DNA of 45,375 nucleotides from Candidatus Edwardsiibacteriota bacterium (GTDB lineage: Bacteria > Edwardsbacteria > AC1 > EtOH8): assembly GCA_020053305.1 (NCBI GenBank), contig JAGVNJ010000069.1, positions 1 to 45,375 on the forward strand, written 5' to 3'. The position numbers and the translations under genes were made by a program. Shown here piece by piece: positions 1 through 45,375 of this stretch. The stretch's first letter is position 1. The number at the start of each line of letters is the position of its first letter. Under the pieces are notes generated by a model. That model made no database searches, had not been told where the DNA came from, and worked only from the letters and a program-made list of their open reading frames with translations.

Positions 1-178
1 CAGAAACGGCCCCATCATGTACGGAGTTATTTTAAGCATCCCAAAGCGTCCTATGCTGCATAACTCTTCACATATTTATTTGCCGGAGTAATAATAAGTA
101 TCAATCGTCTATTTGTTGAATATAATAAGGCAGTAAAAGTCATCATAGCGGTGTTTTATATAATTACAGGGTGGAAGT
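1..178. other. left-edge intergenic sequence, no gene assigned
   Basis: All three forward frames are open at the extreme left edge and close at different stops within the first 100 bases, so the tail of an upstream gene may be present but its frame cannot be decided from this window. The stretch is AT-rich after about position 60. A TATAAT hexamer sits at 121-126, but I see no acceptable -35 element at the right distance, so I do not call a promoter. Nothing else is recognisable before the hairpin repeat that starts near 179. Confidence 0.4.
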
Positions 179-231
179 TTTGTCGTTCCGTATTTGTTTT
201 GCTGGATTCCCGTCTGCACGGGAATGACAAA
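179..231. repeat. family A palindromic repeat (GGATTCCCG...CGGGAATGAC type), copy 1
   Basis: The core hairpin pairs ATTCCCGT (206-213) with ACGGGAAT (218-225) around a CTGC loop. An outer imperfect arm, TTTGTCGTTCC (179-189), pairs with GGAATGACAAA (221-231), giving alternative nested hairpins. Related copies occur near 19215, 25058, 27301, 27598 and 27637. No coding potential is evident. Similar palindromic intergenic elements are familiar in many bacterial genomes; whether this one is transcribed is unknown. Confidence 0.7.
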
Positions 232-272
232 GCCATGATATATGTGTCCATCCGTGCCCCATTAAAGCCTCG

Positions 273-300
273 GGCGGCAAATTGCCGCCTGTTTTTATTT
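273..300 (+). terminator. rho-independent terminator of the unit upstream of tilS
   Basis: GGCGGC (273-278) pairs with GCCGCC (284-289) across an AAATT loop, with a possible extension of the stem through the A/T bases. It is followed by a T-rich tract (TGTTTTTATTT, 290-300). It lies 50 bases before the tilS start, so it most likely ends transcription of the gene to the left. Confidence 0.7.
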
Positions 301-349
301 GTCGTTTATCCTTGCGGGGAAGGCCCTTATATGTTATCATTCATGGCAA

Positions 350-1744
350 ATGTCAAAGCATCAACCATTAAATAATATGCGGGAATTCATCGTTTCCCGC
401 CGGCTGATAAAGCCCAAGGACAAGGTGCTGGTGGCCCTCTCCGGCGGGCCGGATTCGGTCTTCTTGCTGTATGCCTTGCTGGCCCTGCGGGAAGAATTGA
501 AGATAAACATAATTGCCGGGCATTTAAACCATTGCCTTAGGGGTGAGGAGTCTGATAGGGACGAGGCATTCGCCAAGACCCTGGCCAAAAAAGAGGGGGT
601 CAAGCTCCTCTCCGCCCAACGCGATGTGGCCGGATACGCCAAGAGGCATAAGCTTTCCATCGAGACCGCGGCCCGGGAGTTGCGGCGTGACTTCCTGCAT
701 AAGATTGCCGATAAATACAACTGCCAAAAGATTGCCACCGGGCACAACCTCAACGATCAGGCCGAGACCGTCCTGATGCACATCATCCGGGGCTCGGGAC
801 TCACCGGACTTAAGGGGATCCCGGCTATCAACGAAAAAATAATCCGCCCCATGCTGGGTATCGGCCGGGAGGAGATATTGGAATACCTTCGGCTAAATAA
901 GATCGCCTGGCGGGAGGACAGCACCAATAAGAGCCCGGATCATACCCGCAACAGGATCCGCCTGACCCTGATCCCGCAGTTGAAAAAATACAACCCGCAG
1001 ATAGTCCAATCATTATCCCATCTGGCCGAGTCCGCCGGGTCCGATCTGGACCTGGTCGAGCAGCTGGCTGAACAAGCTTTCAAGCAGGCGGCCAAAATCC
1101 ATAAGGCCAAAATTAATATTGACTTATCATTATTTAATAGTTATAATAAAGGGTTACAAAGAAACGTTTTGAGGCTGGCAGTCCTACATCTTGCCCGGCA
1201 AGGGGTTGTCCCCGGCTTTGAGACTGTTGAAAATTGCATTCATCTGATGGCCGGCCGGGTGGGCAGCCGGTTGGAAGTATTGCCGGGGATCTGGTGCATC
1301 ACCGGATATAAAACCGCGGAGATCGTCATCCCTTCGACCAGCACTGTAGTTAAAAAGGACTCCGCCGTTAAAAAGTTGACGGTACCGGGAAAAACTATTT
1401 TCAACAGTCATCTGATCATCTCGAAAATCATTGGACCTCATATATTGGGAAAGGCCCTGATCCGAAGCGCCGATACCGTCTATTACGACTGGGACAGACT
1501 GAAAGAGATGGATATCACCGTGGGGAAACGCCGGCCGGGCGACGCCATGGTTCCCTTCGGGTCGTCGCACAAGAAGAAAACCAAAGAGATCTTCATAGAA
1601 GCCAAGGTGGCCCAAGCCAAGCGCGATCCCTGGCCGGTGATCAGGTGCGGGAACGAGATAATCTGGCTGGCCGGATTGAAACGCTCCAACCATGCGCCGG
1701 TAAACAAGGAAACCAAAAATATCTTGAAACTGGAATTTGTCTAA
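350..1744 (+). CDS. tilS: tRNA(Ile)-lysidine synthetase TilS
   Basis: TilS uses ATP and lysine to convert the wobble cytidine of the CAU-anticodon isoleucine tRNA to lysidine, so that it reads AUA and is charged with isoleucine. The PP-loop P-motif SGGPDS lies at residues 31-36, near the N-terminus as is usual. The RRPGD and KKTKEIF stretches near the C-terminus fit the TilS C-terminal domain. The 464-residue length matches the longer, Bacillus-type form. I chose ATG 350; an in-frame TTG lies upstream at 299, and ATG 377 is a possible shorter start. None has a convincing ribosome binding site. The stop overlaps the hpt start by one base (TAATG). The tilS-hpt-ftsH order is widely conserved in bacteria, which supports all three calls. 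Confidence 0.95.
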   Translation: MSKHQPLNNMREFIVSRRLIKPKDKVLVALSGGPDSVFLLYALLALREELKINIIAGHLNHCLRGEESDRDEAFAKTLAKKEGVKLLSAQRDVAGYAKRHKLSIETAARELRRDFLHKIADKYNCQKIATGHNLNDQAETVLMHIIRGSGLTGLKGIPAINEKIIRPMLGIGREEILEYLRLNKIAWREDSTNKSPDHTRNRIRLTLIPQLKKYNPQIVQSLSHLAESAGSDLDLVEQLAEQAFKQAAKIHKAKINIDLSLFNSYNKGLQRNVLRLAVLHLARQGVVPGFETVENCIHLMAGRVGSRLEVLPGIWCITGYKTAEIVIPSTSTVVKKDSAVKKLTVPGKTIFNSHLIISKIIGPHILGKALIRSADTVYYDWDRLKEMDITVGKRRPGDAMVPFGSSHKKKTKEIFIEAKVAQAKRDPWPVIRCGNEIIWLAGLKRSNHAPVNKETKNILKLEFV

Positions 1745-2277
1745 TGATCCTCAACGATGCAAAAAAAGTCCTTATCTCCCGGGAGCAGATCGAGCAGAGG
1801 ATCGCCGAGATGGGGCGGCAGATATCCGATGACTACCGCGGCAGAAATCCGGTGTTGGTGGGGGTGTTGCGGGGATCTTTCGTCTTTCTGGCCGACCTGA
1901 TAAGGGCCGTCAGCATCCCCCTGGAGGTGGATTTCATCTCGGTAGCCAGCTACGGCAGCCAGAAAAACTCCAGCGGGGTGGTGCGCCTGCTGCAGGACCT
2001 GAACACCAACATCAAGGGGCGCGATGTCATCCTGGTGGAGGATATCGTGGACACCGGGATCACCCTGTCCTACCTGATCGACAACCTGAAGACCAGGAAT
2101 CCCGCCAGCCTGGTGCTCTGCGCCTTGCTGGACAAGAAGGAGCGGCGCCAGAAGGAGCCGGGCATTTTAAAATACGTCGGGTTCACCATACCCGACAAGT
2201 TCGTCATCGGTTACGGCCTGGATCATGCTCAGCAATACCGTAACCTGCCATATGTAAGCTGGGTCGAGGAGGAATAG
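1744..2277 (+). CDS. hpt: hypoxanthine phosphoribosyltransferase
   Basis: This enzyme salvages hypoxanthine (and usually guanine) by transferring the phosphoribosyl group from PRPP to give IMP or GMP. The PRPP-binding signature VILVEDIVDTGIT lies at about residues 95-107, with the acidic pair followed by the DTG loop. The 177-residue length is standard for a type I phosphoribosyltransferase of this family. The start codon overlaps the tilS stop by one base, and ftsH begins immediately after the hpt stop, so translation is probably coupled across the three genes. Reading frames that begin further upstream (1645) run inside tilS and are not supported. Confidence 0.95.
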   Translation: MILNDAKKVLISREQIEQRIAEMGRQISDDYRGRNPVLVGVLRGSFVFLADLIRAVSIPLEVDFISVASYGSQKNSSGVVRLLQDLNTNIKGRDVILVEDIVDTGITLSYLIDNLKTRNPASLVLCALLDKKERRQKEPGILKYVGFTIPDKFVIGYGLDHAQQYRNLPYVSWVEEE

Positions 2278-4230
2278 ATGGCCAATCCCGTCAAACAAAA
2301 CAGAAACAAGCGGATGAACAAACTGCCGCCGGCCCCCCCCTGGAGGAGCGGCACCAGCACCCTGCTGTTCTGGGTGATAATATTCATGCTGGGGATCACC
2401 CTGTATCAGCTATTCTCCGGCGGCCGGGAGAAGCAGATGGATATCATCTATTCCCAGTTCCGCGAGGAGATCAACGCCGGGAACATAACCCAGGTCACCT
2501 TCTACGACCGGGAGGTCAAGGGCAAGTTCAAGACCCCCAAGGTCAAGGTGGAGAGGTCCATCCGCAGCGAATACCCCAAGTTCAAGACCTACCTGCCCAT
2601 CGAGGATCCCGGGCTGATCGCCGAACTGGAGAGCCGGGGAATCCAGATCAAGGCCGAGAGCACCGCTCCCAGCCCGATACTGTCATTTCTGATGAACTGG
2701 GGATTCCTGATCGTCATCGGAGTGCTGTGGTTTGTCTTCATGCGCCAGATGCAGGGCGGCCAGAAGGGTGTGTTCTCCTTCGGCAAGAGCAAGGCCAAAC
2801 TGCTTTCCGAGGACCGGATCAAGATAACCTTCAGCGATGTGGCCGGGGCCGACGAGGCCAAGGATGACCTGCAGGAGATAATCGGCTTCCTGAAGGAGCC
2901 CAAAAAATTCACCAGGCTGGGCGGCAAGATCCCCAAGGGGGCACTGCTGCTGGGACCTCCGGGGACCGGTAAGACCCTTTTGGCCAAGGCGGTGGCCGGC
3001 GAGGCCGGGGTGCCGTTCTTCTCCATCTCCGGCTCGGACTTCGTGGAGATGTTTGTGGGGGTGGGGGCGGCCCGGGTGCGGGACCTGTTCGAGCAGGGCA
3101 AGCGCAGCGCCCCCTGCATCATCTTCATCGACGAGATCGACGCGGTGGGCCGCCACCGGGGGGCCGGGATCGGGGGCGGTCATGACGAGCGGGAGCAGAC
3201 CCTGAACGCCCTGCTGGTGGAGATGGACGGCTTTGCCGGGAACGAGGGGGTGATCATCGTGGCCGCCACCAACCGGCCGGACGTTCTGGATCCCGCCTTG
3301 CTGCGGCCGGGGAGGTTCGACCGGGTGATAGTGGTGGACCGGCCGGACGTGATGGGCCGGGAGGGCATCCTAAAGGTCCATACCAAGAACAAGCCGCTGT
3401 CCGATGACGTCATCCTGAAAACTCTGGCCCGCAGCACCCCGGGCTTCTCCGGGGCCGATATAGCCAACATGGTCAACGAGGCCGCCCTGCTGGCCGCCCG
3501 CAAGAACCACGACAAGGTGTTCATGATCGATTTCGAGGAGGCCAAAGACAAGGTGCTGATGGGGGCCGAGCGCCGCAGCATGGTGATCTCCGAGGAGGAG
3601 AAGAAGATGACCTCCTATCACGAGGCCGGCCACACCCTGGTCAGCCGGCTGATACCCGGCACCGATCCCATCCACAAGGTCACCATCATCCCCCGGGGCC
3701 GGGCTCTGGGGGTAACGGTCTCCCTGCCGATAGATGAGAAGCACAACTATTCCCGCACCTGGTGCATCAACCAGATAACCACCATGCTGGGGGGGAGGGC
3801 GGCCGAACAGCTGGTGTTCGATGAGCTGTCCACCGGGTCGGGCAACGACCTGGAGAAGGCCACCAATCTGGCCCGCAAGATGGTCTGCGAGTGGGGCATG
3901 AGCGACAAACTGGGCCCCCTGACCTTCGGCAAGAAGGACGAGGAGGTCTTTCTGGGCCGGGACTACGGGCACATCAAGAATTATTCCGAGCAGACCGCGG
4001 AGCTGATAGACAGCGAGATCCGGTCGCTGGTGGAAGGGGCCAACAAGAAAGCCAAGCTCCTTTTAAAGGATAATGTTGAAAAACTCCACGCCCTGTCGCA
4101 GGCCCTGCTGGATCGGGAATGCTTAGACGGCGAGGAGGTGGAGATGATAATCAAGGGCGAGCAGCTGCCGCCCAAACTGGAAAAGAACGATGAAAAGAAA
4201 AATAATGACACCCCCAAAATCCCGGCCTAA
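2278..4230 (+). CDS. ftsH: ATP-dependent zinc metalloprotease FtsH
   Basis: FtsH is a membrane-anchored AAA+ protease that extracts and degrades misfolded membrane proteins and selected cytosolic regulators. Two membrane segments are visible, at about residues 27-46 and 134-154, flanking the periplasmic domain. The Walker A motif GPPGTGKT is at 226-233, Walker B (IIFIDEID) near 281-288, and the second region of homology with arginine fingers near 329-349. The zinc-binding HEAGH is at 448-452. The 650-residue length is normal. The gene starts directly after the hpt stop, and folE begins within its last codons. No key residue is missing. Confidence 0.97.
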
Positions 4231-4804
4231 AGCGTCAGCCGGCATCGACATTGCGGGCATAGAGAAAGCCGTCCGCCAACTGCTGCTGGCCGTCGGCGAG
4301 GATCCAAAGCGCGAGGGGCTGAAAGAGACCCCCTGCCGGGTGGCCCGGATGTACCAGGAGATACTGTCCGGCATGGCCGACGACCCCATCGAACAGCTGA
4401 AGATCTACACTGCCAAGAATGAGGATGAGATGATCCTGGTCAAGGACATCACCTTTCATTCGCTGTGCGAGCATCACCTGCTGCCGTTCTTCGGCCGGGT
4501 GCACATCGCCTACATTCCCCGCCACAACAAGATCACCGGTTTCTCCAGCTTAGTGAAAGTGGTGGAGGCCATGGCCAAAAGATTGCAGCTGCAGGAGCGG
4601 CTGGCCGCCGACATCGCCGACCTGCTGATGGCCAAGCTGAAACCGCTGGGGGTGCTGGTGGTGGTGGAGGCCGAGCATCTGTGCCTGACCATGCGGGGGG
4701 TCAAGAAGCCGGGCTCGTCGGTCGTTACCTCGGCCATTCGGGGGGGGATGAAGCGGGAGTCCACCCGGCTGGAGGCGCTGTCGCTGATCAAGGGGCGGAC
4801 CTAA
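4190..4804 (+). CDS. folE: GTP cyclohydrolase I (type IA)
   Basis: FolE converts GTP to 7,8-dihydroneopterin triphosphate, the first step of tetrahydrofolate (or biopterin) synthesis. The zinc-site region CEHHLLPF is at residues 93-100 (Cys93, His96), and the second zinc cysteine is in EHLCLTMRG (Cys165). The QLQERLA helix is also typical. It has 204 residues, in the usual range. The ATG at 4190 overlaps ftsH by 41 bases; an in-frame ATG at 4205 would shorten the overlap to 26 and give a start closer to the conserved region. folP, another folate gene, lies two genes downstream, separated by the exported propeller gene at 4891. Confidence 0.95.
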   Translation: MKRKIMTPPKSRPKASAGIDIAGIEKAVRQLLLAVGEDPKREGLKETPCRVARMYQEILSGMADDPIEQLKIYTAKNEDEMILVKDITFHSLCEHHLLPFFGRVHIAYIPRHNKITGFSSLVKVVEAMAKRLQLQERLAADIADLLMAKLKPLGVLVVVEAEHLCLTMRGVKKPGSSVVTSAIRGGMKRESTRLEALSLIKGRT

Positions 4805-4890
4805 CTTTTAATTAGCCACATAAAGCTTGCCAGGAGTCGTGTCGAAGGGGCACAGAATTCACAAAAGTAAAAAACAAAAAGGAGCCACTC

Positions 4891-6345
4891 ATGTCCAGAA
4901 AAATGTTTACCACCCTGATGACAGCGATTGTGTGCTGCCTGGCGGCGGCAAATGCCATGGCCCAGCCAAAATTTGCCGAATTTCCCATCGCCGTGGGAAG
5001 AGACAGTACCTTTAGTATGGGAGCGGTTTATGGCAATACAACAGGCCTGGTAGCCATATTGGGCGATACTCTTAGTCAATACAATGTTACTGCCCAGTTG
5101 GTTTATCCGCCGGATAGTTTAATTGGGAACCGAATCTCGGTGGGCAGAGCCGGTGTTTTTCCCGGAGGAGGAGTAGTAGTTGTATTTGATGGAACCAACT
5201 ATCTTCTGGCTTGGAAAGAAAATACCGGCGATATAAACGGACAATTCATCAATGAAACAGGTAATTTGGTGGGGTCTTATTTTACAATTGCTACAAATAC
5301 ATCAACTGAGGGACCTTGGTCCGGTGGTATGGCTTTTAACGATACTACTTACTTCGGGGTGTTTGTTAAGGCTGACTCCCATCTCTACGGACAGCGAATA
5401 AGCAAAAGTGGGATTTTGCTCGGCGGCCAAGTGCAAATCAGCAATAATCATGCGCGGGATGTTTCCCTCGCTTACGATGGCACCAATTATCTGGTTGCTT
5501 GGGTTGAAGTGATTCCCGATACGGACAAAGATATCTACGGCCAATTTGTAAGTAAAACTGGTTCCCTGGTGGGCGGTAATTTTTTGATCGATGGCGGGCC
5601 AAATTACAGCGACAATCCGACATCCCTGGCCTGCGATGGCACAAGGTACTTGCTTGTCTACCATGAACAGCCCGATAGCAACACCAACTGGACTATAACG
5701 GGGCGTTTCATCACCACTTCGGGAGCAATAGAAGAATCGCTGGTCATCTGTGATTCCACAAAGGCTCCCTTTTTCCCCAGTGTTGCTTTCGATGGTGATC
5801 ACTACCTGACCACCTGGACGCAATCTATCGATATATCTCTCATGGGACAGTTCTGGACCCCGGCGGGTATTCCTGCAGACGTGCCGTTTACAATTTTCAA
5901 TTCAGTGTCAGGCAAGCTGCCTGTTGGCGGATGTGGGTTCGGAGGCGGTTGGTTTTTAGTTGTCGGTTCCCGGTTGGATTTTGCTTTTACAGATGGCGAT
6001 GTTTACGGGGCCTTTATCCCCAAATACACCGGGGTGGCTGGCAACCCGGTTGACCCGGTTAATGTTCCCAGTTTCAAATTAGGGCAGAATGCGCCCAACC
6101 CGTTTAAACAATCAACGATGATCAATTACCAATTGACAAAACCCGGCTTGGTAAATTTAACGGTCTACAACACCGCGGGGCAGTTGGTGAAAACGCTGGT
6201 CAATGACTACCGCCAGCCCGGCAGCTATAACGTTAATTGGAACTGCACAGGAAACGATAGCCGTAAAGTGGCCAATGGGGTATATATGGTAAGAATGGAG
6301 TCTGAAGGCAAAGCAGTGACTAATAAGATGGTGGTAGTGAGGTAA
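4891..6345 (+). CDS. secreted seven-repeat beta-propeller-like protein with T9SS type A sorting domain
   Basis: The function is unknown. A signal peptide occupies about residues 1-24, ending at AMA before QPKFAEF. About seven imperfect repeats of 40-55 residues follow; the clearest cores read FDGTNYLLAWKE and YDGTNYLVAWVE, and each later has a D-x-x-GQF-like strand and a LVG segment. This suggests a seven-bladed beta-propeller. The last 85 or so residues form a FlgD-like/Por secretion domain (NAPNPF, VYNTAGQLVKTL, GVYMVRM, final KMVVVR), so the protein is probably secreted by the T9SS and anchored to or released from the surface. A strong Shine-Dalgarno AAAAAGGAG (4876-4884) sits six bases before ATG 4891. 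Base composition is AT-richer than folE and folP (25 of 60 G+C in 5281-5340). It splits what would otherwise be adjacent folate genes. Confidence 0.85.
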   Translation: MSRKMFTTLMTAIVCCLAAANAMAQPKFAEFPIAVGRDSTFSMGAVYGNTTGLVAILGDTLSQYNVTAQLVYPPDSLIGNRISVGRAGVFPGGGVVVVFDGTNYLLAWKENTGDINGQFINETGNLVGSYFTIATNTSTEGPWSGGMAFNDTTYFGVFVKADSHLYGQRISKSGILLGGQVQISNNHARDVSLAYDGTNYLVAWVEVIPDTDKDIYGQFVSKTGSLVGGNFLIDGGPNYSDNPTSLACDGTRYLLVYHEQPDSNTNWTITGRFITTSGAIEESLVICDSTKAPFFPSVAFDGDHYLTTWTQSIDISLMGQFWTPAGIPADVPFTIFNSVSGKLPVGGCGFGGGWFLVVGSRLDFAFTDGDVYGAFIPKYTGVAGNPVDPVNVPSFKLGQNAPNPFKQSTMINYQLTKPGLVNLTVYNTAGQLVKTLVNDYRQPGSYNVNWNCTGNDSRKVANGVYMVRMESEGKAVTNKMVVVR

Positions 6346-6392
6346 CCTCTCCCTTTATCCCTCCCCTCGAGGGGAGGGAAGGGTGGGGTTGT
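6346..6392. repeat. family B palindromic repeat, copy 1 (directly after a stop codon)
   Basis: Positions 6359-6378 form a perfect 20-base palindrome centred on CTCGAG, flanked by CCTCTCC on the left and GGGTGGGG on the right. The element begins at the base following the TAA of the secreted propeller gene and ends just before the folP start. It may act as an mRNA 3'-end hairpin or attenuator. The T-run expected of a classical terminator is absent. Confidence 0.75.
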
Positions 6393-6395
6393 ACT

Positions 6396-7232
6396 ATGAT
6401 CTGGCAGTGCGGAAAATATAAACTTGATGTAAGTCACAAGCCCCTGGTGATGGGCATCCTGAACGTCACCCCGGATTCCTTTTCCGACGGCGGCAGGTTC
6501 AATACGGCCGACAAGGCCCTGGCCCGGGCCATGGGAATGGCGGAGCAGGGCGCCGACATCATCGACATCGGGGGCGAGTCCACCCGGCCCGGGGCGGCCA
6601 AGGTCACGGCTCAGGAGGAGATCGAACGGGTGGTGCCGGTTATAGAAGCCCTGGTAAAAAGAACCAATATTCCGATCTCGATAGACACCTATAAATCGCC
6701 GGTGGCCCAAAAGGCGTTAGACGTAGGGGCTTCAATAGTCAATGATATTTCCGGCCTGCGTTTCGATCCACAGATGGCAGGCGTTACGGCAAAATACAAG
6801 GCCGGCCTGGTGCTGATGCACATCAAAGGCACGCCGGAGAACATGCAGCAGGACCCGCAATATGACGATCTGCTGGACGAGATAAGATCATATCTAAAGG
6901 GTTCGATTCAGATCGCCCTGGATGCCGGGGTGGAGGGATCGGCCATCGCCGTAGACCCGGGCATCGGCTTCGGGAAGACAGTGGAGCACAACCTGAGCCT
7001 GATAAAGAACCTGGCCTATTTCAAGGATCTGGGATGTCCCATGGTCATCGGCGCTTCGCGGAAATCGTTCATCGGAAAATTGAACAACGATATTCCGGCA
7101 AGTGAACGCCTGCCGGGCAGCCTGGCGGCGGCCATTTTGGCGGTGCAGAACGGAGCCAAAATCATCCGTTGCCACGATGTGGCCGAGACTAAGCAAGCGT
7201 TACGGGTGGCGCAAGCCCTAACCACCCCTTAA
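6396..7232 (+). CDS. folP: dihydropteroate synthase
   Basis: FolP condenses p-aminobenzoate with dihydropterin pyrophosphate to make 7,8-dihydropteroate; it is the sulfonamide target. Signature elements are present in order: NVTPDSFSDGG (23-33), DIGGESTRPGA, a SIDTYK strand, VNDISG, the GIGFGKT phosphate loop, GASRKSFIG and the C-terminal R-x-H-D (RCHDVAE). The 278 residues are normal length. The last four codons and stop (LTTP-stop) coincide with the left part of a family B repeat, so the extreme C-terminus looks repeat-derived. ATG 6396 starts four bases after another repeat copy and has no clear Shine-Dalgarno sequence. Confidence 0.95.
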   Translation: MIWQCGKYKLDVSHKPLVMGILNVTPDSFSDGGRFNTADKALARAMGMAEQGADIIDIGGESTRPGAAKVTAQEEIERVVPVIEALVKRTNIPISIDTYKSPVAQKALDVGASIVNDISGLRFDPQMAGVTAKYKAGLVLMHIKGTPENMQQDPQYDDLLDEIRSYLKGSIQIALDAGVEGSAIAVDPGIGFGKTVEHNLSLIKNLAYFKDLGCPMVIGASRKSFIGKLNNDIPASERLPGSLAAAILAVQNGAKIIRCHDVAETKQALRVAQALTTP

Positions 7233-7260
7233 TCTTCTCCTTGATCAGAGGGGACGAGGG
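7219..7260. repeat. family B palindromic repeat, degenerate copy 2 (overlaps folP 3' end)
   Basis: The order of elements (ACCACCCCTTAA, CTTCTCC, TTGATC, AGAGGGGA, CGAGGG) follows copies near 12031 and 27447 and the reverse complement of copy 1, but pairing is imperfect. It supplies the last folP codons and stop. It probably represents a decayed insertion of the same element family. Confidence 0.45.
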
Positions 7261-7294
7261 CGGTCCACTGTTTGAATACATATTCAGAGATCTT

Positions 7295-7600
7295 GTGAAA
7301 AATATCTGCATAATAATATCGCTGGTTTTATTGATCCATTGCATGCCGGTGTATGGCCTTGAAAATAGAAACGATCACAACACCAGCATCTCTAATACAA
7401 TCGCAACTAATAAAACTGACACCGTAGAAAACACTGTTTCAGCAGAAGATAGTCTGAAAACCCGGCAAACCAATCTCGTGAAGCAAGAACTTCGCAAGGA
7501 AAAGAGGAAGGCTTTGATTGGGCTGGCGGTAATCGGCACTGTGTTTTTGTTTTGGGGTGTAGTGTATTTAATTTTTTCACCTGCGAGTGGTTTGAATTGA
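7295..7600 (+). CDS. small exported or membrane protein of unknown function
   Basis: I do not recognise the family. From GTG 7295 the product is 101 residues, beginning with a typical signal-peptide-like stretch (KNICIIISLVLLIHC, then MPVYG). A polar, Asn/Thr-rich segment follows, then a basic helix (LRKEKRKA) and a C-terminal hydrophobic segment (LIGLAVIGTVFLFWGVVYLIF) that is probably a membrane anchor. A TTG at 7241 would add 18 residues from repeat-like sequence and is less likely. The gene is AT-richer than folP and cdaA on either side and lies 16 bases before the cdaA start. In many bacteria cdaA is followed by a CdaR regulator; this protein does not resemble CdaR. Confidence 0.55.
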   Translation: MKNICIIISLVLLIHCMPVYGLENRNDHNTSISNTIATNKTDTVENTVSAEDSLKTRQTNLVKQELRKEKRKALIGLAVIGTVFLFWGVVYLIFSPASGLN

Positions 7601-7616
7601 ATTGAATTTAATTAAT

Positions 7617-8459
7617 ATGGATAAACTCTTTCCCACATTCCATCTTCCCGGCGTGCTGTCGTTCCTGACGGTGCGGCCGCTGGACATCCTGGATATAATC
7701 CTGGTGGCCTATATCATCTACCGGATCTTCCATCTGATGAAGGGCACCCGGGCGGTCCAGATCATGTTCGGCCTGCTGGTGCTGATTGCCATCGCCATAG
7801 TGGCCCAGCTGTACCAGCTGCCCGGCACCAGCTGGGTGATATCCAGCCTGAAGACGGTGTGGGTGGTGGCCTTCGTGATACTGTTCCAGCCCGAGATCCG
7901 CAACGCCATGACCCAGCTGGGGCGCAACCGCTTTCTGGGGGTATTCCTGAAGGGCGAGGTGCGGGCCATCGAGGAAGTGATCAAGGTCTGCCAGGCCCTG
8001 CTGGTCAGGGGCTATGGGGCCATCATCGTGCTGGAGAAGAACGACGGACTGAAGAACTATACCGCCACCGGGGTGGAGCTTAACGCCCACCTGACCGAAC
8101 AGCTGCTGGTCTCACTGTTCGTGCCCGACGGGCCGCTGCACGACGGGGCGGTGATCATCCGGGGGGAGACGGTGGTGGCCGCCGGATGCACCCTGCCCAT
8201 CACCAAGGATCCCAATATTTCCGGGGAACACGGGATGCGGCACCGGGCGGCGGTGGGCCTTTCCGAGGAGACCGACGCCGTAGCGGTGGTGGTCTCGGAG
8301 GAGAAACAGACCATCTCCATCGCCCGCTACGGAAAGCTGATCGAACTGGAAAATATCCAGGAGCTGAGGGAAAAGCTCAACCGGGCATTGCACACCAAGT
8401 CCGGCCCGGCGGAGATGAAAGAAAATAAACCGGCTGACATAAATATCAAGGAGAATTAG
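7617..8459 (+). CDS. cdaA: diadenylate cyclase (c-di-AMP synthase), CdaA type
   Basis: CdaA condenses two ATP molecules to cyclic di-AMP, a messenger controlling potassium/osmolyte balance and cell-wall homeostasis. Three hydrophobic helices fill roughly the first 90 residues, and the cytosolic DAC domain follows. The catalytic DGA motif is at 176-178 and the RHR motif at 208-210, both intact. The length of 280 residues matches CdaA rather than DisA or CdaS. ATG 7617 is preferred over a TTG at 7602. The next gene starts directly after the stop. No cdaR or glmM is in the window, so the classical cdaA-cdaR-glmM arrangement is not followed here. Confidence 0.93.
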   Translation: MDKLFPTFHLPGVLSFLTVRPLDILDIILVAYIIYRIFHLMKGTRAVQIMFGLLVLIAIAIVAQLYQLPGTSWVISSLKTVWVVAFVILFQPEIRNAMTQLGRNRFLGVFLKGEVRAIEEVIKVCQALLVRGYGAIIVLEKNDGLKNYTATGVELNAHLTEQLLVSLFVPDGPLHDGAVIIRGETVVAAGCTLPITKDPNISGEHGMRHRAAVGLSEETDAVAVVVSEEKQTISIARYGKLIELENIQELREKLNRALHTKSGPAEMKENKPADINIKEN

Positions 8460-11015
8460 ATGATCAAGGAAACCAAGACCAGGCTGTGGATCGGGCTGGG
8501 GATATTCCTGACCGCCTTCATAGTCTACCTGAAGACCATGGCCCCCACCGCCTCCTTCTGGGACTGCGGGGAGTTCATAACCGTCTCCCAGATACTGGGC
8601 ATCCCGCACCCGCCGGGCTACCCGCTGTACGCCATCGTGGGCCGGGTGACCATCATGCTGCTGCCTTTCTTCAAGGAGATAGCCTTTCGGGTGAACCTGC
8701 TGTCGCCGTTCTTCTCGGCCCTGACCATCGCCATAGTCTATCTGCTGACCGTCAAGCTGATCGTGGTCTGGAAGGGCCAGCCCAAGGATATGCTGGAAGA
8801 GGTAATAATCCACCTGGCCGGGGCGTCCGCCGCGCTGTTTCTGGCCTTCAGCCCCACCTGGTGGGACAATTCCATTGAGACCGAGGTCTACGGCATCGCC
8901 ATGTTCATGATGTCCATGACGGTCTGGCTGGCCCTGCGGTGGCGGGACCAGATCGGGAAGGTGGGCAACCGCAAGATGCTGCTGCTGATCGTCTACCTGT
9001 TCACCCTGGGCATTGCCGGGCACATGTCCACCCTGCTGGCGGCCGGGCCGATATTTCTGTTCGTCCTGCTGGTCGATTGGCGGGCCCTGGTGGACTGGAA
9101 ATTTTTGGGCTGGGCGGCCGGGCTGATCTTTGCCGGGATCACCATAAATTACTACCTGCTGTTGAGGGCCAACCTGGACCCGGCCCTCAACATGTGCAAC
9201 CCCCGCAACTGGGATTCGCTGATGTACGTGCTGCAGAGAAAACAGTACGAGCCGTTCAATTTCTTCACCCGGCGCGAGGATTTCATGTACCAGTTCGGCC
9301 ACATGTTCCTGCGCTACTTCAGCTGGCAGTTCGCCCCCATAATCAAGCCCGGCGCATCCGTCCTGCACGGCGCGGCGGCCCTGTGGATCTCCTCGCTGCC
9401 CCTGGCGCTGGGAGTGTTCGGTGCGGTATGCCACCTGATCGAAAAGGAGGAGAAGAAATTCGGGATCACCGCGGCGGTTTTGCTGGTGGTGGGTGTCCTG
9501 GTGGCCCTGTTCACCAACAGCCCGATGGCGACCATGCTGATAGCCCTGGGGGTGGTGGCCGGCTTTTTCCATGTCTACAAACGCCGGGACAAGAGTTTTG
9601 CCATCGTCGGCCCGGCCTTCATCATCGCCGGCCTGGGCCTGGTGGTCTACCTGAACATGGCCAACCCCCAGCCCCGGGAGAGGGATTACATCTTCGCCCC
9701 GGCCTACCTGTTCTTCGCGGTCTGGATAGGGATGGGCGGCTGGCGGCTGATGCAGTACGCCAAGGAGATGCTCCGGGAGAAATCGGCCAAATGGGCCAGG
9801 CTGGCGCCCATCATCCTGGGGACGATCTTTATTCTAGTAGCGCTGTTCAATGTCAAACAGTATTATTTTGAGAAGAACCGCTCGGACAACTGGATACCCA
9901 ATGATTACGGCTACAACATCCTGCAGTCCTCCCAGCCGGGCGGCATCGTGTTCACCAACGGCGACAACGACACCTATCCGGTATGGTTTATGCAGGAGAC
10001 CAACGGCATCCGGCAGGATGTCCGGATAGTCAACCTGTCCCTGGCCAACACCGACTGGTATCTCAAGCAGGCCATCCGCCGCGGCGTCCCGCTGGATCTC
10101 TCCGAGTACCAAATCGACCAGCTGGCCGGCCGGGGCTATATCACCGAGGACCGCCAGATATTCAAACTGTCCGATATCGCCATCAGGGTGATCATCGCCT
10201 CCAATGCCGGCAAGAAACTTTCCTTCCAGCAGGTGCTGGCCCCGGCCGACAGTTTTGCCAAGCTGGTGTTCGACCAGGATTACAAGGAGAAATATCCGGT
10301 CTACTTCGCAGTCACCGTCTCCGACGACAACCTGGCGGGGCTGCAGAAACACCTGTCGTTCGAGGGCCTGCTTTACCGGGTGACGCCCCGAACCTCCAAC
10401 AAGCAGGTCAACCTGGAACTTACCCAGAAGAACATCACTCAGGTCTACCGCTACCGGGGCATCACCGATGCCAAAGTCTTCAAGGATGACAACACCCAGC
10501 GGCTGTTGGGCAACTATGCGGTGGCCTACTGGCAGCTGGGGATGGCCATGCGGAAGCAGGCCGAGGCCGAGCGGGCCGCCAAGAAGGAGGACCGCTATCG
10601 GGAATGGATGCTGAAGTCCATCGAACAGTTCCAGCAGGCTTACAACATTCTGCCCGACGAGCCGGCCAGCTACAACTGGCTGGGGGTGGCCTATGCCGAA
10701 CTGGGGGACTACGCCAAGGCTTCCGAATGGCTGCACAAATTAGTGGAGAAGGACCCGGCCAACCCCTACGCCAAGATGCAGATCGGCGGCGTTTTCCAGC
10801 AGGGCCGGATGTATGACTCGGCCGAATATTACTACCAGCAGACCCTGATGCAGGATCCCAACCTGGCCGAGGCCTATGGCCGGCTGTATCAGCTGTACAT
10901 GGAACAGAAAAAATACGACAAGGCGGCCTCCATCCTGCAGGACTGGCTGCGCAAGAACCCCAACGATCCGGTGGCCGGCAGGATGCTGCGCGATCTGCAG
11001 CAAAAAATGCGCTGA
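8460..11015 (+). CDS. DUF2723 integral membrane protein with C-terminal TPR repeats
   Basis: The N-terminal half is a polytopic membrane domain of the DUF2723/TMEM260-like group, recognised from the N-terminal pattern in which WDCGEF is followed by HPPGYPLY. These proteins resemble GT-C glycosyltransferases, whose acidic residues after the first membrane helix are catalytic; here WDCGEFI at about 35-41 is the candidate site. Many hydrophobic segments follow up to about residue 470, then a soluble domain, and from about 713 to the end at least three TPR units. The 851-residue architecture is common in FCB genomes, where such proteins are suspected protein O-glycosyltransferases. That role is inference. 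It starts immediately after cdaA and overlaps hypA by one base. Confidence 0.85.
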   Translation: MIKETKTRLWIGLGIFLTAFIVYLKTMAPTASFWDCGEFITVSQILGIPHPPGYPLYAIVGRVTIMLLPFFKEIAFRVNLLSPFFSALTIAIVYLLTVKLIVVWKGQPKDMLEEVIIHLAGASAALFLAFSPTWWDNSIETEVYGIAMFMMSMTVWLALRWRDQIGKVGNRKMLLLIVYLFTLGIAGHMSTLLAAGPIFLFVLLVDWRALVDWKFLGWAAGLIFAGITINYYLLLRANLDPALNMCNPRNWDSLMYVLQRKQYEPFNFFTRREDFMYQFGHMFLRYFSWQFAPIIKPGASVLHGAAALWISSLPLALGVFGAVCHLIEKEEKKFGITAAVLLVVGVLVALFTNSPMATMLIALGVVAGFFHVYKRRDKSFAIVGPAFIIAGLGLVVYLNMANPQPRERDYIFAPAYLFFAVWIGMGGWRLMQYAKEMLREKSAKWARLAPIILGTIFILVALFNVKQYYFEKNRSDNWIPNDYGYNILQSSQPGGIVFTNGDNDTYPVWFMQETNGIRQDVRIVNLSLANTDWYLKQAIRRGVPLDLSEYQIDQLAGRGYITEDRQIFKLSDIAIRVIIASNAGKKLSFQQVLAPADSFAKLVFDQDYKEKYPVYFAVTVSDDNLAGLQKHLSFEGLLYRVTPRTSNKQVNLELTQKNITQVYRYRGITDAKVFKDDNTQRLLGNYAVAYWQLGMAMRKQAEAERAAKKEDRYREWMLKSIEQFQQAYNILPDEPASYNWLGVAYAELGDYAKASEWLHKLVEKDPANPYAKMQIGGVFQQGRMYDSAEYYYQQTLMQDPNLAEAYGRLYQLYMEQKKYDKAASILQDWLRKNPNDPVAGRMLRDLQQKMR

Positions 11016-11359
11016 TGCACGAACTGGCCATCACCCAGAGCCTGGTCAAGATAGCCCTGTCCAAGGCCGAGGAGGCCGGCGCCCTGCGAATAAGGAAGAT
11101 CAACCTTAAGATCGGCCGCCTGACCGGATACGTGCCGGAGGCGGTGGAGATGAACTTTGAGATGATGACCCCCGGCACCAGGGCCGAGGGGGCCGAGCTG
11201 GACATCCAGTGGGTTCCCATCAGATGCCGCTGCCGGGACTGCGGGGCCGAATACCAATCCGACGAACTGGATCTCACCTGCCCCCGATGCGGCATTTTAA
11301 GCGGACAGATAATCGATGGCCGGGAGATGTTCATAGACAGCATAGAAATCGATAATTGA
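11015..11359 (+). CDS. hypA: hydrogenase/urease nickel incorporation protein HypA
   Basis: HypA delivers nickel to the [NiFe]-hydrogenase large subunit together with HypB. The nickel-binding N-terminal MHE is intact, and the zinc finger cysteines are at 73, 76, 89 and 92, matching the spacing of the characterised E. coli protein. An additional Cys71 precedes them. The product is 114 residues. The start overlaps the preceding gene's stop by one base (TGATG), and hypB follows within a few bases. No hydrogenase structural gene or other hyp gene is visible in the window. Confidence 0.94.
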   Translation: MHELAITQSLVKIALSKAEEAGALRIRKINLKIGRLTGYVPEAVEMNFEMMTPGTRAEGAELDIQWVPIRCRCRDCGAEYQSDELDLTCPRCGILSGQIIDGREMFIDSIEIDN

Positions 11360-11370
11360 ATTCACGGCAT

Positions 11371-12054
11371 ATGACCGAGATCAAGATCCTGAAAAATATC
11401 CTTGACCAGAACCGCCACCGGGCGGAGGACAACCGGCAAGTGTTCAATAAACACGGCATCCTGGCGCTTAATTTCATAGCCTCGCCCGGGGCCGGCAAGA
11501 CTACCTTGCTGGAGAAGACCATCTCCGGACTGAAAGGCAAACTGGAGTTTGCCGTGATCGAGGGAGATATCACCGGCGACTATGATGCTCGACGCCTGGC
11601 GGCTCTGGGCATACCGGTGGTTCAGATAAACACCGAGGGGGGCTGTCATCTGGATGCCGGAATGGTGCATAAGGCCTTTCAGGATTTTGTACTTGATAGG
11701 ACGGATATCCTGGCGGTGGAGAATGTGGGGAACCTGGTCTGTCCGGCGGAGTTCGATCTGGGCGAAGCTTTTAAGGTGGTGGTGCTGTCGGTGCCCGAGG
11801 GCGAAGACAAGCCGGCCAAATACCCGCTGATATTCTCCGAAGCCGGGGCGGTGGTATTCTCCAAGATCGACCTGCTGAAGGCGGTGAACTTCGATCTGGC
11901 CAAGGCCCGGGAGGATGTCCGGAGGATAAACCGTGAGGCTCCCATCTTTGAACTATCGGCCGCCACCGGACAGGGAATGGGGGAATGGATGGACTGGCTT
12001 GTGAGCAAATTAAATGAGCAAAGAAAATTTAACTCAACCCAACCCTTCTCTTAA
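11371..12054 (+). CDS. hypB: hydrogenase nickel incorporation GTPase HypB
   Basis: HypB is the SIMIBI-class GTPase that works with HypA in nickel insertion. The P-loop SPGAGKTT is at 38-45; EGDITGDYDA, the metal-site segment GGCHLD, ENVGNLVCP and FSKIDLL follow in the expected order. At 227 residues it lacks the His-rich N-terminal metal-storage extension of some homologues. ATG 11371 is preferred to TTG 11356. The last seven residues (NSTQPFS) and the stop codon are encoded by a family B repeat (12031-12079), so the ancestral stop was probably slightly different. Confidence 0.94.
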   Translation: MTEIKILKNILDQNRHRAEDNRQVFNKHGILALNFIASPGAGKTTLLEKTISGLKGKLEFAVIEGDITGDYDARRLAALGIPVVQINTEGGCHLDAGMVHKAFQDFVLDRTDILAVENVGNLVCPAEFDLGEAFKVVVLSVPEGEDKPAKYPLIFSEAGAVVFSKIDLLKAVNFDLAKAREDVRRINREAPIFELSAATGQGMGEWMDWLVSKLNEQRKFNSTQPFS

Positions 12055-12079
12055 TAAGAGAAGGGCATAGGGATGAGTT
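12031..12079. repeat. family B palindromic repeat, copy 3 (encodes hypB C-terminus)
   Basis: CCCTTCTCTTA (12043-12053) pairs with TAAGAGAAGGG (12055-12065), and an outer pair AACTCA (12031-12036) with TGAGTT (12074-12079) closes the element. It is very similar to the copy at 27447-27498, including the outer arms. It lies across the hypB stop codon (12052-12054). Confidence 0.8.
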
Positions 12080-12101
12080 CAGAAAAAGGTAAAAGGGGTC
12101 A

Positions 12102-13343
12102 ATGTTGCGGAATGAGGCGGTGAACAGATATATCGATATCATCGGCGGCGGTCCGGCCGGGATGATGGCGGCCATCATCGCCTCCGGGAAAGGCGGCCGG
12201 GTGCGGCTCTGGGAGAAGAACGGCTCCTTGGGCCGCAAACTTTTAGCCACCGGCAACGGCCGCTGCAATTTCACCAATCAGAACATATCATGGGATAATT
12301 ATCACGGCGGGGACCTCAAGCTGGCCGGCGGCATCCTGGAAAATTTCGGATTGGACCGCACCCTGGAATTTTTCCAGGGGCTGGGCCTCACTTACTATGC
12401 TGACAGCCGGGGGAGATATTTCCCCCGCAGCAACGAGGCCTCATCGGTGCTGTTCTGCCTGGAGCAGGAGATGGAACGGCTGGGGGTGGAGGTCAACCTG
12501 ATATCCGAGATCGTCAGCCTGACCAGGTCTTCCGGTGGCTGGGAGGTCCGCCAACGGGGCCAGGTTCACAAATCCGATGCAGTCATTCTGGCCTGCGGCG
12601 GGGCGGCCAGCCCTCAGTTCGGCTCCAGCGGTCAGGGTTACGAGATGGCAACGAAACTGAGCCATGCCGTCGTTTCCCCGGAACCGGCCCTGGTGCCGGT
12701 GATGCTGACCGGGAACTGGTTTCACAAACTCCAGGGATTGAGAATGGATCTCAGGCTGACCATAACCCGGAACGATGAAGTCCTTTTCGATATCACCGAC
12801 GAGGGGTTATTCACCCACTACGGCCTGTCCGGTCCGCTGGCTCTGAAGGCCAGCCGAATAATTATTGGTCAGGGACTGGAGTGCCGTCTGAATTTTCTGC
12901 CGTATATCGCTGAAGCCGAGGTCATCGCCCAACTGAAGGCCAGAAGGGAAAGATTGGCTTCCCGGCTAACCAAGTATTTTCTGACCGGGTTGCTGCCCGA
13001 GAAGCTGGGCCAGACCATGATGACCCAAAGCGGGTTGGAGACTGATTCGTCCTGCCGTGAGATCTCCGATGGGCAATTGCAGGGTCTGGTTAAAAATCTC
13101 TGCCGCTGGCCGGTGAATATCAAGGGCCTACGGCCGTTTAAGGAGGCCCAGGTCACGGCCGGCGGGGTGGATTGCCGGCAGGTGTTTCCCGGTAGCCTGA
13201 TGTCCAAGAAAGCGCCGGGGCTTTTCTTCTGCGGCGAGCTGCTGGATTTGGACGGCGACACCGGGGGCTACAATCTGCAGTGGTGCTGGAGCTCGGGTTA
13301 TGCGGCCGGCCAGGCGGCGGCGGAGTATGTGTTGACGAAATAA
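12102..13343 (+). CDS. BaiN/YhiN-type FAD-dependent oxidoreductase (HI0933 family)
   Basis: The N-terminal dinucleotide-binding motif IIGGGPAGMMAA binds FAD, and KLLATGNGRCNFTN is the hallmark of the HI0933/BaiN-type flavoproteins. Near the C-terminus the VTAGGVDC and DLDGDTGGYNLQWCWSSG segments are equally characteristic. The length, 413 residues, is standard. Substrates of most members are unknown; some gut homologues act on bile-acid intermediates, but nothing here supports that role. ATG 12102 follows a purine-rich AAAAGGGG. It is separated from hypB by a repeat, so co-transcription is possible but not assured. Confidence 0.88.
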   Translation: MLRNEAVNRYIDIIGGGPAGMMAAIIASGKGGRVRLWEKNGSLGRKLLATGNGRCNFTNQNISWDNYHGGDLKLAGGILENFGLDRTLEFFQGLGLTYYADSRGRYFPRSNEASSVLFCLEQEMERLGVEVNLISEIVSLTRSSGGWEVRQRGQVHKSDAVILACGGAASPQFGSSGQGYEMATKLSHAVVSPEPALVPVMLTGNWFHKLQGLRMDLRLTITRNDEVLFDITDEGLFTHYGLSGPLALKASRIIIGQGLECRLNFLPYIAEAEVIAQLKARRERLASRLTKYFLTGLLPEKLGQTMMTQSGLETDSSCREISDGQLQGLVKNLCRWPVNIKGLRPFKEAQVTAGGVDCRQVFPGSLMSKKAPGLFFCGELLDLDGDTGGYNLQWCWSSGYAAGQAAAEYVLTK

Positions 13344-13359
13344 GATCCATTAACCATCG

Positions 13360-13400
13360 GGGACATCCAGAATAATTGAAATATAATGAAATCATGTCCC
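13360..13400. other. inverted repeat spanning a start codon
   Basis: GGGACAT (13360-13366) is an exact inverted copy of ATGTCCC (13394-13400), which includes the proposed ATG of the next gene. A TATAAT hexamer lies between them at 13382-13387, without a good -35 element. The hairpin could occlude the start codon. The arms are only seven bases, so chance is a real possibility. Confidence 0.3.
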
Positions 13401-13795
13401 ATATAGTTAAAAATATCTTTGCCGCGCCTTTCACGAAAACCTCAACTGAAGTCCGGCTGGGAATGTGCTTGTTGATCATATCCACCGGGGCGTCCACTGT
13501 CCCGGCATCAGAGGCCTTACCCCGGCCCATAGAGATCGATACCACGCTTACCCTGAAACAGATCGCCCGACGCAACCAGGTCCCGGCGGAGAAACTGATG
13601 AAGTACTTGAATCTATCTCAGCAACAGGAATCCATACGACCCATGCAGGCAGACTGCAACATCAGTCAGATAGAAAACGCCATAATAAATATCCGCTCGC
13701 TTGGCGCCAACAAGGCCTCTAACAATTGGTTCTTTGCTTTGGCCAAGTTCGCCAAATGGGCCTTAAAATTAATCGCTAAGGTGTTTATAGATTAA
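13394..13795 (+). CDS. small exported protein of unknown function upstream of the amidase
   Basis: The product is 133 residues from ATG 13394 (a TTG at 13376 would add six). A hydrophobic stretch (LGMCLLIISTGASTVPASEA) resembles an uncleaved anchor or a signal sequence after a long N-region. It is followed by TLTLKQIARRNQVPAEKLM, which resembles the short helical 'start with a threonine-leucine strand, then two helices' pattern of LysM or small HTH-like modules; I cannot distinguish these. The C-terminus has an amphipathic helix rich in Phe, Ala and Lys. Its last base overlaps the start of the amidase gene, suggesting coupled expression and a wall-related job. That is inference. Confidence 0.55.
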   Translation: MSHIVKNIFAAPFTKTSTEVRLGMCLLIISTGASTVPASEALPRPIEIDTTLTLKQIARRNQVPAEKLMKYLNLSQQQESIRPMQADCNISQIENAIINIRSLGANKASNNWFFALAKFAKWALKLIAKVFID

Positions 13796-15579
13796 TGAAA
13801 AAAATTATCATCATCTTTATCCTGCTTACCGCTGTGGGATCGGTGCAGTCGGCCCCTAAAATAGACCTGGTCTATCCCCCTGAGGGGGCCGATATCGGGC
13901 CGGTATCCTGGTCGTTCATTCTGGGCTCTGTCACCCCCGGCAGCCAGCTCTCGGTCAACGGACGCAAGGTGGAGGTCTATAAGACCGGGGCCTTTCTGGC
14001 CTACATTCCATTCGACCCCGGGGAATTTGTCATCCAACTGGCGGCCCTGGATGCTTCTGGCACGGCTACCCTGGAACGCAAGGTGAACGTGTCCCGGGGC
14101 AAAAAGACCATCAGGCCCGACAGCCTGTGCATCCTGCACTATTCGATAAATCCCAATTACGAATTGAGCCTGTCTGCCGGCGAGCGGTTATATGTCACAT
14201 TCCAGGGAACTCCGGGCTGCAAGGCCAGTTTTTCAACGGGTCGGAGCCTTGGATCTCCCATGCTGGAGCAGAATGCCGCCGCCGAAGCGGATGACAAGGT
14301 CCTGGCCTTCTCCGATTCCTCCACGGCCGATACCGCGGTGGTGCCCGGCATCTACGGCGGATCTTGTCTTATACAAAGCAGCGAGGGCTGGGAAGGTCAG
14401 CGAATATATTTTTACCTGGTTGACAGGGCAGGAAATGCTGTAATTGATTCTACCGGACCAATTCTCAGTAATTGGGATGATACCCGTCAGCTTTTTGCCA
14501 AAGTGAAAGATTCCATTGCGGTACTCAAGACCGCCCCGGATTTGGGCTATGAGATGTTCATGCCCCGAGGAATGATCCTGCAGATCAACGGAATTCACGA
14601 TCAGTATTACCGCCTGAAACTTTCGGAAACCAAGGAGGCCTGGGTCAAAAAAAGCTCAGTGGAACTGTTCCCGGCAGGGAAAATATTCCGAACAGCCAAG
14701 CTGGCTTTGGTCAAGACGGCCAAGGAGGCCCGCGGCAGCCGGGTGAGCATCATCCTGTCCCGGTCTTCGGTCTATCAGGCCTTCCCCGGCGCCGATGGGC
14801 GCAGCCTGAAGATAGTGCTCTATGACGTCCAGGCTGACATGGACTGGGTGCGTTACGATCCGGCCGATGGCCTGGTGAACGATATCCGCTGGAGACAGGT
14901 CGACAGCCGGACGGTGGAATTGGAGATATCTCTCAACAGTAAATTATGGGGTTACAGCGCAGCCTATCAAAACAACACCTTGGCGCTTTCGTTAAAAGTT
15001 CCGCCGGTCTTAAATAAAAAAAGCCCTTTCAAAGGGCTGAAAATTGCTCTGGACCCCGGACATTCCCCTGACAACGGTGCGGTGGGACCCTTAAGAACCT
15101 TGGAGAAGGACATCAACTGGCAGATCACCCAGCGGCTGGGCAGGATGCTGAAGCAGGAGGGGGCCGTTGTCCTCTATACCCGGGAAGGATCGGAAGGGGC
15201 CGGCATCTACCAGAGGCCCAGCCGGGCGGCGGGCTGGAGGGCCGATATTTTAATCAGCATCCACAACAACGCCTCGCCGGACGGGGCCAACCCGCTGTTG
15301 AACAGCGGTTATTCCACCTATTACTACCAGCCCTACAGCCGGGGACTGGCCGAGGAGGTCCACCGCCAGTTCCAGAGAAATCTGCCGCTCAACGACCACG
15401 GGTTGTTCTACGGCAACCTGGTGCTGTGCCGGGCCACCGAGTTTCCATCCATCCTGGTGGAGCCGGCCTTCATCATCGTCCCCCGCGAGGAAGCTCTTTT
15501 ACTGGATGGAGTCTTTCAAGAGAAGATCGCCAAGGCGGTGTTTGCCGGAATGAAAGAATTTCTTTTGAAAACGAAGTGA
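13795..15579 (+). CDS. N-acetylmuramoyl-L-alanine amidase (Amidase_3) with long N-terminal region
   Basis: The C-terminal third is a zinc amidase that cleaves the bond between N-acetylmuramic acid and the stem peptide, as in AmiC or CwlM-like enzymes. Expected zinc ligands are visible: DPGH (His423), a Glu in LEKDINW, and His in SIHNN; the catalytic Glu is in VEPAF. A signal peptide occupies about residues 1-20. The N-terminal 400 residues include an Ig-like beta domain (LVYPPEG, SQLSVNGRKVEVY) and AMIN-like or SH3-like beta segments that may bind wall or envelope partners. At 594 residues it is longer than typical AmiC. It overlaps the preceding small gene by one base. Confidence 0.9.
   Translation: MKKIIIIFILLTAVGSVQSAPKIDLVYPPEGADIGPVSWSFILGSVTPGSQLSVNGRKVEVYKTGAFLAYIPFDPGEFVIQLAALDASGTATLERKVNVSRGKKTIRPDSLCILHYSINPNYELSLSAGERLYVTFQGTPGCKASFSTGRSLGSPMLEQNAAAEADDKVLAFSDSSTADTAVVPGIYGGSCLIQSSEGWEGQRIYFYLVDRAGNAVIDSTGPILSNWDDTRQLFAKVKDSIAVLKTAPDLGYEMFMPRGMILQINGIHDQYYRLKLSETKEAWVKKSSVELFPAGKIFRTAKLALVKTAKEARGSRVSIILSRSSVYQAFPGADGRSLKIVLYDVQADMDWVRYDPADGLVNDIRWRQVDSRTVELEISLNSKLWGYSAAYQNNTLALSLKVPPVLNKKSPFKGLKIALDPGHSPDNGAVGPLRTLEKDINWQITQRLGRMLKQEGAVVLYTREGSEGAGIYQRPSRAAGWRADILISIHNNASPDGANPLLNSGYSTYYYQPYSRGLAEEVHRQFQRNLPLNDHGLFYGNLVLCRATEFPSILVEPAFIIVPREEALLLDGVFQEKIAKAVFAGMKEFLLKTK
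15009..15038 (-). terminator. possible minus-strand terminator inside the amidase gene
   Basis: AGCCCTTT (15022-15029) pairs with AAAGGGCT (15031-15038). Read on the minus strand the hairpin is followed by seven T residues and then ATTTAA, the shape of a rho-independent terminator. It lies in the linker between the N-terminal region and the catalytic domain. It could stop antisense transcription or be a coincidence of a Lys-rich linker. Confidence 0.3.
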
Positions 15580-15584
15580 CCTCC

Positions 15585-15636
15585 GACCTCACCCTTCCCT
15601 CTCCTAATGCTTTAGGAGAGGGGTAGGGGAGAGGTC
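15585..15636. repeat. family B palindromic repeat, copy 4
   Basis: CCCTCTCCTAA (15597-15607) pairs with TTAGGAGAGGG (15612-15622) around a TGCT loop, with outer arms GACCTC (15585-15590) and GAGGTC (15631-15636). It begins six bases after the amidase stop codon. The long stem could stabilise or terminate the mRNA, although there is no T-run. The remaining sequence up to rarA (15637-15763) shows no recognisable gene. Confidence 0.8.
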
Positions 15637-15763
15637 AAAGAACCGGCAGTGTGCAGATAGCACAATGAACTGTTTTTCGGAACTATTGTAAAACCGCTCC
15701 ACTTGACTGCGGAGAGCTGGAAATAATTTAAGAAAACCATATTTTCCAAATATCGAAGTAATC

Positions 15764-17077
15764 ATGACTGACCAGACCGAAATATTTCCCGACAGATCGG
15801 CCGAGGCCAAATCCGTGCCCCTGGCCGACCGAATGCGGCCCCGCACCCTGGACGAGGTGGTGGGCCAAGAGCACCTTATCGGGCAGGGCAGGGTGCTGAG
15901 GAAGATACTGGAGTCCGGCGAGGTGCCGTCGCTGATCTTCTGGGGGCCGCCCGGCTCCGGCAAGACCACCCTGGCCCGGATCATCGCCAGCTCGGTCAAG
16001 GCCAATTTTCTGGAATTCTCGGCGGTGATCTCCGGCATCAAGGAGATCAAGGAGGTCATCAAGCAGGCCGAGGCCAAGCGCAGCCACCAGGGCCAGCGCA
16101 CCATATTGTTCGTGGACGAGATCCACCGCTTCAACAAGGCCCAGCAGGACGCCTTCCTGCCCTACGTGGAGCGGGGCACCATCGTGCTGATAGGGGCCAC
16201 CACCGAGAACCCGTCCTTCGAGGTGATCTCGGCTCTTTTATCCCGCAGCAAGGTGCTGATCCTGAAAGGCCTGGGCGAGGAGGATATCAAGGGCATTCTG
16301 GAGCGGGCCCTGATCGATGAAAAGGGGCTGGCCGAGTCCCATCCGGCGGCTGAGGAAAAAGCCCTGGAATTCATAGCCCAATCCTCCTACGGCGATGCCC
16401 GCACCGCCTTGAACGCCTTGGAACTGGCGGTCAGCACCGTCAAGCCGGACGGTGCAGGGAGACGTCAGATAGCTTTGGCCGACGCTGAGGAGGCCATGCA
16501 GAGAAAATCCCTGCTGTATGACAAGGCCGGCGAGGAGCATTACAACCTGATCTCGGCCCTGCACAAATCCCTGCGGGACTCCGATCCCGACGGCGCGTTA
16601 TACTGGCTGGCCCGGATGCTGGCCTCGGGAGAGGACCCGCTGTATGTGGCCCGGCGAATGATCCGCTTCGCCACCGAGGACATCGGCAACGCCGATCCCA
16701 ACGCCCTGCTGATCGCCAACCAGGCCAAGGAGGCCTATCATTTCCTGGGCACGCCGGAGGGAGAGCTGGCCCTGGCCCAGGCGGTGATCTACATGGCCCT
16801 GGCGCCCAAGAGCAACGCGGTCTACAAGGCCTACGGCGCAGTGATGCGGGAAATAGACCGCTCAGGCTCCCTGCCGGTGCCGCTGGTAATCCGCAATGCC
16901 GTCACCAAGCTGATGAAGGAGGTGGGCTATGGGGCCGGCTACCGCTACGCCCACGACGAGCCGGACGCCAAGATAGACCAGCAGCACCTGCCTGACGAGA
17001 TCAAGGACCAGAAATTCTATTTCCCCACCGAGCGGGGCTGGGAGGGAAAAAAAAAGAAGGATAGCGACACAAAATAA
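15764..17077 (+). CDS. rarA: replication-associated recombination protein A (RarA/MgsA AAA ATPase)
   Basis: RarA is a clamp-loader-like AAA+ ATPase acting at stalled replication forks. The [13 protein letters not shown] entry motif, Walker A GPPGSGKT (61-68), Walker B VDEIHRF (from about 117) and the sensor segment [10 protein letters not shown] are all present. The C-terminal tetramerisation region contains [17 protein letters not shown], a family hallmark. The length of 437 residues is typical. The gene stands alone between a family B repeat and the strong promoter of the next gene. Its own promoter is not clear; a TTGACT at 15703 lacks a good -10 partner. Confidence 0.95.
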
Positions 17078-17104
17078 CCGGGAAAAGGTTAATTTATCCT
17101 ATGG

Positions 17105-17134
17105 GTTGACATCGGGCCGCTTTGTGTTTATAAT
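17105..17134 (+). promoter_or_regulatory. near-consensus sigma70 promoter for the M6 protease gene
   Basis: TTGACA (17105-17110) and TATAAT (17129-17134) are both exact consensus hexamers, separated by 18 bases. The expected transcription start is near 17141, giving a leader of about 42 bases to ATG 17183, which has a Shine-Dalgarno AAGAGGT at 17168-17174. It is the strongest promoter I see in the window and differs from the TTTG/TAnnTTTG type used by Bacteroidetes proper. Confidence 0.8.
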
Positions 17135-17182
17135 AAACATGACAGATAACACTTCAATCAATATAAAAAGAGGTAGACAGTC

Positions 17183-19081
17183 ATGGGTAAAAGTTCAATT
17201 GTAAGATACCTTTTGGTCGTGGCGATACTATCGTCAACCGTCGGATTGCTATTTGCCATGCCCCCTTATCAGGGGATCAAGGAACCCGCTTGGGTGGTCA
17301 ACGCCAGAAAGGCTGGGATGGATAGCCCCAAAGACGGACTGATTCAACAATTGAGAGCTAAGGATGTCAATGCTAAAATTAGTGGCAGCCGTTCTTACCC
17401 CGTAGTTTTAGGTTATTTTACCGATACAGCAAGCACCTATACAAAAGATACTTTACAGATCAGGTTATTCAACACCGGAACAAACGTGATGTCGGTAAAT
17501 AACTACTATCGCGACATGTCTTATAACGCTATGAGTTGTTCAGGAAGCGTGGCTTCTTGGGTAAATAGCGGACATGCTTTAGCGTATTTTGGCAATGGAG
17601 CAAATGGATTACCGTATCCCTACACTGACACTATACAAAGTGCATATGGTTTTATAAAACATACATTGGTGGCTTGTGATGCTGCTGTTGATTTCTCAGA
17701 CCCTGCGTATGACCAAAACAGCGATGGATATGTTGATGTTTTATGGGTGGTGCATGCTGGGCTTGGAGGTGAGGAGGGAAGTATAAACGATATTTGGTCA
17801 CATAGCTGGCAATTGACCTCTTGGCGTAGCGGAACCGGGAAGATATTTACCACCAACGATCCCAGACCTGGCTATGCCGGGCAGTATATGAAAATTGACA
17901 AATATATCATTATGCCTGAGAAAACACGATGGGCCAATGGCAGTAGCGATGTGGATCTGATAGGTTGCGGTGTGTTCTGCCACGAATTCGGCCATGCCTT
18001 GGGGCTGCCGGATCTGTATGACATTGGTACACCTACCTATTACGGAGGGCCTGGTGGATCTGGCTTGGGTAACTGGTCGGTGATGGCAGGAGGTTCCTGG
18101 GGAGGCAATGGCAGCACAAATGCCCGTCCAGTAGCGCTAGATGTTTGGTCGCGCCGTTTCCTAGGTTGGGTAAACCCAACCTTGGTAACAAATGATAATC
18201 TTTATATTGTCAATAGCATAATGACCACATCTACAAACAGCAGTTATAAATTGGCAAAATTAGGCGCAGACACTACCAAACAGTACTGGCTAATAGAAAA
18301 CCGTTTTAAAAACGGGGCTGGCCCGATTTCTTCTGTTCAATGGGATTTATTATTATATGGTCAGGGGTTGGCCATCTACCATATTGACACGACCTATACT
18401 TCATCTACGTACTTTAATTCCAATACTGTCAATTGCAATTCCACAGATGATATTAACCAGAACCGTCCCTATGGTGTGGCTATGGAAGAAACAGATATGA
18501 CTACGGTTGGGTACAGTTCTGAAATGTGGAGTTCCGCATTAAATTCCGGGGAAGTTGTTGATGTCTGGAACAGCAACACTCAAACCAGTTTCGACAGCAA
18601 CGGCACAGCCTATCCGGTGACCTATCTCAACGGCACCACACCCACTACAGGCGGGGCGCACACTTTGACCGCCATCCGGGCCATTCCGGCGGCTTCGGCG
18701 GCCATGGCCTGCAGCATGTTCGTAGCCGTTCCCACCGGAGTGGAGGGCCAGCCGGAGGCTGTGTCAGCGCCTTCCGTCTTCGCCCTGCATAATGCCTGGC
18801 CCAACCCGGCCCGGGGGCAGGTCAACTTCAAGTACCAGCTGCCCAGGGCGGCCCGGGTGGACATCAAGGTCTACAATGTGCTGGGCCAGACGGTCAAGAC
18901 CTTCGACCTGGGCCTGCAGGAGCCGGGATATTACTCTTTCAAATGGAGCGATGCCAATGTGGCCGAGGGGGTCTATTTCATCAGACTGTCCGCCACGCCT
19001 AAAGATAATAAAGACGGATCCGCCTTTGGCGGGCAGGCCGGGGATTACCGGGCCACCAGAAAATTCGTGATGGTGCGGTAG
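17183..19081 (+). CDS. secreted M6-family metalloprotease with T9SS type A sorting domain
   Basis: This is an immune-inhibitor-A-like (M6) zinc endopeptidase. The signal peptide covers about residues 1-26. The active-site motif HEFGHALGLPDLYD starts at residue 267, with His267, Glu268 and His271 the expected zinc and catalytic residues, and the family's NWSVMAGG segment follows. From about residue 533 a FlgD-like sorting domain (AWPNPARG, VYNVLGQTVKTF, GVYFIRLS, final KFVMVR) directs T9SS export. Composition changes abruptly: 27 of 60 bases are G or C in 18541-18600 but 39 of 60 in 18601-18660, so the protease body and tail appear to have different histories. A strong promoter and a strong terminator isolate the gene as a single unit. 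Confidence 0.9.
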   Translation: MGKSSIVRYLLVVAILSSTVGLLFAMPPYQGIKEPAWVVNARKAGMDSPKDGLIQQLRAKDVNAKISGSRSYPVVLGYFTDTASTYTKDTLQIRLFNTGTNVMSVNNYYRDMSYNAMSCSGSVASWVNSGHALAYFGNGANGLPYPYTDTIQSAYGFIKHTLVACDAAVDFSDPAYDQNSDGYVDVLWVVHAGLGGEEGSINDIWSHSWQLTSWRSGTGKIFTTNDPRPGYAGQYMKIDKYIIMPEKTRWANGSSDVDLIGCGVFCHEFGHALGLPDLYDIGTPTYYGGPGGSGLGNWSVMAGGSWGGNGSTNARPVALDVWSRRFLGWVNPTLVTNDNLYIVNSIMTTSTNSSYKLAKLGADTTKQYWLIENRFKNGAGPISSVQWDLLLYGQGLAIYHIDTTYTSSTYFNSNTVNCNSTDDINQNRPYGVAMEETDMTTVGYSSEMWSSALNSGEVVDVWNSNTQTSFDSNGTAYPVTYLNGTTPTTGGAHTLTAIRAIPAASAAMACSMFVAVPTGVEGQPEAVSAPSVFALHNAWPNPARGQVNFKYQLPRAARVDIKVYNVLGQTVKTFDLGLQEPGYYSFKWSDANVAEGVYFIRLSATPKDNKDGSAFGGQAGDYRATRKFVMVR

Positions 19082-19098
19082 ACCATAAAAAAGCCTAG

Positions 19099-19126
19099 GG
19101 CGAAGTGTCTTCACTTCGCCTTTTTT
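19099..19126 (+). terminator. rho-independent terminator of the M6 protease gene
   Basis: GGCGAAGTG (19099-19107) pairs perfectly with CACTTCGCC (19112-19120) around a TCTT loop and is followed by six T residues. It lies 18 bases after the stop codon. Confidence 0.9.
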
Positions 19127-19214
19127 ATTTGACAGAGGACTTATTTTAAAGTAAACTTGGTACTTAACTAGTGAACATTGCTTTTATTGTTTAATCTATA
19201 GCATTGGCTTATGA

Positions 19215-19279
19215 TGTCATACCTGCGAAAGCAGGTATCCAGCGGTTATTTATGGATTCCCGCCTTCGCGGGAATGACA
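19215..19279. repeat. family A composite double-hairpin repeat, copy 2
   Basis: Two hairpins face each other: ATACCTGC (19219-19226)/GCAGGTAT (19231-19238) with a GAAA tetraloop, and ATTCCCGC (19256-19263)/GCGGGAAT (19268-19275) with a CTTC loop. TGTCAT at the left end and ATGACA at the right end also pair, so the whole unit is a larger imperfect palindrome. It sits between the M6 terminator and pyrG. The 108 bases from its end to pyrG are AT-rich with no convincing promoter. Confidence 0.8.
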
Positions 19280-19366
19280 AAAACGCTCCATCAAACGAAC
19301 ACCACAGACACAAAATGCCTACTATTATCCACTCGGGGTAGTATATTGTTCTTTTATTCAGAATAA

Positions 19367-21007
<1,641 letters not shown>

Positions 21008-21017
21008 AAACAATTCC

Positions 21018-21043
21018 ATGGGCTGAGAGATCAGCCCATTTTT
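21018..21043 (+). terminator. rho-independent terminator of pyrG
   Basis: ATGGGCTGA (21018-21026) pairs with TCAGCCCAT (21031-21039) around a GAGA loop and is followed by TTTT. It begins 11 bases after the pyrG stop. Confidence 0.85.
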
Positions 21044-21073
21044 AACAGCCAATCCATTTTCAAAGGAATGAGT

Positions 21074-22327
21074 ATGAACAAGATACCAAAGCTATTCTGG
21101 GTACTGATCCTGTCCAGCCTGCTGGCCCTGGCGGTGTTGGGGCTTTTCGTCGTCAAGCAGGGGGAGATGGTCCTTGATCAGGTCCAAAAGATAAGCGAAG
21201 CCCGAGATATCGAAAGCCTTGACCGGGCGGAGGGCGACATCAAGGGGATGAAGTTCATCACCCGGGAACAGCGGCTGGGCCTGTATACCATCTTGGCCGG
21301 CCGTTTCGCCCAGATAGGCAGCCAGCCGAGAATGTATGAGATATTTGAGTCCGTTCTGAAGATGGATCCCGAGAATGCCGAGGTGCTCAACAACCTTTCT
21401 TATGAATGGGCCAAGCAGGGGCTCAACCTGGAACAGGCCGAAGAATACTCCAGAAAAGCGGTGGTCCTGGCCGAGAAGAAAATATCCGGACAGAAGCCGG
21501 CCGGCATGTCGCGGGAACGCTGGGAAAACATAGTCCGGGTGGAAAGGGGAAATTACCTTGACACCTACGGCTGGGTGCTTTACCAAAAGGGAAAATATAA
21601 TTTAGCCCTCCGGGAGCTGCAGAAAGCCTTCAAGCTGGCAGAGGATCCGACCATCCAGTATCACTTGGGGCTGGCCTTATACCGGACCGGCAATTTGGAC
21701 GGCGCCATTGAAAATCTTACCGCCAGCCTGGCCGGGCGGCTGGAGGACCAAACCAAAACCAAAGCCGAGCTGGAGGCCATCTATAAAGAAAGATACCAGA
21801 CCTTAAAAGGATTGGACAAAATGCTGCAACTGGCGGCGGAGAAAACTCTGGCCCGCCAGCAGGCCGAGGATGAGGCCGAGGCCGCCAAGATAGTCGGCCG
21901 GCCGGCCCCCGATTTCAACCTACCGGATCTGGATGATCAATCATATCGTCTTTCCCAATTCCGGGATCAGGTGGTGATCCTTGATTTCTGGGCCACCTGG
22001 TGCGGGCCCTGCAAGCTGGCTATGCCGCTGGTCAACAAGGTTCACCTGGAATACCAGGGTAAAGGACTGGTGGTGCTGGGCATCAATCTGGAGGGTCGCG
22101 ACAAGAACCAGCGGGTGAAGCAGTTCATAGAGGAGTCGGGCCACCAGTTTGTCATCCTGCAGGGCGGAATGATGGGGGTGGGCGTTGACCAGGTCTACGG
22201 CGTGACCGGGATCCCCACCACCTTTGTGATAGACAAGCAGGGGATCATCAGATACCGGCATATCGGCTACCGCCAGAATCTGGACCAGATGCTGGCCCGC
22301 GAGGTGGAGGAGCTGTTGAAGCAGTAA
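21074..22327 (+). CDS. membrane-anchored TPR protein with C-terminal TlpA-like thioredoxin domain
   Basis: A single N-terminal hydrophobic segment (about residues 6-27) anchors or exports the protein. Residues about 70-220 contain TPR-type helices (for example AEVLNNLSYEWAKQG and PTIQYHLGLALYRTGNLDGAI). The C-terminal 140 residues form a TlpA/ResA-like thioredoxin fold with the redox motif WCGPC (309-313) and a cis-proline segment GIPTTFVID. It probably acts in envelope thiol-disulfide exchange on a TPR-bound partner; the substrate is unknown. ATG 21074 is preferred because AAAGGA (21062-21067) lies six bases before it; ATG 21068 is immediately adjacent to that site and too close. Confidence 0.85.
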   Translation: MNKIPKLFWVLILSSLLALAVLGLFVVKQGEMVLDQVQKISEARDIESLDRAEGDIKGMKFITREQRLGLYTILAGRFAQIGSQPRMYEIFESVLKMDPENAEVLNNLSYEWAKQGLNLEQAEEYSRKAVVLAEKKISGQKPAGMSRERWENIVRVERGNYLDTYGWVLYQKGKYNLALRELQKAFKLAEDPTIQYHLGLALYRTGNLDGAIENLTASLAGRLEDQTKTKAELEAIYKERYQTLKGLDKMLQLAAEKTLARQQAEDEAEAAKIVGRPAPDFNLPDLDDQSYRLSQFRDQVVILDFWATWCGPCKLAMPLVNKVHLEYQGKGLVVLGINLEGRDKNQRVKQFIEESGHQFVILQGGMMGVGVDQVYGVTGIPTTFVIDKQGIIRYRHIGYRQNLDQMLAREVEELLKQ

Positions 22328-22335
22328 CTGTCTGC

Positions 22336-22387
22336 AATAGGCGATGGGGTTCGCCTTTAAATGCCGCAACGGCTGATGACTCCTGCT
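22336..22387 (+). promoter_or_regulatory. fluoride riboswitch (crcB RNA motif)
   Basis: The RNA matches the fluoride aptamer known upstream of crcB: P1 AGGCGA/TCGCCT (22339-22344/22351-22356), the GATGGGG loop, an A-rich joint, a short GCCG/CGGC stem, and the conserved GGCTGATGACTCCT segment. A pseudoknot pairs GGGGTT (22346-22351) with GACTCC (22378-22383), including G-U pairs. The downstream genes, crcB and DUF190, are the expected targets. CTCCT (22380-22384) can alternatively pair with the Shine-Dalgarno AGGAG (22406-22410), suggesting translational control in which fluoride binding frees the ribosome site. The mechanism is inference. Confidence 0.92.
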
Positions 22388-22415
22388 TAAGCGCCAAACA
22401 CCAAAAGGAGAGTTC

Positions 22416-22799
22416 ATGCAACATTTGATTTTGATCGCATTGGGCGGCATGACCGGGGCCCTGGCCCGCTACGGGCTTTCCAGATTCGTACAGCTGTCGG
22501 TCAACCAAATCTTTCCCTGGGGGACCTTGTTCGTGAATCTATCCGGCTCTCTGGCCATCGGGGTGTTCTTTGAACTTTTCGACCGGGCGATGATCCCTTC
22601 CGACCTGAGGAGTTTTATCACCATCGGCTTTCTGGGGGCCTATACAACCTTCTCTACCTATTCCCTGGAGACCATCAATCTGCTGAGGGAGGGAGAGATC
22701 AGGCTGTGCCTTATCAATGTTGTTTTAAGCAATGTCTTGGGACTGATGCTGGTTGTTTTAGGTATGTATGCCGCTAAATTAATGTTCAAATCATTCTAA
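22416..22799 (+). CDS. crcB: fluoride channel/exporter CrcB (Fluc)
   Basis: CrcB proteins form dual-topology dimers that let fluoride leave the cytoplasm. The 127-residue product has four hydrophobic helices. Characteristic segments are GGMTGALARYGLSR near the N-terminus, the PWGTLFVNLSGS helix with its key Asn, and GFLGAYTTFSTYS, which carries the phenylalanines and TTFST motif lining the pore. The Shine-Dalgarno AAAGGAG (22404-22410) is five bases before ATG 22416. The fluoride riboswitch immediately upstream and the DUF190 gene downstream confirm the context. Confidence 0.96.
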   Translation: MQHLILIALGGMTGALARYGLSRFVQLSVNQIFPWGTLFVNLSGSLAIGVFFELFDRAMIPSDLRSFITIGFLGAYTTFSTYSLETINLLREGEIRLCLINVVLSNVLGLMLVVLGMYAAKLMFKSF

Positions 22800-22816
22800 A
22801 AAGGGAGGGTTCACAG

Positions 22817-23149
22817 ATGAAACTTCCGGAGCAGGCGGTCCTGTTAAGGGTCTTTATCGGCGAAAGCGATAAGAAAAACGGTAAGCCCTTATACGAGCAA
22901 ATAGTCCTTAAGGCCCGCGAATTGAACATGGCAGGCGCTACGGCCCTGCGGGGTATCCTGGGGTTCGGGGCCGACAGCCGGCTTCACAGCGCCAAATTAC
23001 TGGACCTGTCCGAGGATCTGCCGGTGGTCATCGAGATCGTGGACACCGAGGAAAAGATCAATACGCTAATGCCGTTTATTGACCAGCATGTGGTTGAGGG
23101 ATTAGTGACGCTGGAGGATATCCGGGTAATAAAATACCGCCACGGCTGA
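22817..23149 (+). CDS. DUF190 family protein, CrcB-associated
   Basis: This 110-residue soluble protein belongs to the DUF190 family, often encoded beside crcB and related in fold to PII-like proteins. Recognisable segments are LRVFIGESDKKNGKPLYE, ATALRGILGFG and the DLPVVIEIVD strand. It may bind a nucleotide or regulate the channel, but its biochemical role is not established. GGGAGG lies about eight bases before ATG 22817. It ends the fluoride operon, with a terminator just downstream. Confidence 0.92.
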   Translation: MKLPEQAVLLRVFIGESDKKNGKPLYEQIVLKARELNMAGATALRGILGFGADSRLHSAKLLDLSEDLPVVIEIVDTEEKINTLMPFIDQHVVEGLVTLEDIRVIKYRHG

Positions 23150-23176
23150 TAGAGTGCAATCAAATATTCCAAGCCA

Positions 23177-23203
23177 AAGCCCCGCATCGGCGGGGCTTAT
23201 ATT
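23177..23203 (+). terminator. terminator of the fluoride operon
   Basis: AAGCCCCGC (23177-23185) pairs with GCGGGGCTT (23190-23198) around an ATCG loop. The following sequence is AT-rich (ATATTATGTAATTTT), with only an interrupted T-run, so termination efficiency is uncertain. Confidence 0.75.
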
Positions 23204-23231
23204 ATGTAATTTTCTTTTCTTTGAAATACAA

Positions 23232-23260
23232 TAGACAAACCGGCAGGAATAAGTTATAAT
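23232..23260 (+). promoter_or_regulatory. sigma70-type promoter placed for a near-leaderless mRNA
   Basis: TAGACA (23232-23237, five of six consensus bases) and TATAAT (23255-23260, exact) are 17 bases apart. The expected start of transcription is near 23267, only about two bases before ATG 23269 of the glycosyltransferase gene, leaving no room for a Shine-Dalgarno sequence. Confidence 0.65.
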
Positions 23261-23268
23261 AAAATGTT

Positions 23269-23934
23269 ATGAAAGTAGCTGTAATAATACCGGCTTACAA
23301 CGCAGGAGGCACCCTGGAAATTCTGCTGGCCGAGGCCACTAGGTATGTGAATTTAAACGATATCATTGTGGTCAATGATGGTTCGAGTGACGCTACGTCT
23401 GCCATTATGGGAAAATTCCCGGTCAGGAGCCTGTCCCATGTTGCCAACTGCGGAAAGGGCAGGGCATTGCGATCCGGTTTTGAAAAGGTCTTGTCATGGG
23501 GCTATGATGCGGTGATAACCCTGGATGCAGACGGACAGCATGATCCCAAGTATATCCCTGAGCTAATAGACCTTTCCCGGGAAGGACATTATGACATTGT
23601 AGTTGGTTCCCGGAGAAATTATTTCGGCAGAATGTCTTTTGCCCGCTTCTTAAGCAATAACATCACCACGGTGGTGGTATCCCTGTTGGCCGGCCGGAAG
23701 ATCGAGGACAGCCAGTGCGGCTACCGGCTGATCCGAAGGGAGGTGCTGGAAGCGGTCGATCTAGAGACTGACGGCTACCAGATGGAGTCGGAACTGCTGA
23801 TCAAGGCCGGGCGGAGGGGATTCTCAATCGGGCATATTCCGATCGATATCAGAAGCTCGGCCACCAGCCATATAAGGCATCTGAGTGACACAGTAAAATT
23901 CATGAACCTGGCCTTGAGAGCACTTTGGTTATAA
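23269..23934 (+). CDS. family 2 glycosyltransferase (dolichyl-phosphate mannose synthase-like)
   Basis: The 221-residue protein has a single GT-A catalytic domain without membrane segments. VIIPAYNAGGTL begins directly after the start, followed by VVNDGSSD and the metal-binding DADGQHDP (86-93). The SQCGYRL segment and ESELLIKAGRRGF are typical of polyprenyl-phosphate sugar synthases. It probably transfers a sugar to a lipid phosphate or nascent glycan; donor and acceptor are unknown. ATG 23269 is the only sensible start because the first beta-strand begins at residue 2. An out-of-frame ATG-TTA-TGA begins at 23264. The gene appears monocistronic. Confidence 0.9.
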   Translation: MKVAVIIPAYNAGGTLEILLAEATRYVNLNDIIVVNDGSSDATSAIMGKFPVRSLSHVANCGKGRALRSGFEKVLSWGYDAVITLDADGQHDPKYIPELIDLSREGHYDIVVGSRRNYFGRMSFARFLSNNITTVVVSLLAGRKIEDSQCGYRLIRREVLEAVDLETDGYQMESELLIKAGRRGFSIGHIPIDIRSSATSHIRHLSDTVKFMNLALRALWL

Positions 23935-23973
23935 AAGATATAAATTTTCTCCTTATTTTTCTGTGTCGACAGA

Positions 23974-24071
23974 GCTCACCCTCACTCCACTTCGTTTGGC
24001 ACAATAACAGGCTTTGCTCAGTGCAGGCTCTCCCCGCATCGGGGAGGGAAGCCGCGAGGCAGGGAGAGGTC
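23974..24071. repeat. family B repeat, long interrupted copy 5
   Basis: The core hairpin is CTCCCCG (24030-24036)/CGGGGAG (24040-24046) with a CAT loop. Outer sequence begins AGCTCACCCTCACTCC on the left and ends GGGAGAGGTC on the right, as in copy 4, with about 30 extra bases in the left arm. It lies in the 346-base gap before surE and has no coding potential I can support. Confidence 0.65.
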
Positions 24072-24081
24072 AAAAGAACTC

Positions 24082-24187
24082 TTGGGGCACAGGGCTTGCA
24101 TCAAATACCGATACTGTTGTAACGGCTGCATTTATAAAAATATACTTTACGGCTTATTGTCTGCGGTATATCACTACTGTGCCCCAA
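24082..24187. repeat. 11-base inverted repeats flanking an AT-rich spacer
   Basis: TTGGGGCACAG (24082-24092) is an exact inverted copy of CTGTGCCCCAA (24177-24187), separated by 84 bases. The spacer is AT-rich and non-coding. It could be a very small decayed mobile element or a hairpin; no target-site duplication is evident. Confidence 0.45.
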
Positions 24188-24211
24188 ACCCTACGCTTAA
24201 GCTTTCCCAGA

Positions 24212-24241
24212 TTGACTGGCAAGGCTTAAGTGGTGTTTAAA
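24212..24241 (+). promoter_or_regulatory. weak candidate promoter upstream of surE
   Basis: TTGACT (24212-24217) and TTTAAA (24236-24241) are 18 bases apart. The -35 matches well, the -10 only moderately. It would give a leader of about 33 bases to ATG 24281. Confidence 0.3.
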
Positions 24242-24280
24242 ATCGTGATAAATAATAGATTAATTCAGTTAGAGCGACAG

Positions 24281-25039
24281 ATGAAGACAAAACCTCTGAT
24301 CCTGATCACCAACGATGACGGCATCGACGCCATGGGCATCAAAGCCCTGCGCTGCAGTTTGAAAAAGATAGCCCGGACCGTGGTATTCGCACCCATGTCG
24401 GAAAAGAGCGGGGCCAGCCATTCCTTCTCCCTGCGCAAGCCGCTGGAAGTGGTATGGCGCAACAAGACCACCGTGGCAGTGGACGGCACCCCCACCGACT
24501 GCGTGATGCTGGCCATCCGGGGACTGCTGAAGGAGAGGCCCGACCTGGTGGTATCCGGCATCAATCACGGACCCAACCTGGGGGACGACGTCACCTATTC
24601 CGGCACGGTGGCCGGGGCCACCGAGGGCACCCTGCTGGGCATCCCGTCCATCGCCGTGTCCTGCACCTCCTGGAACGGCTGTAATTTCAAGGCGGCCGCT
24701 CATTATGCCCGTCTGGTGGCGGCCACCGCCCTTAAGCAGGGCCTGCCCAGGAACACCCTGCTCAACGTCAACGTGCCCAGCCTGCCGGTTGCCAAGATCA
24801 AGGGCGTCAAGATAACCAAGCTGGGCAAGCGGATCTACCGCGATGTGATAGTGGAGCAGAAACATCCCGACGGCCGGCAGTATTTCATGATCGACGGGGC
24901 CGATCCCGACTGGGAACGCCAGCCCAAGACCGATTTCGAGGCCATCGAGCAGAATTACGTCTCCATCACCCCGTTTCATTTAGACTGGACCAATCACCGG
25001 GCATTGGCAAATCTGAAAAAATGGGAAAGATTGTTTTAG
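24281..25039 (+). CDS. surE: 5'/3'-nucleotidase SurE
   Basis: SurE is a metal-dependent survival phosphatase that dephosphorylates nucleoside monophosphates and helps stationary-phase survival. The metal-binding NDDG is at residues 11-14, followed by PMSEKSGASHS, VDGTPTDCV and SGINHGPNLGDDVTYSGTV, all diagnostic. The 252-residue length is normal. ATG 24281 puts the first strand (LILIT) immediately before NDDG; an upstream in-frame start at 24230 would add an atypical extension. surE next to pcm is a widely conserved pairing linked to protein repair and stress survival. Confidence 0.95.
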   Translation: MKTKPLILITNDDGIDAMGIKALRCSLKKIARTVVFAPMSEKSGASHSFSLRKPLEVVWRNKTTVAVDGTPTDCVMLAIRGLLKERPDLVVSGINHGPNLGDDVTYSGTVAGATEGTLLGIPSIAVSCTSWNGCNFKAAAHYARLVAATALKQGLPRNTLLNVNVPSLPVAKIKGVKITKLGKRIYRDVIVEQKHPDGRQYFMIDGADPDWERQPKTDFEAIEQNYVSITPFHLDWTNHRALANLKKWERLF

Positions 25040-25057
25040 TATTTTAATATTGATGAA

Positions 25058-25085
25058 TTGGATTCCAGTTTCTACGGGAATGACC
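25058..25085. repeat. family A repeat, degenerate copy 3
   Basis: TTGGATTCCAG and TACGGGAATGACC are separated by a few bases. The stem is imperfect, but the order and outer TGGATTCC...GGAATGAC sequence match family A. It lies between surE and pcm. Confidence 0.5.
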
Positions 25086-25133
25086 CAGTAACGTTGGTTA
25101 GAGGAATAAATAACAGAATTTTACGGATATCAG

Positions 25134-25784
25134 ATGAATTACGAGCTTTCCCGGAAACAGATGGTTGACCAGCAGATCATCCGCCGGGGGGTGAGCGACC
25201 CCGGGGTGCTGGCCGCCATGCAAAAGGTCCCCCGGCACCTGTTCGTCCAGGAGGCCCTGCAGTACCGGGCCTATGACGACAATCCCCTGCCCATCGGGGA
25301 GGCCCAGACCATCTCCCAGCCGTACATCGTGGCCCTGATGAGCCAGAACCTGAACATCAAAGGCGGGGAGAAGGTGCTGGAGATAGGCACCGGCTCCGGG
25401 TATCAGGCGGCGGTGCTGGCCGAGATGGGGGCCAAGGTGTTCACCATCGAGCGGGTGGAGAAGCTGTACCACAATTCACGGAAACTGCTGGAGGAGCTTA
25501 AATACCACGATATCGCAGTCAAGCTGGGCGACGGCACCATCGGCTGGGCCGAGCACGCTCCCTACGACCGGATCATCGTTACCGCCGGGGCCCCTGAGGT
25601 TCCCAAGGCCTACTGGGATCAGCTGGCCGAGGGCGGCCGGATAGCCATCCCGGTGGGCGACGTTCATGTGCAGTCGCTGGTGCTGGTGGACAAGGTGGAG
25701 GGCCAGCAGGTCAAGAGCGAGGTCTGCGGCTGCGTGTTCGTACCGCTGATCGGAAAATACGGCTGGCAGACCAATGGACAGTAA
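25134..25784 (+). CDS. pcm: protein-L-isoaspartate O-methyltransferase
   Basis: PCMT methylates L-isoaspartyl residues with S-adenosylmethionine, starting repair of damaged proteins. SAM motif I EIGTGSGYQAA starts at residue 83, VFTIERVEKL follows, and APYDRIIVTAGAPEVP is the family's post-motif II region. YDDNPLPIGEAQTISQPY near residues 44-61 is the characteristic substrate-site segment. The 216 residues are standard length. The 3' end overlaps the next gene by 11 bases if the longer start there is used. Confidence 0.95.
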   Translation: MNYELSRKQMVDQQIIRRGVSDPGVLAAMQKVPRHLFVQEALQYRAYDDNPLPIGEAQTISQPYIVALMSQNLNIKGGEKVLEIGTGSGYQAAVLAEMGAKVFTIERVEKLYHNSRKLLEELKYHDIAVKLGDGTIGWAEHAPYDRIIVTAGAPEVPKAYWDQLAEGGRIAIPVGDVHVQSLVLVDKVEGQQVKSEVCGCVFVPLIGKYGWQTNGQ

Positions 25785-26235
25785 GATGCGGATAGGCGTG
25801 ATCGGGGCCTCGTCCTGCTCGGCAAAATTAGCCCAGACGGCCTACACGGTTGGTAAATTGATAGCCGAGAACGGTGCCATCTTAATATGCGGCGGCATGG
25901 GCGGCGTGATGGAGGCGGCCTGCCGCGGGGCCGTTGAGGCCGGCGGGATGACGGTGGGCATACTGCCCGGCTCCTCGGCCAAAGAGGGAAACGAATTCTT
26001 GACCGTTCCGGTGGTGACCGGATTGGGCTACGCTCGGAATTCGATAGTTGTCCAGTCCGCCCAGGTGCTGATAGCCATCGGCGGGAAATACGGGACTCTT
26101 TCTGAGATCGCCTACGCTGCTGGGTTCGGGATACCCATCGTTGGCCTTTCCACCTGGAAGATCCGGGCGCCGATAAAGCACGTGAAAACCCCGGAGGAGG
26201 CGGTGAGAATGGCGTTGAAGATGGCGGGGAAGTGA
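25774..26235 (+). CDS. TIGR00725-like Rossmann protein (LOG/DprA-like fold)
   Basis: The 153-residue product resembles the TIGR00725 group, distantly related to lysine decarboxylase-like (LOG) and DprA Rossmann folds. Visible features are IGVIGASSCSAK, the CGGMGGVMEAACRGA loop, GYARNSIVVQSA and the phosphate-loop-like GGKYGTLSEIA near residues 108-118. No enzymatic activity is established for the group; nucleotide binding is likely. ATG 25774 overlaps pcm by 11 bases; ATG 25786, just after the pcm stop, would give MRIGVIG and is equally plausible. Confidence 0.8.
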   Translation: MDSKMRIGVIGASSCSAKLAQTAYTVGKLIAENGAILICGGMGGVMEAACRGAVEAGGMTVGILPGSSAKEGNEFLTVPVVTGLGYARNSIVVQSAQVLIAIGGKYGTLSEIAYAAGFGIPIVGLSTWKIRAPIKHVKTPEEAVRMALKMAGK

Positions 26236-26246
26236 TCGGGAAAATG

Positions 26247-26280
26247 GGACGCAGATAAACGCTGATTTATGGAGATTTAG
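26247..26280. repeat. short repeat-like sequence before the AT-rich exported gene
   Basis: The sequence GACGCAGATAAACGCTGATT followed by TATGGAGATTTAG resembles a dispersed intergenic element type seen in other genomes. Only one clear copy lies in this window, so the assignment is weak. Its purine-rich end (GGAGATTTAG) may serve as the ribosome binding region of the next gene. Confidence 0.25.
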
Positions 26281-26282
26281 AA

Positions 26283-26882
26283 ATGAAAATAAAAATCATC
26301 TTGGTAGTTATCGGTGTTCTTATTGGCGCACATGCCAAAGCCCAAAGCAAATGGGGCATAGAAATAAAAGGCGGATATAATGCAATGCTTGATAATACCA
26401 ATTTCAGCAATTGGGGAAGCGGGTTGACAATGGGCACAGGTGTTATATATCAAGTGAAACCGGGACTTAAGGTCGGGTGGGATACAAAGTACAACAATTA
26501 CCAATATGTCGGGTCAGATAATCACCCATTTTTAGTGAATTGTAGAGTAGAAGGTGAAAATTCTTATTCAATAGACAATTCGATTTTATTACGCTTGCAT
26601 GGGAATGAGGAGCAATTCGGTTTGCATTTTCATACAAAGATAGGTGTTTCGTATTTGTATATTGGTGAAAAAATAATAATAGATGAAACAACAAATGAGA
26701 TCATAGATATATATGAAAATACCGGTATAAACGAAATAAAACCTTTTGGGGCATTGGGGTTAGGATTTAACTTTTCAGTCAGCCCACGGATTAAGCTTAA
26801 GATCGAGAGTGGTTATTCAATTACTTTTGACGCAGAACAGCAATACTTTCCGATGAATTTAATAGTACATTGGAAATTGTAA
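26283..26882 (+). CDS. AT-rich secreted beta-rich (outer-membrane-like) protein
   Basis: I do not recognise a named family. The 199-residue product has a signal peptide (about 1-21, ending AKAQS). The body is alternating hydrophobic/polar beta-strands with aromatic Tyr and Trp (WGIEIKGGYNAML, GTGVIYQVKPGLKVGWDTKY, LGLGFNFSVSPRIKLKIESGYS) and ends in a terminal hydrophobic strand, IVHWKL. This suggests a small eight-stranded outer-membrane barrel of the OmpW/porin-like type. Composition is extreme for this window: 15 of 60 bases are G or C in 26641-26700. It may have been acquired from an AT-rich donor. The acylphosphatase start follows eight bases after the stop. Confidence 0.65.
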   Translation: MKIKIILVVIGVLIGAHAKAQSKWGIEIKGGYNAMLDNTNFSNWGSGLTMGTGVIYQVKPGLKVGWDTKYNNYQYVGSDNHPFLVNCRVEGENSYSIDNSILLRLHGNEEQFGLHFHTKIGVSYLYIGEKIIIDETTNEIIDIYENTGINEIKPFGALGLGFNFSVSPRIKLKIESGYSITFDAEQQYFPMNLIVHWKL

Positions 26883-26890
26883 AGGATAAA

Positions 26891-27157
26891 ATGATTAAAG
26901 CCCATATCACCGGCATGGTGCAGGGCGTGGGATTCAGGTATTACGTTTGGAAACAGGCCAGGCATCTGGGGCTGGCCGGGTATGTACGCAACCTACCGGA
27001 TGGCTCGGTGGAGGCCGAGGCCGAAGGCGAAGAGGAAAAATTAAACAAGTTCATTGAGGCCCTCAAGGCCGGCCCCTCCGGCGCGGTGGTGGAGGATGTT
27101 CAGGTGGAGTGGAAGGAATCCACCGGAAAATACCGGGAGTTTAGTATAACGCACTGA
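26891..27157 (+). CDS. acyP: acylphosphatase
   Basis: Acylphosphatase hydrolyses carboxyl-phosphate bonds of small acyl phosphates. GMVQGVGFRYYVWKQA carries the catalytic arginine, and GYVRNLPDGSVEAEAEG carries the catalytic asparagine; both are intact. At 88 residues it is normal length. ATG 26891 has AAGGAT seven bases upstream; the upstream ATG at 26870 lies inside the preceding gene. Composition returns abruptly to GC-rich after the AT-rich neighbour. Confidence 0.95.
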   Translation: MIKAHITGMVQGVGFRYYVWKQARHLGLAGYVRNLPDGSVEAEAEGEEEKLNKFIEALKAGPSGAVVEDVQVEWKESTGKYREFSITH

Positions 27158-27168
27158 CCTAATAGGCG

Positions 27169-27270
27169 CGTCATCCTGAAGGTGGCATCCGGCTTTGCTG
27201 TTGAAGGATCTGCGCCGATAGGATGTTGATTCTTCGGTTAGCTGGACAGGTTGCCGGACTCAGAATGACG
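27169..27270. repeat. family C inverted repeat (CGTCATCCTGA...TCAGAATGACG), copy 1
   Basis: CGTCATCCTGA (27169-27179) pairs with TCAGAATGACG (27260-27270) with one G-T-type difference, enclosing about 80 bases with internal shorter complementarities (GAAGGATCTG, GATTCTTC). Together with the copy near 35441 it defines a third palindromic family. It begins 12 bases after the acylphosphatase stop. Confidence 0.65.
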
Positions 27271-27300
27271 AAAGACTCTTTGGCAGGGGTGAGGTCAACC

Positions 27301-27396
27301 CCTGGATTCCCGCTGGAAGCCTGCCCTGAGTAAGGCAAGCAAGCCCTGCTGGCTCAGGGTTTATCCCGCACATGATGCGGGACGGGAATGACAAAG
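27301..27396. repeat. family A repeat, expanded copy 4 with nested hairpins
   Basis: The family A ends CCTGGATTCCCGC (left) and CGGGAATGACAAAG (right) are separated by about 70 bases. The interior has its own stems, CCCTGAG (27324-27330)/CTCAGGG (27353-27359) and TCCCGCA (27364-27370)/TGCGGGA (27376-27382). It looks like a family A element expanded by duplication or insertion of hairpins. Confidence 0.6.
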
Positions 27397-27401
27397 GTCA
27401 T

Positions 27402-27423
27402 CCCCTCCTTGATCAAGGAGGGG
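27402..27423. repeat. family B perfect palindrome, copy 6
   Basis: Eleven bases, CCCCTCCTTGA, are followed immediately by their exact reverse complement, giving a 22-base perfect palindrome. Downstream AGAGGTGAGGTC matches the right flank of other family B copies. Confidence 0.75.
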
Positions 27424-27446
27424 AAAGAGGTGAGGTCTAAAATCCC

Positions 27447-27498
27447 AACTCAACCCTTTAATTCCCTTCTCTTGCCAAGAGAAGGGCTGGGATGAGTT
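27447..27498. repeat. family B repeat, copy 7 (near-identical design to the hypB copy)
   Basis: CCCTTCTCTT (27464-27473) pairs with AAGAGAAGGG (27477-27486), and outer arms AACTCA (27447-27452) and TGAGTT (27493-27498) match those of the element at 12031-12079. Confidence 0.8.
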
Positions 27499-27522
27499 CG
27501 GACCCAGGACGCCCCACTGTTT

Positions 27523-27540
27523 CTCCCCTTGATAGGGGAG
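27523..27540. repeat. family B repeat, short copy 8
   Basis: CTCCCCT (27523-27529) pairs with AGGGGAG (27534-27540) around TGAT. The flanks (GACGCCCCACTG on the left, GCGGGCCGGG on the right) suggest a longer degenerate element. Confidence 0.55.
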
Positions 27541-27597
27541 ATGCGGGCCGGGCAAGAAAAGTCTTTGTGCCTTGGTGTCTTGGTGGTTAAGGTGTCC

Positions 27598-27623
27598 TGG
27601 ATTCCCGATTACTCGGGAATGAC
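27598..27623. repeat. family A repeat, copy 5
   Basis: ATTCCCGA (27601-27608) pairs with TCGGGAAT (27613-27620) around TTAC, flanked by TGG and GAC as in copies 1 and 2. Confidence 0.75.
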
Positions 27624-27636
27624 AAACGATCTTTTG

Positions 27637-27680
27637 TGGATTGCTTCATTAGAAAAGCACATTAGTCTTTTCGCAATGAC
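27637..27680. repeat. family A-related repeat (GGATTGC...GCAATGAC variant), copy 6
   Basis: The left arm GGATTGCTTC and right arm TCGCAATGAC enclose about 25 bases. The flanks match family A, but the arms carry TTGC/GCAA instead of TCCCG/CGGGA. It lies 40 bases before the apt start. Confidence 0.5.
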
Positions 27681-27720
27681 AAATCAAATAAAATATCATA
27701 TAACTCATCAGGAGCAGAAC

Positions 27721-28248
27721 ATGGCAGTCAATCTGGAAAAATTCATCAGAGAAGTGCCGGACTTTCCCAAAAAGGGCATCGGCTTCAAGGACATCACCAC
27801 TCTGCTAAAGGACGCCGAGGGCTTCAAACTGGCGGTGGACCAGTTAACCGAACAATTAAAGGGCGTCAAGATAGACGCCATCGCTGTCATCGAATCCCGG
27901 GGCTTTCCCTTCGGCTCGGCTTTGGCCTACAAGCTGGGCACCGGCCTGCTGCTGGTCCGCAAGCCCGGCAAACTGCCGGCTAAAACCATCCGCCAGGAAT
28001 ACGCCCTGGAATACGGCACCGATGCCCTGGAGATCCACCAGGACGCCATCCAGCCGGGACAGAACGTCCTGATCGTGGACGATCTTTTGGCCACCGGCGG
28101 AACGGCCATGGCCGTGGCTCAATTGGTGGAGAAGCTTAAAGGAAAGGTGGCCGCCATCGCTTTCGTGGTGGAGCTGGATTTCCTGAAAGGCCGGGAGAAG
28201 CTTAAGGAATACAATATCATTTCCCTGGTTCATTATCAAAGCGAGTAA
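27721..28248 (+). CDS. apt: adenine phosphoribosyltransferase
   Basis: Apt salvages adenine to AMP with PRPP. The N-terminal VPDFPKKGIGFKDITTLL is the family hallmark, ESRGFPFGSALAYKLG follows, and the PRPP motif VLIVDDLLATGGTA is at about residues 116-129. At 175 residues the length is standard. CAGGAG lies six bases before ATG 27721, which fixes the start; frames beginning as far upstream as 27529 run through the repeat cluster and are not credible. The next gene starts at the base after the stop. Confidence 0.95.
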   Translation: MAVNLEKFIREVPDFPKKGIGFKDITTLLKDAEGFKLAVDQLTEQLKGVKIDAIAVIESRGFPFGSALAYKLGTGLLLVRKPGKLPAKTIRQEYALEYGTDALEIHQDAIQPGQNVLIVDDLLATGGTAMAVAQLVEKLKGKVAAIAFVVELDFLKGREKLKEYNIISLVHYQSE

Positions 28249-28647
28249 TTGAAGAACCGGCTCACATATATCTTTCTGCTGACGGCCTTTTTAGTGCTGA
28301 TCGGCCTGGGACAGGCCCGGGCCCAGCAGGCCTCACCGGCCGACTCGGCCTCCGGGTATTTCCAGGAATACTTCTCCCGGCTGATGGAGGAGTGGCGCCT
28401 CAACCAGATCCAGGAGCTGGCCAAACAATGGGGCATTTCTGCGATGGGCACCAAGGGCATCAGGATGAATCGCAGTTTCTGGGAGGAGCGGCTGAGCATG
28501 GTGATGTGGCTGCCCCGCAGCAGCCGGGGGCAGAGCCTGGTGCTGGAATACCAGTTGAAAAAGCACTTCCTGATCAGGGGGGAGATCGACCGGCATTCCC
28601 GGAGCGACAACGCCTGGATAGATTTCATCTTCCGGACAGAATATTGA
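28249..28647 (+). CDS. small exported protein resembling the extreme C-terminus of TamB (DUF490)
   Basis: From TTG 28249, directly after the apt stop, the product is 132 residues with a clear signal peptide (RLTYIFLLTAFLVLIGLGQARAQ). After an amphipathic helix (YFQEYFSRLMEEWRLNQIQEL) the last 60 residues alternate as beta-strands: LSMVMWLPRS, QSLVLEYQLKKHFLIRGEID, and the terminal WIDFIFRTEY ending in an aromatic residue. The LEYxL, xLRGE and IDFIFRxEY spacing resembles the final strands of TamB, but the whole upstream TamB body is absent. It may be a mini-TamB, an unrelated outer-membrane-associated protein, or a remnant. It precedes the large barrel protein. Confidence 0.65.
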   Translation: MKNRLTYIFLLTAFLVLIGLGQARAQQASPADSASGYFQEYFSRLMEEWRLNQIQELAKQWGISAMGTKGIRMNRSFWEERLSMVMWLPRSSRGQSLVLEYQLKKHFLIRGEIDRHSRSDNAWIDFIFRTEY

Positions 28648-28723
28648 ACGGTTAAACTTCGGCAATGTGAACAGGGTCAAATACGCTTGTAAGCTGTTTA
28701 TCAAATTTATTTTAGGTGTCAAC

Positions 28724-31594
28724 ATGAAACGAATGATCGCTGTATTTTTCTTGGTCGCCTTGGCCATTCCGGCCCTGGCTCAGGACGGCTATTTCGGCAA
28801 GAACAAGGTCAAACACAAGAATTTCCACTGGGAGAAGATCACCACCGAGAATTTCGAGATCTACTTCTACCAGGGAGGGCGGGAGCTGGCCCAGGTGGCG
28901 GCCCGGATGGCCGAGAACGCCGGGCGGAAGATATCCAAGGACATGGGGCACACCCTGTACAACAAGATACCAATCGTGCTGTACACCTCCCACAATGATT
29001 TCGCCCAGACCAACATCGCCCAGGATATCATAGACGAAGGGGTGGGTGGCTTCACCACCCTGCTCAAGAACCGGGTGGTGGTGCCCTACACCGGCTCCTA
29101 TGCCGACCTGGACCATGTGATCACCCATGAGCTGGTCCACGCCTTCATGTTCGATCTGTTCTTCGGGAAATCCATGGAATCCATCTTCTCCCAGCAGAGC
29201 CTGATGCAGCTGCCGCTGTGGTTCGTGGAGGGGATGGCCGAGTACGAATCGCGGGGCTGGGATCCCGAGACCGAGATGATAATCAAGGACCTGGCGCTGA
29301 ACCAGCGGCTGATCCCCATCCAGGAGCTGGACGGTTACGGCGGTAGTTATTTCGTCTACAAAGAGGGCCAGGCCATCATCAAGTTCATAGTCGAGAGGTA
29401 CGGACAGCAGAAGATCGGCGAGATGTTCCACATGCTGAAATCCAGCCGCAGCATGGACAAGACCTGCGAAAAACTTCTGGGCAGCAACGTCGAAAAGCTG
29501 TCCGAGCTGTGGCTCAAGGACATGCATAAAAAGTACTGGCCCTATCTGGCGGCCAAGAAGGAGGTCCCGGACTTTGCCAAACAGTTGACCGAGCATGACG
29601 TCTTCAAGACCGGCTCCTATTTCAACCTGGCCCCCTGTTTCTCGCCCCAGGGCGACAAGATCGCCTACATCTCCGATCAGGACGGCCGGGCCGGGATATA
29701 CATCATCTCCAGCATCGACGGCCACCGCATCAAGCATCTGGTCAAGGGCGAGCAGAACGCCCAGTTCGAGGCCATGCACCTGGCCTGGTTCCGGGGAGGA
29801 CTGACCTGGTCCCCGGACGGCAAGAAGCTGGCCTTTGCCGCCAAGTCCACCACCGGCGACAAGCTGTATGTGGTCCGGGTTGACAACGGGAAGGTCCTTA
29901 AAAAACTGGAGTTCCCGATGGACGGGATTTATTATCCCAGCTGGTCGCCGGCCTCCGACAAGATCGCCTTCTGCGGGCTCAAGGACGGCCAGTCCGACCT
30001 ATATGTGGCGGACATCGCCGACAGCCACAACGTGGTCTACAGCCTGGAGCGGCTGACCGACGATCTGTACGACGACCGGGAGCCGGAGTGGTCCCCGGAC
30101 GGCCGGGAGCTGGTTTTCGTCTCGGATCGCCCGGTCTCGGAAAACCAAGCCTACTTCGACACCCTGCATTTCGGCCGGTACCGCCTGTTCACCATGGATC
30201 CGGTCTCCGGCAGCATCGGCTGCCTGACCCCGGAGGAGGCCATGGTCTCCCGTCCCAGCTGGTCCCCCAAAGGGATAGCCTATACCGCCATCCGCCAGGG
30301 GGTGAGCAACATCTTTGTCATCTCCGGGGACAGCACCCTGCAAGTTACCGATGCCATCACCGGCTGCCTGCAGTCCAAATGGTCCCGGGACGGCAGCAAG
30401 CTGGTCTTCATCGGGTATCACAAGACCGGCTGGAACATCTTCACCATTAAAAATCCGTTAGACAAGCTTCCGGATATCGACAGCCAGAAGGTCTTCTTCT
30501 GGGCCTCGGCCGACACCGGCTGGTACCAGCCCAGGAAATTCGAGCAGCCTCTGGCCGACAGCAACCGATATAAACCCGGCAAGGCCCAAACCAAATTCTC
30601 GGTGGACTGGGCCCAGGGATCATTCAACTACAATACCTTGAGCGGGCTGGGCGGGCAGGCCGAGATCGTGGTCAGCGACGTGATGGGCAACCATCAGTTC
30701 TTCTGGCAGTCGGACATGGTCATCAACCTGCAGAATTCTGATTACCAGCTGACCTATTTCTACCGCCCCCGGCGCTGGGATTACGGGGTCAGCTATTACC
30801 AGTACCATAATTACTATCTGGCCTCCAACAACGACATCATCATCGAAAAGATCAACGGGGTCCAGGGAATACTCTCCTATCCCTTCAATCGCTATCAGCG
30901 GATCGATTTCATGGGAAGCTGGAGCCACTATCAGGAGGAATACTATTATTACTCGGCGCCCGACGCCAGTCTGAACGTGATCATACCGGCGGTGTCCCTG
31001 GTGCACGACAACGTTCAGTGGTCATATTACGGCCCCCGGGAGGGCCGGAGGGCCATGGCTGCGGTGGAGGGCAGCAGCCGGGCCCTGGGCAGCGACCTGA
31101 ATTTCGTCAACTATTTCACCGACATCCGGCAGTACTGGCCGCTTACCAAAAGGTCGGGATTCGCCCTGCGGCTGATGGGCGGGCTTTCCCTGGGATCCGA
31201 CGCCCAGTACTTCGAGCTGGGAGGGCCCTACACCTTAAGGGCCTATGATTACAACGAACTGGACGGCACCCGGATGGCCCTGTGTAACCTGGAGCTGCGG
31301 GTGCCCTTTGTGGACCGGATCCAGATGGCCATCCCGCCCATATCGTTCTACGGCATCCGGGGGGCGCTGTTCTTCGACGTCGGGGCCGCCTGGTCCGACA
31401 GCAGACAGTTTCAGCTTTTTCAGCGCGATCCCTATGCCATGTTGAAAATGAAGGACCTTAACGGGAGCCTGGGCACCGGGATCAGGATGATAATATCGCC
31501 CTTCATGATGAAACTGGATTTCTCCTGGAAGACGGACCTGTCCTCGATCTCCGACAAGGCCAGGATATCCTTCGTGCTGGGCAGCGAGTACTGA
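28724..31594 (+). CDS. single-chain gluzincin peptidase / PD40 propeller / Omp85-like barrel protein
   Basis: The 956-residue product has a signal peptide (1-18, ending ALAQ). Residues about 30-290 form a Peptidase_MA-like gluzincin domain with HELVH (135-139) and the downstream glutamate in WFVEGMAEY (Glu169). Residues about 300-620 carry PD40/TolB-like repeats (SPQGDKIAYISD, SPDGKKLAFAA, SPDGRELVFVSD). The last 330 residues are beta-rich, with GGPYTLRAYDY (Arg839) in the position and context of the Omp85 L6 (V/L)RG(Y/F) motif, and end in FVLGSEY. It is probably an outer-membrane protein with a periplasmic or surface peptidase/propeller region. I know of no characterised example. GTG 28667 is an alternative start. 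The rsmD start overlaps by one base. Confidence 0.8.
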   Translation: MKRMIAVFFLVALAIPALAQDGYFGKNKVKHKNFHWEKITTENFEIYFYQGGRELAQVAARMAENAGRKISKDMGHTLYNKIPIVLYTSHNDFAQTNIAQDIIDEGVGGFTTLLKNRVVVPYTGSYADLDHVITHELVHAFMFDLFFGKSMESIFSQQSLMQLPLWFVEGMAEYESRGWDPETEMIIKDLALNQRLIPIQELDGYGGSYFVYKEGQAIIKFIVERYGQQKIGEMFHMLKSSRSMDKTCEKLLGSNVEKLSELWLKDMHKKYWPYLAAKKEVPDFAKQLTEHDVFKTGSYFNLAPCFSPQGDKIAYISDQDGRAGIYIISSIDGHRIKHLVKGEQNAQFEAMHLAWFRGGLTWSPDGKKLAFAAKSTTGDKLYVVRVDNGKVLKKLEFPMDGIYYPSWSPASDKIAFCGLKDGQSDLYVADIADSHNVVYSLERLTDDLYDDREPEWSPDGRELVFVSDRPVSENQAYFDTLHFGRYRLFTMDPVSGSIGCLTPEEAMVSRPSWSPKGIAYTAIRQGVSNIFVISGDSTLQVTDAITGCLQSKWSRDGSKLVFIGYHKTGWNIFTIKNPLDKLPDIDSQKVFFWASADTGWYQPRKFEQPLADSNRYKPGKAQTKFSVDWAQGSFNYNTLSGLGGQAEIVVSDVMGNHQFFWQSDMVINLQNSDYQLTYFYRPRRWDYGVSYYQYHNYYLASNNDIIIEKINGVQGILSYPFNRYQRIDFMGSWSHYQEEYYYYSAPDASLNVIIPAVSLVHDNVQWSYYGPREGRRAMAAVEGSSRALGSDLNFVNYFTDIRQYWPLTKRSGFALRLMGGLSLGSDAQYFELGGPYTLRAYDYNELDGTRMALCNLELRVPFVDRIQMAIPPISFYGIRGALFFDVGAAWSDSRQFQLFQRDPYAMLKMKDLNGSLGTGIRMIISPFMMKLDFSWKTDLSSISDKARISFVLGSEY

Positions 31595-32151
31595 TGCCGG
31601 TGAGGATAATCGCCGGAGAATTCCGGGGGAGGAACATCAACTGCCCGGATGGCCGGGATGTCCGTCCCACCTCCAGCATGGCCCGGACGGCCATCTTCAA
31701 CGTCCTACAGCAGGGCGGGGCCTGCCGCCGGGCCCTGGACCTTTACGCCGGATCGGGCGCCCTGGGCATCGAGGCCCTGTCCCGCGGGGCGGAATCGATA
31801 GTGCTGGTGGAGAAGGGATCCGGCCCGGCCGGGGCCATAAAGGACAACCTGGCAGCGCTCAAGATATCCCACCGGGCCAGGCTATATTCCGTCGACGCCC
31901 TGGAGTTTTTGAGGAGCTGCGGTGAACAGTTCGACCTGATCCTGGCCGATCCGCCGTATCCCGAGCGCTGCCTGCCGGATATCCTGAATGCCGTGGAGCA
32001 AAGCAAAACGCTCACCGATTACGGCACCCTGGTCATCCAGCACTCCCTGAAGGAGGACTCTCCGGAGAGCTTCGGGGGGCTGAAAAGGTGGAAGAACAAA
32101 ACCTACGGCAAGACCCAGGTCAGTTTTTATCGTTATGATGGGGAGGAATGA
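31594..32151 (+). CDS. rsmD: 16S rRNA (guanine(966)-N(2))-methyltransferase RsmD
   Basis: RsmD methylates G966 of 16S rRNA in the 30S subunit. RIIAGEFRGRNI at the N-terminus, RPTSSMARTAIFNVL, the SAM motif LDLYAGSGALGIEALSRGA and the catalytic DPPY (in LILADPPYPE) are present in order. The length is 185 residues, as expected. The start overlaps the preceding stop by one base (TGATG), and coaD follows one base after the stop, the common rsmD-coaD pairing. Confidence 0.95.
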   Translation: MPVRIIAGEFRGRNINCPDGRDVRPTSSMARTAIFNVLQQGGACRRALDLYAGSGALGIEALSRGAESIVLVEKGSGPAGAIKDNLAALKISHRARLYSVDALEFLRSCGEQFDLILADPPYPERCLPDILNAVEQSKTLTDYGTLVIQHSLKEDSPESFGGLKRWKNKTYGKTQVSFYRYDGEE

Positions 32152-32152
32152 A

Positions 32153-32635
32153 ATGGGAAACCTGGCAATTTATCCCGGGACCTTCGACCCGGTGACCAAC
32201 GGGCACCTGGATATCATCCAGCGCGGGTCGGAGATATTTGAACGGATCATAGTGGCGGTGGCCTCCAGCCGGAATAAAAATCCCCTGTTCTCCCTGGAGG
32301 AGCGGGTGGAGATGCTCAAAAAAACCACCGCCGGATATAAAGGAGTGACGGTGGAATCCTTCGACGGCCTGCTGGTGGACTATGCCCGGGCCCAGGGGGC
32401 CCGGGTCATCATCCGGGGCCTCCGGGCGGTGTCCGATTTCGAATACGAGTTCCAGCTGGCCCTGATGAACCGAAAGCTGAATTCCGAGATGGACACCTTC
32501 TTTGTGATGCCCTCGGAAAAGTACGTATATTTAAACTCCGGCCTGATCAAGGAGATCTCCCGCATGGGCGGCGATATTTCTTCCCTGGTGCCGGGGGAAG
32601 TGCTGAAAAAATTAAAAGCGAAGTACCATAAATGA
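32153..32635 (+). CDS. coaD: phosphopantetheine adenylyltransferase
   Basis: CoaD adenylates 4'-phosphopantetheine to dephospho-CoA, the penultimate step of CoA synthesis. YPGTFDPVTNGHLDII contains the nucleotidyltransferase TxGH-type motif, IRGLRAVSDFEYE binds substrate, and the C-terminal SSLVP segment is typical. The 160-residue length matches E. coli CoaD. GGGAGG before ATG 32153 fixes the start; ATG 32135 lies inside rsmD. Its last four bases overlap the obg start (ATGA). Confidence 0.95.
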   Translation: MGNLAIYPGTFDPVTNGHLDIIQRGSEIFERIIVAVASSRNKNPLFSLEERVEMLKKTTAGYKGVTVESFDGLLVDYARAQGARVIIRGLRAVSDFEYEFQLALMNRKLNSEMDTFFVMPSEKYVYLNSGLIKEISRMGGDISSLVPGEVLKKLKAKYHK

Positions 32636-33609
32636 GTTTAGTAGACAAAGCAGAACTGGAGATCACGGCCGGGAACGGGGGCAAAGGAGCCATCAGTTTC
32701 CGCCGGGAGAAATTCGTCCCCAAGGGCGGCCCGGACGGCGGAGATGGCGGCAAGGGCGGCTCGGTGATTCTGGAGGTCAACCCCAATCTGGTGACCCTCC
32801 GGGATTTCAGATATCAGCGCCGCTTCAAGGCCAGGCCCGGTCAGAACGGGGCCTATAAAAAAATGTACGGGGCCAACGGGCCGGACTGCGTCATCCAGGT
32901 CCCTCCCGGCACTTTGGTATACGACAAGGAGACCGGCGAACTGCTGGCGGACCTGATAGAGCCGGCCAGCCGGATAGTGGTGGCCAAAGGGGGTATCGGC
33001 GGCCGGGGCAACGCCAAGTTCGCCACCTCCACCAACCAGACACCCCGAGTGGCCGAAAAGGGGCAGATAGGCGAAAGCAAGACTTTATTGTTGGACCTGA
33101 AGCTGCTGGCTGACGTTGGCTTGCTGGGGTTCCCTAATGCTGGAAAATCAACCCTGCTGTCCTGTCTGTCGGAGGCCCGACCCAAGGTGGGCAATTATCC
33201 CTTTACCACCCTTTCGCCCAATCTGGGGGTGATGGAACTGGAGGGGTTCAAGACCTGCACGGTGGCCGATATGCCGGGGCTGATCGAAGGGGCCCACCAA
33301 GGCAAGGGGCTGGGCACCCGTTTCTTAAGGCACGTGGAGCGGACTAAGCTGCTGGTCTATGTGATCGACGCTTCGGTGGCTGACCCCTGGAAGGAGTACC
33401 GGGTATTGAAGGATGAACTGATCGAATTCAACCCCGCTATTGCCAAAAGGCCGTCATTGCTGATCCTTAACAAGATGGACCTGGTCAAGAAAAAACCATC
33501 CGCGCCCAAGGGGCTAAAGGCCATTTATATTTCGGCCCTCAAGGCGGAGGGCATCCCCGAATTGAAAAAAGCCATTACCAAAGCATTGAGCAAGGTAAAA
33601 AATGACTGA
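32632..33609 (+). CDS. obg: GTPase Obg/CgtA
   Basis: Obg is a ribosome-associated GTPase coupling 50S assembly to growth and stress. The glycine-rich N-terminal Obg fold (GNGGKGAISFRREKF, GGPDGGDGGKGG) spans about residues 1-155, then the G domain with G1 GFPNAGKST (166-174), DMPGL (G3), NKMD (G4) and SALKAEG (G5-like). The 325 residues lack a long C-terminal extension, as in many Gram-negative bacteria. It overlaps coaD by four bases and the next gene by eight, so it is in a tight operon. Confidence 0.96.
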   Translation: MSLVDKAELEITAGNGGKGAISFRREKFVPKGGPDGGDGGKGGSVILEVNPNLVTLRDFRYQRRFKARPGQNGAYKKMYGANGPDCVIQVPPGTLVYDKETGELLADLIEPASRIVVAKGGIGGRGNAKFATSTNQTPRVAEKGQIGESKTLLLDLKLLADVGLLGFPNAGKSTLLSCLSEARPKVGNYPFTTLSPNLGVMELEGFKTCTVADMPGLIEGAHQGKGLGTRFLRHVERTKLLVYVIDASVADPWKEYRVLKDELIEFNPAIAKRPSLLILNKMDLVKKKPSAPKGLKAIYISALKAEGIPELKKAITKALSKVKND

Positions 33610-34240
33610 CCACCGGCTGACCGAGGCGGTGGAGCTGTTGAAGTCCCGGGATGCCAAAAAGCGCAGGACGGCGGTGGACATAGCGGCCGAGCTGAACACC
33701 GCCGGGTCGGTGGCGCTTCTTATCAAGGCCATTCAGGACCAAAGCTGGAGCCTGCGGGAATATGCCATCAGGAAAACAGCCCTGGCCGGGCATCAGGCCG
33801 TCCAGCCTCTGATCCGGTTGCTGCGGGACGGTGTCTGGTACACCCGGGCCGCGGCTTTGCAGGCTTTGGAGCTTATCGGGGACATCGTTGCTTTGAATGC
33901 CGTCCTGGATCTCTGCAAAGATCCCAACCGTAGCGTGTCCGAGGCCGCCCGCCAAGCGGTCAGCGTCCTGACCGGAAAGACTGAGATGGGCGCACTACTG
34001 GCCCAGGCGGAAAAGATGAAATCAGAACAGCGCGATATTTTGGTCAGTCTGGTATCAGAATCCAACACCAACCTGGCGGAAAACCTCAAGGCCCATATGG
34101 CCGGCCTCCCGACCAATACGGCCTCCGGCGTACCCCCCTTGGCCGCTGAGCCCGGGGCGTCCGAGAGACTGCAGAGCTTGAGGCGAGAGATAAAAACCAT
34201 ATTAAGGCAGAGCGACAGGGACGGCAATGAAGACGCATGA
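33602..34240 (+). CDS. HEAT-repeat protein of unknown function
   Basis: The 212-residue protein consists of HEAT-like helical pairs over residues 1-120 (AKKRRTAVDIAAELN, SWSLREYAIRKTALAG, GVWYTRAAALQALELIG, SVSEAARQAVSVLTG), then a charged helical tail ending QSLRREIKTILRQSD. HEAT scaffolds bind proteins; the partner is unknown. It overlaps obg by eight bases and dprA by 14, implying translational coupling. The role could relate to ribosome assembly or DNA processing, but this is only context. Confidence 0.8.
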   Translation: MTDHRLTEAVELLKSRDAKKRRTAVDIAAELNTAGSVALLIKAIQDQSWSLREYAIRKTALAGHQAVQPLIRLLRDGVWYTRAAALQALELIGDIVALNAVLDLCKDPNRSVSEAARQAVSVLTGKTEMGALLAQAEKMKSEQRDILVSLVSESNTNLAENLKAHMAGLPTNTASGVPPLAAEPGASERLQSLRREIKTILRQSDRDGNEDA

Positions 34241-35327
34241 GGAATTGCTTTGGTGGCTGCGATTGCAGTCGGTCCGGGGAGTCGGCTCCATCAGGTTCAA
34301 TGAACTGATCAGGGTTTTGGGCGACCCTCGAAAGGTATTTGTTTCCGACGACGCAGCGCTGTCAGAGGTTCCCAAGATAGATGCCAGGATCATACAGGAG
34401 ATACGAAACTTCAAGCATATTCCGGGCTATGCCGAGGAGCAGTTGGAGCAGGCCGTTAAGCTGAGGGCCGATATCCTGACCATAGATGATCCGGAATATC
34501 CTGAAAATCTTAAAAATTTCATAGACGCTCCGCCAATTTTGTTTGTGCGGGGCTCCCTGAAAAGCTCCGACCAACGGGCGGTGGCCGTAGTCGGCTCCCG
34601 CAATGCCACCACCTACGGCAAGAACACCTCCTCGGGAATGGCCCGGGAGCTGGCTTTGGCAGGAATAACCGTGGTCAGCGGGATGGCCCGAGGCATCGAT
34701 TCTGCCGCCCATCAGGGGGCGCTGGCCGCCGGAGGCAGGACCATCGCGGTGCTGGGCTGCGGGGTGGATATCGCATATCCGGCCGAAAACAGAAAGCTCC
34801 GGGACTCCATCGTGGAGAACGGGGCGGTGATTTCGGAATACCCCATCGGCGAAAAGCCCATGCCGGCCTATTTTCCCAACCGCAACCGGATCATCACCGG
34901 TCTTTCGCTGGGAGTGCTGGCGGTGGAGGCCCGGGAGGACAGCGGGGTGTTCTCCACCGTCCGGTGGGCGGCCGAGCAGGGCCGGGAGGTTTTTGCGGTT
35001 CCCGGCCCCATAACCTCGGCCACCAGCGTCGGTCCCAATCAGCTGATAAAGCAGGGGGCCAAGATGGTCCTCAATATAAGCGACATCCTGGAGGAGTTGA
35101 AGCTATCGGGTCCCGATAAATCGCCGCCCCAAAAAACCCTTCCCGAAACAGAACTGGATGGCGATGAACGCTCGGTGTTTGCCAGCCTGGCCGATGATCC
35201 CCGGCATATAGATTCAATTGCCGAAATGATAAGGCGAAGTTCGGCCGACACCCTGCGGATACTTTTTACGCTGGAGATGAAGGGCTTAATCAGGCAGATG
35301 CCCGGGAAGATGTTCGTGAAGCTATGA
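34227..35327 (+). CDS. dprA: DNA-processing protein DprA (Smf)
   Basis: DprA loads RecA on incoming single-stranded DNA in natural transformation and is present in many non-competent bacteria. The Rossmann-fold core contains AVVGSRNATTYG, GMARGIDSAAHQGAL, AVLGCGVDIAYPAENR, EYPIGEKPMPAYFPNRNRII and AREDSGVFSTVRWA, all diagnostic. An N-terminal SAM/helix-hairpin-type region and a C-terminal winged-helix-like segment (IAEMIRRSSADTLRILFTLEMKGLI) flank the core. At 366 residues it is full length. It closes the operon from apt onward. Confidence 0.95.
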   Translation: MKTHEELLWWLRLQSVRGVGSIRFNELIRVLGDPRKVFVSDDAALSEVPKIDARIIQEIRNFKHIPGYAEEQLEQAVKLRADILTIDDPEYPENLKNFIDAPPILFVRGSLKSSDQRAVAVVGSRNATTYGKNTSSGMARELALAGITVVSGMARGIDSAAHQGALAAGGRTIAVLGCGVDIAYPAENRKLRDSIVENGAVISEYPIGEKPMPAYFPNRNRIITGLSLGVLAVEAREDSGVFSTVRWAAEQGREVFAVPGPITSATSVGPNQLIKQGAKMVLNISDILEELKLSGPDKSPPQKTLPETELDGDERSVFASLADDPRHIDSIAEMIRRSSADTLRILFTLEMKGLIRQMPGKMFVKL

Positions 35328-35440
35328 TCAGTTTTCTGCTGTAATAAAAAGTTTTGTAACTTTATAGGCTTTTGGGTAAAAATGTTCGGTTTAGGTTTTG
35401 GCGAGGTAAAATAGTGATGAACACGCCTTATGCTGAATAT

Positions 35441-35525
35441 CGTCATTCTGAACCCGACGCCTTGCCTTACCTGTGTAGAATCTGGTTTAGATTATTCGAT
35501 AACTAAGCATGGGGACAGAATGACG
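35441..35525. repeat. family C inverted repeat, copy 2
   Basis: CGTCATTCTG (35441-35450) is an exact inverted copy of CAGAATGACG (35516-35525), separated by 65 bases that include GTAGAATCTG. It lies in the dprA-DUF362 gap, which otherwise shows only AT-rich sequence. Confidence 0.75.
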
Positions 35526-35585
35526 TGAGGTAATAGTTGGGTGGCTGAATAGTTAAGAATTTTAGCTAAACAAACCGGAGTATAG

Positions 35586-36698
35586 ATGACCCAGATCACA
35601 GTCATAAAATGCAGTTCCTATCAAACGGATGAGATCCGGGCCGCCGTCAGGCGGTCGCTGGACCTGCTGGGCGGCATCTCCAGCTTCGTCCAGCCCGGGA
35701 ACAAGGTGCTGCTGAAGCCCAACCTGCTCTCGGCCCAGAGCCCGGAGCAGGCCATCACCACCCACCCGGCGGTGGCGGAGGCGGCCGTCGAACTGGTGAA
35801 GGAGGCCGGGGGGATCCCGATTCTGGGCGACAGCCCGGCCGGGGCCGTCAAAAGCCTGGATGAGTTCTGGAGCGCCACCGGAATGCTGGAGGTCTGCCGC
35901 CGGCACCAGGTCGAATTGGTGAGCTTCGAAAGCTCCGGGGTCTATCAAAGGGAGCTTGACGGCAGAAGGTACCATATCGCCAAGCCGGTGCTGGATGCCG
36001 ACGTCATCATCAACCTGCCCAAATTGAAGACCCACAGCCTGACGGTGATGACCGGGGCGGTGAAGAATATGTACGGCGTCATCCCCGGACTGAAGAAATC
36101 CATGTACCACAAGCAGGCCCCCAAGCCCTGGGAATTCTCAAAACTCCTGGTGGATGTCTTTGCCCTGGCCAGGCCGCAGTTGAACATAGTCGATGCCGTG
36201 ACCGGCATGGAGGGCTTCGGGCCCTCGGCCGGCAAGCCCCGCCAGTTGGGCCTGATCCTGGCCGGGTCGGACGGGGTGGCAGTGGATGCTTGGGCGGCGC
36301 ATTTTTTGGGCCGGAAGCCGCTGGCTATTCCCACCACCAAAATAGCCTACCGCCGTAAACTGGGAGAGGCCGATCTGGGCCGGATTGAAGTTTTGGGGGA
36401 TGATCTCCAACCGCTGAAGGATTTTATCTGGCCCTCCAACTGGTTCTATTCCTTCATTCCTGGCTTTCTGGCCCGATATGCCGCCCGGCTGTTCTGGGTG
36501 CGGCCGGCCATCGACCCCGCCCAGTGCATAAACTGCGGGTACTGCGTGGAGAGCTGCCCGGTCAGCGCTTTGACCTCGATCGGGCCAGTGCCCGAATTCA
36601 ATTATAAGATATGCATAAACTGTCTTTGCTGTAGCGAGGTCTGTCCCCGGCAGGCGATCTATCAAAAGCGCAGTCCGATAGCGAAGCTGGTCCGATGA
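35586..36698 (+). CDS. DUF362 protein with C-terminal two-[4Fe-4S] ferredoxin domain
   Basis: Residues 1-300 form a DUF362 domain, recognised by KVLLKPNLLSAQSPEQAITTHP, GDSPAG, IINLPKLKTHSLTVMTGAVKN and the GFGPSAGKP segment. The C-terminal 65 residues carry two C-x2-C-x2-C-x3-C-P clusters (CINCGYCVESCP and CINCLCCSEVCP), so it should bind two [4Fe-4S] clusters. The electron partner and substrate are unknown for this family. GGAG lies a few bases before ATG 35586. The next gene overlaps its stop by four bases (ATGA). Confidence 0.9.
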   Translation: MTQITVIKCSSYQTDEIRAAVRRSLDLLGGISSFVQPGNKVLLKPNLLSAQSPEQAITTHPAVAEAAVELVKEAGGIPILGDSPAGAVKSLDEFWSATGMLEVCRRHQVELVSFESSGVYQRELDGRRYHIAKPVLDADVIINLPKLKTHSLTVMTGAVKNMYGVIPGLKKSMYHKQAPKPWEFSKLLVDVFALARPQLNIVDAVTGMEGFGPSAGKPRQLGLILAGSDGVAVDAWAAHFLGRKPLAIPTTKIAYRRKLGEADLGRIEVLGDDLQPLKDFIWPSNWFYSFIPGFLARYAARLFWVRPAIDPAQCINCGYCVESCPVSALTSIGPVPEFNYKICINCLCCSEVCPRQAIYQKRSPIAKLVR

Positions 36699-37603
36699 AA
36701 AGCAGGGCACTCAAACACCGTCTGGAATATGCCCTGCTGGCATCATTGGGAACGCTGGGTCGGGCGGTATCCGAAAATACCGCCGCCGCGGCCGGAGCCC
36801 GGCTGGGCGAAGCGGCCTTTGACGTTTTCAAGCTCCGCCGGAAGGTGGCATTGGATAATCTGCTCCAGGCCTTTCCCGAACGATCATCGATTGAGATCGA
36901 AGCTATCGCCCGGAGCCTGTATCGCAACCTGGGAAAGAACCTGCTGGAGTTTTTGCGGTTTCCAAATTTGTCCGGGGAGGACATCAGGCATAAGGTGACA
37001 TTCATCGGTCGGGAGCATTTCGACCGGGCGATCGAAGGGGGCAAGGGGGCCCTGCTGATCAGCAGCCATTTCGGGAACTGGGAGCTTTACGCCGCCTCCA
37101 TCGCGGCTTACGGGTATCCCATCTCGGTGGTGGTCTACGAACAGCACAATCCCCTGACCGACCGGATGATGAACGACATCCGCCGGGCCAAGAACATCGA
37201 CGTCATCTTCAAACCGGACGCCCCCCGGGCCATACTGAAAGCCCTGGCCAAAAACCGTTTCGTGGCCATACTGATCGACCAGGACGCCGGGCAGGACGGG
37301 GTGTTTGTGGATTTCATGGGGCGGCCGGCATCAACCGCCAAGGGGCCGGCGGTGTTTGCCATCCGGACCGGGGCCCCGCTGCTGACCGGGGTGATCGTCC
37401 GGCAGGCCGACGGCGGGCATACCGGTTATATCGAGCCCCCGGCCTATGCCGATCCGACAAAAGACAAGGAACAGGAGACCCAACGGCTGACCGCCTATGT
37501 CACAGCGGCCATGGAAAGATATGTCAGAAAATACCCCGACCACTGGTACTGGGTGCACCGCCGGTGGAAAACCCAGCCTATGGGATCTGAGGGGTCGTCA
37601 TGA
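36695..37603 (+). CDS. LpxL/HtrB-like lipid A late acyltransferase
   Basis: The family transfers an acyl chain to Kdo-lipid A precursors at the inner membrane. The catalytic H-x4-E motif appears as HFGNWE (His125, Glu130), preceded by ALLISS and followed by a KPDAPRAILKALAKN region and IDQDAGQDGVFVDFMG, all typical. A hydrophobic N-terminal helix anchors it. The length is 302 residues. It supports the presence of lipopolysaccharide. It overlaps both neighbours by four bases, so it is co-transcribed with the DUF362 gene and the lipoprotein gene. Confidence 0.9.
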   Translation: MKSRALKHRLEYALLASLGTLGRAVSENTAAAAGARLGEAAFDVFKLRRKVALDNLLQAFPERSSIEIEAIARSLYRNLGKNLLEFLRFPNLSGEDIRHKVTFIGREHFDRAIEGGKGALLISSHFGNWELYAASIAAYGYPISVVVYEQHNPLTDRMMNDIRRAKNIDVIFKPDAPRAILKALAKNRFVAILIDQDAGQDGVFVDFMGRPASTAKGPAVFAIRTGAPLLTGVIVRQADGGHTGYIEPPAYADPTKDKEQETQRLTAYVTAAMERYVRKYPDHWYWVHRRWKTQPMGSEGSS

Positions 37604-37791
37604 AGCGTCTAATTTTAATCATTCCATTGTTCCTGTTGATGGCCGGATGTGGCAAGAAAACAGAAAACGATTCCAGTGATGGCACACCGATAGACACTTA
37701 CCGCCAGGGGATTGACCGGGCCCAGGAGGTAAAGAAGAAATCTGATGAACGGGCTAAAAATCTTGATTCCATTTCTCAGGGAGATCAATGA
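37600..37791 (+). CDS. small lipoprotein
   Basis: The 63-residue product begins with a lipoprotein signal ending in the lipobox LMAGC, so Cys17 should be lipidated. The mature part is short and highly charged, with a predicted helix of Lys and Glu (RAQEVKKKSDERAKNL). It resembles other tiny lipoproteins without known function. It overlaps the acyltransferase stop by four bases and precedes mutL by 25 bases. Confidence 0.75.
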   Translation: MKRLILIIPLFLLMAGCGKKTENDSSDGTPIDTYRQGIDRAQEVKKKSDERAKNLDSISQGDQ

Positions 37792-37816
37792 TAAACATCT
37801 TGATGCTTAAAATATC

Positions 37817-39547
37817 ATGCCCATAAAAGTCTTACCCATAGACATAGTCAACAAGATCGCCGCCGGGGAGGTGGTGGAGCGCCCGGCATCGGTGGTCAAG
37901 GAGCTGGTGGAGAACAGCCTGGATGCCGGGGCCTCGGCCGTCGAAGTGGAGATAAAGCAAGGCGGGCTGCGGTTGATCAGGGTCTCCGATGACGGCAGTG
38001 GGATGGACCCCGCAGAGATGCGCCTGAGCCTGGAGCGCCATGCCACCAGCAAGATCGCCGGTTATGATGATTTGTTATCCATCGCCAGCTACGGATTCCG
38101 GGGCGAGGCCCTGCCCAGCATGGCCTCGGTCTCTCGGCTGACCATGGCATCCCGTTCGGAGGGGGCCTCCTCGGCCTGGGTGATAGAATGCGACGGCGGG
38201 CGCATCATCGCCCAAAAGGAGAGCGCCGGAAACCGGGGAACCACAATTATTGTGGAGGAGTTGTTTGCCAATGTCCCTGCCCGGAGAAAATTCCTCAAAG
38301 CCGAGATGACCGAGGCCCGCAAGGTGGCCGATGAGGTGGTCAGCCAGGCCATTGCCAACCCGGAAGTCTCATTCCGGCTGATAATAGACGGGAAGGAGAG
38401 CTTCGATTATCATACGGGACCTTTGGAACAGCGGCTGGAGGATATCCTGACGGCCGATGTTTTTCGCAGCATGCTGCCGGTAGAGTTCGGCCAAAGACCT
38501 CTGGCTGTCAAAGGATTTGCCTTGAGCCCGGACAAACTGCTGGCCCGGCGACGGGATCAGTACCTGTTCGTGAACGGCCGGCGGGTATCCGACCGGCTGG
38601 CGGGATCGGCCATCTACCGGGGCTACGGCCCCAGCCTGCTGGGCAGGCATCCGTCCTATGTGCTCTTCCTGGAGATCTCCCCCCGGCAGGTGGATATCAA
38701 TGTCCATCCGGCCAAGCGCGAGGTAAGGTTCCGGGATGACGGGCTGGTGTTCAACACCGTTCGTTCCGCCATTCATCGGGCGATGTTCCAGGAGCCGGGC
38801 GCTCCGGATAGTTTATCGCCAGGCAGTTTCGGCGGCTTCTTTGGATCAAGCAGCCAACAGTATACCGGCAAAGAGGGTTTGACTCTGGAGGATAAAAAAG
38901 CCGTATATCAACTGTACGGGTCGGAGGAGCCGAAAGCCATTGGCGAACTTTTCGGCGTGGCCGAGCCCCGTTCCGAAAATGTTTCCCTGGTCAGTTATTG
39001 GCAGGCCCATAACCGGTACATCTTTGCCGGGATCAAGAACGGCATCATCATGGTGGACCAGCATGCCGCCCATGAACGGATACTTTTTGAGGAACTTTTA
39101 AAGTCCCGGGAGAAACGGCTCTCCCAGCAGTTGCTGTTCCCGGTCACTCTGGAGTTGAACCCCTCGCAGAAAATAGCCTGGGAACAATTTCAGGACGTTT
39201 TCTCCTCCCTGGGATTCGATGTCAAGCAATTCAGCGGGAACACCATCGTCATCGAAGGTCTGCCGGCCGCGGCCGGCGATCGGGTGGAGGGCGGAGAACT
39301 GATCAGAAATATCCTGTCAGACCTCTGCCAGAACCCGGCCGCTTCTGTGGAGCCGGCCGAGAAGCTGGCCATGTCGTTCGCCTGCCATGCGGCAGTCAAG
39401 GCCGGCCAGCCGCTTTCCCAAGAGGAGATGAACCGGCTGATAGATAGGCTGTTCGCCACCAGCTCGCCATACCTCGACCCCCACGGCCGCCCGGCAGTGA
39501 TCAGGCTGACCCTGGACGACCTGGAGCGGAGATTCGGCCGGATATGA
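37817..39547 (+). CDS. mutL: DNA mismatch repair protein MutL (endonuclease type)
   Basis: MutL couples MutS mismatch recognition to strand incision. The GHKL ATPase motifs are intact: ENSLDAGA, DDGSGM, the ATSKI loop and YGFRGEAL. The C-terminal nuclease motif DQHAAHERILFE (414-425) fits D-Q-H-A-x2-E-x4-E, so incision by MutL itself is expected. The second conserved metal motif, normally C-P-H-G-R-P, reads DPHGRP (554-559), with Asp replacing the usual zinc-binding Cys; the partner Cys523 (in ACHAAVK) is present. It has 576 residues. miaA overlaps by four bases, a conserved mutL-miaA order. Confidence 0.95.
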   Translation: MPIKVLPIDIVNKIAAGEVVERPASVVKELVENSLDAGASAVEVEIKQGGLRLIRVSDDGSGMDPAEMRLSLERHATSKIAGYDDLLSIASYGFRGEALPSMASVSRLTMASRSEGASSAWVIECDGGRIIAQKESAGNRGTTIIVEELFANVPARRKFLKAEMTEARKVADEVVSQAIANPEVSFRLIIDGKESFDYHTGPLEQRLEDILTADVFRSMLPVEFGQRPLAVKGFALSPDKLLARRRDQYLFVNGRRVSDRLAGSAIYRGYGPSLLGRHPSYVLFLEISPRQVDINVHPAKREVRFRDDGLVFNTVRSAIHRAMFQEPGAPDSLSPGSFGGFFGSSSQQYTGKEGLTLEDKKAVYQLYGSEEPKAIGELFGVAEPRSENVSLVSYWQAHNRYIFAGIKNGIIMVDQHAAHERILFEELLKSREKRLSQQLLFPVTLELNPSQKIAWEQFQDVFSSLGFDVKQFSGNTIVIEGLPAAAGDRVEGGELIRNILSDLCQNPAASVEPAEKLAMSFACHAAVKAGQPLSQEEMNRLIDRLFATSSPYLDPHGRPAVIRLTLDDLERRFGRI

Positions 39548-40452
39548 ATTCGGTTCTGGTCATCGCTGGCCCCACCGCCGTGGGAAAGACCACGCTGGCG
39601 CTGGAGCTGGCCGGAAAGATTGGCGCCGAGATAATCTCGGCCGATTCCCGGCAGGTGTACAAGTATCTTGATGTCGGCACCGCCAAGCCCACCAAAGCCG
39701 AACGGCAAAAGATCAAGCATCATCTGATAGATTTCCTGGAACCGGATGACGCATACAGCGCCGCTCGTTTTGCGGCCGATGCCCGGAGCATAATGGACAA
39801 GCTTGATGAGGAGGGCAAAAGATATATCATTGCCGGGGGCTCGGGGCTCTACCTGAAAGCGCTTATCGAGGGCCTGTCGCAGATCCCTTCGGCCGATGAG
39901 AATATCCGGCGGGAATTGGATTCGCTTTTGGCGGATAAAGGCAAGGGAGGATTATATGAAATGCTTCAAGAGCTTGATCCCGAATCCGCCGAAAAACTAA
40001 AACCCAACGATTCAGTCCGGATAACCAGGGCCATCGAGGTATTTAAACTCTCCGGCATAAAAATATCGCAGTGGCAGAAGAAGGAACGGGTGAAGGATAA
40101 GCGCCGCTACCGGCTGGTGGTGCTCAACCGGGAGCGCGATCTGCTCTACCGTCTGATAGAGATCAGAGTGGACCAGATGATAGAGCAGGGGCTGTTCGAA
40201 GAAACAGCCGGGGTGCTTAAGATGGGTTATTCTCCGGAACTCAACTCGCTCAACACTGTGGGATACAAGGAATCCATAGCTTTCATCAATGGAAAAATGG
40301 ACCGAAGCACCGCGGTCGGCCTGATCAAGCAGAACACCAGACGCTATGCCAAAAGGCAGATGACCTGGTTCCGGGGCATGACCCAGGCGGAATGGCTGGA
40401 GATTGACAAAAGAAGCAGCCTGGAAAAGATTGCCGAAGGACTGAATCAATAA
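39544..40452 (+). CDS. miaA: tRNA dimethylallyltransferase
   Basis: MiaA transfers a dimethylallyl group to N6 of A37 in tRNAs reading UNN codons. The P-loop GPTAVGKTTLA is at about residues 8-18, followed by ADSRQVYKYLDVGTAKP, HHLIDFLEPDDAYS, the GGSGLYLKALIEG segment and NTRRYAKRQMTWFRG. The length is 302 residues, as usual. ATG 39544 overlaps the mutL stop by four bases. Downstream, 40453-40669 is non-coding. Confidence 0.96.
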   Translation: MNSVLVIAGPTAVGKTTLALELAGKIGAEIISADSRQVYKYLDVGTAKPTKAERQKIKHHLIDFLEPDDAYSAARFAADARSIMDKLDEEGKRYIIAGGSGLYLKALIEGLSQIPSADENIRRELDSLLADKGKGGLYEMLQELDPESAEKLKPNDSVRITRAIEVFKLSGIKISQWQKKERVKDKRRYRLVVLNRERDLLYRLIEIRVDQMIEQGLFEETAGVLKMGYSPELNSLNTVGYKESIAFINGKMDRSTAVGLIKQNTRRYAKRQMTWFRGMTQAEWLEIDKRSSLEKIAEGLNQ

Positions 40453-40669
40453 GAAACCTCTGCGAAACTAACCACGGAATCACGGAGGTTTTAGAAACGC
40501 GGAATAATATCCATTAAATCTTCATTTTCTTAGTGATTTCCTTCCGAGAATTCAGTGTTTTCGCTTACGCTTCCTGCATGTCTTCTTCAAGTGCCATAGC
40601 TTCAGCGAAGGCACCCCGTGTTAAAAGGTACTTTTGCAGAAGCCACAATAAATATTTAAGAAAGCCGAA
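40453..40669. other. intergenic sequence after miaA
   Basis: AAACCTC (40454-40460) can pair with GAGGTTT (40485-40491) to form a weak hairpin that may end the miaA transcript. The enclosed sequence ACCACGGAATCACGGAGG resembles a dispersed intergenic element seen in other genomes. The rest is AT-rich with no promoter or gene I can support. Confidence 0.35.
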
Positions 40670-43456
40670 TTGAAATTTAGCAGAAACATCGTATCGCTGA
40701 TATTTATTCTGGCAGTTTGGAATTCTTTTGCGCTTGCCGGGTTGTTGCCGTTGAACGGGGACTGGCATTACCTGCAATCCCCGCATTTCAAGGTCTATTT
40801 CCAGCCCGGCCAGCAACAGTATGCCCAAAAGGTAGCCAATAAGGCCGAGGATGTCCATGTTGATTTGGTGGGGTTCCTGAAATGGCTTCCCTACGGGCAT
40901 ACCAATATCATAGTGGCCGATCATACCGACATCGTCAACGATTATGCCTCGCCCCTTCCTAAAAGGACCATAATAATCTATCCCGCCCAGAATGCCGGGG
41001 ACCGGAACAATTTCGGCGACTGGCTGGACGAAGTATTGGTGCATGAATATACCCACATTCTTCAGATGGACATGCAGAGCGGCATCCCTGCCGGATTCAA
41101 TTCCCTATTCGGCAGGATCTTTCTACCCAATATCTTTCAGCCCCTGAACCAGATCGAGGGGCTGGCGGTATATTCCGAGACCCGGTATACCGGTTTCGGC
41201 CGCAACCGCTCGGCCCTTACAGAGGGGATGCTGCGCTCCGCGGTGGACGAAAGGAAATGGGTGCCCCTGGACCGGGTCGGGGTAGCCTCGCCCTGCTGGC
41301 CCCGCGATGCTTCCTACATCTACGGCGGCAAGTTCTACGAATACTTGGCGGATAAATACGGCCCCAAAAAACTGGCCCTCTACCAGCGGAAGCACAGCAA
41401 CCTGGTGATTCCCTTTATGCAGAACATGCCGGCCAAGAGCGTCTTCGGTAAAAGCTTTTCCGATCTGTGGACCCAATGGAGGAGCGATGCCTTTAAAAGA
41501 TATTCGGCCCAGGCGGAGTCCCTAAAAGGCCAGGGTCTCACCGATTTCCGGCATTTGACCGATGATGGTTTTGACAAAACTTTCTTATCCTCCTCTCCGG
41601 ATGGCAAGTCTCTGGCCTATGCCGATCGTAACAGCCACCGGAGGTCAAGTCTGAAATTATATGATATCGGATCGGGCAAATACCGGACGATTGACCAGGG
41701 GATATTTCTGGGCTCCATGCAGTTCAGTTCCGACGGGAGATATTTGGCCTACGGAAAGATGGAATATTCCGGATTCGGAGAAAACTTATACGGAGATATT
41801 TATATTTATGATACGGTAAACCGTAAAACCGAGAGAATCACCCGCTGTTTGCGGGCCAGGGATCCGGCCTTCTCCCGGGACGGAAAGATGTTGTATTTTG
41901 TAGCTTCTAGTATGGATCAGAATGCTCTGGCGGTCCTGGATCTGAAAACAAAGCAGGTGGAATCCCTGACGGAGTTAGATGAGTCGCAATTGTTCAGCCA
42001 TCCGTCGGTGTCTCCCAATGGAGAAAAGATCGCCCTTGCGGTGTGGCAGGATGGGGGCTATCAGGACATCTATCTTTACGACATCGCCAAAAAGGAATGG
42101 CGGGCACTGATGGCCGATAAAGCCCAGGATATAACCCCGGCCTGGTCCGGCGATGGTAAATATTTGTATTTTGCCTCTGACCGTTCCGGGGTGTGGAATA
42201 TATTTAAATATGACCTTCAGACTGCGGCCATGTCCAGGGTAACCAATGTCATTGGAGGGGCTTTCAATCCAGCGGTTTGTGATGCTAATGTTTATTTCCT
42301 GAGTCTCAGTTCAAGGGGATTCGATATAGTGGTGACAGAAATATCCGATTCAATCTGTTTTACAAATACAGCATACATTGATACAACGTCCTTTGTCGAA
42401 AAAGCGACAGATAGCGTCAATTATCCTTCTGTGAAATACCGGCCTTTTAAGACCCTGCTCCCGTTCTTTTGGTTTCCCATGGCCTCAATTGACGAAAAGG
42501 GAGGGGCGCTGGGAGTTGCCCTCTTGGGCGCGGACGACCTGATGGCCAAATCTTATACTGCCGTGTTCGTCCCCAGCTTCAACTCGCAACGGTTTTATTA
42601 TGATATTGCCTACTCCGATGCCGACCGCAGCCTGAACTATAATTTTCGAATTTCGGACAATACAACTGCCGAGGATGTCGGTTCGGGGAATACGGATGTT
42701 GCCTATTATCAAAGGCAACAGAGCCAGTCGCTGCAGTTATATTTACCCCTAACCCGTTCGGGTCACGTGATATCCGCGGCGGCGGCCTATTGCCACACTA
42801 ATTACACCGGGTTGAATAATGAGATCTTTGCGATCAACCCTTATTGGAACGGCCATCTGGCGCGCCTTCAGATGAACCTGGGCTTCAGCAACGCCCAGAA
42901 ATACGGCTTTTCCATCAGCCCGGAGAGGGGCCGGAGCGTGTCCTTGGAATCGAGATTTTATCGAAAATATCTGGGAGGCGAGCTGAATCAGTCCTGGCAG
43001 GGACTTTCCTGGACCGAATATCTGCCCCTGCCTTTTCGCCATCAGATGCTGATGGGCAAGATAATGGCCGGGGTCTGGGGCCAGGGGGTCTATGTCAACG
43101 AGGATATTCCTGAAATGCGGCCCAGGGGCACAACGGAGGATATTGACGGAAGATATCGAACTTTGTTAACGGCCGAATATCGCTTTCCGTTGTTATATGT
43201 GGAACGGGGATTTTCCACCTGGCCGTTCTATCTCAAGAACGTCAGCGGGGCATTGCTGATGGATGTCGGAACGGCATCTAATAATTACAAGCATTTGAGC
43301 TATAATGATTCCCACCGGTGCCTGGGCGCGGAAATAACTTCCCAGTGGCTTTTCTCCTATGCGGCGCCGTTCAAGATCATCCTGGGGTTCTATCACCTTC
43401 CGGAGGAAAAAGAATCCCATATAGCGTTAAAGATGGGCACGGATATCTTATGGTAG
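40670..43456 (+). CDS. second gluzincin peptidase / propeller / barrel protein (paralogue of 28724-31594)
   Basis: From TTG 40670 the product is 928 residues with a clean signal peptide (FSRNIVSLIFILAVWNSFAL, mature from about 24). A gluzincin domain carries HEYTH (125-129) and the third ligand Glu163 in QIEGLAVYSE. PD40-type repeats occupy about residues 300-560 (SPDGKSLAYADRN, SSDGRYLAYGK, SRDGKMLYFVAS, SPNGEKIALAV, SGDGKYLYFASD). The C-terminal 330 residues are beta-rich and end DILW; an MRPRGTTE segment (Arg819-Gly820) may correspond to the Omp85 L6 RG. Sequence is strongly diverged from the first protein, but domain order is the same. No ATG gives the signal peptide. It overlaps the Omp85 gene by seven bases. 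Confidence 0.78.
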   Translation: MKFSRNIVSLIFILAVWNSFALAGLLPLNGDWHYLQSPHFKVYFQPGQQQYAQKVANKAEDVHVDLVGFLKWLPYGHTNIIVADHTDIVNDYASPLPKRTIIIYPAQNAGDRNNFGDWLDEVLVHEYTHILQMDMQSGIPAGFNSLFGRIFLPNIFQPLNQIEGLAVYSETRYTGFGRNRSALTEGMLRSAVDERKWVPLDRVGVASPCWPRDASYIYGGKFYEYLADKYGPKKLALYQRKHSNLVIPFMQNMPAKSVFGKSFSDLWTQWRSDAFKRYSAQAESLKGQGLTDFRHLTDDGFDKTFLSSSPDGKSLAYADRNSHRRSSLKLYDIGSGKYRTIDQGIFLGSMQFSSDGRYLAYGKMEYSGFGENLYGDIYIYDTVNRKTERITRCLRARDPAFSRDGKMLYFVASSMDQNALAVLDLKTKQVESLTELDESQLFSHPSVSPNGEKIALAVWQDGGYQDIYLYDIAKKEWRALMADKAQDITPAWSGDGKYLYFASDRSGVWNIFKYDLQTAAMSRVTNVIGGAFNPAVCDANVYFLSLSSRGFDIVVTEISDSICFTNTAYIDTTSFVEKATDSVNYPSVKYRPFKTLLPFFWFPMASIDEKGGALGVALLGADDLMAKSYTAVFVPSFNSQRFYYDIAYSDADRSLNYNFRISDNTTAEDVGSGNTDVAYYQRQQSQSLQLYLPLTRSGHVISAAAAYCHTNYTGLNNEIFAINPYWNGHLARLQMNLGFSNAQKYGFSISPERGRSVSLESRFYRKYLGGELNQSWQGLSWTEYLPLPFRHQMLMGKIMAGVWGQGVYVNEDIPEMRPRGTTEDIDGRYRTLLTAEYRFPLLYVERGFSTWPFYLKNVSGALLMDVGTASNNYKHLSYNDSHRCLGAEITSQWLFSYAAPFKIILGFYHLPEEKESHIALKMGTDILW

Positions 43457-45246
43457 TCCGCAGATCGTACATAATTCTTGCCCTCTCGGTTCTGTCGGCT
43501 TGTTTGTCCTCGGCGGCGGCGGGAAAAGCCAGGACCGCCATAGAAGGGAATGTCAGCTTCCCTGCGCGCCAGCTGATAAAGGTGGCCAGCCTTAAAATGC
43601 CGGATAACAGGATGGATAGCGATAGCCTGGAGCAGTCAATTTACCGGTTACGGTCCTTCTACCGGCGGAACGGTTTTGTCGATGCCGAAGTAGAATACAT
43701 GATAGACAGCATCAGCCAGCCGGGTACTACCGGAATAAAACTGGTGATTACCGAGGGCACCAGATATTATGTGGACCGGATAGATTTTAGCGGGAGCCGG
43801 GAACTACCCGCCGATGTGTTGAACCGGGCCATAGCCAACAAGGTCCGAAGGCCCCTGAATGTTGAGGATCTGGGGCAGGACGATTTCAGTTTGATGCTGT
43901 TGTATGCCGATCACGGATATATCTATGCCGAGGTGGATCATGACCTGGAGTTCCAAAACGGACATAAGGCGATCATCACCTACCAAGTCAAAGAAGGCCC
44001 CCAGGTAAACATTTCCCGCATTGCTTTGACCGGCAATGTCCATGTGCAGGAGAAGTATATCCTGAACACTATCCGGATGTCCCCGGGCGATGTATTCAGC
44101 CGGAGCCGGTTGATAAAAAGCCAATATCTGCTTCAATCCAGCGATCTGTTCCGGATGGTTGCCGTTTCCCCAGGGGAGATCGACTCCCTGAGCAACGATA
44201 TCGCGGTGGACATCCGGCTGGTGGAAAAGCCCCGACGGTTGTTCGAGACCAGCATTGGCTACGGCAGCGGCGATGCGGTAAGGCTGATGTCCAAATGGGC
44301 CCATCGCAATCTATTCGGGCTGGGCCGCAGAATTGAACACAACGGACTGGTTTCCTTTCAGACCAAGTTTCCCCTCAAAATGACCAGGGGCCGTTCCCAG
44401 ATCAGTTATTCCGACCCATATTTTTATTTATTTAATAAACCGGCCCGGGGGGAGGTTTATTATGATGATTTCAGACCCAGCTATACCGATTACCGCTTGG
44501 AGACGGTGGGCTTTAATTTTTCTGTAAGCACACCGATATCAAATGCTTTTAATATTGACTATCGCTGGAAACAGGAATGGCTGAAACTTTCGCCCACTTG
44601 GCAGCTTACCAAGTATACCTCCGATACCTTAAGCTATAAGGGCAGAAGGTCTCTGGCCGTTGTCTCCAGCTACGAGAACCTGGATGACCCGGTAAATCCA
44701 CGAAAGGGATTAAGCAGCGATCTGGAACTGGAGTACACCGGAGGCATCATGGGCGGGGCGGAGACTTTCCAGAGGGTTGTCAATAACTGGGCCTACTATT
44801 TCAAAGCTCCTTCGCACGGATTGTCTTTTGCCGGGCGTTTCCGGTACGGGATCATCGGAGACTGGTCGCAAAGGTCCACCATTCCCAGCTATGAAATGTT
44901 CTTTCTGGGAGGCCCGTCAACGGTAAGAGGGTATGCCCTCAGTTCGATCGGCCCGGTGGACGACAAGGGCCGGGTGACCGGCGGAAGGATCATGACGTTG
45001 ATCAATCTTCAGTCGGTTGTCAATCTGGGCAAAAACTGGGGCTTAGCCGCATTTATTGACGGTGGCATGCTCAGCAACAGGACCTTTGAAAAACAATCCT
45101 TTGGCGATATGGTCTCCAGCCCCGGTTTGGGAATAAGATATGCGTTGCCCTTCGGCGCCGGACGGCTGGATTTCGCCGCTCCCGGCACCCTGATGGGGCA
45201 GATAAAATACTGGAGGTGGATGGTGGCCTGGGGTGAGCCGTTTTAA
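43450..45246 (+). CDS. Omp85-family protein with three POTRA domains (TamA-like)
   Basis: From ATG 43450 the product is 598 residues. The signal peptide is followed by three POTRA-like units, at about residues 27-105, 106-187 and 188-265 (for example NISRIALTGNVHVQEKYIL). The C-terminal barrel shows the Omp85 hallmark FLGGPSTVRGYALSS, with VRGY at 492-495, and the typical GIRYALPFGAGRLDFA near the end. Three POTRAs match TamA rather than the five of BamA. It probably assembles or exports outer-membrane proteins. An LSAC sequence in the signal peptide could be a lipobox, but Omp85 proteins are not usually lipoproteins. A longer frame from 43318 overlaps the upstream gene and is not credible. 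Confidence 0.88.
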   Translation: MVVRRSYIILALSVLSACLSSAAAGKARTAIEGNVSFPARQLIKVASLKMPDNRMDSDSLEQSIYRLRSFYRRNGFVDAEVEYMIDSISQPGTTGIKLVITEGTRYYVDRIDFSGSRELPADVLNRAIANKVRRPLNVEDLGQDDFSLMLLYADHGYIYAEVDHDLEFQNGHKAIITYQVKEGPQVNISRIALTGNVHVQEKYILNTIRMSPGDVFSRSRLIKSQYLLQSSDLFRMVAVSPGEIDSLSNDIAVDIRLVEKPRRLFETSIGYGSGDAVRLMSKWAHRNLFGLGRRIEHNGLVSFQTKFPLKMTRGRSQISYSDPYFYLFNKPARGEVYYDDFRPSYTDYRLETVGFNFSVSTPISNAFNIDYRWKQEWLKLSPTWQLTKYTSDTLSYKGRRSLAVVSSYENLDDPVNPRKGLSSDLELEYTGGIMGGAETFQRVVNNWAYYFKAPSHGLSFAGRFRYGIIGDWSQRSTIPSYEMFFLGGPSTVRGYALSSIGPVDDKGRVTGGRIMTLINLQSVVNLGKNWGLAAFIDGGMLSNRTFEKQSFGDMVSSPGLGIRYALPFGAGRLDFAAPGTLMGQIKYWRWMVAWGEPF

Positions 45247-45270
45247 AAATTATAAGATAGGAAAATTAAA

Positions 45271-45299
45271 AAAGGCCGCAGATTATCTGCGGCCTTTTT
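45271..45299. terminator. bidirectional rho-independent terminator
   Basis: AAAGGCCGCAGA (45271-45282) pairs with TCTGCGGCCTTT (45286-45297). On the + strand it is followed by further T residues, and on the - strand by six T residues, so it can terminate transcription from both sides. It separates the Omp85 gene from a probable convergent gene. Confidence 0.88.
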
Positions 45300-45322
45300 A
45301 TGTGGTCTATTCGGATAATAAC

Positions 45323-45375
45323 TTAAGCGGTCAGGGTCTTTCTGATCCAGGGGGATGGCGGGGGATCCTTGGCGA
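45323..45375 (-). CDS. C-terminal fragment of a convergent gene (partial)
   Basis: On the minus strand an open frame enters from the right edge and ends at a TAA (45325-45323), encoding AKDPPPSPWIRKTLTA at the C-terminus. The bidirectional terminator immediately beyond the stop supports a real gene. Too little is present to identify it, and one other minus frame is also open. Confidence 0.4.
   Translation of the reverse strand, partial: AKDPPPSPWIRKTLTA

Follow-up and report, generated by a model that had tools for sequence, protein, structure and literature searches.

A predicted peptidase–propeller–Omp85 fusion protein beside a stand-alone TamB-like tail in Candidatus Edwardsiibacteriota

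Gene content of the locus

Within the window, by which we mean the whole 45,375-nucleotide stretch of Candidatus Edwardsiibacteriota DNA analysed here (from a genome of 2.6 Mb), one gene encodes a 956-aa protein that is near certain, judging from its profile matches, to consist of a signal peptide, a Peptidase_MA domain, a TolB-like propeller and an Omp85 barrel, without POTRA domains (Table 1). A first-pass annotation made from the letters had placed this gene, hereafter the fusion, at the same coordinates, which proved right and give an ATG start, and with a signal peptide. In the HMM search that it had proposed, Peptidase_MA, PD40 and Omp85 all exceeded the Pfam gathering cut-offs, as did DPPIV_N (1.6e-8). 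POTRA, which the annotation had held to be absent, gave no Pfam family match in the fusion at E up to 1, and only about 20–50 residues separate the propeller from the barrel; the absence is concluded from both the missing match and the linker, which is too short. Neither a Peptidase_M48 domain nor TPR, the features of BepA, was matched by Pfam, and no lipobox Cys is present at the signal peptide. In the FGKNK signature, G25, N27 and K28 are invariant in an alignment of 25 family members, whose identity goes down to 31–40%. An AlphaFold prediction of the full-length fusion from the single sequence gave a low-confidence model (pLDDT 33).

Table 1. Features of the fusion locus and of related genes in the window
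Feature	Position	Strand	Evidence
apt, adenine phosphoribosyltransferase; synteny marker outside the system	27721..28248	+	Pribosyltran PF00156 5.6e-14
132-aa secreted protein, assigned here as a stand-alone TamB C-terminal tail	28249..28647	+	hhalign against TamB tails; Pfam TamB 0.062
TamB-tail homologous segment of the 132-aa protein, residues 80-132	28486..28644	+	hhalign aligned columns
Peptidase-propeller-Omp85 fusion protein	28724..31594	+	ATG start, 956 aa
Signal peptide, residues 1-19, MKRMIAVFFLVALAIPALA (followed by QDGYFG)	28724..28780	+	read from sequence; N-terminus of orthologues hydrophobic
Peptidase_MA (gluzincin) domain, residues 21-290	28784..29593	+	PF13485 3.3e-11; 24/25 family members
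FGKNK family signature, directly behind the signal peptide	28793..28807	+	conserved across fusion family
HELVH; putative zinc ligands His135/His139, catalytic Glu136	29126..29140	+	invariant in 25-member alignment; 60/60 other-lineage members
Glu169, putative third zinc ligand within WFxEGxAEY	29228..29230	+	invariant in 25-member alignment
TolB-like PD40 beta-propeller, about residues 291-600	29594..30523	+	PD40 1.5e-25; TolB structures 2e-26
Omp85 beta-barrel, residues 622-956, last residue aromatic Tyr	30587..31591	+	PF01103 4.5e-15; profile matches to solved barrels
LRAY, counterpart of the Omp85 L6 (R)G(F/Y) motif	31235..31246	+	family alignment, profile alignment
Second, divergent fusion, same architecture, 928 aa	40670..43456	+	hhalign against 28724-31594 family profile
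POTRA-bearing Omp85, BamA/TamA-like	43450..45246	+	PF01103 1.5e-39, POTRA 3.6e-27

The Peptidase_MA_2 match spans residues 64–264 (positions 3–196 of the 201 in the profile), and HExxH with a downstream Glu ligand, the hallmark of gluzincins, is present. The gluzincin site HELVH...EG that had been picked out in the first pass was borne out by this match and by the invariance of all four residues concerned. In an AlphaFold model of the N-domain from a four-row alignment, of low confidence (pLDDT 52), a single helix holds HELVH, and E169 lies close to where a later helix starts, an arrangement known from gluzincins. With this model, Foldseek ranked M1 aminopeptidases and M9 collagenases highest, at weak scores (E ≥ 0.0075), a result that fits a gluzincin without proving the geometry.

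The PD40 repeats, likewise seen in the first pass, were recognized by Pfam in five stretches. A single-sequence search found TolB propellers to be the nearest solved structures, and TolB was also the best match of the 25-member family profile in the PDB; the NCBIfam TolB score of the fusion lies far under the equivalog cut-off. For the barrel, the Omp85 match covers residues 673–955 (profile 21–324 of 325). With the barrel-only profile, the Omp85 barrel in PDB 9ccg (338–675) was aligned from one end to the other at 5e-17; the 25-member full-family profile matches the same structure at 6e-14, and parts of the BamA and TamA structures are also matched by the barrel profile. The C-terminal part is homologous to Omp85 barrels over its whole length, and a closed 16-stranded barrel is predicted from this profile alignment. 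LRAYDY, which the annotation had set in the context of the L6 loop, indeed aligns at that position, where most relatives have LRGY, their GG-x-LRGY loop being the counterpart of the L6 motif. Arg839 is nearly invariant in the family (at least 90% conserved in the 25-member alignment), and a strict pattern finds the R[GA] form in 45 of the 60 members taken from outside the phylum. Within the phylum, two of four genera have LHGY, with His for Arg.

The second fusion in the window has HEYTH...E163, a PD40 propeller and a barrel with an RG motif, and its profile aligns with the family profile of the first over 829 columns (hhalign, 100%, 4e-63). It is found in 10/10 genomes of the phylum, and in nine of the ten it is followed by the POTRA-bearing Omp85 gene, which starts here at 43450 and overlaps the 3' end and stop of the second fusion; the product of the POTRA-bearing gene scores 2e-79 with TIGR03303, under the equivalog cut-off. 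At 17183–19081 the window also encodes a secreted, immune-inhibitor-A-like protease with an HEFGHALGLPD motif, whose C-terminal segment resembles a sorting or FlgD-like domain and is similar to the C-terminus of 4891–6345. At least six proteins of the genome have a Pfam Omp85 match, and a patatin-Omp85 (PlpD-like) protein (L039) is encoded on contig C44.

Conservation and spread of the family

The fusion gene exists in all ten genomes of the phylum, at 56–95% identity. A chance or artefactual ORF was ruled out by this conservation and by the wide recurrence of the architecture. H135, E136, H139, W166, E169 and G170 are among the invariant residues of these orthologues, and their C-terminal residues are aromatic, a feature of most outer-membrane proteins. 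A profile of the orthologues found matches, at 1e-30 or better, in 125 of 386 genomes (108 of 334 when only good-quality genomes are counted). Outside the phylum, the families with matches number about 100; the matches are frequently full-length and often come in two or three copies; no relatives were found in the viral contigs searched. In the 25-member alignment, PD40 was recognized in all members, Peptidase_MA_2 in 24 and Omp85 in 23. HExxH, the third-ligand motif EGxAE and the N-terminal [FY]GxNK are present in all 60 members taken from outside the phylum, and the last residue is aromatic in 58 of them. This invariance of the active site argues for an active enzyme. In short, the fusion belongs to an ancient family that is widely distributed and has remained practically unstudied. 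A 634-aa secreted peptidase–propeller homologue without a barrel, annotated as 'basic secretory protein-like protein', is encoded on plasmid pSR116 of Salinibacter ruber (L173, 81325–83226), a cultured host.

Mean conservation in the 25-member alignment was 0.57 for the peptidase, 0.48 for the propeller and 0.51 for the barrel, and the invariant columns numbered 16, 3 and 26, respectively. Together these values suggest that selection holds the active site and the barrel alike. They tell against an unlikely explanation, namely that a general periplasmic zinc peptidase, serving turnover or maturation, uses a repurposed and functionally silent Omp85 barrel as a mere anchor: conservation of the barrel comes close to that of the peptidase, and no other part has as many invariant columns. 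The recurrent linkage to TamB, BamB-like and POTRA-Omp85 genes described below also speaks against a mere anchor. The points in its favour are the reuse of the Omp85 scaffold in PlpD (PMC11116518), the L6 motif relaxed in places to LHGY or LRAY, the existence of the barrel-less homologue and the absence of assembly-factor neighbours at most loci.

The upstream gene and neighbours at related loci

Directly upstream of the fusion lies the gene for a 132-aa protein with a TTG start, a signal-like N-terminal segment and the C-terminus IFRTEY. It is found between apt and the fusion in all four genera of the phylum. The order including apt, whose start was placed at MAVNLEKF after a 175-aa orthologue, is kept at L010, L011, L012, L015, L016 and L019. 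The Pfam TamB match of the 132-aa protein is below threshold and ends at the last position of the model, and three orthologues independently match the same model end. In hhalign, the 132-aa family aligned with TamB tails at a probability of 95.4 (P = 1.9e-8), whereas the controls (reversed tails, 20 column-shuffled profiles and seven segments taken from the fusion family) all stayed at 0.6 or less. Because the direct match is below threshold, the homology rests on this controlled profile–profile test. The large AsmA-like beta-taco body with its inner-membrane anchor is not present in the 132-aa protein, which is too small for a whole TamB; we identify it as a stand-alone TamB tail. Contig C14 of the same genome carries a TamB gene with a conventional POTRA-Omp85 gene a short way upstream, so that the fusion is not the only TAM of this genome.

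The genes next to the fusion were surveyed at 60 loci from lineages outside the phylum. A full-length, Pfam-confirmed TamB gene lies directly upstream at five of them, in four families (L096, L097, L106, L115 and L131; the contig end truncates the TamB gene of L096 and that of L106). Fewer than 0.2 such neighbours are expected by chance in 60 loci, if about 3000 genes are taken to include one to three for TamB. The order at L097 (the same locus as L171) is dxr, rseP, POTRA-Omp85, TamB, fusion and uvrD, and dxr and rseP also lie upstream of the fusion at L107, L111 and L120. The dxr–rseP neighbourhood is the site of bamA in proteobacteria. At six loci in five families a BamB-like PQQ propeller gene lies directly downstream (L116, L117, L149, L150, L152 and L153, all of one clade and some with a lipobox); these genes scored best against BamB models, under their equivalog cut-offs. 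The uvrD gene is directly downstream of the fusion at L096, L097, L111, L120, L131 and L133, a clade that includes the TamB-linked L096, L097 and L131, and this adjacency is probably just synteny. All five TamB-linked loci fall within one neighbourhood of the tree and are thus not independent events, and about 46 of the 60 loci showed no TamB, BamB-like or rseP neighbours. Since the linkage is clade-specific, a general role in assembly is an extrapolation.

The fusion locus resembles the TamA–TamB module in having an Omp85 gene beside a TamB gene or TamB tail, and differs from it in that the fusion lacks POTRA and that, in the phylum, only the tail is encoded alongside. A TAM-like device for lipid flow, in which TamB or the tail docks on the barrel and passes phospholipid while the peptidase regulates or trims TamB, would suit both the adjoining TamB genes and the proposal that TamB is a phospholipid conduit (PMC11014939). 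We consider it very unlikely: the partner in the phylum is a tail only, without a groove domain for lipid.

Proposed role of the fusion

The combination of a propeller with an Omp85 barrel was already known, since a 'WD40-Omp85' subfamily of the Omp85/TpsB superfamily was catalogued in 2014 by Heinz and Lithgow, who likened it to a BamA–BamB fusion (PMC4104836). As described there, its members resemble the fusion in having a TolB-like propeller instead of POTRAs, followed by the barrel; unlike the fusion, they appear in the main text without a peptidase domain, TamB/BamB linkage or function, and the word 'peptidase' is absent from that main text. Compared by description only, the fusion would fit this subfamily by its propeller and barrel. 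So, the first-pass statement that no characterised example exists held for function in the literature searched; as to architecture it did not, the subfamily having been named in 2014 and the three-part form being widespread, with profile matches in about one-third of the sampled genomes. On peptidase MA, PD40 or WD40 in combination with Omp85, the literature searched yielded nothing beyond the 2014 survey and general reviews; in it we found no paper on the peptidase part or function of propeller–Omp85 proteins, and no discussion of a TamB tail or of TamB/BamB linkage. What is new here is the neighbours: the TamB tail and the linkage to TamB, BamB-like and POTRA-Omp85 genes. PF00149 we take to be the calcineurin-like metallophosphoesterase family. 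It defines the 'Metallo' Omp85 subfamily, which is called a metalloprotease in the part of the 2014 survey that treats it (PMC4104836).

N-terminal domains of Omp85 proteins face the periplasm. From PlpD and other Omp85 proteins we infer, by analogy, that the peptidase and propeller are periplasmic. PlpD (patatin-Omp85, type Vd) also carries an enzyme domain N-terminal to an Omp85 barrel, although that domain has a lipase fold whereas the fusion has a zinc peptidase and a propeller, with no recognisable POTRA. The patatin domain is exclusively periplasmic, and the claim of its export was overturned (PMC11116518). This precedent weighs against a distinctly unlikely alternative, in which the barrel would export the peptidase and propeller to the surface, like an autotransporter or two-partner system, for the degradation of external proteins or the processing of surface proteins. 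TpsB-type Omp85 relatives do export proteins, the Salinibacter homologue is a free secreted form, and the phylum encodes other secreted proteases (17183–19081); but the N-domains of the fusion precede a 16-strand-type barrel, which would make them periplasmic by default, and its neighbours are assembly factors rather than secretion partners.

We prefer, at a probability of roughly 0.45, the reading that the fusion is a periplasmic zinc protease, anchored by its Omp85 barrel, that takes part in assembling the outer membrane or in its quality control and is engaged by the TamB tail. By analogy, it is best read as, in effect, a BepA-like enzyme and a TolB/BamB-like adaptor joined to a barrel. BepA of E. 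coli is both a protease and an assembly factor on BAM, and promotes or degrades outer-membrane proteins (PMC8423444). Like the fusion, it is an HExxH protease, periplasmic and tied to the assembly or degradation of outer-membrane proteins; unlike the fusion, which has Peptidase_MA_2, it belongs to M48 and is a separate BAM-associated protein, so that the likeness is one of analogy without family-level homology. The propeller is closest to TolB in the PDB, but it is attached to a barrel and lacks the N-terminal domain of TolB, and whereas BamB is a separate propeller partner of BamA, here the propeller is built into the barrel protein.

In the preferred reading, the barrel would anchor the peptidase–propeller module in the outer membrane, and the propeller would receive or present partner proteins or outer-membrane clients that are still unfolded. 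Clients that stall or assemble wrongly would be cut at the gluzincin site, much as BepA, a protease of its own, cuts them on BAM. The lateral edge of the barrel may offer a docking strand to the TamB C-terminal tail, supplied in the phylum by the small separate upstream protein and in related lineages by full-length TamB; the TamB C-terminus is known to mimic outer-membrane strands (PMC4494059). Proteolysis, the clients and the contact between tail and barrel are what we infer from the parts. The domains, the invariant active site, the barrel homology, the TamB-tail homology and the gene linkage all speak for a role in assembly. The 'client-handling outer-membrane machine' of the first pass gains support from the upstream tail and from the genes for full TamB, BamB-like propellers and POTRA-Omp85 that lie near other members of the family. 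Counting against such a role, TamB binds POTRA domains, which the fusion lacks (the DUF490 domain of TamB binds the BamA POTRAs and BamB; PMC11361582), the L6 Arg is replaced by His in two of the four genera, about 46 of the 60 loci are without assembly neighbours, and a conventional TAM pair exists on contig C14.

A broader proposal, which we put forward tentatively and with the odds somewhat against it, is that these fusions form an unrecognised, widespread branch of outer-membrane assembly with a zinc protease and a TolB-like propeller standing in for the POTRAs, and that in one phylum TamB has shrunk to a separate secreted tail, the dedicated partner or plug of the fusion. The stand-alone tail would provide a minimal system in which to probe the conserved C-terminus of TamB without the long, inner-membrane-anchored body. 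At least one such fusion exists in about one-third of the genomes sampled, often with two or three per genome. If the fusion is indeed a built-in quality-control protease, many bacteria beyond the classical models may treat their outer-membrane proteins in a manner unlike that of E. coli.
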